64,000 nucleotides of DNA from Coffea arabica (taxonomy: Eukaryota > Streptophyta > Magnoliopsida > Gentianales > Rubiaceae): assembly GCF_036785885.1 (NCBI RefSeq), contig NC_092326.1, forward strand, positions 1 through 64,000. The letters are read 5' to 3'. Positions within the stretch are counted from its first letter, which is position 1, and each line of letters starts with the position of its first letter. Under the pieces are notes generated by a model. It was not told the origin of the DNA, ran no database searches, and worked only from the letters and a program-made list of their open reading frames with translations. The translations under genes and the position numbers were made by a program. Shown one piece after another: positions 1 through 64,000 of the stretch.

Positions 1-138
1 ATTTCCTTGGCAATTTCTTCATCTTTTTGTTGCAGTAAAAATTGTGCCTTTGATTCGTAGTTCTTCAGAAGCAAGGTGATTTGCTGTTTCCTCTGTTCTT
101 GCAACGCCAATCTTAATCTTTCATTCTGTTGTTTAGCG

Positions 139-197
<59 letters not shown>

Positions 198-460
198 ATC
201 TATTATCAGTCTTTTTATTTAACGCGGAAATGTGAGGAAATAAAACAAAGAAAGCACCTTTCTATCTCACCAAAAGATAGTTTCTAACCTGTAAACTGAT
301 TAACTGATTAATCTCCTTGTTTTGCTTCACAATCTGCGAAGCCACATTCGGAGAAAACGACGCCATTGATTGATCTCGTGCACGTAATGATCTGCTGTTT
401 AAGTAGAAATCTTGTGGCCTATTATGTAACGGTTGCAATTGCATATTGGGGAGTTGTCCC

Positions 461-491
<31 letters not shown>

Positions 492-624
492 GCTGCTGCT
501 GCTGCTGCTGCGGCGGATTGAGACAAAACTTACGGACTCCACAACCATTATCTACCAAAAGATCCTGTGAACCGCCCAAAGGAAACCCAAGATTCTCTGT
601 ATACATTTGTGCTTGAATAGCCAT
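1..624 (-). CDS. SBP/BOI-family RING-type E3 ubiquitin ligase, 5' part only
   Basis: Two exons of a minus-strand gene that runs off the left edge: exon 1 at 624-289 and exon 2 from 125 to the edge, with a 163-bp GT-AG intron in phase 0. The start at 624 gives MAIQAQMYTENLGF, the usual N-terminus of the S-ribonuclease-binding-protein (SBP1)/BOI family; an in-frame upstream Met at 732 gives unrelated sequence. Exon 1 holds a Gln run, a His run and a second Gln run (about residues 39-55), then the helical segment ending in QLISLQ. Exon 2 continues as a coiled coil (NERLRLALQEQRKQQ). The family's C-terminal RING finger would lie outside the window. Members ubiquitinate transcription factors and act in stress, cell-death and gibberellin responses; that role here is by family only. 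Gene identity is firm at family level, the exact paralogue is not. Confidence 0.85.
142..195. repeat. (AT)n microsatellite in intron 1 of the SBP/BOI-like gene
   Basis: About 54 bp of uninterrupted AT repeat fills a third of the 163-bp intron, a few bases from the exon 2 acceptor at 126. Its length should vary between individuals and could affect splicing of so short an intron. Confidence 0.95.
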
Positions 625-1756
625 CCTATATATATATTCTTCTCTACCCAGAAAAAAAGGGCAAAAAAAAGGGGGCCTACGAGCCTCCAACTGTAACCAA
701 AAAGGAGAACAGCAACCCTTTGTGCTCAGCACCCCACCGAAACAGCATCAGCAACAACCGAGAGAGATAGAGGTAGATGATACTGGGGTTGGGTTGCAGT
801 TGTAAAACCAAAAAAAAAAAACTTATAGCATTCTTCTTGAATTGAATGGCTTTGGAAGGTTGGCAAAACCTATGATGCCTTGCTTTGTTGTTTGTTTGCT
901 GAGATGGTGGGCTGAGGCTTTTAAGTTTTTTGTTCGGAGGAAGATGATGATATCAGAGAGAGAAGCAAACAAAAACAAGAAAACGAAAGAAAAGAAAGGT
1001 GGTGGAAAGGGTGGCTGGATTTGGTGGCATTTATATCAACATATTGAGGGTGATGGGATTTATTTACCTGCGAAATTGGCGAATAGATAATTCTCCTAAG
1101 TAGCATTATCATATTTGAATTAAGCAGTAACTGAAGAAAAAAATGAAAAAAAAAAAAAAAGAGGAGGTGGGATTTTCATTTACCTGCCTAAGGATTCTAG
1201 TCTCTCTCTCTTCACTCACTTTCCCATATTTTTCCCTGTTGTTTCTTGTGGGCTGCAATGGCATTAAATTAAAGAAGATTAAAGAAAGAGAGAAGGAAAG
1301 AGAAGCCAATTTCCCATGGAAGAAGAGATGTGAAAAAGGAAAAGGCAACAGGTAAAAAAGGCAGAGAAGTAAACGTAAACGACGTAGCCATGCAGATTTT
1401 GGGTGGGTCAGAGATTCCAGAGGCGCTTCCTTTTCAAACGTGAGAAAGAAAACAAATTCCAATTCAATGATAATAATATACCGTCACCAACCGGCCCAAA
1501 TTTTTCAGCGACTCGTCCCTACGTGATTCGGTCAGTTTTCTTTTTCTTTTTTTCAGTTTAGTTTATTTGGGAGTCTCAGATTTGTCAGTTTTTCGTCATC
1601 TGCCAAGGCTAAAGAATAGGATAACCACTTTTCTGTTTCCTTTCCCTTCTTCTTTTCCTAATTTTCCAGTCAATCTTTTCCCATAACTACACACGTTGAT
1701 GTTTTCCATAAAAAAAGGGGGCCGTAAATGCACATTAGGTAAGTCCATTTTCCATA
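625..1756. other. Upstream region of the SBP/BOI-like gene, no coding gene seen
   Basis: This holds the presumed 5' leader and promoter of the minus-strand RING gene. It is rich in purine and CT tracts and A runs. Open frames here (for example 842-1090 and 1109-1462) are low-complexity Lys- or Phe-rich translations with no family resemblance, so I do not call them genes. Confidence 0.5.
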
Positions 1757-2532
1757 GGGGAGGTTTCTGACAATTTCACTAAGCTCCCTCCCTTAGTCCC
1801 TTGTCATTTAAAATGATAATTTTACCCTTAAATATTTTAATGAAATTCTCTTGTTTGGTAAGCTTATACTTAGAATGAGTTTTAAAATTATTTTTCATTA
1901 ATTTTCCTTCTTATTCCTTTTTTTTTTATTTTTCTCCAATAAAATTGTAAAACTACCACTATTGCTTCTAGTTTCTATTGTAACAAAATGTTGAACTAAT
2001 AATTTTTTTGACGAGTTAATTTTATATATAATCCAATATTTTTGTTGATCTTTGTTTTCTATTTTTTTGTACTAAAATTAATAATAAATAAAAAAGAAAT
2101 GGCCCAAAATCACTACTAAATTATGATAATCCCACTATTTGAAAAATTTATAAACTCTAATTGAATTATTTCAACATTTCTATTTTATCTTATAAATCTA
2201 AATTCATAATAAAGTACCATCAAAAGTATCTTATCATAATAATAAAATTATTATTATAGTTGTTTATCAAATAGTAAGTATGGACATGAAAAATTTGGCA
2301 TATTTTTCTTATTATTATACTAGACCATCTTATAATTATATAGAAAAATAAATTAAAACTCATTACATAAGGGCATTTTTGGGTATTTATTTAAAACATT
2401 GACCAAGTCAATATTATTTTAAGGTTTTATTACTAAAACTATCAAATCAAGACAGGTAAGTATAATTTTCTAAACCTCAGAGGAGCTCAGTGTAATTGTC
2501 AGAAACTTCAGAGGAGGTTTCTGAAATTATCC
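1757..2532. mobile_element. Long-TIR non-autonomous DNA element, left end truncated
   Basis: The right end (about 2480-2532) reads as complementary copies of AGAAACCTC followed by GAAATTATCC. The left side (1757-1795) carries the inverse, GGGGAGGTTTCTGACAATTTC, but lacks the outermost GGATAATTTC. The same ends occur intact at 41674-42987, so this is a second, damaged copy of that family. The interior is AT-rich with no coding capacity. Confidence 0.6.
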
Positions 2533-3310
2533 CTTTTCCACATTGGCATAATGGCATTCCCATTTCGTGTCCTGCTGGAGAAGCAAATGTGAATTTAACT
2601 TTGCTAATCATTACTAATTCCACATCATAATAAGATTACCATAAAGGTTAACCAATAATTAACGAAGGAAGCATCTTATGACCCATATGTTTCCCCTTCC
2701 TTCACGGGCAATAAATGGTAGTAGTAGCAGTAGTTGTTGTTGTACATATTTTACTTGAAGCGTTTTGCTATCATTCAAACCAAAAATAGTAGGTGTATCT
2801 TAGAATATCGAGCAAAGTGCCTAGAAAGGAATCCTAATCTTTTCGAAAATTAACACTTTTAAAAAGCGTAGGAGATTTTTTTATTATATTAGGAAGAGAT
2901 TTTGGGAAATGACATTAAAATGGGGTGACGAGGATTGGATTGACTTTCGAGGAAATTTTCTTGACAACGCATTTTATTTTATGGTCGTTCAAAGGTGTTA
3001 TGGGCAGCATTTAATGCCTTTCTTTTCAAGTCCAACCTGCTTCTTCCTTTCATATACTATTCATTATTCGTCACAGGCTCTTTTTTTTTTTTCAATTTAA
3101 CTTTTTCTGAGGATTATCCACGTTGCTGTTACGTTTATCTGGTAATGCAAGCTGGCAAATGACACATTATTTTTACAACTCAATCAACCGCGCAATGTTT
3201 ATATAGTACTATATGGATCACAATTTTAAAGTTTTTCTTTCCTTAACTCTCGTAGCAAAATAATTTTTTGTTATTTAAAAAAAAGGAATAAAATATAGAG
3301 TAAAAAATTT
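2533..3310. other. AT-rich intergenic DNA, nothing recognised
   Basis: No gene, RNA or repeat with clear ends was found. The small frame at 2909-3100 has no family resemblance. Confidence 0.4.
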
Positions 3311-3499
3311 GGGAGTTCTTAAACTATTGCCGTTATCAACTTTTGGTCCCTCATCTAAAATTTGTTTACGATTGGCCCTTAAACAATAAAAAATGCATAC
3401 TTTGAGGACTTCCGATGACTTTAAACACAAATCTGACCGGATTTAAAGGGCATCTTTGTCTGTTCATGTTTGAACCCTCGGGACCAGCAACTAAAACCC
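3311..3499. repeat. Left terminal inverted repeat of the MULE
   Basis: Runs from GGGAGTTCTTAAACTATTGC to CTAAAAC and is the reverse complement of 8822-9008 with scattered mismatches and small gaps. Long TIRs of this size are typical of the Mutator superfamily and often contain the element's promoter. Confidence 0.85.
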
Positions 3500-4137
3500 T
3501 AAGAATAGATTAAAAGATGCAACTCTTCAATTTTTAAGCAAACCAAACTCGAATCTTCGGAAATCCTTTCCAAAAATCCAGTTTTAACCATAACAAAAAC
3601 GCATTTCTTGTTGAAATTTCATCTAAAGTATAAGAATGGCTAGATAATCTTTCAATTACAGCTATTGAAGGTTGCATGGGAAAAATTCTGTATTGAAAGC
3701 TACGGATCGATAGAGAAATGGATTGGATAATCAGAAGAAGGGATACATATTTTGATCCATATCTCGTATACGGTAATGTGCCTCTCGATTTGTAAGCTTA
3801 TATCGTTGGGGTTTGCGTGTGTAATTGTTGTGTTATTATTGAAAGATTTGGGGCTGTTTCTTAGATGCTAGTTGATAGGGGTTTAGATATAGTGGAGGTT
3901 AATTAAATTAATTGGATGGAAACAAGATCTGAGAGTTTTGTCCTGTTGGTCGGTTGCATGGGGTCCTACTATATCTATGGTCCATTTTTAGTGTACTGAA
4001 AATAGTAACTTAATGAAATTTCTGGTATAGAGTTTGACAAAAAATAGTTGATGTTGCATGGGCAGTTGTTTATTAGCAATTTTGCTGCTTATTTTTACTA
4101 CTCTATGAATATAGTGATTTTTTTTTTAATTTGATAC

Positions 4138-7100
4138 ATGATTGTGCAAAACATGGGAGTGAATATTTTACTATTAGATTGCAGTATGGGGGGCCTATTT
4201 AATGGTTCAGATTACAGATTTTATATTGGTGGTGAAGTTGATCATGTAGATTTGTGTGATGGTGATAGAATGTCAGTACTTGAGATTAATAGAATGTTAA
4301 AAAAACGGGGCTATGGGGAAGAGGAAGCTGTGTTGTACTATTACCTTGAGCCGACAAGTGTTCTATTTGATGGACTAAGGCAATTGCAAACTGATCAACA
4401 TGTTAACCAGTACTGTAGTTGGGTACAGGAATATAAGGTGATGGAAGTTTATTGTGACCATAAAACCATTGAAGAGGTATTGAAAATGCAACTCAATGAG
4501 CCAGTAGAGACATATGCAGCACCACAAAAATCTGGTGTTTTGATAGAAAAAATAGATGATGAGGGCAAAGTTATAGAGGAGCCTTGTACTAATATGGTAT
4601 TAACAAAAAAGCCTTTGAATGCTAGAATTCGAAATCAGAAAAAAAAAAAAAAAAGTGGTGCAAGTGTAAGTGAAAATTTAACAGAAAAACAGGTCCAGAA
4701 AGACATGCTTAAACAAAAGATTCCAACTTCACAAGCTGAAATTGAAAGTGGCAAACAAAAGACAACAGCTAAGACAATGGGAGAGGTAGGTACTAGTAGG
4801 GGTAGAAACAATGATGATGCTGATGACACGAGCAGCAGCTCAGATGATGAGCAGTTCAGTGCTGATGATAATTTCTGCAGAGATGACTTGATGTTTGAGG
4901 ATACAAGCAGTATAGATGAAATAGAAAATGGCCAGCAATCTGTGGGAAGCTAGCAGTAGGAGCCTAAAATGGAAAATGCGACTGGACTTCCAACATTCCT
5001 ACCCAATAATCACAAAAGAAAGGCAGAAAGAATAGAGCAAGACAGCCTGCAACTTTTGGTTCAAAAACCATAGATGTTAGAGCTGCATTTGCTGGGGACA
5101 AAATAGATGATCAACTAGATAGTGGTGAAGAGTCATCCGAGGAAAGGGGAGGACATATCCCTAAATTCATTGACTTTATCCCAGAGAGGGACATGAAGAA
5201 TCCAAAATTCTTTAAAAGGCAAAGATTTGCTGATAGCAGGGAGTTCAAAGAAACTCTTAAAAACTATGCAATTGTTAATGGTAAACCTGTGAAGCTTTGC
5301 AAAAATGAGAAAAAGAGTTAGAGCAAAATGTAAGCCCCCCCTGTAGGTGGTTTCTTTTTGCCTTAACAGTAAACTGTCTAGGCACAAATGACTTAGTGGT
5401 GAAGTCAATCTATGATAAGCATGAAAATTGTGGTCATGCTTGGAAGAATAGAGCTATTATCTCAAAGTGGTTGGCAAATAGGTATGAAGAGAGATACATT
5501 TCTAACCTACAACTGCCTGTGAAAGAGCTAATACAAACGGTTGATGAAGAATATAGGTCCAAAATCACTATAGCAGTGGCATATAAGGCAAAAGCATTAG
5601 CTATTGAAACTGTGAAGGGTTCAGCTGAAACTCAGTACAAACTTCTGGGTAGGTACTCTGAGGAGTTTAAAAAAACTCATCTAGGTACAACAACTGAAAT
5701 TATGTTCACTCCATTCAGAAAACCTGATGGTAATCCAACATTTATGCGATTTTATTGCTGTTTAGGACCACTTAAGCGGGGATTTTTCAGTGGCTGCAGG
5801 CCACTAATTGGTCTTGATGGTTGTCACATTAAAGGAACTTATTGTGGTTAATTACTAACAACCATGGGTGTTGACCCTAACAATGGATGGTGGCCCATTG
5901 CATAGGCAGTTGTTGAAAAAGAAGTTGGAGAGCAATGGAAATGGTTCCTTCAACTCAATTGCTGATGACCTGAATATTGAGAATCAATATTACTACACCT
6001 TCATTTCTGATCAACAAAAGGTAAGAATATCAATATACTTTGAGTGTTAACAATTGTTCCAATAAAAATGATATTTTTCATGTTTATCAGTTTGAGTGTT
6101 GACTCATGTTTTTTACCTTTGTAAAAGGACTGGACAGAGTTATGTCTGAGATAGTTCCTGGGAGTGAGCATAGATATTGTGTACAACATATGTACAGAAA
6201 TTTTAAAAAGAAACATCCGAGCAAAACTTTAAAGGCCTAGATGTGGAGATAGCTACTAGCACAATTATGGAAGAGTTCAACAAGGTCATGGAAGACATGA
6301 AAGATTTTGACTGTGAGACCTTTAAATTGGTGGAAAAAACACCTCATGCCAGGCACTGGTGCAAGACATTTTTTCCAGTCCATACGAAATGTAATATGCT
6401 AGTAAACAATATTTGTGAATCATTCAATGCCTTCATTCTTGAAGCCAGAGACAAACCAATAATATCAATGCTTGAACAAATAAGAGAGAAACTCATGCAG
6501 AGGATCCAACAAAGAAGAGAAGTGGTGTCTAAATAGACTGAACCAGTAGGGCCCCTAATCAAGGAATTGATTGAGGATAGAATTAAGCAGGCCTGCCTTT
6601 GGGAGCCAATCTGGAATGGCTTGTATGGCTACCAATTCAAAGGTCCTCGGGCAACATAATATGCAGTAGATTTCAGGGAAAAACACATGCACATGCTAAC
6701 TTTGGGAGATAAGTAGGATTCCTTGTATTCATGTCATTTCTACAATGTTGGTGTCTAGTAGAAATCCAATGCAGTTCACAGCCCCATGCTACTCAAGAGA
6801 GTTGTTTGCTAAAATTTATGAGAATGTCTTGGAGCCAATTAGTAGGGTCTCACTTTGGCCTAATTCTGAACATTTGGAAATGGATCCTCCAATCGCTTTT
6901 GTACAACCTGGAAGGCCGAAAAGGCTAGAAGAAGGGATATAACAGAGGAAAGGAGAAATGGTACCAAGTTGCGTAAGATAGTTGTGATGCGCTGTAAAAA
7001 ATGTGGAGAGACTGGCCACAATGCTGCAACTTGTTCAAAAGACAAAGGGGCTGAGTAGCGATAGCAAAGCCAAAATTCAGAAAAGCAACAGTCCAAACAA

Positions 7101-7718
7101 GTATGAAATTTGAATTTTCACTAATATTCTTTTTACATTAATCACATATTGATCTGGCCAAATTTACACTTTCAGAGAAGGAGAGGAAATTCCAATGCAA
7201 AGCAGGGTGTACCTGAATCTTCTCATGCAAATAGAGAGCAGGGATAGCACTTGAGGCACCCCACCCAACAGCAGGATCAATCACAGAACAACCAACAATA
7301 GCAACCATCTCAGGCTAGACAACAACACCAGCCACCACCCTCCAGTCAGTCAACACTATAGCATAAGCAGCGGCAACCACCCCAAAATCAAGCCTCCAGG
7401 ACAAAGAAAAACAATACTTTGACTGATGCTGAAAAAGGTTGGATAAACTCCACCTATGCTTATCTTGAAAAGCAGCCACCTTTTACCGTAGGAAGATGGA
7501 AAGAAAGATGGGGCAAAGATAGAGCCGCAAGAAATGGTACTCAGAATCAAAGTGAAAGTGCTGGTGGAAAAGGAAGAGGAAGTGGGAATCGAAATCAAGA
7601 TGAAATTGTTGGTACAGGAGAAAGAAGAAATGTCAATCAAACTCAAAGTAAGGGTGCTGGTGCAATAGGAAGAGGAAGAGACAGAGGACATGTGCCATCA
7701 TCTTCAACAAACTATTAG
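4138..7718 (+). pseudogene. MuDR-type MULE transposase, broken by stops and frameshifts
   Basis: Successive blocks read in changing frames. 4138-4953 is an N-terminal region with a PB1-like segment (GGEVDHVDLCDGDRMS) and an acidic/Lys-rich linker. 5200-5850 is the MuDR domain up to the first catalytic Asp in IGLDGCHIKG. 5850-6020 reaches the second Asp in FISDQQK. About 6021-6127 looks like an intron. Then come the C-x2-H motif (YCVQHMYRNFKK, near 6180), a helical block (6243-6536), a SWIM-like remnant (about 6660-6760), and a CCHC zinc knuckle (CKKCGETGHNAATC, about 6990-7035). A Gln- and Gly/Arg-rich tail ends at 7718. Breaks include stops at 5849 (likely Gln codon), 5903 (likely Trp) and 6533, and a frameshift at the C run near 5333. 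It would bind the TIRs and cut DNA if intact. Confidence 0.88.
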
Positions 7719-8233
7719 ATATGTAGACTAGTCAATGGCATTGGATGCCCTTTTGCTTTTGCTTTTACTTTTGCTCCTAATTGAATGAGCAGAACATGAC
7801 TTGTCTCTTGCTATGTAGAGCATGAAAATAACTTGTCTTTTTGGTTTATTCTTAGATGTCATACAGTTGGACCACATTTTGTTTGTTAATTATGTGGCTT
7901 GACTCTTGGTATTAATGATGTAATTATATGTTGGCAGTTGATATTTAATCAAAAAGGTCTTTGATTTCCCTGTGTTTTATCATTTTTTTTTCTAGTTTTA
8001 CACTATTCTTGCTTTACACAAGAACGCATCAAACATGCCTTTCCATCAACTGTACATTGCTCACAAAAACAGAATAAACCACATTTACATTAAATCTAAC
8101 CAACAACACAATACGTTCTGTATCCAATTAAAGCAAAACATGTTTTTCCATTCACCCCTGAACTACATTTGTACATTTTATTCCTTTGCTTATAATACAT
8201 CATTATGGGGTAATTGCAATAGATCATTATTCC
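7719..8233. other. Space between the two convergent MULE genes
   Basis: AT-rich DNA with no coding signal. It lies between the stop of the transposase (7718, plus) and the stop of the GRF gene (8234, minus), so it should hold both 3' untranslated regions. Confidence 0.5.
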
Positions 8234-8712
8234 CTAAATTTCCAACCAATAGACTGCAAATCCTACTAACACAAAGCCGTAGGTGATTGCAAGAGTTGCA
8301 GCAAACTTCCTTTCCCTTGATGCATGTCGTTGCACCATAATTTCTAACCTTCAAACCTTTGTCTGCAATTTTGCTGCTTTGCACTCCCACTTTTGTGCAG
8401 ACTCTTTGGCATTTTTGAGTTGTTTCTCCATTTGATTGATTCGCCGAAGCAACCCAGGCATAATCTCCACTGAACGCGGACACATTTCTTCATCTATCCA
8501 TTTCCAATACTTGCATCCCTAACCCAAATTCATAACAAACAGCAATTATTGACAGCGGTTACTAACAACTTCAATAAATTACTCCTATCTATTACCTAAG
8601 CAAGCGGGCATTCCGCATATCTTCGACCTGGATTCCGTGGAGTCCATGACGATTTCACAATGGTACTCAATCCGCAACCACATATTGGAGGTATTGGATT
8701 TGATCTTGGCAT
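8234..8712 (-). pseudogene. GRF-type zinc-finger protein with C-terminal membrane anchor, carried antisense in the MULE
   Basis: Minus strand, two exons: 8712-8596 and 8518-8234, joined in phase 0 by an intron with GT and AG ends. Exon 1 starts MPRSNPIPPICGCG and contains SWTPRNPGRRYAECP, the first half of a plant GRF zinc finger (Cys-x-Cys then Gly-Arg-Arg and Cys). Exon 2 continues GCKYWKWIDEEMCPR, then a coiled-coil stretch (LLRRINQMEKQLKNAKE), and ends with a hydrophobic helix (LAITYGFVLVGFAVYW) and a stop at 8234. Two defects are visible: a TAG as the last codon of exon 1, one C-to-T step from CAG, and a frame change near 8355 after a TGA. The layout GRF finger, coiled coil, tail anchor matches a large set of small plant GRF proteins. 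Function is unknown; the location inside MULE ends suggests an accessory transposon gene. Confidence 0.75.
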
Positions 8713-8821
8713 TTTCCACCTTGTTGTTTCCAATGTTATACGTGCAACAAAACCCTAATTTTTCTTCTTTTTTTTTTGCAGAAGAAAAAGATGAAGTTGG
8801 TGATAAAAGGATGCTCATATT

Positions 8822-9008
8822 GTTTTAGTTGCTGGTCCCGACGGTTCAAACATGAACGGACAAAAATGCCCTTTAAAGCCGATCAGATTTGTACTTAAAG
8901 TCATCGGAAGTTCTCAAAGTATGCATTTTTTATTGTTTAAGAGTCAATCGGAAACAAATTTTAGATGAGGGGCCAAAAGTTGACAACAGCAATAGTTTAA
9001 GGGCTCCC
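8822..9008. repeat. Right terminal inverted repeat of the MULE
   Basis: Reverse complement of 3311-3499. Its inner end reads GTTTTAGTTGCTGGTCC and its outer end GCAATAGTTTAAGGGCTCCC. Confidence 0.85.
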
Positions 9009-9275
9009 CAGGTTCTCAACTATTTAACTGTTATTATTATATTTATTATGACAATTAGATCAACATGTGTATAACTCAAATCAATCTAAGAAAACAATCC
9101 GTACATGTGGTCACATGCTCAAAGTTCAATGCCATGGACATTTATGTAAAAATCGAGAGCTAAAAAAAATCAGCAAGACACAGCTTTATATTTTAAACTT
9201 TTGACATACAACAATGAATTTTGATAGATAAAGATATATCTCACAAAAATCTAATTCAAAATCTAAATGTTAAAT

Positions 9276-9280
9276 AGCAT
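9276..9280. repeat. Target-site duplication AGCAT, left
   Basis: Identical to 12814-12818, immediately outside a TG...CA element. Five bases is the size made by LTR retrotransposon integrase. Confidence 0.75.
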
Positions 9281-10211
9281 TGTCGCGCCCCATTTTTAAA
9301 AAAATAAAAATAAATAATTAGTTTTAGAAAAAATGAGTTTTTGATTTAATTTTTGTTTGGAAAATGATTTTTGATTTAAAAAGAAAATGGGCTTAAATGG
9401 GACTTGTAATGTGACGATTTGGGCCCAAATTATAGTTTAAAAGGGTTTTTGAAATAAAAATTGGAGTCGCCACTTGGTATTGAATTAAGGCATATCAAGT
9501 TACCTAAAAATGAATTTTTGAAAGAAAAAAGTAGAAAAACCCCTTTTAAACGACTCATAATCTACATAAATCAAAGAAAAAGGTTCGGGAGTCACATTTG
9601 AAGAAAGGGAAGGCAGGAATAAAAATCTGAGACACCCTTTCGACCTAACCAAGGTTAGTTGCGTGATTTAGTCAAAGATTTTCTTATTTTTCACCTAAAC
9701 ATTTATCACATTTGGATGTACTATATGAATGCAAACCCTAAACCTAAGAGGGTGTCGAGGAGTCGGAATTTCTCTTCAAAACTTAATTGGTACCAATCAC
9801 ATTAATTGTGACGCCCAATAAAGACTTTTTGAAGAGGTCACGAATAATGCAAAAATATGAGATTTCAAGAAAAGAAAAGGAAAACAATAAGGATAATTAT
9901 AATGATACAAATATACATGTCCTAAAGGAATGCATCATATCGGGTACGGGGAACTAATGTTCGTGACTCAATTTTTTCTTTAACAGAGAGAATATGAGCG
10001 TGCTAAAATTAGAAAACCAAACTCGTCCATATCCCATACTCAAGGGGTTGTTTTCCTAATCTAATCAAACAAATGTACTAACCTATCTCTAATTTTTCCT
10101 ATATAAAATGCAAATTTAGTGTCATGTCTCATACATAAGATTATATAAAGGAAAATATGAAAATAGGGGATATGGATATAAGAGGGGATATATAAGGGAA
10201 ATGTGGAAAAA

Positions 10212-10246
<35 letters not shown>

Positions 10247-12813
10247 GGGGGAGTATTTATATATAAAGGGGAAATTATTGGATCGGGAATATAAGTAAAA
10301 AAAAAAAAGGAAACATGCAAAAAAATGATAAAAGACCTTAGGATATGCATGAGATGAAGTGTTTTTATCACACAATCATAATCTAACGCTCGAAGGGCTC
10401 ATAAGGGTCTAGCATTGGACTAGCCCTTATTTATACTTTCTCACTAGCGTTGGACTAGTGAGAAATCGGACAAGGGAACCACAACTAGCATTGGACTAGT
10501 GTGGTATCGAGAAATAGATCACAACTAACGTTGGATTAGTGTGATAACACGTTACATTAATTATAACTAAATTAATCATGTAAAACTTAATAAAAACATA
10601 TAACCACATAATATCATATAGACCCATAACACATAATCAGGATATCTAGATGCAAGATCCTAAGAAAGCGGTAACACATAGCACGTAAGCATGTAAATCA
10701 CACCAAACAACTAAAGCAAACAAGTCCTAACTATTACATTAGGGGAGCCCTACTACAATCTAAAAGGGGAAATAAAATAAATAATTAAAATAAATAACTA
10801 ACTATTACAATTGTGGCATTTAATTGCCTTCCCAAATAATTACAAATTAAATTTAAATAAATATACAAAAATTAAAACAAATAAATAAATAAATAAAATG
10901 AACACATTCAAAAGGCATGCAATTAAGCACAAAAAGTCACATAGGGGCACATAAGGTCAAATAAATTAGAAAATAAGGGGTAGAGTGTACCTCTCTTGAG
11001 TTGATGTTCTAATGGGACGAGTTACTAATTTACCCTCCAAAATAAAAAAAATGGGTTAAGGTATCATTTTAATTAACAATTAATTACGTGAAACGAAAAT
11101 TAAACACACAAATGAAAATTAAAAATGAAATGAAAATTAAACACAAATGAAATCACTTAACGTATTTTATAAAAGAAATCATCTATATGCAAGAAATTAG
11201 AGCGGAAAAGAACCTAATTAAAATAATTAAGAAGTTCTAAGATGAGGTACTAAAATTAGTGACTCAAAATAGAATCTACCAAAATCAAATGCTAGACTTT
11301 ACAAAAGAGGAGTTGAAACCTATTCATTATATTTAAACAACAAATTATCCAAAATTCTACTAAAAAATCAAATCGAAAATCATAAACCTATTAACAAATA
11401 TTAAACCTTTAAAACATCACACAAATTCACTAAAATCAATCCAAAGTCTACATTAAGTCATGTTAAAGAAAGAAGTAACATGTTAGAGGGACCAAATCGA
11501 TTAGTTTTTCCAATTTTATAGGTCATAGTAGTGTTAGACATCAATTAAGGGGTTAAAGTATAATTTCTTGAACATTTTTCATGCAAAAATGCATGCAAAG
11601 CTACGAATGAACAAGCTTCTGCAACAACAAAAAAAACTTTCAGCATGCTAAAGTGATTCCTCTGTGATTTTATCCGCAAATTTTCCGCAGCTCTCGGATA
11701 AGATAAAATTTAGTTTGAAAGTGCTTTCTTTTCTTTTTCGTAGGCGATAACAGTGGAATGAAATGAAGATGATTTATACTCCTCGCAATAGGTAGCAGCT
11801 CCAATGGCTCCTTCGTCCCTTTAAGAACAGCACTCGACCCAAATTTTCTCTTCTTCTACCTTGCTCTCTTGTTCACTCTCACGGTGTCACTCCCGTTTCT
11901 TTCTTAACCTTCTCTGTTTTTCTCTCTAGCTCGGCTCTCCCTCACTCTGTATCTTCCTCTCAGCCGTCACACTCCCTTTTTCCCCCCTCCAAAATTTTTT
12001 TTTCAGCCGTCACTCTATCTCACCTTCAGCCGTCACCAGATTCTCCTCCCTTAAACCCTCTCATTTCGTAGCTTTATATAGGCGTTCAAAACCTAACATC
12101 TACGGTGCAGACTTGCTGCATTTTCCCTTGATGATTTCTAAGCCATTAGATGGCCCTTGTTTCTCATGAAATTGAAGCTCATAGATGAAGATCAGATGGC
12201 CTGTACTAACACAATCTAACGGAGCCAAAAATGAGAGAAATTGGTGGTGAAAACTGGAAAAAAATGGCAGAAGCCATCTTGCTTGGTTAGCTGCTCGTAC
12301 GAAGCTAAGTGGGAAGCAGCGCGCGTGCCATACTTCCTTTGCTCCAGCCCCTTTTTTTTTTATAACTTAATTACCAACAAAAATAAGGAAATGATTTTCT
12401 TAACAACAAATTGAAATAAAACAAAAGCAACAAAAGTCAAATAAATGCTAAAAATAAATTTTGAATTTGATTGATGGTTTTTCCTTTTATTTTTAACTAA
12501 AATTTCAAATAATTTAAGATAAACAAATAACAAATTTTCATAAATTAAAGCATATTTTGTGGACAATTTTCTTTTTTTTTGACAAAAATTTTAATATTAA
12601 AAATGTCTAAAAATAAAAATTAAGCGATTAATTAAGTAAGAAATGAATAATAAATACATTTAATCGATAAAAATAAAATAAAAAAATTGTATCCAAAATG
12701 CTAAAGAAATGTCTAAAATAAAATCATGAGATTAATAAGTAAAACTAGCTGATTATTAATAACAAAAACTAAAATAATAATAAATAAATCTAAATTAAAA
12801 TTTGGTTTCTACA
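9281..12813. mobile_element. Probable solo LTR of a large LTR retrotransposon (3,533 bp)
   Basis: The segment starts TGTCGCGCCCC, ends GGTTTCTACA, and is flanked by the 5-bp repeat AGCAT. The TG...CA ends plus 5-bp duplication are the marks of an LTR. Neither end recurs inside, and no gag-pol reading frame, primer-binding site or internal LTR pair is visible. The simplest reading is one very long LTR left after recombination between two LTRs; a non-coding derivative that lost its repeats is the alternative. Inside are local imperfect repeats built on CTAGCATTGGACTAG-like units (10410-10550), a CT-rich block with repeated CAGCCGTCAC (11960-12050), and a TATA-like CTTTATATAGG near 12073 that could be the LTR promoter if the plus strand is sense. 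Confidence 0.7.
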
Positions 12814-12818
12814 AGCAT
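12814..12818. repeat. Target-site duplication AGCAT, right
   Basis: Matches 9276-9280 exactly. Confidence 0.75.
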
Positions 12819-13049
12819 AATTGCTATTGAATGATAATGTTAATCATGTATGAGTAGTCAATTGATCCATATTTTGGTTTGTTTTGGGTAGGTTAACTAT
12901 ATCAAAAAAAGATTGGATAAAACCTATTAACTATTAGGTAAGACATATAAAGCAAGAAAACTTTAAAATGCGTTTATTGGAAAAAAGAGATTTTTTATTG
13001 CTAATGCCTTCCTCGAAAAAATGATCTCATTCTTCGACAAATCAAACCA

Positions 13050-13200
13050 AGGAAAAAGTTGGTATCTCACTTTTGAAAAAAAAAATTCAGAGAAGGTGAA
13101 TTCCAGAAAATTCAATGGGGTGGACAAAAAAGTTTGGTATCTCTCCTTTGAAAAAAGAAAATTTCGAGAGGGTGAATTCTAGAAAAATCAAGGGGATGAA
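13050..13200. repeat. Local tandem duplication, about 75 bp unit
   Basis: GTTGGTATCTCACTTTTGAA near 13058 and GTTTGGTATCTCTCCTTTGA near 13132 each begin a block that continues through a shared GGTGAATTC(C/T)AGAAAA. Two diverged copies are present. The minus-strand frame over them (13087-13344) is unrecognised. Confidence 0.6.
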
Positions 13201-13438
13201 ATTTTTTTTTCTGATTCTAATGAAAGAGGATTTATTCAAACAAAATACTAAGTGAGGAGTCTGGTTCTCTTTCATCTTCGAGCAAGGATAGACAATGTAT
13301 AGCGAAAGCCAAATTGATTCTTTTCTTGTATAGAAAGATAACAAATATTATCCAGCATTTGGCTAAACATTACCTTGCAAAAAATTGATATGATCACTAT
13401 TATCTTACGACTATTCACCTTTCAGGCATCCTCCCTAA

Positions 13439-13470
13439 TTAGCTTTATAACCTGTGCTATGCACTAGAAT
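13439..13470 (-). mobile_element. Possible Helitron 3' end
   Basis: Read on minus, a GTGCATAGCAC hairpin is followed after about ten bases by CTAA, the CTRR form of a Helitron terminus. No matching 5' end was found. A diverged relative of this terminus lies at 57300. Confidence 0.35.
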
Positions 13471-16400
13471 TATAAATTTTTAAAAAAATAAAAATTTTAA
13501 AATAAAAATATAATAGTTAAAAAATTATCTAATCCTTACAATGAAAATGCAAAAATTTAGAGCATATGAAATTTTTGTAAAAACATATAAATATTATTTC
13601 TTATCTAAATTTGTGATTATGCTTGAAAGATATAAGCGTATTTTTTCTAACATTTAAGTTTTAACATTATTTTCAACAATTGTAACTATGATTCTATTCA
13701 GGAGCCTTGTACATATACCTAAAAATATGTATACTTGCTTCATTCTTTTATTTAAACATATGGACGCACTTGATCAAATTTGTTGAAATCACAATAAAAA
13801 GCAAAATCTATTGTAATTTATTAAAATTTTCTATAAAAGGTAGCTAATGTAAATTTGTTTAGATAATTTTTTAATTTAGAAAATAAGAAGTCAAGAATAA
13901 GATGAATATTTGAAATATGAAATTAGATTATTTTATTATAATAATTTGACAATCTACATAATTTCAAACTCTTCTACTATCTCGTTATGTTTATAAATAT
14001 TTTTTAATTTTTTAAAGTAGGGATTAAGGCAAAGTAAGAGTTTAAGAACTAGGGAAGGAAAAGGGAATTTGAATGCAAGAACAATAAATCCTACAACCTC
14101 TATCTTAGCCACTAGACTGCGTTTGTAACCATGCTTATGTAAATATTTAACAGTCTCATAATAGGAGATGTACTTGCTTGCCCCATAATCTGATAGTATC
14201 TTTTGCAAATTATGCTTAATTTCAATATATGTTACATAATATTTTCTTTTTTCATAACTTGAACTCGTAGAGAGATTATCATTCTTCATCTTTTTCAGCC
14301 AAAGCTAAAGCTGCCCATCATTATAGCACAAAAAAATAACATTACAAATTTGCCAAAAGAAAAAGAAACATCATATTTTAAATTTTCAGTATATGATACT
14401 TTTAAGTGATTATGATACAACTAAATTATGAAAGATAATTAACACCTCAAAATTCATATTTGAAATACTAATGATTGTACTTTTATCTTATGATGTTATG
14501 GTTTCTTTGAAACACGTATAGACTTTGAGAAAAGAAATAAAAGAAATGTGGAAGTTTTTCTTAAACTTACAAAATATAAAAAAAAAAAAAAAAAGCCATT
14601 GATAGCAATCTACATGGAAGCCCATCTAAACATAGTGGTAAAATCACTCTATCTAACCTCCAAAAGGTATGCAAATACCTATTAACCTCGTAAAAGGCTA
14701 ACATAAAAAAAAAACATGAAAAAGAATATTAAGGTTTTTTTTGGGTCTTTTTGAATATGTGAATAAAAATCACATTGAAACATATAATTATTAAATATTA
14801 TGCATATTGACCGTAAACTTGAGTTCATTATAAAACTTGTAAATATAAATTAAAATTTTTATATATAATTGTTAAAATTTTTGAAGCATTCAAAAAAAGT
14901 ATATATGTATAACACATAACATACTTTTAGTATTATAAAACTCATAGAATTTCTAGACTGATAAATATGTAGATTAGGGAGGCTTATTGATAAGTTAGTT
15001 TAACTATGGTTTTACTATCCGTAGGAAACGTTAAAGTGAATTTTACTTAGTAACAAATAATAGGCTTTTTGATAAGTTAGTTTAACCAAACTTTTTGCTA
15101 TGGAAGCTATGGAATTTAAAATTTTGAACTAAACTAATAGATAAGCATTAAATAACATTAATCTAACTTGTTAAAGAATAAATAATCCAAAAAAATCAAA
15201 AAAATATAACTTAACATATTGTCAATGTAACACTATTATAAAGTAATTTTGGTGAGTAAAATATAAAAATAAAAATTCAATACAAAAGTACAAAAACACC
15301 AAATTTAGTTATTTTTCATATGAATTTTGAATTGAATAATTTCAAATTTTCAAGGGAGAAGTTGAATCCATATTCAACCCCCAAATTGACGAGTTAAAAT
15401 TTGATATTTGAAAGGCATGCATCTCAAGTTTGTTTTGTTGTGCATTTTAAATCGGTTAAAACTACATGAATGACGTAGCTAATTATGTTCATATATTAAG
15501 TTAAGGTAATGGGACTCACTAATTCAATTTGAAACCTATCTACACCTGTCTGTATTTTTTTTTTTCGAAGGAATATCTGTCTGTCTTAAGCCTGCATTAA
15601 TTCGACTCGCCCGGAGAGTTGTCCCGTATCTTTTCCTAAGCTTTTACTATTAAAAAGGGGCTTAGAATCATGATGAGTCAACTTACACCATGGTCATATT
15701 TGAACATAGGTGAATGGTTAGACTAAGGAGGTAAATGGGTAGGGTTTTGGGTTGGGTAATCACTAAATTGAGAATCAAATTTACTAATTTCTTTTTTTTT
15801 TTTTTTGTAATTTAGATTCATACTCTAATGGTTTGAAAAGAAAACCCAGTCTCAAACCCATTTCCAATGAGCGTCCATTTAAAACTGCAAATTTTAAAGG
15901 AAAATCATTTAAAACGTGTCTCACATTTCATCTAATGATTTTTTTGTCATTTACTTTTTAAAATGGCATTTTACGTTCCTTATAAAATTAAGTCACTAAA
16001 ATTTGGTTCCAATATATATTTTTAACCATTTCTTACCTAAATACATTACATGACCCATGATCATTTTTTGAGGGGGCAAAAGTTAGATCCCATTTATAGT
16101 CAATCACATGATCCAATCCATATTTATTTTTGTCTCTAAAAAGTAGGATTTGACCTAAACCTTATTCATTTTTTTCTTAAAAAGTGGGATCTGATGTAAT
16201 TCATATTTATTTTTACCATTAAAAAAGTGGAATCTCACGTTTTTGTACATAAAAAATAACTGCATTTGAATTATGTGGTAATTTCATATTAAAAAGCGGT
16301 TAGAAACTTAGGTTGAGACTAAAATTTACTATCTTGAATTTGTAAAGGGTACAAAATTAATATTTTAAAAGTGAAGTACTACAAAAATTGTTTGGTAAAA

Positions 16401-16823
16401 TATGAGAGACATTTTGAACAATTTTCTCAATTTTAATTATTTGTAAGTCACTAATTTTCTAAATATGTTTTTAAATACTAATATAATTGATAATTTACAA
16501 ATTTCAAATACCGCCTAAATAATCTAAATAAGTAGATGGAATTAAGAGGATTTCAAATCCTTCACCCAATCTCTCAATCCAAACATTGCACTAAAGTATT
16601 TCAATATTTGGTAAATATTTGTCAGCCCCTACCGGTAAAAAGAAAAAGATAACCAATATATTCACACCTGAAATTTGTGGAACAAGTTCCCGTTTCTCAT
16701 CCAGGCGTCTTCATGCACATAAATTTTTGTGCCCATTAATTTACGCGGATTGTACAAACTCTTTGAACAGCAGAAAGTTTCAGCATAGCATTATTGGCAT
16801 GGGTACTCAAATATTAATGGATT
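13471..16823. other. AT-rich transposon-derived DNA without a recognisable gene
   Basis: The minus-strand frame at 13954-14289 (111 codons) has no family resemblance I can name and lies in AT-rich repeat DNA. Part of this stretch (15207-15404) is repeated at 58412-58607. Otherwise only A/T runs are seen. Confidence 0.4.
15207..15404 (+). repeat. Dispersed repeat, copy 1
   Basis: Closely matches 58412-58607 in the same orientation, sharing CTTAACATATTGTCAATGT, ACCAAATTTAGTTATTTTTC and GAATCCATATTCAAC in order. The second copy sits in a probable Helitron, so this is likely part of a related element. Confidence 0.75.
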
Positions 16824-16987
16824 TGTTTGGATTGCAGTTTATTTGTCAAAATATATTTGCTTGTATCATCATTATAATTTTCAACACACTTTTTTATCTT
16901 CTCAATTATCTTTTTATCTCATATACATCACATCACAAAAAGTGCTACAATAAAAATATCTCTAATAGTTCACAATCCAAACAAACC
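16824..16987. mobile_element. MITE, TTTGGATTG family, complete copy
   Basis: Starts TGTTTGGATTGCAG and ends CACAATCCAAACA, so the ends are inverted repeats. The interior carries CTCATATACATCACATCACA and TCTTTTTATCTC, the complement of the family core seen at 23467-23628. Confidence 0.75.
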
Positions 16988-17831
16988 AATTAATGATTCG
17001 TACTTTTTGTTCTTTATTTTTTGGGATTTAAATGGATTTGAAACAGGCAAAGAAATAACTAGACAAAAACCTCTGAGACGTGACCGGTCATAAGCTACGA
17101 CGAAAATGATACACTGTATTCGTTCCATTTTAATAGGTTTGTTTTTTTTTTTCTTTTTTTACACTTTGTATTGAAACAATAAATCTAACTCACTATCTTT
17201 ATAAAACACCTTTACATTAAATGAAATATGACTAATTAGCTTTACGTTAAATAAGTTAGATTATATTCGGTAACAGTTTACATTAAATAAGCACATTTTT
17301 AAAAAAATTATAAGGTAATTACATTATTCAGTTGAAAACTGAACTATAATTTGGAACCAATAAAAAAACAAAAATAAACCTATCACAAAACTGTGCGAAG
17401 AAAGTAACAAGATGCCACAAAAACGACCTATATGTGTTTTGTTTGATTGAAGAAATGGATAGAGTGGGAGGACCAATACGTGAAAAATGGTGTTTTTAAC
17501 TTGCTGGATTCAATAAACGCCAATTCGTTCATTGAATTCATTCTTATCCAAGTTAAGTGCATCCACGACTCGCAAGTCAACTGATTTGCTCTCTTTTTCA
17601 ATGGGAATCTTCACTACATAATCTCGAAAGCTTATCAACTGAAAACTACACTTTCCTACCAATAACATTTTCACAATGGTTCATCCTGCTTCCCATTTTC
17701 TTGTGGATGGAATTGAACCCGCACCTTTCTCGTTGTTTTCGTTTCAGCTAAAACTTTTCGTCGAGTAGAAACTAGTTGGACCACCTCATCACCCTAGTGA
17801 TAAATAAATAGCTAAAATACATCACGATTTT

Positions 17832-17838
<7 letters not shown>

Positions 17839-17880
<42 letters not shown>

Positions 17881-17881
17881 A
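17839..17881. repeat. (AT)n(GT)n microsatellite
   Basis: A run of AT repeats passes directly into GT repeats. Confidence 0.9.
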
Positions 17882-18022
17882 GATGTAGAAAACCAAAATA
17901 CGTACATTCTAGTTGGAAATTTCATTTAAATTCGATCAATTTCATTTCCTACAAAAAAGCAAGAAAATCCAAATTCCAAACACTCTCTTGGTAATATACA
18001 TGTCGTGATCTTGAATGGAAGG

Positions 18023-18229
18023 TTTTTTTTTTTTTTTTTTTTTGTCGACACAGGGGTGTTCTGGTCAATTCTTACGGGCCCCGATTAATCCCCTGCGGCC
18101 CGGGCCCGATGCCCCAACCCGATCCAAGCACGATAAGTGCGCGGAGGAATCTAACAAAGCAGAGACTCAATTTTAAGACCAAATGATCACCAGTGGGAGG
18201 TGCTACTGTTGGACCATTCACGCGGGAGC
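18023..18229 (-). mobile_element. SINE-like retroposon with target duplication
   Basis: Minus-strand element ending in a tail of about 21 A residues (T run at 18023-18043). It is flanked by identical GAATGGAAGG at 18013-18022 and 18230-18239. Just before the tail it reads ACACCCCTGTGTCGACA. No clear tRNA A box is visible at the 5' end, so it may be shortened. The insertion itself is well supported by the tail and direct repeats. Confidence 0.72.
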
Positions 18230-19055
18230 GAATGGAAGGTGGACATGACAATAATGATTTTTGTCCCTCTTTGAGTCATCCGAATTACTTTTGTCAGACT
18301 TTTTTCTTAATGATGAAGATTCAAATTCATTTTGTTCACATCGGCCATTTTAATTATTGAATGAATGATTATCTTAAATGATGTCGAACAAATTTCAGCC
18401 TAAGATTCTTGATCATTAATGAAGAGTAATCTAATTATGCCTATGCTTAGTATCCTGTTAATGCCCCTTTAGACGAAGTTACACCTAATTATCAACTTCA
18501 GTCCTTTGATTTGCAATTGCAATCCTTGGCTTGGTGATACTTTGCTTTTTCTTTTTCCGCGGCTAGTTGGGAGGGTGATATCCCAAACAAATGAAGTAAT
18601 AAAGGTTTGGTTTCGAGGCAGCAACAATAGTTATTAAATCCAACCCGACAAAGAATTCAGTAGAGGGATCGAATTACTGGATCATTGGTTCAATCGGTAG
18701 GTCACTAGTTGAGCCAGTGGATACTAAGTATTGGGTTTACTCAAATTGGGCCCAATACTCAGAAAAAAACAAAAAATTTTAGTTGAGTTCGTGACTCTAA
18801 TTGAGCTAAATTCATAGTTAAAGAGTGACATTTTATGTGAATTGAGTTTGAACACGTCGTAACTTAGTTTACGTAACCCAATTGACATGCCTGTCATAGA
18901 GTCGGAGAAATTCGGTTTTTGATCTTATCATAAAGGGGGGAAAAAAGGAAAGGATTTTTTAACCGTTTCCTGCTATCTCGAATGCTAAAAGAAAATAAAA
19001 AAAAAAGTTGTCTTTTCTAAACAAAAATTTTGCCTTAATCCAAGTACCTGTCTCT

Positions 19056-19063
<8 letters not shown>

Positions 19064-19086
<23 letters not shown>
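19064..19086. repeat. Poly-G tract
   Basis: About 20 consecutive G after a T run. Such tracts can form quadruplexes and are prone to assembly and length error. Confidence 0.85.
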
Positions 19087-19087
<1 letters not shown>

Positions 19088-19521
19088 CAAAACCAATAAA
19101 TACCTGCCACGACCCTAATTTCCTCAAATTATCATCTTCCCTATAACTCACCACTGAATTGCTATCGGATATAGCCATTTTGGTACCTAACAAACCAAAA
19201 GTCTCACGGGTCTGAGTTACTTAACCTAAGCTTCTTCGTCTCTTGACTTATAATACTATCTTGCATTTGCACTTGAGGAAAAAAGAGTAAAAAAGAGCAT
19301 CAAGTCCCAATTGGATGTTATTTATATACAGGGAATATGCATTTTATATCTATCTTTTTTTCCTTTTAAATTTGGATAAGAGTTTATTTGGATGGTTTAT
19401 TTGAGATAATTACTGTAACACTTTTTGTGATATGATGTATGTGAGATAAAAAAATGATTAAAAAGATAAAAAGGTGATTGAGATTTGTGAGATAAATTAT
19501 TTTTTTCAAAACCTTTTTATC

Positions 19522-19868
19522 TAGGGTTGTAAACGAATCGAGCCGCTCTCGAGTTCAAAATATTAAACTTGTTAGCTCGCGAGCCGAGTATATATATATA
19601 TATATAATATTTTTTATTTTAAGTGTATATATATATTTTATTTTCTTATTTTAATAGTAAAATTACATATATATCTTTAATATTTTATTATTTATTAAGA
19701 AAAAATATTATTTTATTTATTTTTAAAAAAATAAAATAATTATTTTTTATTTTTTTCGAACTCGAGCTCGAGTTTTAAATTATCGGCTCGTCGAGTTTGG
19801 TAAAATTTAGTCGAGACTCGGTTTGATTAGTTCAAAACTCAACTCGACTCGACTCGTTTGCAGCTCTA
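19522..19868. mobile_element. hAT-like non-autonomous element A (347 bp)
   Basis: Ends are inverted repeats TAGGGTTGTAAACGAATCGA and, read inward from the right, TAGAGCTGCAAACGAGTCGA. Flanks are TTTTTATC and TTTCTATC, an 8-bp duplication with one change, as hAT transposases make. The interior is rich in GAGCTCGAG-type palindromes and AT. Related pieces occur at 35725 and 40691. Confidence 0.75.
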
Positions 19869-19881
19869 TTTCTATCCAAAC

Positions 19882-20762
19882 TAGGACTGTCAATGGAGCT
19901 GGGCCAGCCCGAGCTCGGCTCGTTTGGCCCGACAGAAAGCCCGATGAGTCCGATCATTTAGTGAGCCGGTCTGAGTTTGAACCTCAAAATTAGACCCGAA
20001 TTAAATGTGAGCCGAGCTTGGGCCTTATTAGGCTCAACCCCGATATAGGCCCGGTCCTTTAATTACCTATATATATAATATTTATATTTTGATATTATGT
20101 ATAATTATATATCCAAATATATTTTTACTAAATACTAAATATATATATAAATTACAAAACACAAAAATACATCTAAAGACTCTTTCATGAACTTTCTTGA
20201 GAGCCAATATTAGTAATGCATAACTAAATCTCTAATTTTTCTTATTGGTTGAGTAAATTTTTGTATTAGCATAGTATTGGTTGATTTTTTTTTTGTTTAC
20301 AAACACAAAAATCATCAAGCATATTTGGATTTAAATCACAAGATTATAAAAAAAAGTTTCAACTTTTAAAGATGTATTGGCTTATGATTGCATGGTTTAT
20401 TACTATTTTTCATGCATTTTAAATGGATTAAATATAAATATTATTGAAAAAATTTTTGGTTTATATACTTTTTAAGAACTGTTATTTGTTCATGTTTAGT
20501 TTTAATATTATAGTCTTGTAAATGTTAAATTAGTTTTACAACTTAATAGTTATAGTAATTATATTAAGAAAATTAAGGAGTAATAAGTGAGCTTGGGTTA
20601 AACCCGATTAAGACTCACAATCCGAATATTATGTGAGTTGAGTATGAGCTTCACATTTATGAATCCGAAACTCATAGCCCGAATTCCGAAAATATTTCAA
20701 ATTAAATGAATTGAGCTTGAACTCGTCAAAGCCCGGCTCATTAGGCCCGATTGACAGGCCTA
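19882..20762. mobile_element. hAT-like non-autonomous element B (881 bp)
   Basis: Starts TAGGACTGTCAATGGAGC, ends GATTGACAGGCCTA, and is flanked by a perfect 8-bp repeat ATCCAAAC (19874-19881 and 20763-20770). It contains no transposase frame. It lies 13 bp from element A in the same MITE arm. Confidence 0.8.
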
Positions 20763-20772
20763 ATCCAAACAC

Positions 20773-21637
20773 AATATGAATTTTATTTTATGCATATGCA
20801 TGTTGACATCTGTCATCGGATGGAGGTCCATGACACAACAAAAGAAGCAAAAGCAAAACTGGCAACGACATAAGCACCGTATTACGAGACGACGGTGTGA
20901 ATAAGCGTTAAGGACGGTGGGTGCCAGAGATATCCATATTGGATGTGCCACCATCCAATGAAAAAACGCCACGTGCTGGCTGTCCGTTCCCATATGGTAT
21001 TCAAAAATGTAAAAGAAAATTAAAAAGAAGAACGCAAGACAAGACTCAAGAAACTGCCTTGCTTTGTTTTAGGGGCCACTTAAAAAAAAGGATTAAATAT
21101 CTCTTTGAATCGTAAATTGGGGATAGGAATGCCATCGTAGGTGTTCGCACAGCTTTAATTTATTAATATAAATAAATATAAAATTTTTATATAATTTAAT
21201 ATTAATAAATTTAGAATATTTGACAATTAAACACAATTTTTATCTCATTTTTATTCAAGCGTGAACTCACTCGCCCTGTTTCAAAACTCCAAAAACTCAA
21301 TACTATGTGAATACGAGTGGAGTGAAAGTGAGAAATTTTTGTGTGAATGATATATAGTATATACCTCTATTCAAAAAAAAAAAAAAAAAAAAAAGAAAAG
21401 ATAGTACTCTACATTATTGTTTGTTTGTTTTGGGTAATGTGTGTAATCATACTCCTTTATAGTCTCTAAGCTGTGGCCAACCAAAAGGGACACTAAACTG
21501 GCACTTACACCTATACCAAACATCACTGCTACTGCTACTGCTACTGCTTGCAGTTGGAAGAGAGTCTTTTTTGTTGGTTGGGGGGAGAAGTGTGAAACTG
21601 AAAGCTGAAAAGGAGCAGCAGTAAGAATTGAATTGAA
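20773..21637. promoter_or_regulatory. Upstream region and 5' leader of the HIPP gene
   Basis: Includes a possible TATA element in ATATATAGTATATACC (about 21349-21364), an A run at 21371-21394 and a CTACTG/CTGCTA triplet-type repeat at 21523-21548 that would lie in the leader. CCACGTGCTGG near 20970 contains a CACGTG box. No separate gene is supported. Confidence 0.4.
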
Positions 21638-22876
21638 ATGGGGGTATTGGATCATCTCTCCGATATGTTTGATTGCGCCGGCGGCGGCAGCTCCAAGCTC
21701 AAGAAGAAAAAACAGTTGCAGGCAAGTCTGCTAGACTCCGTCTTCCCATTCTACTCTATATATTTGCACCTTCATTTTCGCCTCTGAGAAGTAGTACTAG
21801 GATGAATACTGCAAGACGATCTCTGGGTCAGATCTGCTAACAAAAACATGCATAGTTTCGGTTGATCAGCATCGCTTTAAGTTCGTTTATTTTGGTAAAA
21901 GTTCCATGTCTTCTTCTGTGTCTACTTGCAGTAAGTTTCCCCTCTAGCTGGTCTAGATCCTCTCACTCAAAGGTATCTCTGATAATTTATAGTGTTTGCT
22001 GAGAAATTCCTTATTCTGACGGTGAAAATTATTCGCAGAATAATTTTTTTTCGTGTAAACATATTTTTCAATCACTTTTTTACTCACTTTTTTACTGCTT
22101 CTCGTGTATATATATATATTATATTAAATTGCTACGATATATATATTTTTTGATTCTATAAAAGTTGCTATCCAATCCAAATTGACAATAATTCCACCAC
22201 CATATCAAGTTTTACATTCTTTGATTTGGTGCAAATTCTTGGGATATACCTTCCAACACCCACCTCACTGAATGGTGGGTATGGTATAAATATGATTCAG
22301 ATGCTCCGAAACGGACTTTGGGTCTCTACCAACTTTATTTATTTTTATTACTGGTGGACCGGACCATTCTTGAAATCAGGTCATGGGGCATCATTCCGGC
22401 CCGATTGAAAAGATGGAAAAATTATTGTAGTGGTTTTGATGTGATTTTTTTTTTTTTTGGGGGTTGGGGGTGGGGTTTTGTGTTCTGATCAGACGGTGGA
22501 GATTAAAGTGAAGATGGATTGCGAGGGGTGCGAGAGGAAAGTGCGGAGATCCGTGGAAGGGATGAAGGGGGTGAGCTCGGTGCAGATCGAGCCCAAGCAG
22601 CACAAGCTCACCGTCGTCGGCTACGTGGACCCGAACAAGGTGGTGGCGCGTGTGGCTCATCGCACGGGCAAGAAGGCGGAGTTGTGGCCATACGTCCCGT
22701 ACGACGTCGTCGAGCATCCCTACGCCCCTGGCGTCTACGATAGGAAGGCCCCACCTGGGTACGTGCGATCCGTTGAAGACCCGCAACTGTCGCAGCTGGC
22801 ACGTGCCACCTCCTCCGAAGTACGATACACTACGGCCTTTAGTGACGAGAACCCTTCCGCATGTATTGTCATGTGA
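21638..22876 (+). CDS. Heavy-metal-associated isoprenylated plant protein, HIPP25/26 type
   Basis: Two exons, 21638-21721 and 22493-22876, encode 155 residues. The start gives MGVLDHLSDMFDC, the family's conserved N-terminus. Exon 1 ends in KKKKQLQ and exon 2 resumes TVEIKVKMDCEGCERKVRR, an HMA domain (about residues 28-93) whose metal-binding pair is Cys38 and Cys41. The C-terminus is CIVM, a CaaX prenylation box that should anchor the protein to membranes. Length and sequence fit Arabidopsis HIPP26 (153 aa, from memory), which binds metals and a zinc-finger homeodomain factor in stress responses. The intron donor is GC rather than GT (CAG then GCAAGT at 21722), the standard context for GC-AG introns. 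Exon 2 is GC-rich against its AT-rich surroundings. The intron carries a MITE-like insertion. Confidence 0.93.
21990..22187. mobile_element. MITE-like insertion in the HIPP intron
   Basis: Shows the family features TTTTCGTGTAAACATATTTT, TCAATCACTTTTTTACTCAC and a right end TATCCAATCCAAATT. The left end is diverged, so limits are approximate. Homologous copies are at 31629, 51815 and 60517. Confidence 0.5.
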
Positions 22877-22918
22877 TGTGGATCTGGTCATCCCTCGTTA
22901 CTCTTAAAACTGAAGCTC

Positions 22919-23085
22919 GTGTTTGGATTGTAATTTTCTGAAGTTTTTTTTTTTTTTTAAGAAAATATATTGCAGTGATTTGATGTATGTGAAATAAAAA
23001 GGTGATCGAAAAATATATTTACTTTACTAAAAAAAACGTAGAGATTTTTTTTTGGTGAAAAATCCCTTTTCAAACAAGATTTAAG
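22919..23085. mobile_element. MITE, TTTGGATTG family, 3' of HIPP
   Basis: Starts GTGTTTGGATTGTAATTTTC right after the HIPP stop and carries the core GATTTGATGTATGTGAAAT and AAAAAGGTGATCG. The right end (CAAACAAGATT) is degraded. It could lie in the HIPP 3' untranslated region. Confidence 0.6.
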
Positions 23086-23466
23086 TATTTACTACTCCTG
23101 ATTAAAATTTTCTTGTGATTTGTCGATTCTCTCCCAATAATACTAAAAATTTTCACTTCATCGGTTAATGTTGAAAATCAAGTAATCAATCACACATATA
23201 TGTATTTAGTCTCTTTTTTTTTTCAAATTATTTTTCCTTTCTAGAGTGAGTATTTGCTAGTAGGTACCACTATATAGGGCAAAAAATGTCAACCAACTAA
23301 AATGCCAAATGGTCATTAAATTATTGCTCGTGTCTTCGGTGTCTAAACATTAAATAATTTTTTGTCATAAATTAGTCACTAAATTAATTAATCAGCAGTA
23401 CGTGTCAAAATGTAAGGACGTATGTCTGCATTATGGGTTTTTTTTTTTTTTGGGATTACAATCAGT

Positions 23467-23629
23467 GTGTTTAGATTGTAAGTTATTTGAGATATTTTTA
23501 CTGTAATATTTTTTGTGATGTGATGTATGTGAGATAAAAAGGTAATTGGAAAGATAAAAAGGTGCATTGGAAATTGTAATGATGATATAAGCAAATATAT
23601 TTGGGCAAATAACTTACAATCCAAACACA
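23467..23629. mobile_element. MITE, TTTGGATTG family, best-preserved copy
   Basis: Inverted ends GTGTTTAGATTGTAAGTTAT and ATAACTTACAATCCAAACAC flank a 163-bp element with the core TGTGATGTGATGTATGTGAG. No coding capacity. Confidence 0.8.
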
Positions 23630-24513
23630 TTTATAATGCTGTTCTGATTATTTTGTAGATTAAGAGCAAACAATAATCGACGAAATGATTGTAAGTGTGT
23701 TAATTAGTTAGTTTAGTGGCAAATTTGGAACAATAAAAAAATTATTTAATAGTCAAAATTCGACCCCAACAATAGTTTAATGACTAGAGATTTTTTAGCC
23801 CAATTCCGTTTCATGTGGTTTGGCTTTGTCTTGTGGTCGTGGCTCTGGCTGGCAAGCAGTAGCTCAAGGGTGGGTGGTCTACACATTGATTTGTCGGATG
23901 AAATATGGGATGGGACGGGACGGGACGGCTGGAAGGTCTTTGCCTGCTTGATGGTTGCTTTATAACCTTTTTCTCCGCATGATCAAAAGATTATTGTTAG
24001 CAAGGCGCGTTTAAATTAAGCTTTAATCCACCGGAGTAGATCGTTACTTCTGAGTAGAAGAATTAGCACATGATTTGGGGCCGCAAGCGGCTGACTCGAT
24101 GATGGAGTATTTTTCTCAAGCCCTTTTATGCCGGAGGGAAGATCCCAGTGTACATATCCCGGTAGAAAAGGAGCTGCTAGATATACACATTTTCACGCCA
24201 AAAAAAAAAAGAAGAAGAACATTTAAAAACAAAAGAAATAAATAAATGAAGGACCTCTATTTGCTGCCTTCTTTTCTTTCTCCACTGATCAGGAGGATAT
24301 GTTGATGGTGAATGGCACATATACAGACCACATCCTGTGGACAGGACTCTCGTCAATCACTAACAACATATATATATATATATATCTAATTGTAGACAAA
24401 TATATTAATTGTAATAGTGTATAAAATGTCAGTGTATATAAAATTAACTTTTAACAAATACTATAAGATTAACTCTTAGTCAATGTATACACTGTCATTA
24501 TTAATGTATATAA

Positions 24514-26207
24514 CTAGGAAAGAGTCCCACGCAATGCGTGGGAGTTGATACCTGTGTTGTGAATGAGTAATTGGAGTAACAATCAACAAATTTGTAATAT
24601 TTAGCTGAAAAGAACATGGAGCAAAGTAAAAGAAAATTGTTAAAATGTAATGCTCTAATTTATTTTTCTAAATATATAGAGCTCATCATTCATAACAAGT
24701 GAGTGCTTTAATCGGTAAATTCACTATGAAATAAAGCATGATTTTTTATAGATTCAAAAACATTGTTTTCTTAAAAATGAGGGAACCTAGTGCCAACAAA
24801 AAAATATAGAGAAGATCAACGCTACTAAAGTGATGATATCACATTGGTATTATTATTATAATACCAAACAAAGCCCTTGCATCAAATTATTTTGGAATGA
24901 AATGAAACTTTTCAAACAGTTGCATTGACACTCTCACAAGGTGAATAATAATAAGTTGAGTTCTCAAATGTATAGATTACCTGTAGGTCATTGCACAGCA
25001 TACCTGGAACAATATCATCAGCTGAACCAATGATTGTAATAGGAAATTTAGGATGAAAGCACATGACTCAAATAGTATGGCCTTCAAGCATTCGGAGACA
25101 ATTTTTTACTTGATCATCCCACAGCTAATTGAAGTAAGACATGAAAAGGAGATCATAATTGTATATAAATTTAGACTATTTAATATTTCATAAGTATATG
25201 AGGATATGAAAAGCAAACCTTAATAGTGGGATCATCAGGATCCAATTATTAGTTAAACCTGCTTCCACCAATACTAGAACAATTAAAAAAAAAATAGCTT
25301 CCAAAAAAAAAATACAATCCATTGATATCTTATCATACATATATAACAATGCTAATATAGAAAAATGAACATCAGATTTTTGAATCAAAGAACTTAAATA
25401 ACAAAAGACAAACTTTAACAATCTAATCAAGGAACATAAGAGGGAGGAGGGTAGCAAAATAAGCATACCTTCACGAAGGATTGAAATGGAAATCACAAGG
25501 AAAGGAAAGGGGAAGAGGAACAACCTATGGTATGAACCATAACCAGCTGAACCAATGATGTTTTGTATTAACAACCCCCATTATTGTAGCTACCTCAAAA
25601 ATCAGCTCAACAAATGCTATAGAAGGGAACAAGTTTTGCAGTTACACTTCAAAGATGCTTTCCAAGAGATTCCTTATCTCTCATGCATTACTCCTATCTT
25701 AAAGATGCCATAAGTGCTCATTCTAATTAACCCACTATTTGTACGAGTTCAATTGCACATGTAGAAGTTTAGGAGAGGAAAACGTCTACAGTTACACCTC
25801 CACTATGGAGTAGTCAATTAATCATCATCTTGATACATTCATATAGTCTTTAATGATGCTTCGATTATTGAATTTAATTAGTCCCACTCTTTGCCCAGTT
25901 CAATTGCTTGACTTACCGTTTGCAATAATTCCAAGTTCACCCAACTACCTTTTTGTGTTAACTACAGATCTACGGATGGTTAAAAAGGTAAAACTGTCAC
26001 TACAACCACATAAGTAGAATTTGAGAATATAATTATCATCCCACCAAGGGTACGCTTGTCAACTCACATAGCAATAAGTATAGCATGCTTGCACTCAAAC
26101 TGGATCAGTTGTGCTATGCCGACATGTTACCTAAATTGCCCCTAAAAAAGGCAGATGAAAAATAACCAACAGTCAAACACCAACTCGTTTTTATATATAT
26201 ATATAGA
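24514..26207 (-). mobile_element. Non-autonomous Helitron (1,694 bp) carrying a gene fragment
   Basis: Read on minus it starts TCTATATATATATATAAAAA (from 26207) and ends CTAG at 24514, preceded by a CCCACGCA/TGCGTGGG hairpin (24526-24542). TC start, hairpin and CTRR end define a Helitron. Its flanks support the limits: sequence just left of it plus AAATTAACTTTTAACAAATA right of it re-forms a phrase that also exists uninterrupted at 24435-24460. It holds no Rep/helicase but carries coatomer fragments in the same orientation. Confidence 0.72.
25004..25252 (-). pseudogene. Captured fragment of coatomer beta-prime (COPB2-like) WD40 gene
   Basis: Two adjacent exon pieces on minus. 25252-25219 reads LIIGS-DDPTIK, with one extra base, and ends at a GT donor. 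25124-25004 follows an AG acceptor and reads LWDDQVKNCLRMLEGHT, a TGA, then CFHPKFPITIIGSADD, ending at a second GT donor. These match consecutive parts of the WD40 region of COPI coat subunit beta-prime (remembered family pattern: GSDDHTAK, VWDYQTKSCVQTLEGHT, CFHPELPIIITGSEDG). The stop and indel show it is dead. It lies wholly inside the Helitron and in its orientation, as expected for gene-fragment capture. A short echo (IIGSAG) occurs near 25550-25572. Confidence 0.68.
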
Positions 26208-26393
26208 AAATTAACTTTTAACAAATAGTGTTACAGTAATTATTTCAAATAATACTCTATCCAAACAAACCTGTACTACCATTACCATCTTGTAAAGTAA
26301 TGCAGCACGCCGGATTATGGACCTTTTAGGTGGTTTCAGCTTGCAAAGCTCTTACTGGTTGGGCCATTTCTTTGAATCCCTAAGGGTCAGAGT

Positions 26394-27139
26394 TAGGGGT
26401 GGGCAAAATTATCCGTTAGCCCAAAAATCCGTCATATCCGATTCGATCCGATCCGAAAATTAGAATATCCGATTTTTATTATTTGATCGGATCAAAAAAG
26501 GGTCGGGTATCTGCTAAGATGCAGGACGGGTTAGGGTCACATAATTAAAAATCCATGGGTACCCGATCCGCCCTGCATATATATATTTTTTATTTTTATT
26601 TTTATACACACACTATAAAATAATAAGTTAGAACTAAATAAATAATTTTATTGAATAAATTGTATTACAAATATGAGAGACTATAGTTTATTTACAAGAT
26701 TCGTTTGTAAAGGCCATGATTTTATATTTTATAGAAAAAAGTTTAATTAATGTGGAACATATATATTAAAAATTGTGCTACTTATTTCAAATTTTTATTG
26801 ATTTTGAATTCTTTTAATTTTTTCCCTTTATCTTATATTTTTTTCATATGCTTGTTTATTGGTGGAAAACCTTTTTTTAGAAAAAAAAATTATTAAATAT
26901 TAGATGAATGTATAAAATATAAAATTAAATTGGTATAAATCATTTTTTTTAAAAAAATTAAATGATAAATGGGGCGGAACGGGTACCCGCTGATCCGACC
27001 CTATCTCAGTGGGTACCCGTTTTAGAGTACCTGCTGATATTCGGGGCAAGTAAGAGTCAGAAAATGACTGATCTGTAATGTACGAGTCGGATCAGTCAAA
27101 TAGTGAATAGAACGGGTACCCGACTCGCGCCCACCCCTA
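26394..27139. mobile_element. hAT-like non-autonomous element C (746 bp)
   Basis: Ends TAGGGGTGGGC and GCCCACCCCTA are perfect inverted repeats, and the flanks are the perfect 8-bp duplication GTCAGAGT (26386-26393 and 27140-27147). Subterminal parts are full of GGGTACCCG and GATCCGATCCG motifs, the interior is AT-rich. The element ends about 260 bp before the MSI start codon, so it now forms part of that gene's upstream DNA. Confidence 0.85.
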
Positions 27140-27315
27140 GTCAGAGTTCAGCCCACTCTGGAAGATCACTACTGACAATCATAAAATCCAGTCCACCAGC
27201 CCATAATGAAAAAGTCCAACACTCCGCCCACCTCGTACTAGTTAGTAGTTACTGCCTCCCTCTATTTTAGTTGCTCGCTTCCTCCTTGCATTTGGCGGGA
27301 AACGCACAAAGCCAC

Positions 27316-27338
27316 TGTGTGTGCGCGCGCGCGCGTGT
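27316..27338. repeat. Alternating GT/GC tract in the MSI leader
   Basis: TGTGTGTGCGCGCGCGCGCG is a pure alternating purine-pyrimidine stretch about 60 bp before the ATG, the type most able to adopt Z-DNA. Confidence 0.85.
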
Positions 27339-27396
27339 TGAGTGCGTGAGAGAGGAAGACACGCTAACGAACAGCCGGAAAAAAAAAAGGTAGAAG

Positions 27397-31194
<3,798 letters not shown>

Positions 31195-32497
31195 CCATTA
31201 CCTTTAATTAATGGTTTTGTATTGGCCTGATCATCGTCTGTGCTTGGTAGCGAATGAAACATTCGTTCTTGTGACTTACCCTTGGGGTAACAGAATTTAT
31301 TGCTCTTGTTTCTATCATTTTGGTTAATTTAGTCAAGATTCTTCGTTGAGTCTGTTAAAATTTTTTGTGCTATTTTCAGGATGTAGAATGTAATGGTCGG
31401 AACAAGAGAATGTGTTATAATGCTCCGACTAGTGTCTAGTCAAGCCTTTTTTTTTCCTCTTTCCCTTTTGGAGGCACTTAATTTGGTACATTAGCAGAGG
31501 AAAGATTGAAAAGGTTTTAAGTTAGAAAAGACAATAAGAGAAGGTAACTTTCTTTGTTTTTGAGAGAAACGAAAGAGAAAGGAAGTCAACAGATTATTAG
31601 CTTGTGTTCTCTTAACGCACAAAACTTTGTGTTGGGGTTGCAATTTTTTTTTTGAAAAATTATTACGTTTCTCGTGAATGTATTTTTAAATTACTTTTTT
31701 ATTTTATATATATCAAATCGTTACAATAAATTTTTTTTTTTATAAAAAGTTCAGGAAAATACAATCCAAACAAAGCTACGTTTGGTTTGGGAGACGGTTT
31801 CTTATTCTTTAAAGAATTAATCAATTTGAATCATTTATGAATCCTTCCCTACACATTATAATCATAATATAAAAGAGCAAGTATATTGTAAAATTTTTAT
31901 GTCGTATCTATCTAGTGATTTTTTATTTTTAGTTATTTTGTTCCTATTTGGACAGATGGAAATGTATTTGAACATGTGGATGGTAATGGGTGTGGGCACA
32001 GGGGAAGAAATAGGGGGGCAGCAGGGGATGGGGAAATAAGTTAAACAGCACCATTTCTCCGCAGTTGAAAGTTTCAAGTGAAAAATGAAAAGAAGAAAAA
32101 CAAAAGAAATTGGATGAAAAGAATTTAAAGAAAACCCTCGCTAAATATGGAGAGACAACACAAAAGTGATTAATGGACTACACGAAGCCCAAAGAATAGT
32201 AGGCACGTTTGCACATACGAAAAGGTAAATGGCCAAAACTTTACTCATAATGAGGCTTATAATCCCGATTGCGGCATACAATCCAAAGCACCGCGTGATG
32301 ACGGGCCCTTTGGTATCGAGTGGTTGAGGTACACGGGAAAAGGCCTACCGGAGTCGAGAGAGACCTGGGAGAATTGTCCTTTTGCGTCGTCACATGCTGA
32401 TGAGTCAGTAATGAGTGGTTTTGACACACCACGTGTCGGTCACTAAAGTCGAAAGGTCCGGCTATAGCCTACGGGGAATCCCCCCGCCAAATATATA
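31195..32497. other. MSI 3' flank, no further gene seen
   Basis: Starts with the MSI 3' untranslated region. A MITE copy lies at 31629-31775. The stretch 32230-32480 is GC-richer than its surroundings and contains CACCACGTGTCGGTC, but no gene is recognisable in it. Confidence 0.4.
31629..31775. mobile_element. MITE, TTTGGATTG family, diverged copy
   Basis: Begins GTTGGGGTTGCAATTTTT and ends AATACAATCCAAACAAA, with the internal TTTCTCGTGAATGTATTTTT and ATATATATCAAATCGTTACA seen in the copies at 51815 and 60517. Confidence 0.6.
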
Positions 32498-32530
32498 CTA
32501 GGCATTGGACCCCGCGGCTATCGCGGGTGT
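32498..32530 (-). mobile_element. Helitron 3' terminus
   Basis: Read on minus: a hairpin with arms CCCGCG and CGCGGG (32511-32527), a short spacer, then CTAG followed by T. This is a canonical Helitron 3' end. The body should extend to higher coordinates through AT-rich DNA, but no convincing TC start was found. Confidence 0.6.
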
Positions 32531-34795
32531 CATGTCATAGAGTTGTTGAATGATGAGGAATATAAAATAAAATAGAAAGAATCACAAATAGAGGATTATT
32601 ATTTTGTTGAATATTAGAGTGGTGATTGTAGATTAAGCAAATATGAGATAGTATATGTAAACGTAGAGCGATGTGAAATTGGTATTTATTGTATCTAGTG
32701 TAAGAGTGCTAACTGATGGTTTATTTACGAAGAAGATGTTTGTGCAAGAAATAGATTATGAATAGGAAAGCAAAAAGCATGTGTTTTTTTTTATATATAC
32801 ATCCTAATTTGAGAGTGTACTTAGGTTAATGTAAGATTTATTTAATAACATAGATTTAGAGTATTTTGCATCATAATATAGTTGGAATAGTGGATGGAGA
32901 AGTGATAGATTGGAATATTGGATTGATTTATTTATAAATAGATATAGTAAAATTGGTGTGATTTGTGTTGTGTTTTTTAAAATTAATACGATCTACAGAT
33001 TTGATGGATAATATTGGTTTCAAAAAATTTTGTTTTTTTATTTTAATTTAGTGATAAGTAAATATTATTTAAATTAATGGAATATATATATTAATTTTTT
33101 AAAGTTGGTAGGATGGAAAATTAGGTGGAGAATTGCATTGAGAGTGTTATAATTTATTGTACTTAGTTTATGTATTCTAGGATGATGATATTTTCATAAT
33201 TTGGATAGCTAGGATGAGTAAGTGTGCATTGTTGTAGCAGAAAAGTCTATGAAAAGGATATAAAAGAATGGGAAGTTTGTTGAAAAATAAATGGATAATA
33301 GATATTTTTTGGCCAATTTTGATATAGTTTGGGTGTTGTGTGATGAGATAAATTAATAATTTGGAATAATTTGATACTATAGCTTGGTAAAATATGTGTT
33401 TATTCATTAAGTAGGTTTTTTTTTTCTATAAGTAAAGATGATATTGATTTAGTTATGAATAAATGTGATTGAAATAGATGAGAGCTGTATTTTTTTAATT
33501 AATAGAATCTGAATAAGTAAAGGATAATGTTAATTTTGAGAGCTAATAGATTTTATATTAATAGGTTAGTACTAAATGGATATTATTGAAAGTAAGGTGA
33601 TGCATATAAAAAATTTTTTTTTTTATAAGAAATGGAAATGATTGCACATGAAAATTATAGAGTTTAATCACTGTAATTTACAGTAGAATTTTTAAATATT
33701 TACTGTTTGATGTTTATGCGACTTATTTTATGGTGCTCAAAGTTTCCAAAGTGATGGCAAGTGAGAAATTAGAGAAAATTTTCCCATTCCATTTCCAAAG
33801 TTTCAAATGTAAATGGACCCCGGCGCCTGATGATTACCAAGACTTGGTGAAATGTGACAAATTACAATAGCTGCGTCAACCCTTTCTTCTTCGCTACAAT
33901 CCTACGCTGATTGTATATTTTTCTTGCGTCATGTGGAATGGATTAGCAAGCAAGAAATCGATTGAAGTTGAAACAGACGAAGAACGAAAAATATCCCCTG
34001 TTTCTTTTGTCATTTGTCAAATTTCCAGAGTCCTATTCGCGTCTAATTTCCTTCAGTTCTTCCACCAGCAGATCCTGATCAAGGATTCTCAAATACGACC
34101 AAAAAAAAATAAAAAAAAAGAGGTACGGTGGGTTGCCAGTATTGTTCTTGCAACATTATCGACCACAATTAAAGATCTGAAAACTTCTAGTCAGCCTCCT
34201 GGCTTACCACGAATGAGTTATCGGGTTTTTTTTTGACAAAGAGATTCACAGAGAACAATTTAACTTCTAGGATGTGAATAGTTGATGAGCAAATAGTGTC
34301 CCTGTAGCTTTAACCGTCTGTCATGTCATCTTCTTAATGAGTGACTAATTATATATATATATATATATATGCGCGTGTGTGTTTAGTATTTTATTTTAGG
34401 AGATATAATGGTTTAATTTTTTATTGTTTATATTTTTTGGGGTTTTGTTTGTTTGTTTGTTATATTTTTATTATTTATTTATTTATACACATGTGTATAT
34501 ATATATGTATATTTAATATTTTATTTGAGCTTGTAAGATTGTTTAATATTGTTTTATCGTGTCTATCTTTTCTAGTTTTGTTTGTTTGTTATATTTGTGG
34601 TGTTACTATTTGTCTTGTGATTCATGTGTCAGTGCGATATTTGTTTTTTGAGTTGTATCATGTATATTTTTGCTATATATATAGGAGTTCGGTTTAAGTA
34701 TTTGTATGTAAATTTCTAGTTGTTTGGTTATATTTTTTATAGTTTTAGAGAAAAGTTTGTCTTTTTTATTTTGGTTTTCAGTGCTATATTTTTAA
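32531..34795. other. AT-rich DNA, probably Helitron body and unassigned sequence
   Basis: No gene is recognised. The plus frame at 33931-34236 (MWNGLASKKSIEVETDEERK...) follows less AT-rich, leader-like sequence and could be a gene relic, but it matches no family I know. (AT)n tracts lie at 34351-34370 and 34497-34508. Confidence 0.4.
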
Positions 34796-35348
34796 ATTTT
34801 GAAATATTATCATAGTAACATTTTTGAAATAGAGGGAAATTATCTTGTATTTTTAAAAACAATTAGTTGTATAATGCAAGCTAATACAAAGTGGCACAAT
34901 TGATTTATATTTATTAGATACACATAAAATTTTTGTCGATATATATATAATTTTCAGAAAATCAATATTTTTGTCGATATATATATTTTGCTGAAAATAA
35001 ATATATATAAAAAGGCACACAATTAATCATCACTTTGTATTGACCACATTTATGTTATGTTACTCAATCTTAAAATGCACAAGCTTTAAATTAATAATTT
35101 AGTAGTTAACAAATATTATCGAAGTAACATTTTTGAAATAGAGGAAAATTATCCTATATTTTTAAAAACTATTGGTCGTATTAGTGGAAGCTAATACAAA
35201 GTGGCACAATTGATTTATATTTATTAGATATGCACAACATTTTTGTCAATATATATATTTTTCAGAAAATCATTATTTTTGTTGATATATATATTTTGGA
35301 GAAAATGAATATATATATATATATATATATATAGATAAAGGCACACAA
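34796..35348 (+). repeat. Direct duplication, about 310 bp unit
   Basis: The blocks at 34796-35030 and 35106-35348 share AACATTTTTGAAATAGAGG, CTAATACAAAGTGGCACAAT, TGATTTATATTTATTAGATA and a final AAAGGCACACAA in the same order. An (AT)n expansion distinguishes the second copy. Confidence 0.8.
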
Positions 35349-35724
35349 ATAAGATGCAATAATATATATAGATTTGTATAGCCCTAAAAATTCATGCTGC
35401 ATTAGGGAATGGAAGGTAGCAACTCGAACAAACAAAACCAAAGAAACAATAATTAAGTGAGATGACATCTAAAGACCACAAGGTACAAAATTGATAGGGA
35501 AATTATGTAGAGACCAGCACAAAAGAGGACAAAATCAGCACCGAAATTACAAAATAACCGGCGTCCAAGGATAATTGAAGCAGCGGACAAAAGAGGACGT
35601 GGAAGGAGAATTGCACCAGCGGACAAAAGAGACAAAATCAACACCGAAATTACAAAATAACTGGCGAAAATTACTGTAGCAAGCCCTTCGGCGCTTTGTA
35701 GTTAGAGACAGAGATACGTTCACC

Positions 35725-36242
35725 TAGAGTTGATTGTTCACGAGTGTCTTGATCAAATGCCCCGGCTTGAATTCGATTCGACTAAGTTTGAGTTCGAACT
35801 CGAGTAGCTCAACGCATATAGCAAATCAAAAGTTCGAAACCTCCATTTGTACTACTTGCTCTATTATTGGTATATTATTTATATTATATATTTATTTTAA
35901 TTATGAAATGATTAATAAAAATTTATTTATGTTTTAGATAATTTACAATAAAATTTTTAAATGGTGAAAAAGTAATATTGTAAAAACTAAAAAAGAGACA
36001 AAAATTTTAGGTAATTTATCATAATTCTTTGAAAATTTTAGATAATTTACCATAATTCTTTGAACTTTTTTTAAAAAGCTTTTCTAGTATTATTTCAAAC
36101 CCTAGAGCTCGACTTTGGAATTACATAGTCGAGCTACATAATTTCTGCTCGCTCAATCTTGAGTAAGCTTGTGTAGCATCAAGTTCGAACTTGAATATAA
36201 AACTATTCAAATTCGACTCGACTCGACTCGTTAACACTTCTA
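35725..36242. mobile_element. hAT-like element, GAGCTCGAG family, diverged
   Basis: Subterminal blocks of TCGAACTCGAG, GAATTCGATTCGAC and, at the right, ACTCGACTCGACTCGTTAAC resemble element A at 19522. The outer ends are only weakly inverted and no target duplication was found, so limits are approximate. Confidence 0.5.
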
Positions 36243-38605
36243 TATTCAAGCCTGTAAACTAGTATTGGAAAGACATCCCTGCCAAAAATATCCTTTACCG
36301 ATAACAACATATAAAATTTGTAAGGTAGGTCGCCTTTTAAAAAAAAAAATATTTTTTTCAAGGAAGGGATCCTTAAAGCTTGGTAAAGATAACTGTAAAA
36401 GAAAGAAAGCAAACATAAACCTAAGAAAACAAAAACCCAAAGGGAAAGAAATTCCCGATCTTTATCAGAAGCCCGTTCTGTACCCCTTTCAATGGAATAA
36501 ACGGCAAGGTGAAACAGCAAAAAGCATCAGCAGCCGCATCAACACCAAAGAGCCGAGACCTTTCAAAATAAAAGAATCTGATGGTTGGATGTGACGAGCC
36601 ATCTAGCACAGCAGCTTCAGGGGGGCACAAAATTTTTGCAAGAATGAAAAGGTTAAAAAGCTTCTTTTTTTTTCAGAGCAAAATGTTAGACACATAAGGA
36701 ATAAACGCATTAAATAACAATAATTAGTGTCTGGAAAAAAAGAATAAACCGCTGATGAAGAAAGCTATCAAGCTGATAGAAAACCAAGAAATTTGGTTTC
36801 CTCTTCATAGCATCTGCCAGCTACACTAAGGGAGCCATTCTGCTTTACATAACACATTCACAAAATAAAGGCTGCTGATGGTTCATAAAGATCTGAAAAC
36901 AATCCCCCCCCTATGGAGCTTCATAGATCAAGGGATGATGGCCTAACTTCCAGACTCTGAAAGAAAACAATGAGGAAGCATCCACGATAGCTTGTCAACC
37001 TCCTGTTCCGGAGCGTGCAACTCCTGGTAGAACAATGCCAAAAAAAAAAAAAAATATTCAACATCATATAAAAATTTTTTGATAAGGGAACATCATATAT
37101 AAGGAAAATGTCTACCCAATAGAATAAAATTTGCCAAATGATCTCCAAGATAACTGGGAAACATTTAATCCAAGTATTTTACAATTCAAATGTTGATTCC
37201 AATCAACAGCATTTGAGGTCATACAAAAGAACAGTCTAGCAATATATCTCAAATGCCTGCCAAACCATTCAAAAATTGTAACAAGTACAAATAGTCTCCA
37301 AAAGTAGCTAGCAGAAGCTAACTCGGATAGCATAAGAACCTATTTTCAAATTACAGACTCGTCTGCTGACATTTACCAAGATGTTAAAGATGGGGATTAA
37401 ATTCTTAGAGAATGTCAAATTTAACTGAGAGAATTTATAAAAATGAAACTTTTCCTGACTGACGCTACACACGGCAAACATGCCAAGTTCCTCAAGTGTT
37501 TCTCGATAGGCAGCTATAGTAACCCAAAAAAAATTAGAAATTATATAATTCAGAGGTTAAAATCATGTCCAACATTTAGTCATTTACAAATGCACTTTTG
37601 GAAGTTGTGAACTCAATGTCAAACTTCAAAAGTCTTAACCAATTTTCAGCCTTTCCTTTATATGATGACACAATAAGTTTAACCACCAATTTGATGCTCA
37701 GGAAAATGTGTAGGAGAAACAGACTGCAATTTTTCATCAATCTTACTTGACATAATTTGGGCTAACCATTTAAAATGAGGTGCACACTCATGTTATTTTG
37801 CATGAAGTCATCTCGCTATACAATGTCTGTACTAAGGGACCCACTCATATATGTCTTGTTAGTATGAAGTGGATTAGGATTTAAACTCACCCAGTTTTTT
37901 CACAAAAGAACTACTGAAAAGTTTGGTGCTTGACTACTGTTGCTCGCTACAGTTCAAAAAATATGCGAAAGCCCAAAAACAAGTACGACTATAGGATGAA
38001 GCAAACAAATGACTATGGCAATCAAACATGTTGATAGAGAAAAACTACCATAAAAACCAAAACACCTTCAATTATAGGTTGCAAAGAGAAAACCAAAACG
38101 ACACTGAACATATTACAGCATTGTCATGGGAACTAATACATGCATACACACAAAAATCAATATATGTAACAATACTCAAAAATTGTGATCTATGTAGGTA
38201 TTTACATATATATCATGTTTGCATTTTATATATCCAGAAAAGCCTCACCAGTGAAAAACCTGAAAGAGTCAACTGCATATGCATGATCCAATAGCAATAA
38301 TCAAGTAGGCAAGAAAGTAGAAATCCATTACGACATATATGCTGAAAAAGGCTAACCCTTGAAGCTAATGTTCTGAAGAAGATTAAAAGCACCCATTAAT
38401 TAGTAATGAAGAAAATAAGAAATGACACTAGATGACAAGCACAACAACTAAGATGAAGGAAGTAGTTTAAAACAGGTGCACAAGAGACTAGCAACAAATA
38501 GAACTTTAAACATTTTGAGGCAGAGAAAGCCTTCTGCTAACTATTATCAAGTTCAATAACCTATTTTCCAGAACGATGACTAATAATTACACATAGAAAT
38601 GTAGG
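36243..38605. other. Gene-free stretch 3' of the bZIP gene
   Basis: Moderately AT-rich DNA without recognisable coding, transposon ends or RNA genes. The part nearest 38605 should hold the bZIP 3' untranslated region. Open frames such as 36265-36594 and 36203-36520 overlap on opposite strands and show no family. Confidence 0.4.
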
Positions 38606-39409
38606 CTATATGTCACCTTTTTTTTTATTCCCGTTAGAAGTATTGGTAGAAGGCACGCCATTGCCCATTCCACAACCAGGAAGCTCCTTCAAGCCTGAAT
38701 TTTGGTTGCCTGAACAGTGAAGATTCTCAAATTCACAATCATTGAAGCCTTGACCATTCAATGTTGCAGCTTCAGCACTTCTGCCTTCTGATCCGGGATG
38801 AAGACAGTAAAGTTGATCATCACATCGCACATTACATGGATTCATCACATATGCAGCCGGCAGATTATGATTAGCAAGATAAGCATCCCCACTCTTGTTG
38901 GCTGACTTCTGATATGGGAAAGATCCAATCTCACCTTCAATCCTTCCTCTGATATCCACAAGCAAGCACTTAAGCCTTGCAATTTCAGCTTCCAAAACAG
39001 CCTGACCCTGCAGCCTCTTCATCAGTTGCTGATTCAAAGCCCTCAACCTAACAACCTCATCCTCCAATGAAGCAGCCCTAGCCTTTTTCTTCTCCCGATA
39101 CTTGCGCACAGCTTCACGGTTCCCTAAAGGTCGTTTCTTTGACTTCTTTTCAGTGGACTCAGCAGTGTCATCAGTGGGGGTCTTATCTTCGCTTGGGGCA
39201 GGCACAATTTTTGTGTGGACATGATAACAAGTGTGGGTGTGCGAGTTATCAGGACCAGGCGGGTTGCAAGTATGGGTATGGGTACAGGCATGGGTATCTT
39301 TAAGAATTTCATCAAGGAAGCTACCCATAGAGCAACTACTTGGAAGATCACCAAAACTCGAGTTCGAAAACATTTCATGGTTTGAAAACTCAAGCTCCCC
39401 GTCATCCAT
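38606..39409 (-). CDS. bZIP19/bZIP23-type (group F) zinc-deficiency transcription factor
   Basis: A single coding exon of 267 codons. Residues 40-65 form a His/Cys-rich motif in two parts (HACTHTHTC and HTHTCYHVH) typical of plant group F bZIPs; in Arabidopsis bZIP19/23 this motif binds Zn2+ and reports zinc status. The basic region (KKRPLGNREAVRKYREKKKA) has the invariant Asn97-x7-Arg105, followed by a zipper with Leu115, Leu122, Leu129, Ile143 and Leu150. Group F factors bind the palindrome RTGTCGACAY and switch on ZIP transporters and nicotianamine synthase under zinc shortage. The 5' leader is probably split: an AG acceptor at 39425 and a GTATG donor at 39827 fit a 5'-UTR intron. The start follows MDDGELEFSN, as in the family. 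bZIP24 (salt) is the alternative, less likely because of the intact double motif. Confidence 0.92.
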   Translation of the reverse strand: MDDGELEFSNHEMFSNSSFGDLPSSCSMGSFLDEILKDTHACTHTHTCNPPGPDNSHTHTCYHVHTKIVPAPSEDKTPTDDTAESTEKKSKKRPLGNREAVRKYREKKKARAASLEDEVVRLRALNQQLMKRLQGQAVLEAEIARLKCLLVDIRGRIEGEIGSFPYQKSANKSGDAYLANHNLPAAYVMNPCNVRCDDQLYCLHPGSEGRSAEAATLNGQGFNDCEFENLHCSGNQNSGLKELPGCGMGNGVPSTNTSNGNKKKGDI

Positions 39410-39424
39410 TATACCAGCAAAACG

Positions 39425-39827
39425 CTGGCAGATTTACCAATTAGATACAATCTTACGAAAATGACCCAAGTCAACTCAAAAAGCCTACCTACGCTCGATC
39501 AGAAGCCTAAATTCGATACGGGGTCAACCAGATGTCAAACCCTAGAAAAAACAGAGCCCAAAATGCATGATAAAGCTAAAATCTTCAATCGATTCAGGCA
39601 TAAAGGAATTGAATTCTCACAAGCAGAACAAGTTTAAAAGCCTCCAATTAAGGGCAGGGCGCCATGGGATCAAGATACATAAAACAGCAAAAACTCCCCC
39701 AAAGCTGATGAATTATTTCTTTGAATCCGGTCGAACAATTGAAGAATTAAAAGCAAACAGAGCACTTAATAAAACTTCAAAATTCAATGGTTAAGCCGCA
39801 GTATACAAAATTCAAAAGCAGACATAC
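39425..39827 (-). other. Probable 5'-UTR intron of the bZIP gene
   Basis: Minus-strand donor TGG then GTATGTC at 39827 and acceptor CTGCCAG ending at 39425, 15 bp before the ATG. The leader exon would run from 39828 to about 40060. This is inferred from splice signals only. Confidence 0.45.
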
Positions 39828-40690
39828 CCATTCACACAAAATTTTGTCGAGAAGTTGACAAGAAGCTGCAAATAATTGAACCCTTGTCGGAAAAATTCAA
39901 GGTCGACAAGGCGGCGACAAAGACAGACCGTTCACGCCCGTGCTTTTTCTTCCTTCTCTTTTTCCTTTGGTGTGTTGAGAGGGGGCCGCCACAAGGGGAA
40001 TCTTGACGAGGAGTTTTATAGAAGAGAACAGATGGAGGGTGTTGATTTCTTAGGTTAAAAATGGATGGCGAAGTTTTAATGGCGGAAACAAAAGGATGAA
40101 GCCATAGACACAGAGGCCATTGGCTCATCAGATTCCTACTGAAACTTAATCAGTGGAAAAAAAAATGTGTGTGTTGGGGTGTGGGGGGGAGGGGGGGCAC
40201 TCTTAGAAATGTCCAAAACTCAGACGAATCCTTTTCTGATATTCGTACATATTTGAGGGGCTGATTTTGCAATATGCTCTTTGTCTTGGGCGTGGGCCTG
40301 CTGCTGGAAGAGCTCCGACGATGCTTGCAATGTTTCACTTTTGAAAATCATGCCTCCCGTACAGAAAGTTTTTAATTTTTTAAAAATAGGGGGATCTTTC
40401 TAATGGTTTAGGATGTATTTCAAGTACCATATTTTTAAAATTATAAGATTAATTTGAAAAAGTAAATAAATATAATGGAATGCAAGTAAGATTAAATAAG
40501 AAAAAGTATATAAATGTAAAAGAGGATAACAAATATTAGTATGATTAAATGAATTTTAGGTGTGTTAATAAGTGTCCAGTGAACAAAAACTCTAAAAAAT
40601 ATATAATCAATCACTTTAACTGATTTGAAATGAGCTCAATTTGCTAGGGTAAATATTGCATAGATTGACAGAGCTTTTTGGACCAACGAG

Positions 40691-41180
40691 TAGGGTTGCA
40701 AATGAATCGAGTCGAATCGAGTTTAGTTTTGACCTAATCGAGTTGAGCCTCAACTTAATTCTACCAAACTCGCTTGAGTTTGAGCTCGACCTCAAATTCG
40801 AGTCAAGTCGAGTTTGAGTTCGAAGTTAAAAAAAAATAAAAAAAAATATTTTTATTTTTAAAAATAAATAAAATAATAATTTTTCTTAATAAATAATAAA
40901 ATATTAGAAACATTTATGTAATTTGATTATATATATATATAATTAAACCATCTCGTGAATTAGCGATTTGAGTATCTGTGAACTCAAATTCGAGTTCGAA
41001 CTTGATTCGAATTGATAATCAAACCATCTCGTGAATTAACGATTTGAGTACCTGTGAACTCAAATTCGAGTTCGAACTTGATTTGATCAATTCGAACTGG
41101 TGTTCGATATTAACTAAATTTAAATCCAATGTTAACTCGAACTGTTTATTCGTGTGTGGTTCGACTTATATATGGTCCCA
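40691..41180. mobile_element. hAT-like element, GAGCTCGAG family, right end unclear
   Basis: Begins TAGGGTTGCAAATGAATCGA, nearly the left end of element A (19522), and continues with the same GAGTTCGAACTCG-type subterminal repeats. The matching right end is missing or diverged. Confidence 0.6.
40945..41094 (+). repeat. 76-bp tandem duplication inside the hAT-like element
   Basis: AAACCATCTCGTGAATTA starts at 40945 and again at 41021, and the following GTGAACTCAAATTCGAGTTC is identical in both. Confidence 0.85.
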
Positions 41181-41532
41181 CCAATGAGTAGGAATCTTTT
41201 GGTAAATGTTTTTTTTTTTTTTTTTGAGTCGGTCATGAGAAAGGGAAAATAAGTTGTCGAAGTCAAACCTTTGATCTTTACTAGTAGGTGTAGTAATGAT
41301 GGAAAAGAAGATACATCTGTGTGTCGTGCCTTGTGGAGCACTAGTCTACTGTGCTCTGTGTCATCTTTGGCTTTACAAATAGAGGATTGGAAAATGAGTG
41401 CCAAAAATGATGCTGCTAAAAAAAACACACACACACACGCACGCACGCACATGTAACACGAGGACCTAAAGGAGCCTAATGTTTAGCCTTTAGAGCTTCT
41501 TCACTCGTGAATTTTGAAATCCAATTTAGACC

Positions 41533-41662
41533 TCGCTTGGATTGATGTTTTTTAGAATTTTTGTAAAAAAAAAAAATTATAACAATTTGATATATGTGAG
41601 ATCAAAAATAATTAAAAAAATATTAAAAAAATTCTTTAGAAAACTTCAATCCAAATAGTGTT
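41533..41662. mobile_element. MITE, TTTGGATTG family, diverged copy
   Basis: Inverted ends CGCTTGGATTGATG and CTTCAATCCAAATAG, with TTTGATATATGTGAGATCAA inside. Confidence 0.6.
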
Positions 41663-41673
41663 TATATTTTCTA

Positions 41674-42987
41674 GGATAATTTCATAAACATCCCCTGAGA
41701 TTTCTAATAGTCTTACTATCCTCCCTCTGAGATTTTCAAAATATCAGAAACCTCCCTTAAAATTAATTAGCTAGTAACAAATCAACCCAATTCAAATACA
41801 AAAATAATATAAAATTGGTGTTAGGAGAGAGAAAATAATTTAATTCCATAACTACCCTCAAGTTTCGCATTAGATAGTTAATTTACTACGAACAATATAT
41901 ATCTATTTTAACTTTATCAAATGTGAAATGGTGTAACTATTACCGCATTCATAGAGCGTGAACAAAATATTAACTTTCTAACTCTACAACAAGTTTAGCA
42001 ACTCAAAGTCTCATCTACATATTACACGTGTAATATCATACCATTACATATATTATAACACATCAATTGCATAATCTGTTATAAGAGAAACAAAACATGT
42101 AAACCATACTATAACCAATATTTCGATTTTTTTTAAAAAAAAAAACCATTTGTTGAATAATCACAAACAAGAAAAAATTTGTCATAATTAAAAGGTTTTT
42201 CAATTTAGTAGCATACGACCAACAATTTTACCTATACTTCATACAAGACCAACACCCATTTTCGATGACAATAAAAGTAACAATTAGGATAAAAAAGAGA
42301 AAAACACTATAATTGAATACCAATCATCAAATGGCGCAGATCACACAGAACATAATACAAACTCCATAATGCCATATTTTTCATTTTTTGTTTGATCCAA
42401 ACTATTATTTTTCATTTGCAGGGTCACTATAAGCGTGACCATCAAGAATTACCTTAACATCTGAAATCAAATAATAAAAATTTCCAAAATTTAAGAGCAG
42501 AAAAATCTTATAGGCTAATCGTGAGATTTTCACAATCACCAAAATTTTGAAAAAAAAAAATTGAGAGCAAATTCCCTTTTTAAGTCTCCTAAATCCTTAG
42601 ATATGCCTAAAGAAGCTCTATTTCTCTTATTCCACAAAAACCACCAAAGTCTGAATCATTGTTTCTACTCACGCTCATCAATTATCTATCACATAAAGGC
42701 TCTTATATTTGGTCCCTTTTTTGTACTGGCATATTAGAAAAATTTAAAAAAAAAACTTATAATTTGTCATTATTTCTGTTAAATCTAGTTAATAACAATT
42801 AAAATTATCATGTGAATATAATTGGGAAATATCTCTTAAGTTGTGTGGGTAATTAAGTCATTTCTCCATGATTGATATGGCAATTAGACCCCAATTATCT
42901 AATAGGGGAGGCTTCTCATGTTTTAGAAACCTCAGGGGAGGGTAGCGAAATTGTCAGAAACCTCAACAGAGGTTTCTGAAATTATCC
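41674..42987. mobile_element. Long-TIR non-autonomous DNA transposon (1,314 bp)
   Basis: Starts GGATAATTTCATAAACAT and ends TTTCTGAAATTATCC, with the inverted similarity running about 90 bp inward through repeated AGAAACCTC and GGGAGG motifs. Flanks are CTA on both sides, a 3-bp duplication. The interior has no transposase. The size of the duplication points to the PIF/Harbinger group, but CTA is not its usual TWA, so the class is open. A damaged copy is at 1757-2532. Confidence 0.68.
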
Positions 42988-45792
42988 CTATTCTCTAATG
43001 AAAAGACAAAAGAGTTTTTTTCCTTATAAAAAAAGTAAAAGTCCCTCTGATTCTTCTACTCCTTTAACTGGAACTAAGCGTGGGGTGATCAGCCCAATTA
43101 CATCCACTCCCTTCCCGGTATCTTCCATCCAAAAAGGTCGAGAGAAAGGGTAATGGATGGATCCCAAGCGTTCCTTGCTCCACCGAGATTGATTTGACGT
43201 ATGCGGGGCCTGGGGCCCGTGGCAAGGTGCAATTGCCCGTCACGTTCTTTGGTCCTAAGGCGTTGTAATTAAAAAAAAAAAAAAAAAAGGATGATCCAGT
43301 ATTAAAAAAAAGGATGAGGGGAGTGGACGGCGTCAACGGTGGTAGCGCTGTCAACAGGCTCGGCCCGTCCAGTGCTCGATTCGAAGAAAGTGGGGGGGTC
43401 CAATCTATTGTAATTCTACGTTGGGTAGAATTTGAGCCAAAATTTGAGATTCGATTAAAATGTGAACCAAGATTAATCCTTTATATGCTTAACTCGATTA
43501 AAATCCGATCCATTATTTTATGTATATAGACACATACCTAATTTATATAGCGATAAATTTATTATTTTTAAATATATAATGTATAATTAGATTATTAGTA
43601 ACTAGTATTAGTTTTGAAAAGAGTTAGATTCATTTGACAAATAAGAGGAGGATTGGGTTGGATGGTAAAATGAGAGGAATTATAAATAGAAGATCTTAAA
43701 GAGAAAAACCTATTAATAGTTTATTGACTAATGACCATATATTACTATTGATAGGTTTCTCCATGTGTTTCGAAAGAATTAGACACAATTATTGTTGAAA
43801 AATTTTTGATTTCTGTACTTTCAATGAACCTTTTACTGATTTATGTGTAGTTTTAATATCGTAGATTGCAAATTAACTTTACTACTTAATGGTTTTACAG
43901 TAATTATGTTAAGATAACTAACGAAAATTCAAGAATGATAACGGTCAACATCAAATTTTCATAGTCAACAACTTTGAATTCGCACTTTTGTCCTCGATAT
44001 TTTTATTTTTGAATAATTATATTCTCCTAAATTTTAAATAATGATATCAAGTGTTTTAGGATGAAGTAAGATGCAAATTTGAAAAAAAATTGTGTTAAAT
44101 GGGTGATAAGAATTCTAATATCTCATATTTTTAAGTGTCAAATTGGTATAATATATGTATATTATTATTATACACTACTAATAATTAATTGGTAATAAGT
44201 TCTATCATTTTTTTTAAATTTTTAGCGATAATTTAACAGCCAATTGAATTCCCTTTAAAATATATAAAAATTTAACTATTTGTACATTAAGTTTTCTTTT
44301 TTCAAAGATTTTTCTAACAAGTGCCTAATGGAAACTTGTTAAGATATCTAAATCATACATAACCTACTATATGAACGCACATACATTAACAATTATTACC
44401 TTATATTGCAAATATAAACTTTTCCTATTTAACTTTAACTTTCCAAAATATTAACACTTGAATTGCAACTTAATGAGTGCCCAATGGACACTCATTGGAT
44501 AAGTCAATTTTTTTCTTTATGTTTCAATAGCTTATCAAATGAGTTTGAAATGAATTCGATTTTAAAAATTATTTGAATCGTTAAATGATTTTCAGGGTGC
44601 ACCCGATATTCGAATAAATGTTTTAAAACTATTGTAATGGAAGTTTGGATTTTAATTGGTACGAAAGACAACAAGAAAGAAAGCAATATATAAGAATTAG
44701 TTTTTCCAAAAATTCCTACAAGCACTTCACATTGATATTTATCTTCACTAGTTATAATCACTATAGCTAACTACAAAAATTTGAAACCAATGTTCATAGC
44801 ATATATAAGAATTTAGGTAGTAGTAACAAATAAACTTGATACCAATCATCCAAAGGAGAACAGCGTATGGGATATTAGTGGTATGAATAAATGAAATAAA
44901 AAAATATAAAAGAATAAAAATAGATTTAGTTATAATTCCTACTGCCCATTTAATACAAATTCATTATAGTTTGCATCTCATTTCATTTTAAAATCCTTAA
45001 TATCACTATTTAAAATTTAGGAGAGTATAATGATTCAAAATCAAAATATTGAGGACCGAAAGTCTAATTCAAAGTTGTTGACTAACGGTAATTTGACGTT
45101 AATGGACCTTAGGGACCAAATTTATTTTAGATGAAATATTAAAGACCAGTCCAACACGTGACATGCCAAATATTGGAGATTAAAACTGCAAGTCTACCGG
45201 CCTTAAAACGCCTTTACTGGTTCAACCTTTGAGAAATAAGCCCATGTAAGCCCAACGGCCTTGTAGCATTGCATTTTGGATTTATTCACTCCTCAAGAAT
45301 CCTTTATTAAAACAGTCCCCCTTATCTAAAAAGATAAAAACACTACTATTCATTCTTTCTTTTAATTGAGAAAGGATCTAAATTGTACAAGAAGAAAGTC
45401 AAATGAAAGGAATTGAGAATTGAATTAAAAATTTTATGATTATTAATGTCTCAGCTCTCTTTTTTTTTCTTTTTTTGGTACACTACAGGGAGTGGAAGCC
45501 TAAAGAGGCTGCGTAAGGGGTTAGTTAGCGAGCAAAAATTAAACCAAAAAACATACACTTTGCAGATATTTAAGTTAAGCTCCTAAAGTTCAAATATTTA
45601 ATATTTATCATCCAATCATACTCCATATGAAAAATATACAATAATTTGATTCATTATAACACCTAAATATCCATTTGCATGCATTACTTTTCAAACTAGA
45701 TAAACAAGCCATTCTCCAAAGCTTGTAAGTTAAAATTCCTTCCAAAATGTCATCACATAATGAATGTAAATTTATAAACATCATAATTAAAT
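42988..45792. other. AT-rich intergenic DNA, no gene seen
   Basis: The stretch 43060-43400 is GC-richer and contains CTGTCAACAGGCTCGGCCCG, a fragment like the left end of hAT element B, then AT-rich sequence. No coding family is recognisable. Confidence 0.4.
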
Positions 45793-46303
45793 GGGAAATT
45801 TGCCAAATTGGTCCCTAGCATTTGCCAAAAAAACTTTTTTAGTCCCTATCATTTAAAATCAGCCTGAATTGTCTCTAAGATTTATATTATGATCCATTTT
45901 TGTCCTAATGCTCGTATTTGCTCATTTCTCCGACTGAAAATAGCACGTCTCTCTCACTTTGGCATATTTTCAAGGGTAAAATCGAAAAATACACTTCATT
46001 TTCAGTTGAGTAAAGCCATATTTCCTTCATATTTTCGCATTTGTGTCCTAATTGTCTCATTGAAAGAACGAAATTGAAGAGAAAAAACGTAGCTGCAACT
46101 GGATGGAGTGTGTAATGGAGGAAGAGAATAGCAAGAAAATGTGAAAAAGATGCTATTTTCAGTCCAAGAAATGAGTAAATACGAGTATTAGGACTAAAAT
46201 GGATCAAAATTTAAATGTTAGGAACAATTCTGACTGATTTTAAATGTTAAGGACTAACAAAGTTTTTTTGACATATGTTAGGGACCAATTTGACAAATTT
46301 CCC
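45793..46303. mobile_element. MULE-type MITE with 9-bp target duplication (511 bp)
   Basis: Inverted arms of about 155 bp: the left starts GGGAAATTTGCCAAATTGGT, the right ends ACCAATTTGACAAATTTCCC, and the match continues inward to TGCTATTTTCAGTC. The flanks TAATTAAAT (45784-45792 and 46304-46312) are identical. Long arms with a 9-bp duplication mark a Mutator-type non-autonomous element. A transcript through it would fold into a long hairpin. Confidence 0.85.
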
Positions 46304-46365
46304 TAATTAAATCACATTTTAAATAATGAATGTTCACGTACTATTTCTTCTCTACAGGGTAAATC

Positions 46366-46534
46366 CAATGACGCAATAATGAGATCTTAGAATAGGATCA
46401 CAACTTAAAAGGCAATGGCGCAATAATGAGATCTCAGAACAGGATCACAACTTGAAAGCATCATATATGCAGTTTTAAAGCAATGACGCAATAATGAGAT
46501 GTTAGAATAGGATCACAACTTAAAAGCATCATAT

Positions 46535-46535
<1 letters not shown>
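46366..46535 (+). repeat. Three-copy tandem repeat plus (CA)n(TA)n
   Basis: CAATGACGCAATAATGAGAT or its one-base variant starts at 46366, 46413 and 46481, each followed by AGGATCACAACTT. Spacing is uneven because copies 2 and 3 share an added TCATATA segment. A CA then TA microsatellite follows to about 46588. Confidence 0.85.
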
Positions 46536-46591
<56 letters not shown>

Positions 46592-46995
46592 ACTAAACCA
46601 AAAGGATATTCTGACACTTTTTTGGAATTTTTTTCAATGCAGATGGGGTTTAAATCCTCGACCTATAATTTATTTAAAGAGGAATTTAGTTTTTTTTTTT
46701 TTTTTTTTTTGTAGTCACTAAGCCAGCTCAACTACCTAGCCTCGGTCTGGAGAACGAAACAATAGGCTTTCTTAATTCTGAACTGGTAAAATACATTGCC
46801 AATTGCCTTATTTCATGTCCTTTCCAACAAGTACATAACGAATTACATTAGCTTGATTGCGTCTACATTTATTATTTTAATTTTTCAATTATCTCAAACA
46901 ATTAGAACAAAAAATTGATGAGGCCCTCCATCCGTTTTTACCCACAATTTGTCATAAAATTGTCTTCATTTCCTCAACAAGGTACTTAAAAATCC

Positions 46996-47241
46996 AACTG
47001 GTGGCCACCACCTAACTTGGTGGGGGTGGGAGGCCCACCAAAATGCCACATTTAAGTGGTTTGCTTCAAAAAAAAAAAAAAAATCCAGACAGATGTGTCC
47101 AGACAGATGTGTTGTGCACCCGTTTGATCTGGTGGTAGTTCAATCCTCTTCGGGTTATTCCTGACCCTCTTTAGGTCCGCCCTCTCCTCCTTAATGCAGA
47201 ATAAATTAGATTATACAACTGTTGTCATTTCCGAAAAAAAA
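46996..47241 (+). mobile_element. SINE with 14-bp target duplication
   Basis: Flanked by identical GTACTTAAAAATCC (46982-46995 and 47242-47255) and ending in an A run. It contains a tRNA B-box-like GGTAGTTCAATCCTC. An internal A run at 47068-47084 and a short duplicated CCAGACAGATGTGT suggest a composite or dimeric structure. Confidence 0.75.
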
Positions 47242-47403
47242 GTACTTAAAAATCCTTACTAATAACACACAAAACAATGAAGTAACCAAAAAAAAAAAAA
47301 AATTCTCACTACACACCTATCAACCGCCTCACAATTTTTAGTGGGCGCGGGTTTTTCATTTTCTTTTTCGCCTTCCATTTTTTTATTGGGGTTTTTGTTT
47401 TGT

Positions 47404-47433
47404 TGGTTGGGGGGTGGGGGGGGGGGGGGGGGG
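47404..47433. repeat. Poly-G tract near the kinase 3' end
   Basis: A run of about 30 bases that is almost all G, 50 bp beyond the kinase stop codon. Confidence 0.85.
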
Positions 47434-47484
47434 TTCTGCCTGTTTTCCACTAATTTTGTAGCAACTCACATTAGGGTCCAACAA

Positions 47485-50400
47485 TCATTCCAAACTGGAT
47501 GATCTGCTCCATCTTCTTCTCAAGTAATCTTCCACAGAAAGAGGGCTGCTCTGATCCTGACTGCTGAATGATGTCGAGTTGTCACATACATCAAGCAATG
47601 CAAGACTTAAATGAGACTCTGCACTTGATTCCGGGTACACTTCATCATCATCGTAGTCCCCCTGATTTTCTGGATTAGCCCCAAGTTCTGTGCTTATTTC
47701 TTCACCCAAGTGCTCCTCCCCAGTTAAGATCTTCAATATCTGCAATGCGGGAAAGAAAAGGCTCAAGAAAAGTGCATGTACAATCACAAACGACTTCAAG
47801 AACGTTCTGTCCAAAATACCTGGCTCATTTTAGGACGAACTCTGGCTGCCTGTGTAAGACACAATTTTGCAGCAAGAGCCATCCTGTGCATTTCAGACTC
47901 ATCAAAATTGTCATCAAGATTTTGATCCAATATGCCTTTCACATCGCCACTCTCTAACTTTGGCTTGGCCTGGACGTGTCATTGTCGACAGCAAGACAGG
48001 CAACAATTTAAGTTTAACAAACAACGTAAAAAAGGAAGTCAAAAGTTTAAACATCTTGTATGAAAAGGCTCTTAAATTTACCCAAATGACTAGACTTTCT
48101 CGGCCCTTGGAGGTGTCAAAACCAATTGGCTTTCTTCCAGATAACAATTCCAGCAGAACCACGCCGAAAGAGTAGACATCAACTTTCTCGCTCACTTTGC
48201 CATACATAAAATACTCGGGTGCAAGATAGCCAAAGGTTCCCACCACATCACAATCAGTAATGAAAGATGCCTTGGTAGGTCCCCATATCGCTAGCCCGAA
48301 ATCGGATAGCTACAATACCATGATCGATGTTAAAGATGATGCGCATGCTGGATTGCTATCAGTTAATTGAAGTTTCAACTGTCATAGTGTAACTAACTAC
48401 CGTATGACAACAGTATTTATGTCTGATGCATCACCTGTGGTTCAAATTCATCAGCTAGAAGAATGTTGGAAGACTTGACATCTCTGTGAATGACCGGCCG
48501 GGCGCACCGGCTGTGTAGATAATTTAGTGCTTCAGCAACCCCAATAGCAACCTTGAATCTCACTTCCCAGGGCAAGACGAATCTTTCCTTCCCAGTGCCT
48601 GGCAAGGTTTGGCATTCAGCAGCTTAGTATCAGGGTTACATGTTGAGAAATTAATGACCAAAAAGAGAAGTACAAACTTTTGATAGGGCTATATGTGTAG
48701 TGAAGAGCATCACCGTGTATGTTCTCTTCCAGATTTCCTTTGGGGACAAAATCATAGACAGAAATCAAATCATTATCTGATATACAGATTCCAAGCAGCG
48801 GAGTGATGCTTCTGTGCTTCAATGTGGTCATTATATCAACTTCCAGGGAAAATTCCTTCCATGCTTCTTTTGATGACTTCAAAATCTTTACTGCCACGGG
48901 TTTGCCATCAGGAAGGATCCCCTTGTAGACGCAATTGCACCCTCCTTTGCCAATTAGATTATCTGCAGCAACTTTGTTGTTAGAAAAAGATGTGCTCAAT
49001 TTTGAAGGTAATTACAAGACACAAAAAAAAAAAAAAAAAAAAAATTGGGACCAACAGCTAAAATCAATAACCTGAACAGAATTGAGATGTTGCGGATTTT
49101 AGAGTCTCGTGGCTGAACAGTTTGCAGCCAGGCGATTTTGTGCTCAGTAGATGCTCCAAATCGCTTGGCGGCTGAGCTGAGACGGAAACATTATCTGTTC
49201 TTCCCAAAGCATTCTGGGGAATTTCCAGCAGGGATCGGTTTGGTAAACTCATTACCCACTGAACCACGGTCATCTTTCTTGCTTCCACAGATGGCTGAGT
49301 AATTGCGCTAGCTGTTTGGAGTAGAGGCCAGCCAGGTCTCTGCTGTGTGAAATCCTCTACTGGAAGAGATATCGAACTCAGGGAACTTCTCTTGCGTCTT
49401 TGTGTAGGGCTGATTACAGATTCATCTCTTGGGTATCTATCAGCTTCTGTGCATCCGCATTCAGAGCTCTGACACACTTCATGACTGAGCCTTCCCAAAT
49501 CTGATATCTCCGAGTCACCGAATTCTGAAGGGCACTCTGTGCAAGTGGGATTTCCATTCAGATATAAACTAGGCTTCGGGTCTCCTTGGGAACCTATATT
49601 TATTATGCGAAAAGCAAATTATCAATCTCGTCAGAGTACTTCCAGAATGAGCCATACATGCATGTACCTGGCTGCTGCTGCTGATCATTAGAACACCTCC
49701 GGTACACAACCTTCCCATTATGAATAGCCATGACTTCAGTCGTCAAAGGCAGCCTCTTTGCACAATGTTTAGCGATTGAAACTCTGCCTCTGCATCCAAC
49801 GAAAAGAATAAATCATAAAAAAGAAAAAAAAAAGAAAAAAGAAGAAGATAGAAGCCAATCAATCGATGTCAACTGATAAAGTTTTCTCATTTTTGAGCTT
49901 CCTGTTCTTATGCTATACTCACCCTAGAAGACTGTTCTTGTTTATCCCAACAATTACAGCGACTGCTGCACGATTCTTTGCCTCCCTCACCAGAAGCTTT
50001 CTGATTGAACTTCCTTTTACTACCTCAACAGCAAGTCCAACCTGAAAATTGAAATCCTCAGCTCAGTCAACCGGTCTGAATGAGCAAATCAAACCCATGC
50101 AACTAGTATTATAGTATACTGGTATAGTTTCGACTCATTTTAGGTTCAAGAAAGAAAAACGAACAAACAAAACCAGAACCTGTTTTTGGTGGCATAGGTC
50201 TTTATACTCATCTAGATAGTCATCCATCAAAGCCTGAGCTTTTGAAGTGGAATCTGAAAAAAAGAGGATCAATATCACCACGTCAATGTCAAGCCTCGAC
50301 TCCTATGCATGCCCAGATTAATGAGATTGAGAATATCGATCCCAACCTAATTATACACTTCTACCTGAATTTCGACATACGTGAAGAGCAACAACGCAAT

Positions 50401-50557
50401 CTCCAGGATCAGCGACTTTCACCACAGCCCAGTCCAGCAACTCCCTTGTGTGCCCATCAAATCCTATGCCAACCACCACACTCCTTTTCTCCCTACCCAT
50501 GTCTTCCTCCCCTATACCCATTTCTGCTCTTCCTTGATTCATTGCCAATCCATTCAC
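47485..50557 (-). CDS. USP-domain receptor-like cytoplasmic kinase
   Basis: Ten exons on minus, all GT-AG: 50557-50365, 50253-50180, 50041-49923, 49789-49668, 49593-49072, 48962-48714, 48598-48435, 48309-48082, 47969-47820, 47739-47485; together 691 residues. Exons 1-4 encode a universal-stress-protein (adenine-nucleotide alpha-hydrolase-like) domain ([20 protein letters not shown] to the VAVIVGI and [10 protein letters not shown] region). Exon 5 is a Ser-rich linker. The kinase domain follows: [11 protein letters not shown] loop (348-358), Lys369 in VAVKIL, HRD 464-466, DFG 484-486, APE 511-513. All catalytic residues are present, so it should be active. The tail ends [16 protein letters not shown], a conserved C-terminus of the At2g16750/At4g35030/At5g63940 group (from memory). 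No signal peptide or membrane helix, so it is cytoplasmic. The substrate is unknown. Confidence 0.92.
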
Positions 50558-51814
50558 CGTTCAAGAGCATCTATTACTATTAGGCTGAACCTGCCACTCC
50601 TCCAGAAGAGAAGGAAGGCGCTTTTGCTTCCCTCTAGAAATTTGAAAGCTGCAGGCCAGAAACAAGACAAATTAATTCTTCCAAGTGAATTATTACTCCC
50701 ATGAAGCTGGAACTCATTTACTTCAGATGATATTTGCAGCTAGAAAATCCAGAGGTCTTGAAAGAATTAGAAAGCAGATCACCACAAGAGTTGGATTTAT
50801 TAAAAAGGCTAAGGTACCATAGGGGACGTCATATCTACAGATACACGTTGAATTTGCTAAAACTAAACAGGACCCGACAACATGAACCTACCTAATGTTT
50901 GAATCCATATTGCCTTCTTCCAATCCCATCAAGCATTAATCAAAATGAAAGTGCCCCCAGAGATCATTAGAAAACCTACTTCAACTAACTAATGTTTTAA
51001 AGGTGTTAAAGGCGTGGGTGCCATGGTGACAAGGAAGCTTACTTCAGCTAATCTATTTCTATTTTTTAAAAGTGGTTCAATTATTTTCCATTAAAAAAAA
51101 AAAAAAAAAGGATTCGTGGGATCAGCAGAGAAGGTGACGAAAAGGAAATGCCAATTAAGAAAAAAGGTGATGGAAAACCGTCGGCAAGAAATTGGATTCA
51201 TGGTTTGAGGGGGAAAAGATTTTCATTTTCCCTTTTTTTAAAAAAAAAAAAATCTGAAAATCTGCTTTTGGTGTTTTGTTCTTTTATTAGGCTGTTAACG
51301 AAACAGGCAATAATTCGCGGGGGAAACCCTGGTAACCGGATATTTTAACGACCGACAAAATGGCCTGAGAACCCTCCACCGGCTTTTGCGGGTGAACGGT
51401 TGCCACGAACGGCACAATTACTGTTAAACAAATTCGTAAAGGATCTTCCGATAATTCAAGTTCAATTCTTGTACCATTTTCTATCCCAACATCTATCTAT
51501 TAAATCGTCATATATTCTTTATAAACATCTCGTCCTAATTCTTTTTCTTGCCCTTCCTTTTAAGTTTTAACGCTATTGTTGATAGGGTAAAACACAAAAG
51601 ATATCAGATTGAAAAAAATAAATAAAATTTAACTAAAAAATGGGTTTTTAATGAATTTTCTTTTTTATTTAGCTATTATACATTGTTATTTAGTCTATTA
51701 TCTTCTGTAGTCTACCCTGTGACTAATTGTTGAAACTTAGAGGAACAAGAAAAAGAATGAAAATGAAGTATTCATAAAGGATATATGACAATGTAATAAT
51801 GGACAATCATTCTT
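50558..51814. other. Kinase upstream region, no gene seen
   Basis: Contains the leader and promoter of the kinase gene. The plus-strand frames at 50242-50583 and 50381-50704 are shadows of kinase exon 1 or unsupported. A/T runs at 51094 and 51238 only. Confidence 0.45.
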
Positions 51815-51945
51815 CGCCGGAAAATTGTTGCGTCGTTTTCCGTGATTACATTTTCCTATTACATTTTTCCCTCACATACATCAAATCGCTACAGTAAGTA
51901 ATTTTTCTACAAAAAAAAAATCATAGAAAATGCAATCCAAATAAG
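51815..51945. mobile_element. MITE, TTTGGATTG family, diverged copy
   Basis: Shares GCGTCGTTTTC, TGATTACATTTTCCTATTA and CTCACATACATCAAATCGCT with the copy at 60517. Its right end is AAATGCAATCCAAATAA. Confidence 0.6.
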
Positions 51946-53780
51946 GCACTTAGTTTTGGGAATAGGAAATGGTATAATTAACTGGGACGGAAGATTCTTT
52001 GTCACTAAAACTTTTTTCGAACGGATCGGACTTGTCAGCCGGCTGCTAGAGCCAATGGTTCCGATTAACAATTCTAACCAAACCACACATAATTTAGTAG
52101 TATTACTTAGGATTATTGACTATTTGGCAATACCTAACTCATAATAATAATCAGAAGAAAAATGGGTGGTTGGTTGAATTCCATTAGACTCTCCGTTAAT
52201 TACAAGTGTAACTCGATACTTTAAACGAAATTTGTCAAACATAAGATTTATTAAAACTCCAAAAAGCTTCTTATTTAGCCACGAAAGCTGTCACAATTAG
52301 AGTAATCACTTTTATTGCTTAAAGAGACATCATTGATTATCATGTGAAATAAAGTTGAGAGTATCTCATACATTAGTAATTGCGACTACTTAAAAGTTGT
52401 GTTTGTTGGTTTTCTTTTGAAGCAAATACATGAAATAAACATCCTATGTTCATAAGATCTAACTTAATTAATTAATAGAGACAGTAATCAGGTGATTGTG
52501 TGGTCTCTAATTCAATTCTTTTCTTCCACTTTTAAGGCTTAGAGTCTCTCCTTGAAACATAATAAATAAATGAATAAATATATATCACAATATTTTTAGA
52601 TAGGCGAGGGTTAATCAAAACGACAGAAACATTTAGAGGTATTGGTGCACATAGAAATTAGAGGGCCAAGGTTATAGGCTTGATTTTAGTTGATTATTTT
52701 AAGTGATTATAGATTCTAATTTTAGATAATATGTTTTTGCGATCTTATCTATTAATTATAACCAAAAAAGGTAAAATCTATATAATCACCTTCTATAGTT
52801 AATCACCTTCTATAGTCAGATTTTTACAAAATTTAAAACAAACGAGAACAAGGCCTAGTGTTGACCAAAGCTAAATTCTGGCTGAATAGCCTTCAAAAAA
52901 TAAAAATAAAATTACGGTCGAGCAATTACGTGATACTCAATAAATAAATCTATCACAGTATAGATATACAGAAAACTTAAATTAGAACTTAGCTTAAGAT
53001 AGCTTTCATCTCTACAAATTTTATATTCACTACACTACGTCTATCTGGATTTAGAGGTCTCGGATTCAAATTCCTCTACCTCTCTCCACTTCTTAAATTT
53101 CATCTCTCCCGTGCTTGGAAAAAAAAAAAAAACAAGTGCTCACCAATAAATTCTTAGAGTATTAATTTATGTTGTGGTTGGGGGATAATGAACCAGGAGT
53201 TGAAAATGGGCGTGGACGGGGGTTGTTGAGGGTAAAGCTGTAAAGTGCTCAACCCTTGATCTCCCAAGTTTAATTTAGTTATTTATTTATTTGTTCAAGG
53301 TCTTCGAGGAATTTCAGCAAAAAAAAAAATTGTTTATGCGCGCTTACCAATTTCATGCGGTCCATGCACGAAATTGACTAGTCCGAGACGTGCTGCCCCT
53401 TCAAAGACTCAACCCATAGGTTAGCAGTCAAATTTAGAAAAATTGATTAGTCTGTGTTACATAAAATTGTAGATGGAGAAGACAAGACAAGACAAGACAA
53501 GAAGGCTAATTCTCTCCGATGATTCTTCTTCTTCTTCTTTTTCTCACCATCTTTCTCACCAAGTTCACAATCTGGAAAATTTTGTATGACAAGAATTAAT
53601 TCATATACGCCAAAGGAAAAAAAGAAAATATCATTCCATTACGAATGTAGTTTGGAAGGTCAGTAGGCCCAGTACGCTATATATGCATTCTTTGTTAACG
53701 GACAAAATGAACAAGTCTTTTGGTTGGTTTTGGGGGAGGTGAAGATGCATTCGACTATATTTATATCTATTATTATATAT
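51946..53780. other. Intergenic DNA between kinase gene and tandem array
   Basis: No gene recognised. A SINE-like segment at about 53025-53134 has GGATTCAAATTCC and ends in an A run, but I found no target duplication. (GACAA)n and (CTT)n short repeats lie at 53480-53502 and 53524-53540. Confidence 0.4.
53025..53134 (+). mobile_element. Possible SINE fragment
   Basis: Has a tRNA B-box-like GGATTCAAATTCC and an A tail of about 14. Direct repeats were not found, so this is weaker than the other SINE calls. Confidence 0.4.
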
Positions 53781-55395
53781 GATGAGTTAATCTTATATAC
53801 ACTGTCAATGTATAAACTATCACGATTGGATACAGACACATATGCAAAATTTGGATTTCAAATGCAAATTCAAATTATGTGTCATACCATATATATATAT
53901 ATATTATATGAGTTAATCTTATGTATATTATCAATGTATAAGTTATCACGGTTAGATACAGACACATATACAAAATTTAAATTTCAAATGCAAATTCAGA
54001 TTATGTGTCATACCATCTATTTATATATCTAATATATATGATGAATTAATCTTATATATACTGACAATGTATAAACTATCACGGTTAGATACAGATACAC
54101 ATGTGCAATATTTGGATTTCAAATACAAATTCAAATTATGTGCCATACCATCTATTTATATCTATTATATATGATGAGTTAATCTTATATATATACTGTC
54201 AATGTATAAATTATGACGGTTGGATACATACATATGTGTAATATTTGGATTTCAAATGCAAATTCAGATTATGTGTCATACCATCTATTTATATATCTAA
54301 TATATATGATGAATTAATCTTATATATACTGTCAATGTATAAACTATCACGGTTAGATACAGATACACATGTGCAATATTTGGATTTCAAATACAAATTC
54401 AAATTATGTGCCATACCATCTATTTATATCTATTATATATGATGAGTTAATCTTATATATATACTGTCAATGTATAAATTATGACGGTTGGATACATACA
54501 TATGTGTAATATTTGGATTTCAAATGCAAATTCAGATTATGTGTCATACCATCTATTTATATATCTAATATATATGATGAATTAATCTTATATATACTGT
54601 CAATGTATAAACTATCACGGTTAGATACAGATACACATGTGCAATATTTGGATTTCAAATACAAATTCAAATTATGTGCCATACCATCTATTTATATCTA
54701 TTATATATGATGAGTTAATCTTATATATATACTGTCAATGTATAAATTATGACGGTTGGATACATACATATGTGTAATATTTGGATTTCAAATGCAAATT
54801 CAGATTATGTGTCATACCATCTATTTATATATCTAATATATATGATGAATTAATCTTATATATACTGTCAATGTATAAACTATCACGGTTAGATACAGAT
54901 ACACATGTGCAATATTTGGATTTCAAATACAAATTCAAATTATGTGCCATACCATCTATTTATATCTATTATATATGATGAGTTAATCTTATATATATAC
55001 TGTCAATGTATAAATTATGACGGTTGGATACATACATATGTGTAATATTTGGATTTCAAATGCAAATTCAGATTATGTGTCATACCATCTATTTATATAT
55101 CTAATATATATGATGAATTAATCTTATATATACTGTCAATGTATAAACTATCACGGTTAGATACAGATACACATGTGCAATATTTGGATTTCAAATACAA
55201 ATTCAAATTATGTGCCATACCATCTATTTATATCTATTATATATGATGAGTTAATCTTATATATACTGTTAATGTATAAATTATCACAGTTGGATACAGA
55301 TACACATGCAAAATTTGAATTTCAAATGCAAATTCAGATTATGTATCGTATATCTAGTGATAAAAGTGTATACATCGTCATCATATATATAGAAG
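53781..55395 (+). repeat. Tandem array of about 134-bp monomers in 268-bp higher-order units
   Basis: Monomers begin with GATGARTTAATCTTATATA and contain TGTCAATGTATAAA and ATTTGGATTTCAAAT. About 12 monomers are present. From 54040 on, two types alternate (starts at 54040, 54173, 54308, 54441 and so on), giving a 268-bp dimer repeated about five times with almost no change; the open frame at 54245, 54513, 54781 and 55049 translates identically each time. The outer monomers are more diverged. The frames are products of the repeat, not genes. Confidence 0.93.
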
Positions 55396-55892
55396 ATTAA
55401 TCATATATATATATATACACACACACAAACACACACTATTTGTCAACTGTGAAATACGCAATGTGATCTTTTTGCGGCAGGAGGGAATTCAACGGTCACA
55501 TACAGCTAGCGTACGATGAAGGGAAACAGAAAACGGAGTCGGCGAAATTTGTTTCGTCAAACTTAATTTGTTGGTAATCCCATCCTAAACATGATGACGT
55601 GATTTGTTTAGAGTTGAATTGTGTTTAGCTGATAAGGACAAATTATTTCTGAGAGGGAAAAGATAATCAAATAGCTCGAACTTTTTTGACGTACGAACGG
55701 CTGCTGCTTTTGGCACTTCCTTGGGTGGACGTCTTTTTCCAACACAGAAAGCCGCCCATGACTGAAGCTGAAAAGCATTATTGACCGACAGTACTGGTAA
55801 CACGTGGTCCAGCGGCATTCTTGTCAATTTCTCCACGTACGGACACGAGTTATGTATACAAATGCGGTATGGGTATGGAATGAATTGAATTG
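55396..55892. other. Intergenic DNA, no gene seen
   Basis: The minus frame 55585-55947 (120 codons) overlaps the start of a SINE and has no family resemblance, so it is not called. A short (TA)n(CA)n tract lies at 55404-55436. Confidence 0.45.
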
Positions 55893-56112
55893 TAACCACT
55901 GGGCCATCAGCGAGGGATTTAAGTTCCTCTTTGGACTCAAATCTCACCGGCAGCGAAAAAAATCTAAGAATTATGTCATAGCACTCTCTTAATCTAGTTG
56001 GATCTGTATACTCACTAGCCCCTACAACAGTCTCCTTAGGCTTCCTCTCCCCCTAGATTATGATAGAGTAGGTTATACAAATATATCGTTGCTGACAAAA
56101 AAAAAAAAAAAA
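55893..56112 (+). mobile_element. SINE with 17-bp target duplication
   Basis: Flanked by identical TGGAATGAATTGAATTG (55876-55892 and 56113-56129). It starts TAACCACTGGGCCATCAGCG and ends in about 15 A after CGTTGCTGAC. Length 220 bp. Confidence 0.8.
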
Positions 56113-56363
56113 TGGAATGAATTGAATTGAATGGAATTGAATGATGATCCTCCTCTCCTCCTTCCTGAGCTAAAGTAGTACCAATTCGAAGGAAAAAATT
56201 CCTTGCAAAGAAAGGACAAAAATCCTTATGACCTTTTGCTTAACATTTTGTACCCTACGCATCATTTCCATCCAAGCGTAACTGTATTCTTATCGTTCTT
56301 TTTTTCTCTCGGGTGAAATGCTTGTAATTTTAAAAATTTCACATTATAGAATGACCTCTTTCA

Positions 56364-56527
56364 CTTTCAGCGGGCAGTTCGAATGATACCTCCCCTAGAT
56401 TTTTACCTTGAGAACATCAGGTCAACCCCCACTGACTATCGTGTGGTGCATCCTTGGAGCAGACTCTGCTTTATCACAGTGGGACTAGTTTGACGTAAAT
56501 CGGAATATCCCTTGTATTAAGAAAAAA
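56364..56527 (+). mobile_element. SINE-like retroposon with 16-bp target duplication
   Basis: Flanked by identical AGAATGACCTCTTTCA (56348-56363 and 56528-56543). It ends CCCTTGTATTAAG and a short A tail. It contains AGGTCAACCCCCACTGAC, a possible B-box remnant. Confidence 0.75.
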
Positions 56528-57299
56528 AGAATGACCTCTTTCATTAGTTAAAGAGAATTGCTTTCAAAAAAAAAAAAAAAAATTTGTTTTTGGCCAGTAA
56601 CATTAGGACCTGTCTAGTCATGATTATTGATTGGATAGGGTTAGGGTTGTGGTGTGGAGCGGTTTAATTTTGCATCCATGAGTGGTTTAATTTTACGTCC
56701 GTGAGGGTTTACTAGCCTACTTGTTTCAACTGAGAAAAGGGAAAATAGAATGGATTGAATCATGCATGTGTATGTATGTGTATATATATATATACACACA
56801 CAGTGCCGAAGTCATGTAACTGAGTGCAATTGCACCTTTCAATTTTGAGAAAATATTTGAGAAAGTTTTAACCTAAAAAAATTCTACTCTTTCCTATCAT
56901 TCATTGCCCCACTAGATAATTGAAAATTCATAATCATTACTCTTTACAAGAGTGTCATACTTACCCAAAGTTGAACATGGATGTCAGTTCAAAAGTAATT
57001 TTCACTACAAATTTCAAGCACAATTTAGATTTGAAAACATATTTAACATAAAAAAGTGAATTTTTAAGATAGATGTGTTTCTTATTAGTTTTAAACCTTA
57101 CTATTATTACAATTTTTGTGCTATTGGAACTTGACTCCCCTAACTCTAGAATCCTGACTCCACTACTAGCAGGGTCACAAATTAACTTAAGTGATCAAGT
57201 TGCCCATCCATCCATCCACCACTAAATAACCTTTCATCATTAAGAAAATAGGAAAAAAAGTACTTAATGCATGTCACCCATCTTCCAAAAGTTTTCTTA

Positions 57300-59528
57300 C
57301 TAGTATTTTGACCCATGCTATGCACATGTTTATATTTCAATTCAAAATAATAATATATACTTATATATTGTAGTACATGATATAGTATATGAAAAAGATT
57401 AAAAATTTCAAAGAAGCGTATCCGTAACATGCTCAAAAATTTTTTTTTCGTGAGCACAAAATGGACTTTCTTAATTTAACATCTTAAATAAATTGAAACC
57501 ATAATTTGTTTGCCTATTGTTTGTCGATATACGATAAGAATTTGAATAAAATAATTTAATTTATAATGATTTACATGATAGAGCAATTGTAAACCTATTT
57601 ATCAATAGTCGACGAAAGATATCATGTTGTATCCATCTATTAAAAATTATAATATAAAAACATAAATTATAACTAATTCATTTTTCTCAATTTTAGAAAA
57701 AAATTTCTCCCATCTTGTGCCCCTAAAATTGTGGAGTGCTTATAGAATGGTGTTTTTTATATACTTTAACATAGATTACAAAAAAATCTGTGTAAGATAC
57801 AAAATAGAGTTTTAAGAATTATTAGAAACTATTACCCTTTTCATCCTTTTTTCTTGCCAACTAGCCATCCACTGTCTCCTATGACTTTCACATGTTCTAT
57901 CATGGTGCTATCCTTCCTATCGCTTGTTGTCATCTCTGTCATATTCCCATAATTTCCTTCTTTGTTCCCTCCTCTCTTTTCGTACAATCTTGATGTTCAC
58001 TTTCTTTTTTTTTGACTTTTTTCGTCTCTTTTTAATTCCTTATCATTCTCTTCCCCATTGCCTCTAACTTCCTATTCTTGCCACTTAATTTCTTGTTCTT
58101 TTCCCCTCATCATTCTCCCAAACCTTTGGATAGCTTCCAACCTCTATCCCGCACGGCCAACCTCCTTCATTTCTTCTCTCTTTTTCTTCTACCGTTCCAA
58201 TTAGAATAAAGTAATATCACAATTTTTCATTTGAGATATATTATGTTATCAAAAATCTATAGTTTTCTCTTATATACTTATAAGAATTACATACAAACAT
58301 TTGTATATAACATGCTATGTGTGTTGAAATTTTTTTTTGTAGTAATTGTGATCCACATTTCTCACAACTATTGGTCTAAGAGTACTGATTTTTCCATTTT
58401 TATTCAAAATATAACTTAACATATTGTCAATGTTACACTATTATAAAGTGAACTCAGTAAATAAAATATAAAAATGAATATTCAATGCAAATTTATAAAA
58501 ATACCAAATTTAGTTATTTTTCGTATAATTTTGAATTGAATAATTTCAAAATTTCAAAGGAGAATTTGAATCCATATTCAACTCCCAAATTGAAGGGTTA
58601 AAATTTGAAGCAAAAGAAAAAATTTAGTAACTTGCAATTTGGTTTTACACTTAAAGTATACTTATATTTGTACTTTCAAAATAAAATTGAAAAGATAAAA
58701 TTTGAAGAAAAAAAAAATCATAACCTGCAATTTTGGTTTAATGTTTTTACAATATAGTATTGGTATTTGAAAATGCAAACAAAAAACTGATAATATCTTA
58801 TAATACCCCGATTACTACAAAAAAAACTATATAAAAATGACATAGCAGTTACATATTTATATATGAAGAAAATGATAAGAATACATAAAATAATCAATAA
58901 TACCTATGGCTATTCGTAGCGTTTGTGTTTTGTACTCTTATTCCAATTTTATTAGGGTCAAAGTTAGATAAGATATATACAAATTAAGTAGATGCAGTTT
59001 AGGGACAAATGCCCATGTTTTTTCCTTAAATTGTATTGTTATTTTTTTTTGGTAGAACCGGTGTTGTTTTTATTATTATTTTTCATGAAAAAAATATTTC
59101 AAACAAAAATTTCCATATCTAAAGGCTATTAGTACTTTGTTTTTTAGTTAGTGATTTCATAATTTAGGTTTCATGAACTTGGTTTTTTAAATCCATGACC
59201 AATGAATGTTATTTACTTTCTATTTTCTATATAATTTGCCCTCTTAGTTAGAATTACTAAGTTGAAGGGTAAAATATTATTATTTACTTTTTTATTTTTA
59301 GTAGGTTTAGTGATGTTTCCTTTTTATTTAGCCTCACATTAATAGAACTCAAACCAAATTCCTGCGTAAGTGGAGCCACTTCTTACGTTTTGAATTCAAA
59401 TGACATAAAAGGATATATAACAATTTTTTTAAAAAATCAAAATTCTATAAAAGCAAAAGAACGAAGAGTTGGAAACATTCCGACTTAACCATAGTAAAAT
59501 CTCCTTTTCAAATTTATATAAATATAGA
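57300..59528 (-). mobile_element. Probable non-autonomous Helitron (about 2.2 kb)
   Basis: On minus it starts TCTATATTTATATAAATTTG (from 59528) and ends CTAG at 57300, with an imperfect CATGTGC/GCATGGG hairpin about ten bases before. The host bases are A before TC and T after CTAG, the expected A-T target. The interior is AT-rich with CT-rich blocks and no coding. It contains the repeat shared with 15207-15404. Confidence 0.52.
58412..58607 (+). repeat. Dispersed repeat, copy 2
   Basis: Matches 15207-15404 along its whole length with scattered changes. Confidence 0.75.
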
Positions 59529-59954
59529 TAACCACATAATAGAATAACGTACTTGGATGTGTAGAGTACACATATAAGCAACATTCATAGGCCAATTAAG
59601 AGGCAGGTCCCTTCATCCATGTGTGATCAAGCAATGCACGTACGTGCATGGCAAGATCAGGAATTATGGCAATAGCATCGGGGAGTACAGAGTTCTGGTG
59701 TATGGAATGATAATACTAACCTCATACTAATAATAATTAATTACTCACTTAATTTGGAAAGATGATGAGGGGGAGAAAAGGAGAACCATAATTTCGGATT
59801 CTCATTAAATATCATCTTCTTCTCTGGTGATTGAAGAGTGGTACTGAAATGTTGACCGAACTTCAAGTTGAACATGCAAAAGATTCAGTCGTCATCACCA
59901 CTGACTGCGACTGATCTGTAACACACACCAAAACTCACCCACTCAGACGCGGGG

Positions 59955-60060
59955 CCGGAGCGGTTGTTCTGCCGGAGCGATTGTTCTGAACAACCGCTCC
60001 GGAAGGTGTAACACCATTTGTACATGGTGTAACATCATCTGTATAAGGTGTAACAATTGA
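59955..60060. repeat. GC-rich hairpin plus GGTGTAAC tandem repeat
   Basis: CCGGAGCGGTTGTTC (59955-59969) has its perfect complement GAACAACCGCTCCGG at 59988-60002, with an 18-bp loop that is itself a near-copy of the left arm. Immediately after, GGTGTAAC occurs three times at about 21-bp spacing (60006, 60027, 60048). It stands out sharply from the AT-rich surroundings. Confidence 0.85.
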
Positions 60061-60516
60061 ACAACAGCAAGTAAAATAAAACAACATTTTTGTGGGTCCC
60101 ACACAACGTGAAAATCGAGTTACAAAACGTGATTTGAGCCGCACAAATTTTTGAGACTTCATCCAAACCGTGAACGGCCTGGGACGGTTGTCTCCAGGCC
60201 CCTCGTCCCACCCAAACGCACATTCTCTGCATGAATTTCTCTTTCCCTTTGTTTCTTTCTTTCCTATTCATATATGGGAAGAGTTGTCGACAGATAAGAT
60301 TTTCTGAGCAGGATACAGGGGAGTGGAGAGATTTTTGTTTTTCAACTTTTTTTATTTTATTTTATATATGTTTGCAATTTTTGTGACCACAGCTACCAAA
60401 AATATCTTTTTCTAGCCAAAACCCACTTGCGCGAAGGGCTTCATACGGGGTGTGGAGCCTTCTAGCAGTTCAAAATTCAAAAACAAATTTTGGTTTGTAT
60501 TGAAATTGTTGATAAT

Positions 60517-60655
60517 AATGTTTGGACAGCCATTTTTCGTCGAAAAAGTGCGTCGTTTTCTGTGATCACATTTTCCTATTATTTTTTTTTCTCACATACA
60601 TGAAATCGCTATATTAATTTTTCTACAAAAAATTCTGAAAAATGCAATCTAAACA
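60517..60655. mobile_element. MITE, TTTGGATTG family, diverged copy
   Basis: Shares GCGTCGTTTTC, CACATTTTCCTATTA and CTCACATACATGAAATCGCT with the copy at 51815 and ends AAATGCAATCTAAACAC. Confidence 0.6.
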
Positions 60656-60725
60656 CAAAATGAGTCTGGAACCACACAAGGACAATTGCATTTTTTACAA
60701 GAATTGAATTGCCCACCAAAAAAGG

Positions 60726-61108
60726 GTTAACATCAGAAACCTCCCCTGAGGTTTGACCTAATATCAATTAACACCCCTCAGGTTTGAAAAAAAAATCATC
60801 AACCTCTTTTGGAAGTGACATTTTTGTAACACGTCAACTCATTTGAACTAAAGTAATAATAATAAAAAAATAGAACGAAAGAGAGAGATGATAATTTTGT
60901 TTCCGCGAATATTCTTGTGGTACCACCAAGACACTTAAAAGTCTCGGTAGGGGTGGGAGGTAAGGGTTCAACCCTTATCTCCCATAATATATTTGCCACT
61001 TAATTGTAGTTGTTATTTTTAAATGACTTCCTCTAACGGAATGCCGTCGACTCCTCCTTCCCCTAAATTAAGCTAAAATAGATTATATAATTATTATTGT
61101 TGCAAAAA

Positions 61109-61139
<31 letters not shown>

Positions 61140-61400
61140 CACAGAGCAGAGCGTGCCAATCAGGTACGCAAATGGCAATTTTGTTATTTTCTTTATATTT
61201 TTTTCCCGCCTAGATTTTATTCACTCCAATTTTATAATTCTGGATAATTCAAGGCATTTTTGCCACTTCGCAGCTGTTGAAGTGTTGATACCGACTTATT
61301 GTCCAATCAACCTGACGGGGGAGGTTGATGATATTTTTCAAACACAAGGGGAGCTAAGTGATATAATGGCAAAATCTCAGGGAAAGTTTCTGATATTAAC
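60726..61400. mobile_element. TIR element GTTAAYATCAGAAAC with an inserted SINE
   Basis: The left end GTTAACATCAGAAACCTCCC and the right end AGTTTCTGATATTAAC are inverted repeats. The ends resemble, but are not the same as, the GGATAATTTC family at 41674. A SINE-like segment with GTAAGGGTTCAACCC and an A tail lies inside at about 60912-61117. Confidence 0.6.
60912..61117 (+). mobile_element. SINE-like element inside the TIR element
   Basis: Begins near CTTGTGGTACCACCAAGAC, has GTAGGGGTGGGAGG and the B-box-like AGGGTTCAACCC, and ends in about 13 A. The 5' part resembles that of the SINE at 46996. A clear target duplication was not found. Confidence 0.55.
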
Positions 61401-62922
61401 ACAAACAAAAAAAAACAAAAAACAAAAAAGAAAACACAATAATATCATCGATCTTTTTGTTTTTTAGCTTCAAATTGCATTCTTCTAGTTCTTGATATTT
61501 TGCTCTTGCCCTCTTCTTGATAGTTGTAGCGGAATCGTTCGACATAAATTCTCCGTTGAAATGTATATAGAAGGAAGTGTGCATGAACGACATGAGAATC
61601 GGATATAATCTTTAGTGACAAAGTGTCTCTGTTCTTAGTGACAATAATATAATTCTCACCGACCCCATCATCACTTTCCCTTTGCATTCTGTGGGAGGCA
61701 ACAGAGAAAGTTTGTGCAGAGACATATGTGCTCTCCATATTTGGTAATTTGTGGGAATTAAAGTTAATTTGGTCAAGTTTTTTATGTTGCATATTTCTTT
61801 TTTATGGCTCACTAAATTACAAGTTTTTTTTTTTTTTTTTTTGTGAAAAAAATCTTGGTTACGAATTGCACACAATCTGTTCGATCTTGGGCACGTTTAT
61901 GCGTATATATACTAGTATCTATTGCATTTGATGCCATAATGGGTGATAATTATGGTCATGCATTCTAGTTAAAATGTTGTGCTGAGTAAAAAACTTTCTT
62001 CCTGGAACTCTTTTAGTTGATCATAATCCTCTGCATCAACTGTGTTGTGGAGGGTGATTTGCATTAAGTTACAAGAAGGAAAAGGGAAATGGGTTTTTCC
62101 TCCCCTTAAAGAAAAGTTAACCACCAGATGATTTCTATTACATTGACGGGATTTGGTTTTGGCCCTTGTCTACATTGTAATGAAAATGCAAAGCAATTTG
62201 ACGAATTTTGGCAGGAGATTTTTGTTCTTTCCCTTATTGCTTAATTAAGGATAATTGATGTCAGTCCTCTGCGATTAATCATAATTCAGTTGAATTACTC
62301 TCAGAAAGATGTTTACCTCCATGTTACCAATTACACAGACTGGATCTTGCAGGAAAAGAAAAATGGAAAGAGTGCTGTGGTTATCACTTAGTTGTACATC
62401 CCAAACTTGAATCAGTTTAGACGAATAAGTAAACTCAATAGCTTAGCGTAAAACTTTTCTTAGAAATTTTTATATTGGGTTGGTAGGTCATGAAGGCGAA
62501 CCTTGGTTTCAATCTTGTGGCATCAACACTAAGACCTTCTCTGTGATTTCATCGCTATTAGGAGCTTTTCCCTTTTACATCTCAAGTAGCAAAGCTCTAT
62601 TGTGATCATAGTTTGCATTTCTTTACTTTTACAAGTGTTGTTCAAAGTTGTGACTTGTCAGGAGACCTTTTTAGATCTCCATTTTGCACTAGTTTTTGTT
62701 TGTTTCCATTTCTTTTAAATTTTAAATTATTCTAGCAGCTGATGAAACATTAATAATGTGTCCCAGAAATAGATTTTTGGCAGTAAAAATTGAAAACAAT
62801 CTTCTGAATGTCACAGTTTTGAAGAGCTTAGGAGATAATACTAATGATGAATCCCTTGAAGATTCATATGCTTATGCAAACAAGAATTTGCAGTACTATG
62901 ATTTACTGTGGCTGTACTGCAG
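61401..62922. promoter_or_regulatory. Upstream DNA and probable 5'-UTR intron(s) of the TPS1-type gene
   Basis: An acceptor (GTACTGCAG ending at 62922) lies 21 bp before the TPS1 ATG, so an intron precedes it and the leader starts further upstream, position unknown. The frame 62756-63007 would be an overlapping upstream ORF only if this intron were kept. No other gene is recognised. Confidence 0.5.
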
Positions 62923-62943
62923 GATGATATTCAAACCACAAAG

Positions 62944-64000
62944 ATGCCTGGACAAGTGTATGACTACAACCCAGCTATTCATACAACAAGATTGGAAAGG
63001 CTTTTGAGAGACCGAGAAATAAGAAGATCCAACAGATCTTACAGTTCAAATGAGGATGCCAGAGATGCTAACAGAGACATCGATATTCACAGAAACAGGA
63101 ATAACATATATTTATCTGATGCTGATAAGAGGAGTGGTGACAAAGAGTTATTGGATGGGATTGCAGAATCAAAAACTCTCCATGATGGATGTGAGAAGAA
63201 AGATGGATGGTCCTCTAAGCAACGCTTGTTGGTTGTGGCCAACCGGCTCCCTGTAGCTGCAGTTAGGACGGGTGAGGACTCGTGGCAGCTCGAAATAAGT
63301 GCAGGTGGCTTAGTTAGTGCTCTACTGGGTGAGTAGTCAAATAACTATCTGCCTTTACCACAATTGACAGTTGCTAGAACAATGGTTTGGTTTTTGGAAT
63401 TATAATCAGCATAAATATATCTCACTCCCGTGACAAATATATATACTGCCTGGAAATCTGCATCAGAAAGGTTGATCTTCCTTCCTTATTAGATGTTTGG
63501 GGTTTTTATTCTCATCACAATCTAATTGTTGCTTGTATATATTTCTGAAGGCGTCAACGAATTTGAAACCAGATGGATTGGGTGGGCAGGGGTAAATGTA
63601 CCTGATGAAGTTGGACAGAGATCGCTCACCGAGGCTTTAGCTGAAAAGGTTCTACAGTTATTTGTCCTATCTGAAAGTCTTGTTGATTATTGTTTTTATA
63701 TCACTACCTCTCATGTAAAGACTTTGAAAATGGTTCTGAACCTTTGACTTTGTTCTGCATCTTGGTTCTTCACATAAGTGCTTACTGATTTTCTTTGCTG
63801 AATTTTGCTAATGACAACAGAGGTGCATTCCGGTTTTCCTTGATGAAGAGGTTGTACACCAATACTACAATGGCTACTGTAACAACATATTGTGGCCTCT
63901 TTTCCATTATCTTGGGCTTCCTCAAGAAGACAGACTTGCAACAACACGTAGCTTCCAGTCTCAGTTTTCGGCATATAAGAAAGCAAATCAGCTGTTTGCA
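62944..64000 (+). CDS. Class I trehalose-6-phosphate synthase (TPS1 type), 5' part
   Basis: Three exons are visible: 62944-63328, 63551-63648 and 63821 to the edge, all GT-AG and in phase (about 221 residues). The ATG gives MPGQVYDYNPAIHTTRLERL; the N-terminal extension with LERLLRDRE is the regulatory extension of plant TPS1. Then RLLVVANRLPVAAV, EISAGGLVSALLG, WIGWAGVNVPDEVGQ, RCIPVFLDEEVVHQYYNGYC and ATTRSFQSQFSAYKKANQ, the start of the glycosyltransferase family 20 domain. The enzyme joins UDP-glucose and glucose-6-phosphate to make trehalose-6-phosphate, the sugar-status signal. The long N-terminus and the SALLG-V exon junction favour TPS1 over class II TPS5-11. The remaining synthase and phosphatase-like domains lie beyond the window. 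Confidence 0.95.

Follow-up and report, generated by a model that had tools for sequence, protein, structure and literature searches.

A GRF-type zinc finger gene recurs beside the transposase in Mutator-like elements of Coffea arabica

A decayed two-gene element

The window analysed here is the first 64,000 nucleotides of Coffea arabica contig NC_092326.1 (assembly GCF_036785885.1, forward strand), and it contains a dead Mutator-like element (MULE) with two genes enclosed by terminal inverted repeats (TIRs), the coordinates of which are given in Table 1. The transposase gene is in pieces, and because it is broken its remaining Pfam matches lie below the cut-offs (DBD_Tnp_Mut, 16.5 bits; SWIM, 13.1 bits; zf-CCHC, 17.2 bits). 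An earlier note, made from the letters of this stretch, had proposed that the opposite strand encodes a two-exon protein with a GRF-type zinc finger, a helix and a hydrophobic C-terminus, and that this gene is convergent with the transposase, lies inside the TIRs and shares the decay of its neighbour. All of this agrees with what we find: the exon coordinates are exact, and the translation contains a GRF-like signature (CxC ... NPGRRYxxC ... C-YWxWxD) followed by a charged helix and, at the C-terminus, by a hydrophobic stretch. Decay of the GRF gene is evident from a TAG that ends exon 1, a TGA within exon 2, and a length one base short of the sister copy L030 late in exon 2. A target-site duplication was looked for at the window copy and none was found.

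Table 1. Coordinates of the element and its parts in the window.
Feature	Position	Strand	Remarks
MULE	3298..9020	.	left end GAGTAAAAAA at 3298, from sister-copy comparison; right end eroded near 9008-9020 (estimate)
Left terminal inverted repeat	3311..3497		187 bp, 91% vs right repeat
Right terminal inverted repeat	8822..9008		187 bp, 91% vs left repeat
Broken MuDR-type transposase gene	4135..7715	+	sub-threshold DBD_Tnp_Mut, SWIM and CCHC remnants
GRF exon 1	8596..8712	-	start codon at 8712; first half of finger; last codon (8596-8598) is a stop here
Putative intron within GRF finger	8519..8595	-	inferred from frame and sister copies
GRF exon 2	8234..8518	-	second half of finger, PGLL motif, charged helix, stop codon; in-frame TGA at 8351-8353
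C-terminal hydrophobic segment (putative tail anchor)	8243..8305	-	from sequence; hydropathy from the homologous L030 segment (Kyte-Doolittle 2.26)

The putative intron splits the finger, and in exon 1 of the window copy the Pfam GRF match is sub-threshold at 14.8 bits (cut-off 25.9). Across copies the intron is more diverged and richer in indels than the exons; between L030 and L032, for example, the exons differ at 6 of 117 and 18 of 326 sites, and the intron at 10 of 77 sites with an additional 17 gap columns. We note that GC replaces GT at the presumed intron donor in L030 and L042, both of which are otherwise open.

Copies of the element elsewhere in the genome

The genome searched comprises 1.198 Gb in 131 contigs. 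The window element is present at 100% identity on contig C91 (3938-9617), a copy that is possibly an unplaced haplotig; beyond these two, a DNA search gave ten more near-full-length matches of 88-96% identity among the matches listed (33 of 460 candidates scored). Three of the sister copies have TIRs of 320 bp (L029), 331 bp (L030) and 204 bp (L031), and all three carry both genes, partly broken; the absence of the GRF gene from other copies, which the earlier note had named as an outcome against its reading, was thus not seen. TIR length thus varies inside the window family, from 187-204 bp (window, L031) to 320-331 bp (L029, L030); in a second set of elements, described below, L026-L028 have TIRs of 126-131 bp. 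Perfect 9-bp target-site duplications flank five of the seven elements tested (L026, L027, L029, L030 and L031), and none was found for L028 even though its TIRs are present.

The transposase frames of L030 exceed the Pfam cut-offs for DBD_Tnp_Mut (34.6 bits), MULE (34.3 bits) and SWIM (34.4 bits), as do those of L026 (52.6, 71.2 and 33.8 bits respectively); in the L027 transposase piece only DBD_Tnp_Mut is over the cut-off. With these transposase domains, long TIRs and a duplication in the 8-11-bp range, the family is a Mutator-like one. In the window family the GRF frame is open across both exons in 6 of 17 aligned copies (L030, L033, L034, L036, L038 and L042), L038 having lost one finger cysteine despite its open frame; L046-L048 contain too little GRF sequence and were left out of this alignment.

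GRF and transposase genes are linked in two sets of elements

A protein search with exon 2 of the L030 GRF gene listed 150 matches (150 of 684 candidates scored), and a search with the L030 transposase listed 108 (107 of 2,137 candidates scored), two rows of which are pieces of one element. A convergent GRF gene lies within 8 kb of 83 of the 108 listed transposase matches, and in 77 of these 83 cases at 2.06-2.49 kb. The pairing extends well beyond close relatives, since 66 of the 87 listed transposases below 75% identity are linked to a GRF gene and convergent partners occur next to transposases with as little as about 50% identity. When a third search, with the transposase of another family, is included, 94 of 131 distinct transposase places and 94 of the 150 GRF matches are linked; under uniform placement 0.26 linked pairs are expected by chance, and we therefore rule out chance adjacency.

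A second set of transposases, seeded with L027 and sharing no match with the first, shows the same arrangement: 86 of 113 listed rows have a convergent GRF gene within 8 kb, 81 of them at 1.8-3.5 kb; some elements contribute more than one row. Two near pairs in each set are not convergent, and in every case the transposase has another GRF gene that is. The possibility raised by the earlier note that the GRF gene of the window is a one-off is thus contradicted by its recurrence, in the same place and orientation, beside distant transposases and in the second set.

There is no GRF gene among the matches listed within 8 kb of 37 of the 131 transposases in the first set and 27 of the 113 in the second. 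Four of the 25 unlinked transposases from the L030 search were checked, and three have a GRF gene at the expected spot (one with a stop and one with a frame shift); at the fourth, L085, the gene is absent from that spot. Counting only among the matches listed therefore explains the unlinked transposases in part. Conversely, 56 of the 150 GRF matches have no transposase among the matches listed, and some of these are window-family copies whose transposase sits further away. Around L024 and L025, which carry GRF genes of the class found in the second set (class 2), we recognised no transposase-bearing element between TIRs in the fetched 10 kb. In two scans of viral contigs no relative was confirmed.

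The two genes share a history

For comparison of the two genes we picked 18 linked pairs from the 83 in the first set, favouring open frames, and added L030 to give 19 loci, all of which encode the same GRF protein plan. Distances among the GRF proteins are correlated with those among the transposases (Mantel r 0.95 for the 19 loci and 0.85 for nine family representatives; p 5e-5, the minimum of the test), and the main groups of the FastTree phylogenies agree. The placements of L069 and of L030/L061 differ between the trees, and are weakly supported in that of the GRF proteins.

The intron provides a second line of evidence. The finger is interrupted by a gap of 77-107 bp in 10 of the 18 loci, like that of L030 (97 bp), and by 0-6 bp in the other eight, and these eight intronless GRF genes correspond exactly to a single transposase clade (support 0.998) and likewise to a single clade in the midpoint-rooted GRF tree. 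Because they form a single transposase clade, one intron change inherited together with the transposase explains them all. The five class-2 GRF genes that were read (L024-L028) also lack the finger intron, and the change may thus have been either a loss or a gain.

Selection on the GRF gene

Of the 171 possible pairs among the 19 loci, 19 have a dS of 0.02-1.6, and in all of these the GRF dN/dS is below one. The deeper pairs give 0.15 for L059/L077 (p 7e-6) and L083/L077 (p 1.4e-5), 0.16-0.17 for L057 against L059, L077 and L083, and 0.21-0.23 for L069 against L053, L071 and L075; eight of the 11 closer pairs are individually non-significant. Transposase values are like those of the GRF gene in close pairs, fall to 0.05-0.06 at depth (L057 against L059, L077 and L083), and are saturated for L069. 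The lower deep values of the transposase indicate that the GRF gene evolves faster and under weaker constraint. In the second set, the comparison of L027 with L028 gives a dN of 0.256 and dS of 1.70 for the GRF gene, and a dN of 0.282 and dS of 1.39 for the transposase.

With a dN/dS of 0.15-0.23, the deeper pairs show purifying selection on the GRF gene from family to family, which is the outcome that the earlier note had proposed to look for; within the window family, however, no such selection was detected. In 15 of the 17 aligned copies (L043 and L045+44 were dropped) and 132 of 148 codons, shared variants number 40 nonsynonymous to 13 synonymous, which gives no signal of selection and fits neutrality (p 0.68), and pairwise dN/dS ranges from 0.30 to 1.58. 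A selection signal within the family may be masked by post-insertion decay and by recurrent deamination.

Features of the GRF protein

Six of the related GRF proteins were scanned against Pfam, four of class 1 (L053, L057, L059 and L069, all intronless) and two of class 2 (L026 and L027). The GRF domain (PF06839) exceeds its 25.9-bit cut-off in four of them (L053 at 29.6 bits, L059 at 26.3 bits, L026 and L027), and L057 and L069 are just under it at 25.1 and 24.3 bits. Zinc-ligand cysteines are invariant at positions 12, 14, 36 and 41 in eight class-1 proteins, all from intronless families, and at positions 25, 27, 50 and 55 in five class-2 proteins. The best profile matches in the PDB are the GRF fingers of NEIL3, with 7omk (E 3.3e-7) and 7jl5 (6.7e-7) for profile A2 and 7jl5 (5.7e-4) for profile A1. 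By sequence the coffee finger is thus the same zinc ribbon as in NEIL3 and APE2; what differs is its setting, next to a helix and a hydrophobic C-terminal segment in a protein where no catalytic domain is recognised.

By hydropathy score, as distinct from a trained predictor, the C-terminal hydrophobic segment is present in all 24 proteins compared (19 of class 1 and five of class 2), with best 19-residue Kyte-Doolittle values of 1.63-2.83 at 1-39 residues from the end. The lowest values, 1.63-1.67, are those of L061, L063 and L081, and the greatest distance from the end is in the L059 group, where 39 residues follow the segment.

The structure model of L069 hints at two strands followed by one long helix (residues 49-127), although it is a poor model of low confidence (pLDDT 59). 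Residues 73-133 of the L059 frame (301-801) give a sub-threshold match to CHD5 (23.8 bits; cut-off 29.3). The CHD5-like family includes GET1/WRB, a handler of tail-anchored proteins; we have set the match aside, as it probably reflects similarity of a coiled coil and membrane helix.

Role of the GRF gene in the element

The GRF gene is almost certainly an old and standard second gene of MULEs, in at least two sets of elements in this genome. Each gene begins near one terminal repeat and runs inward, with transposase and GRF gene convergent, the GRF gene inherited jointly with its partner, and both genes under selection between families. By sequence the product combines a zinc finger of the NEIL3 kind with a coiled-coil-like helix and a single C-terminal hydrophobic segment. 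The reading that we prefer goes further. The protein would be tail-anchored in the endoplasmic reticulum (ER) or nuclear envelope by this segment; the finger, on the cytosolic or nuclear side, would bind the transposition complex or single-stranded nucleic acid, and the protein would thereby help the element to propagate. Taken as a whole, this picture of a two-gene MULE with a tail-anchored GRF helper is moderately probable. Of its parts, anchoring in a membrane is likely, and a direct part in transposition, rather than in countering silencing, is our first but tentative choice.

An alternative is that the protein acts against silencing, interfering from the ER or nuclear membrane with the small-RNA or methylation machinery of the host; VANC counteracts silencing by another route. 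Precedent comes from the VANDAL/Hiun elements (vanA, vanB and vanC), which also have extra genes beside a MULE transposase, one of which, in the Arabidopsis Hiun element, is anti-silencing according to the available text of PMC6446971. Selection between families fits any role that serves the element, this one included; the resemblance of the finger to those of repair proteins that bind single-stranded DNA points elsewhere, and we consider an anti-silencing role rather unlikely.

A soluble protein seems to us improbable to a similar degree. Here the hydrophobic tail would be an oligomerisation helix, and the product a cofactor that joins the transposase in the nucleus, comparable to MURB of MuDR. 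In favour of this are the finger, which belongs to a DNA-binding kind, and the 39 residues beyond the segment in the L059 group, which are long for a tail anchor by the usual limit. The segment is nonetheless strongly hydrophobic and C-terminal in every one of the 24 proteins from both sets, though with lower scores in L061, L063 and L081, which favours the membrane. In maize, integration is reported to depend, apparently, on mudrB (PMC6446971, available text), in keeping with a cofactor role.

That the GRF gene is a captured host fragment, carried along as in Pack-MULEs and of no use to the element, is very improbable: the neutral-looking variants within the window family would suit it, and a GRF-domain gene inside a TNR12/MuDR element of rice has been read as captured (PMC3503983; the passage does not specify the zinc-finger sense of GRF), but its constant position and direction beside the listed transposases (94 of 131 in the first set, 86 of 113 in the second), the history and the intron change shared with the transposase, and the between-family dN/dS all count against it. 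A one-off capture we reject, because the gene recurs, because its history is that of the transposase and because a single change accounts for the intron pattern.

Relation to known elements and to plant gene annotation

The maize element MuDR likewise has two genes, mudrA and mudrB, within long TIRs and a transposase of the same type, and its mudrB is in convergent orientation. To our knowledge MURB has not been described as a GRF or membrane protein. The known second genes of MULEs are, in the available text of PMC6446971, mudrB (the function of whose product is called unknown), vanB and vanC, and, in a number of plant groups, antisense genes for a plant mobile domain (PMD) protein; the term GRF is absent from its main text. 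The PMD-bearing MULEs resemble those of coffee in having an antisense second reading frame, but the protein encoded there is PMD, whereas the second proteins of coffee are GRF proteins, with no PMD match in the six that were scanned (Pfam, E <= 0.1).

In the literature searched, a scope outside which Repbase and most subscription papers fall, we found no paper that presents GRF as a usual companion of MULEs. In two papers that mention both MuDR and GRF, GRF denotes growth-regulating factors or an entry in a table of transcription factors. A GRF-type gene is listed in a switchgrass transcription-factor table (PMC5206262, available text), and in the text seen of a barley stem-rust association study one is discussed alongside the GRF transcription factors, with which it shares only the abbreviation (PMC12540453). 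GRF-type and SWIM-type fingers are among the domains enriched in Asteraceae genomes, beside transposon domains (PMC10359422, available text), an enrichment that would fit MULE-borne spread. Second genes of MULEs are already known, and it is the recurrent GRF partner that appears new within this literature.

What the second genes of plant MULEs do has long been asked, and a recurrent partner under selection, with a recognisable finger and a putative membrane tail, offers a tangible way into the question. There are also consequences for annotation, in that GRF-type genes are listed as ordinary host genes, whereas transposons may be the owners of some plant genes that have lacked an explanation. 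The small plant proteins that public annotation names after At4g04775 or At1g43920 are probably GRF proteins of a similar kind. A broader proposal, the chances of which we see as evenly balanced, is that, of the small and unexplained GRF-type genes annotated in flowering plants generally, a large share are in fact the usual second gene of MuDR-type elements. They would encode a membrane-anchored factor that binds single-stranded nucleic acid and acts in transposition or against silencing; its co-evolution with the transposase would predate the separation of the two sets, and its genes would have been mistaken for host genes or captures.

Other GRF-bearing loci and a bZIP gene

A third group of GRF genes is present at L009-L019 (10 kb each), where in 11 of 11 loci a GRF gene near position 2500, counted in the GRF orientation, is convergent with a conserved frame of 219-220 amino acids near 3630-4330. 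A scan directed at two of these frames found no counterpart in Pfam; the three GRF frames that were read in this group (L009, L010 and L019) likewise end in a hydrophobic stretch. At L022 (8184-9998, minus strand) and L023 the layout differs from the convergent one, a GRF exon lying downstream of a long frame on the same strand; in L022 this frame (605 amino acids) matches the MULE transposase and ZSWIM domains. At L020 and L021 a GRF finger near position 2500 is inside a gene that seems to resemble the host repair enzyme APE2 and is probably an ordinary host GRF gene. Finally, the window also contains a frame for a bZIP transcription factor at 38609-39433 on the minus strand (bZIP_2, 45 bits), with His/Cys-rich stretches reminiscent of the bZIPs of the plant zinc-deficiency response.
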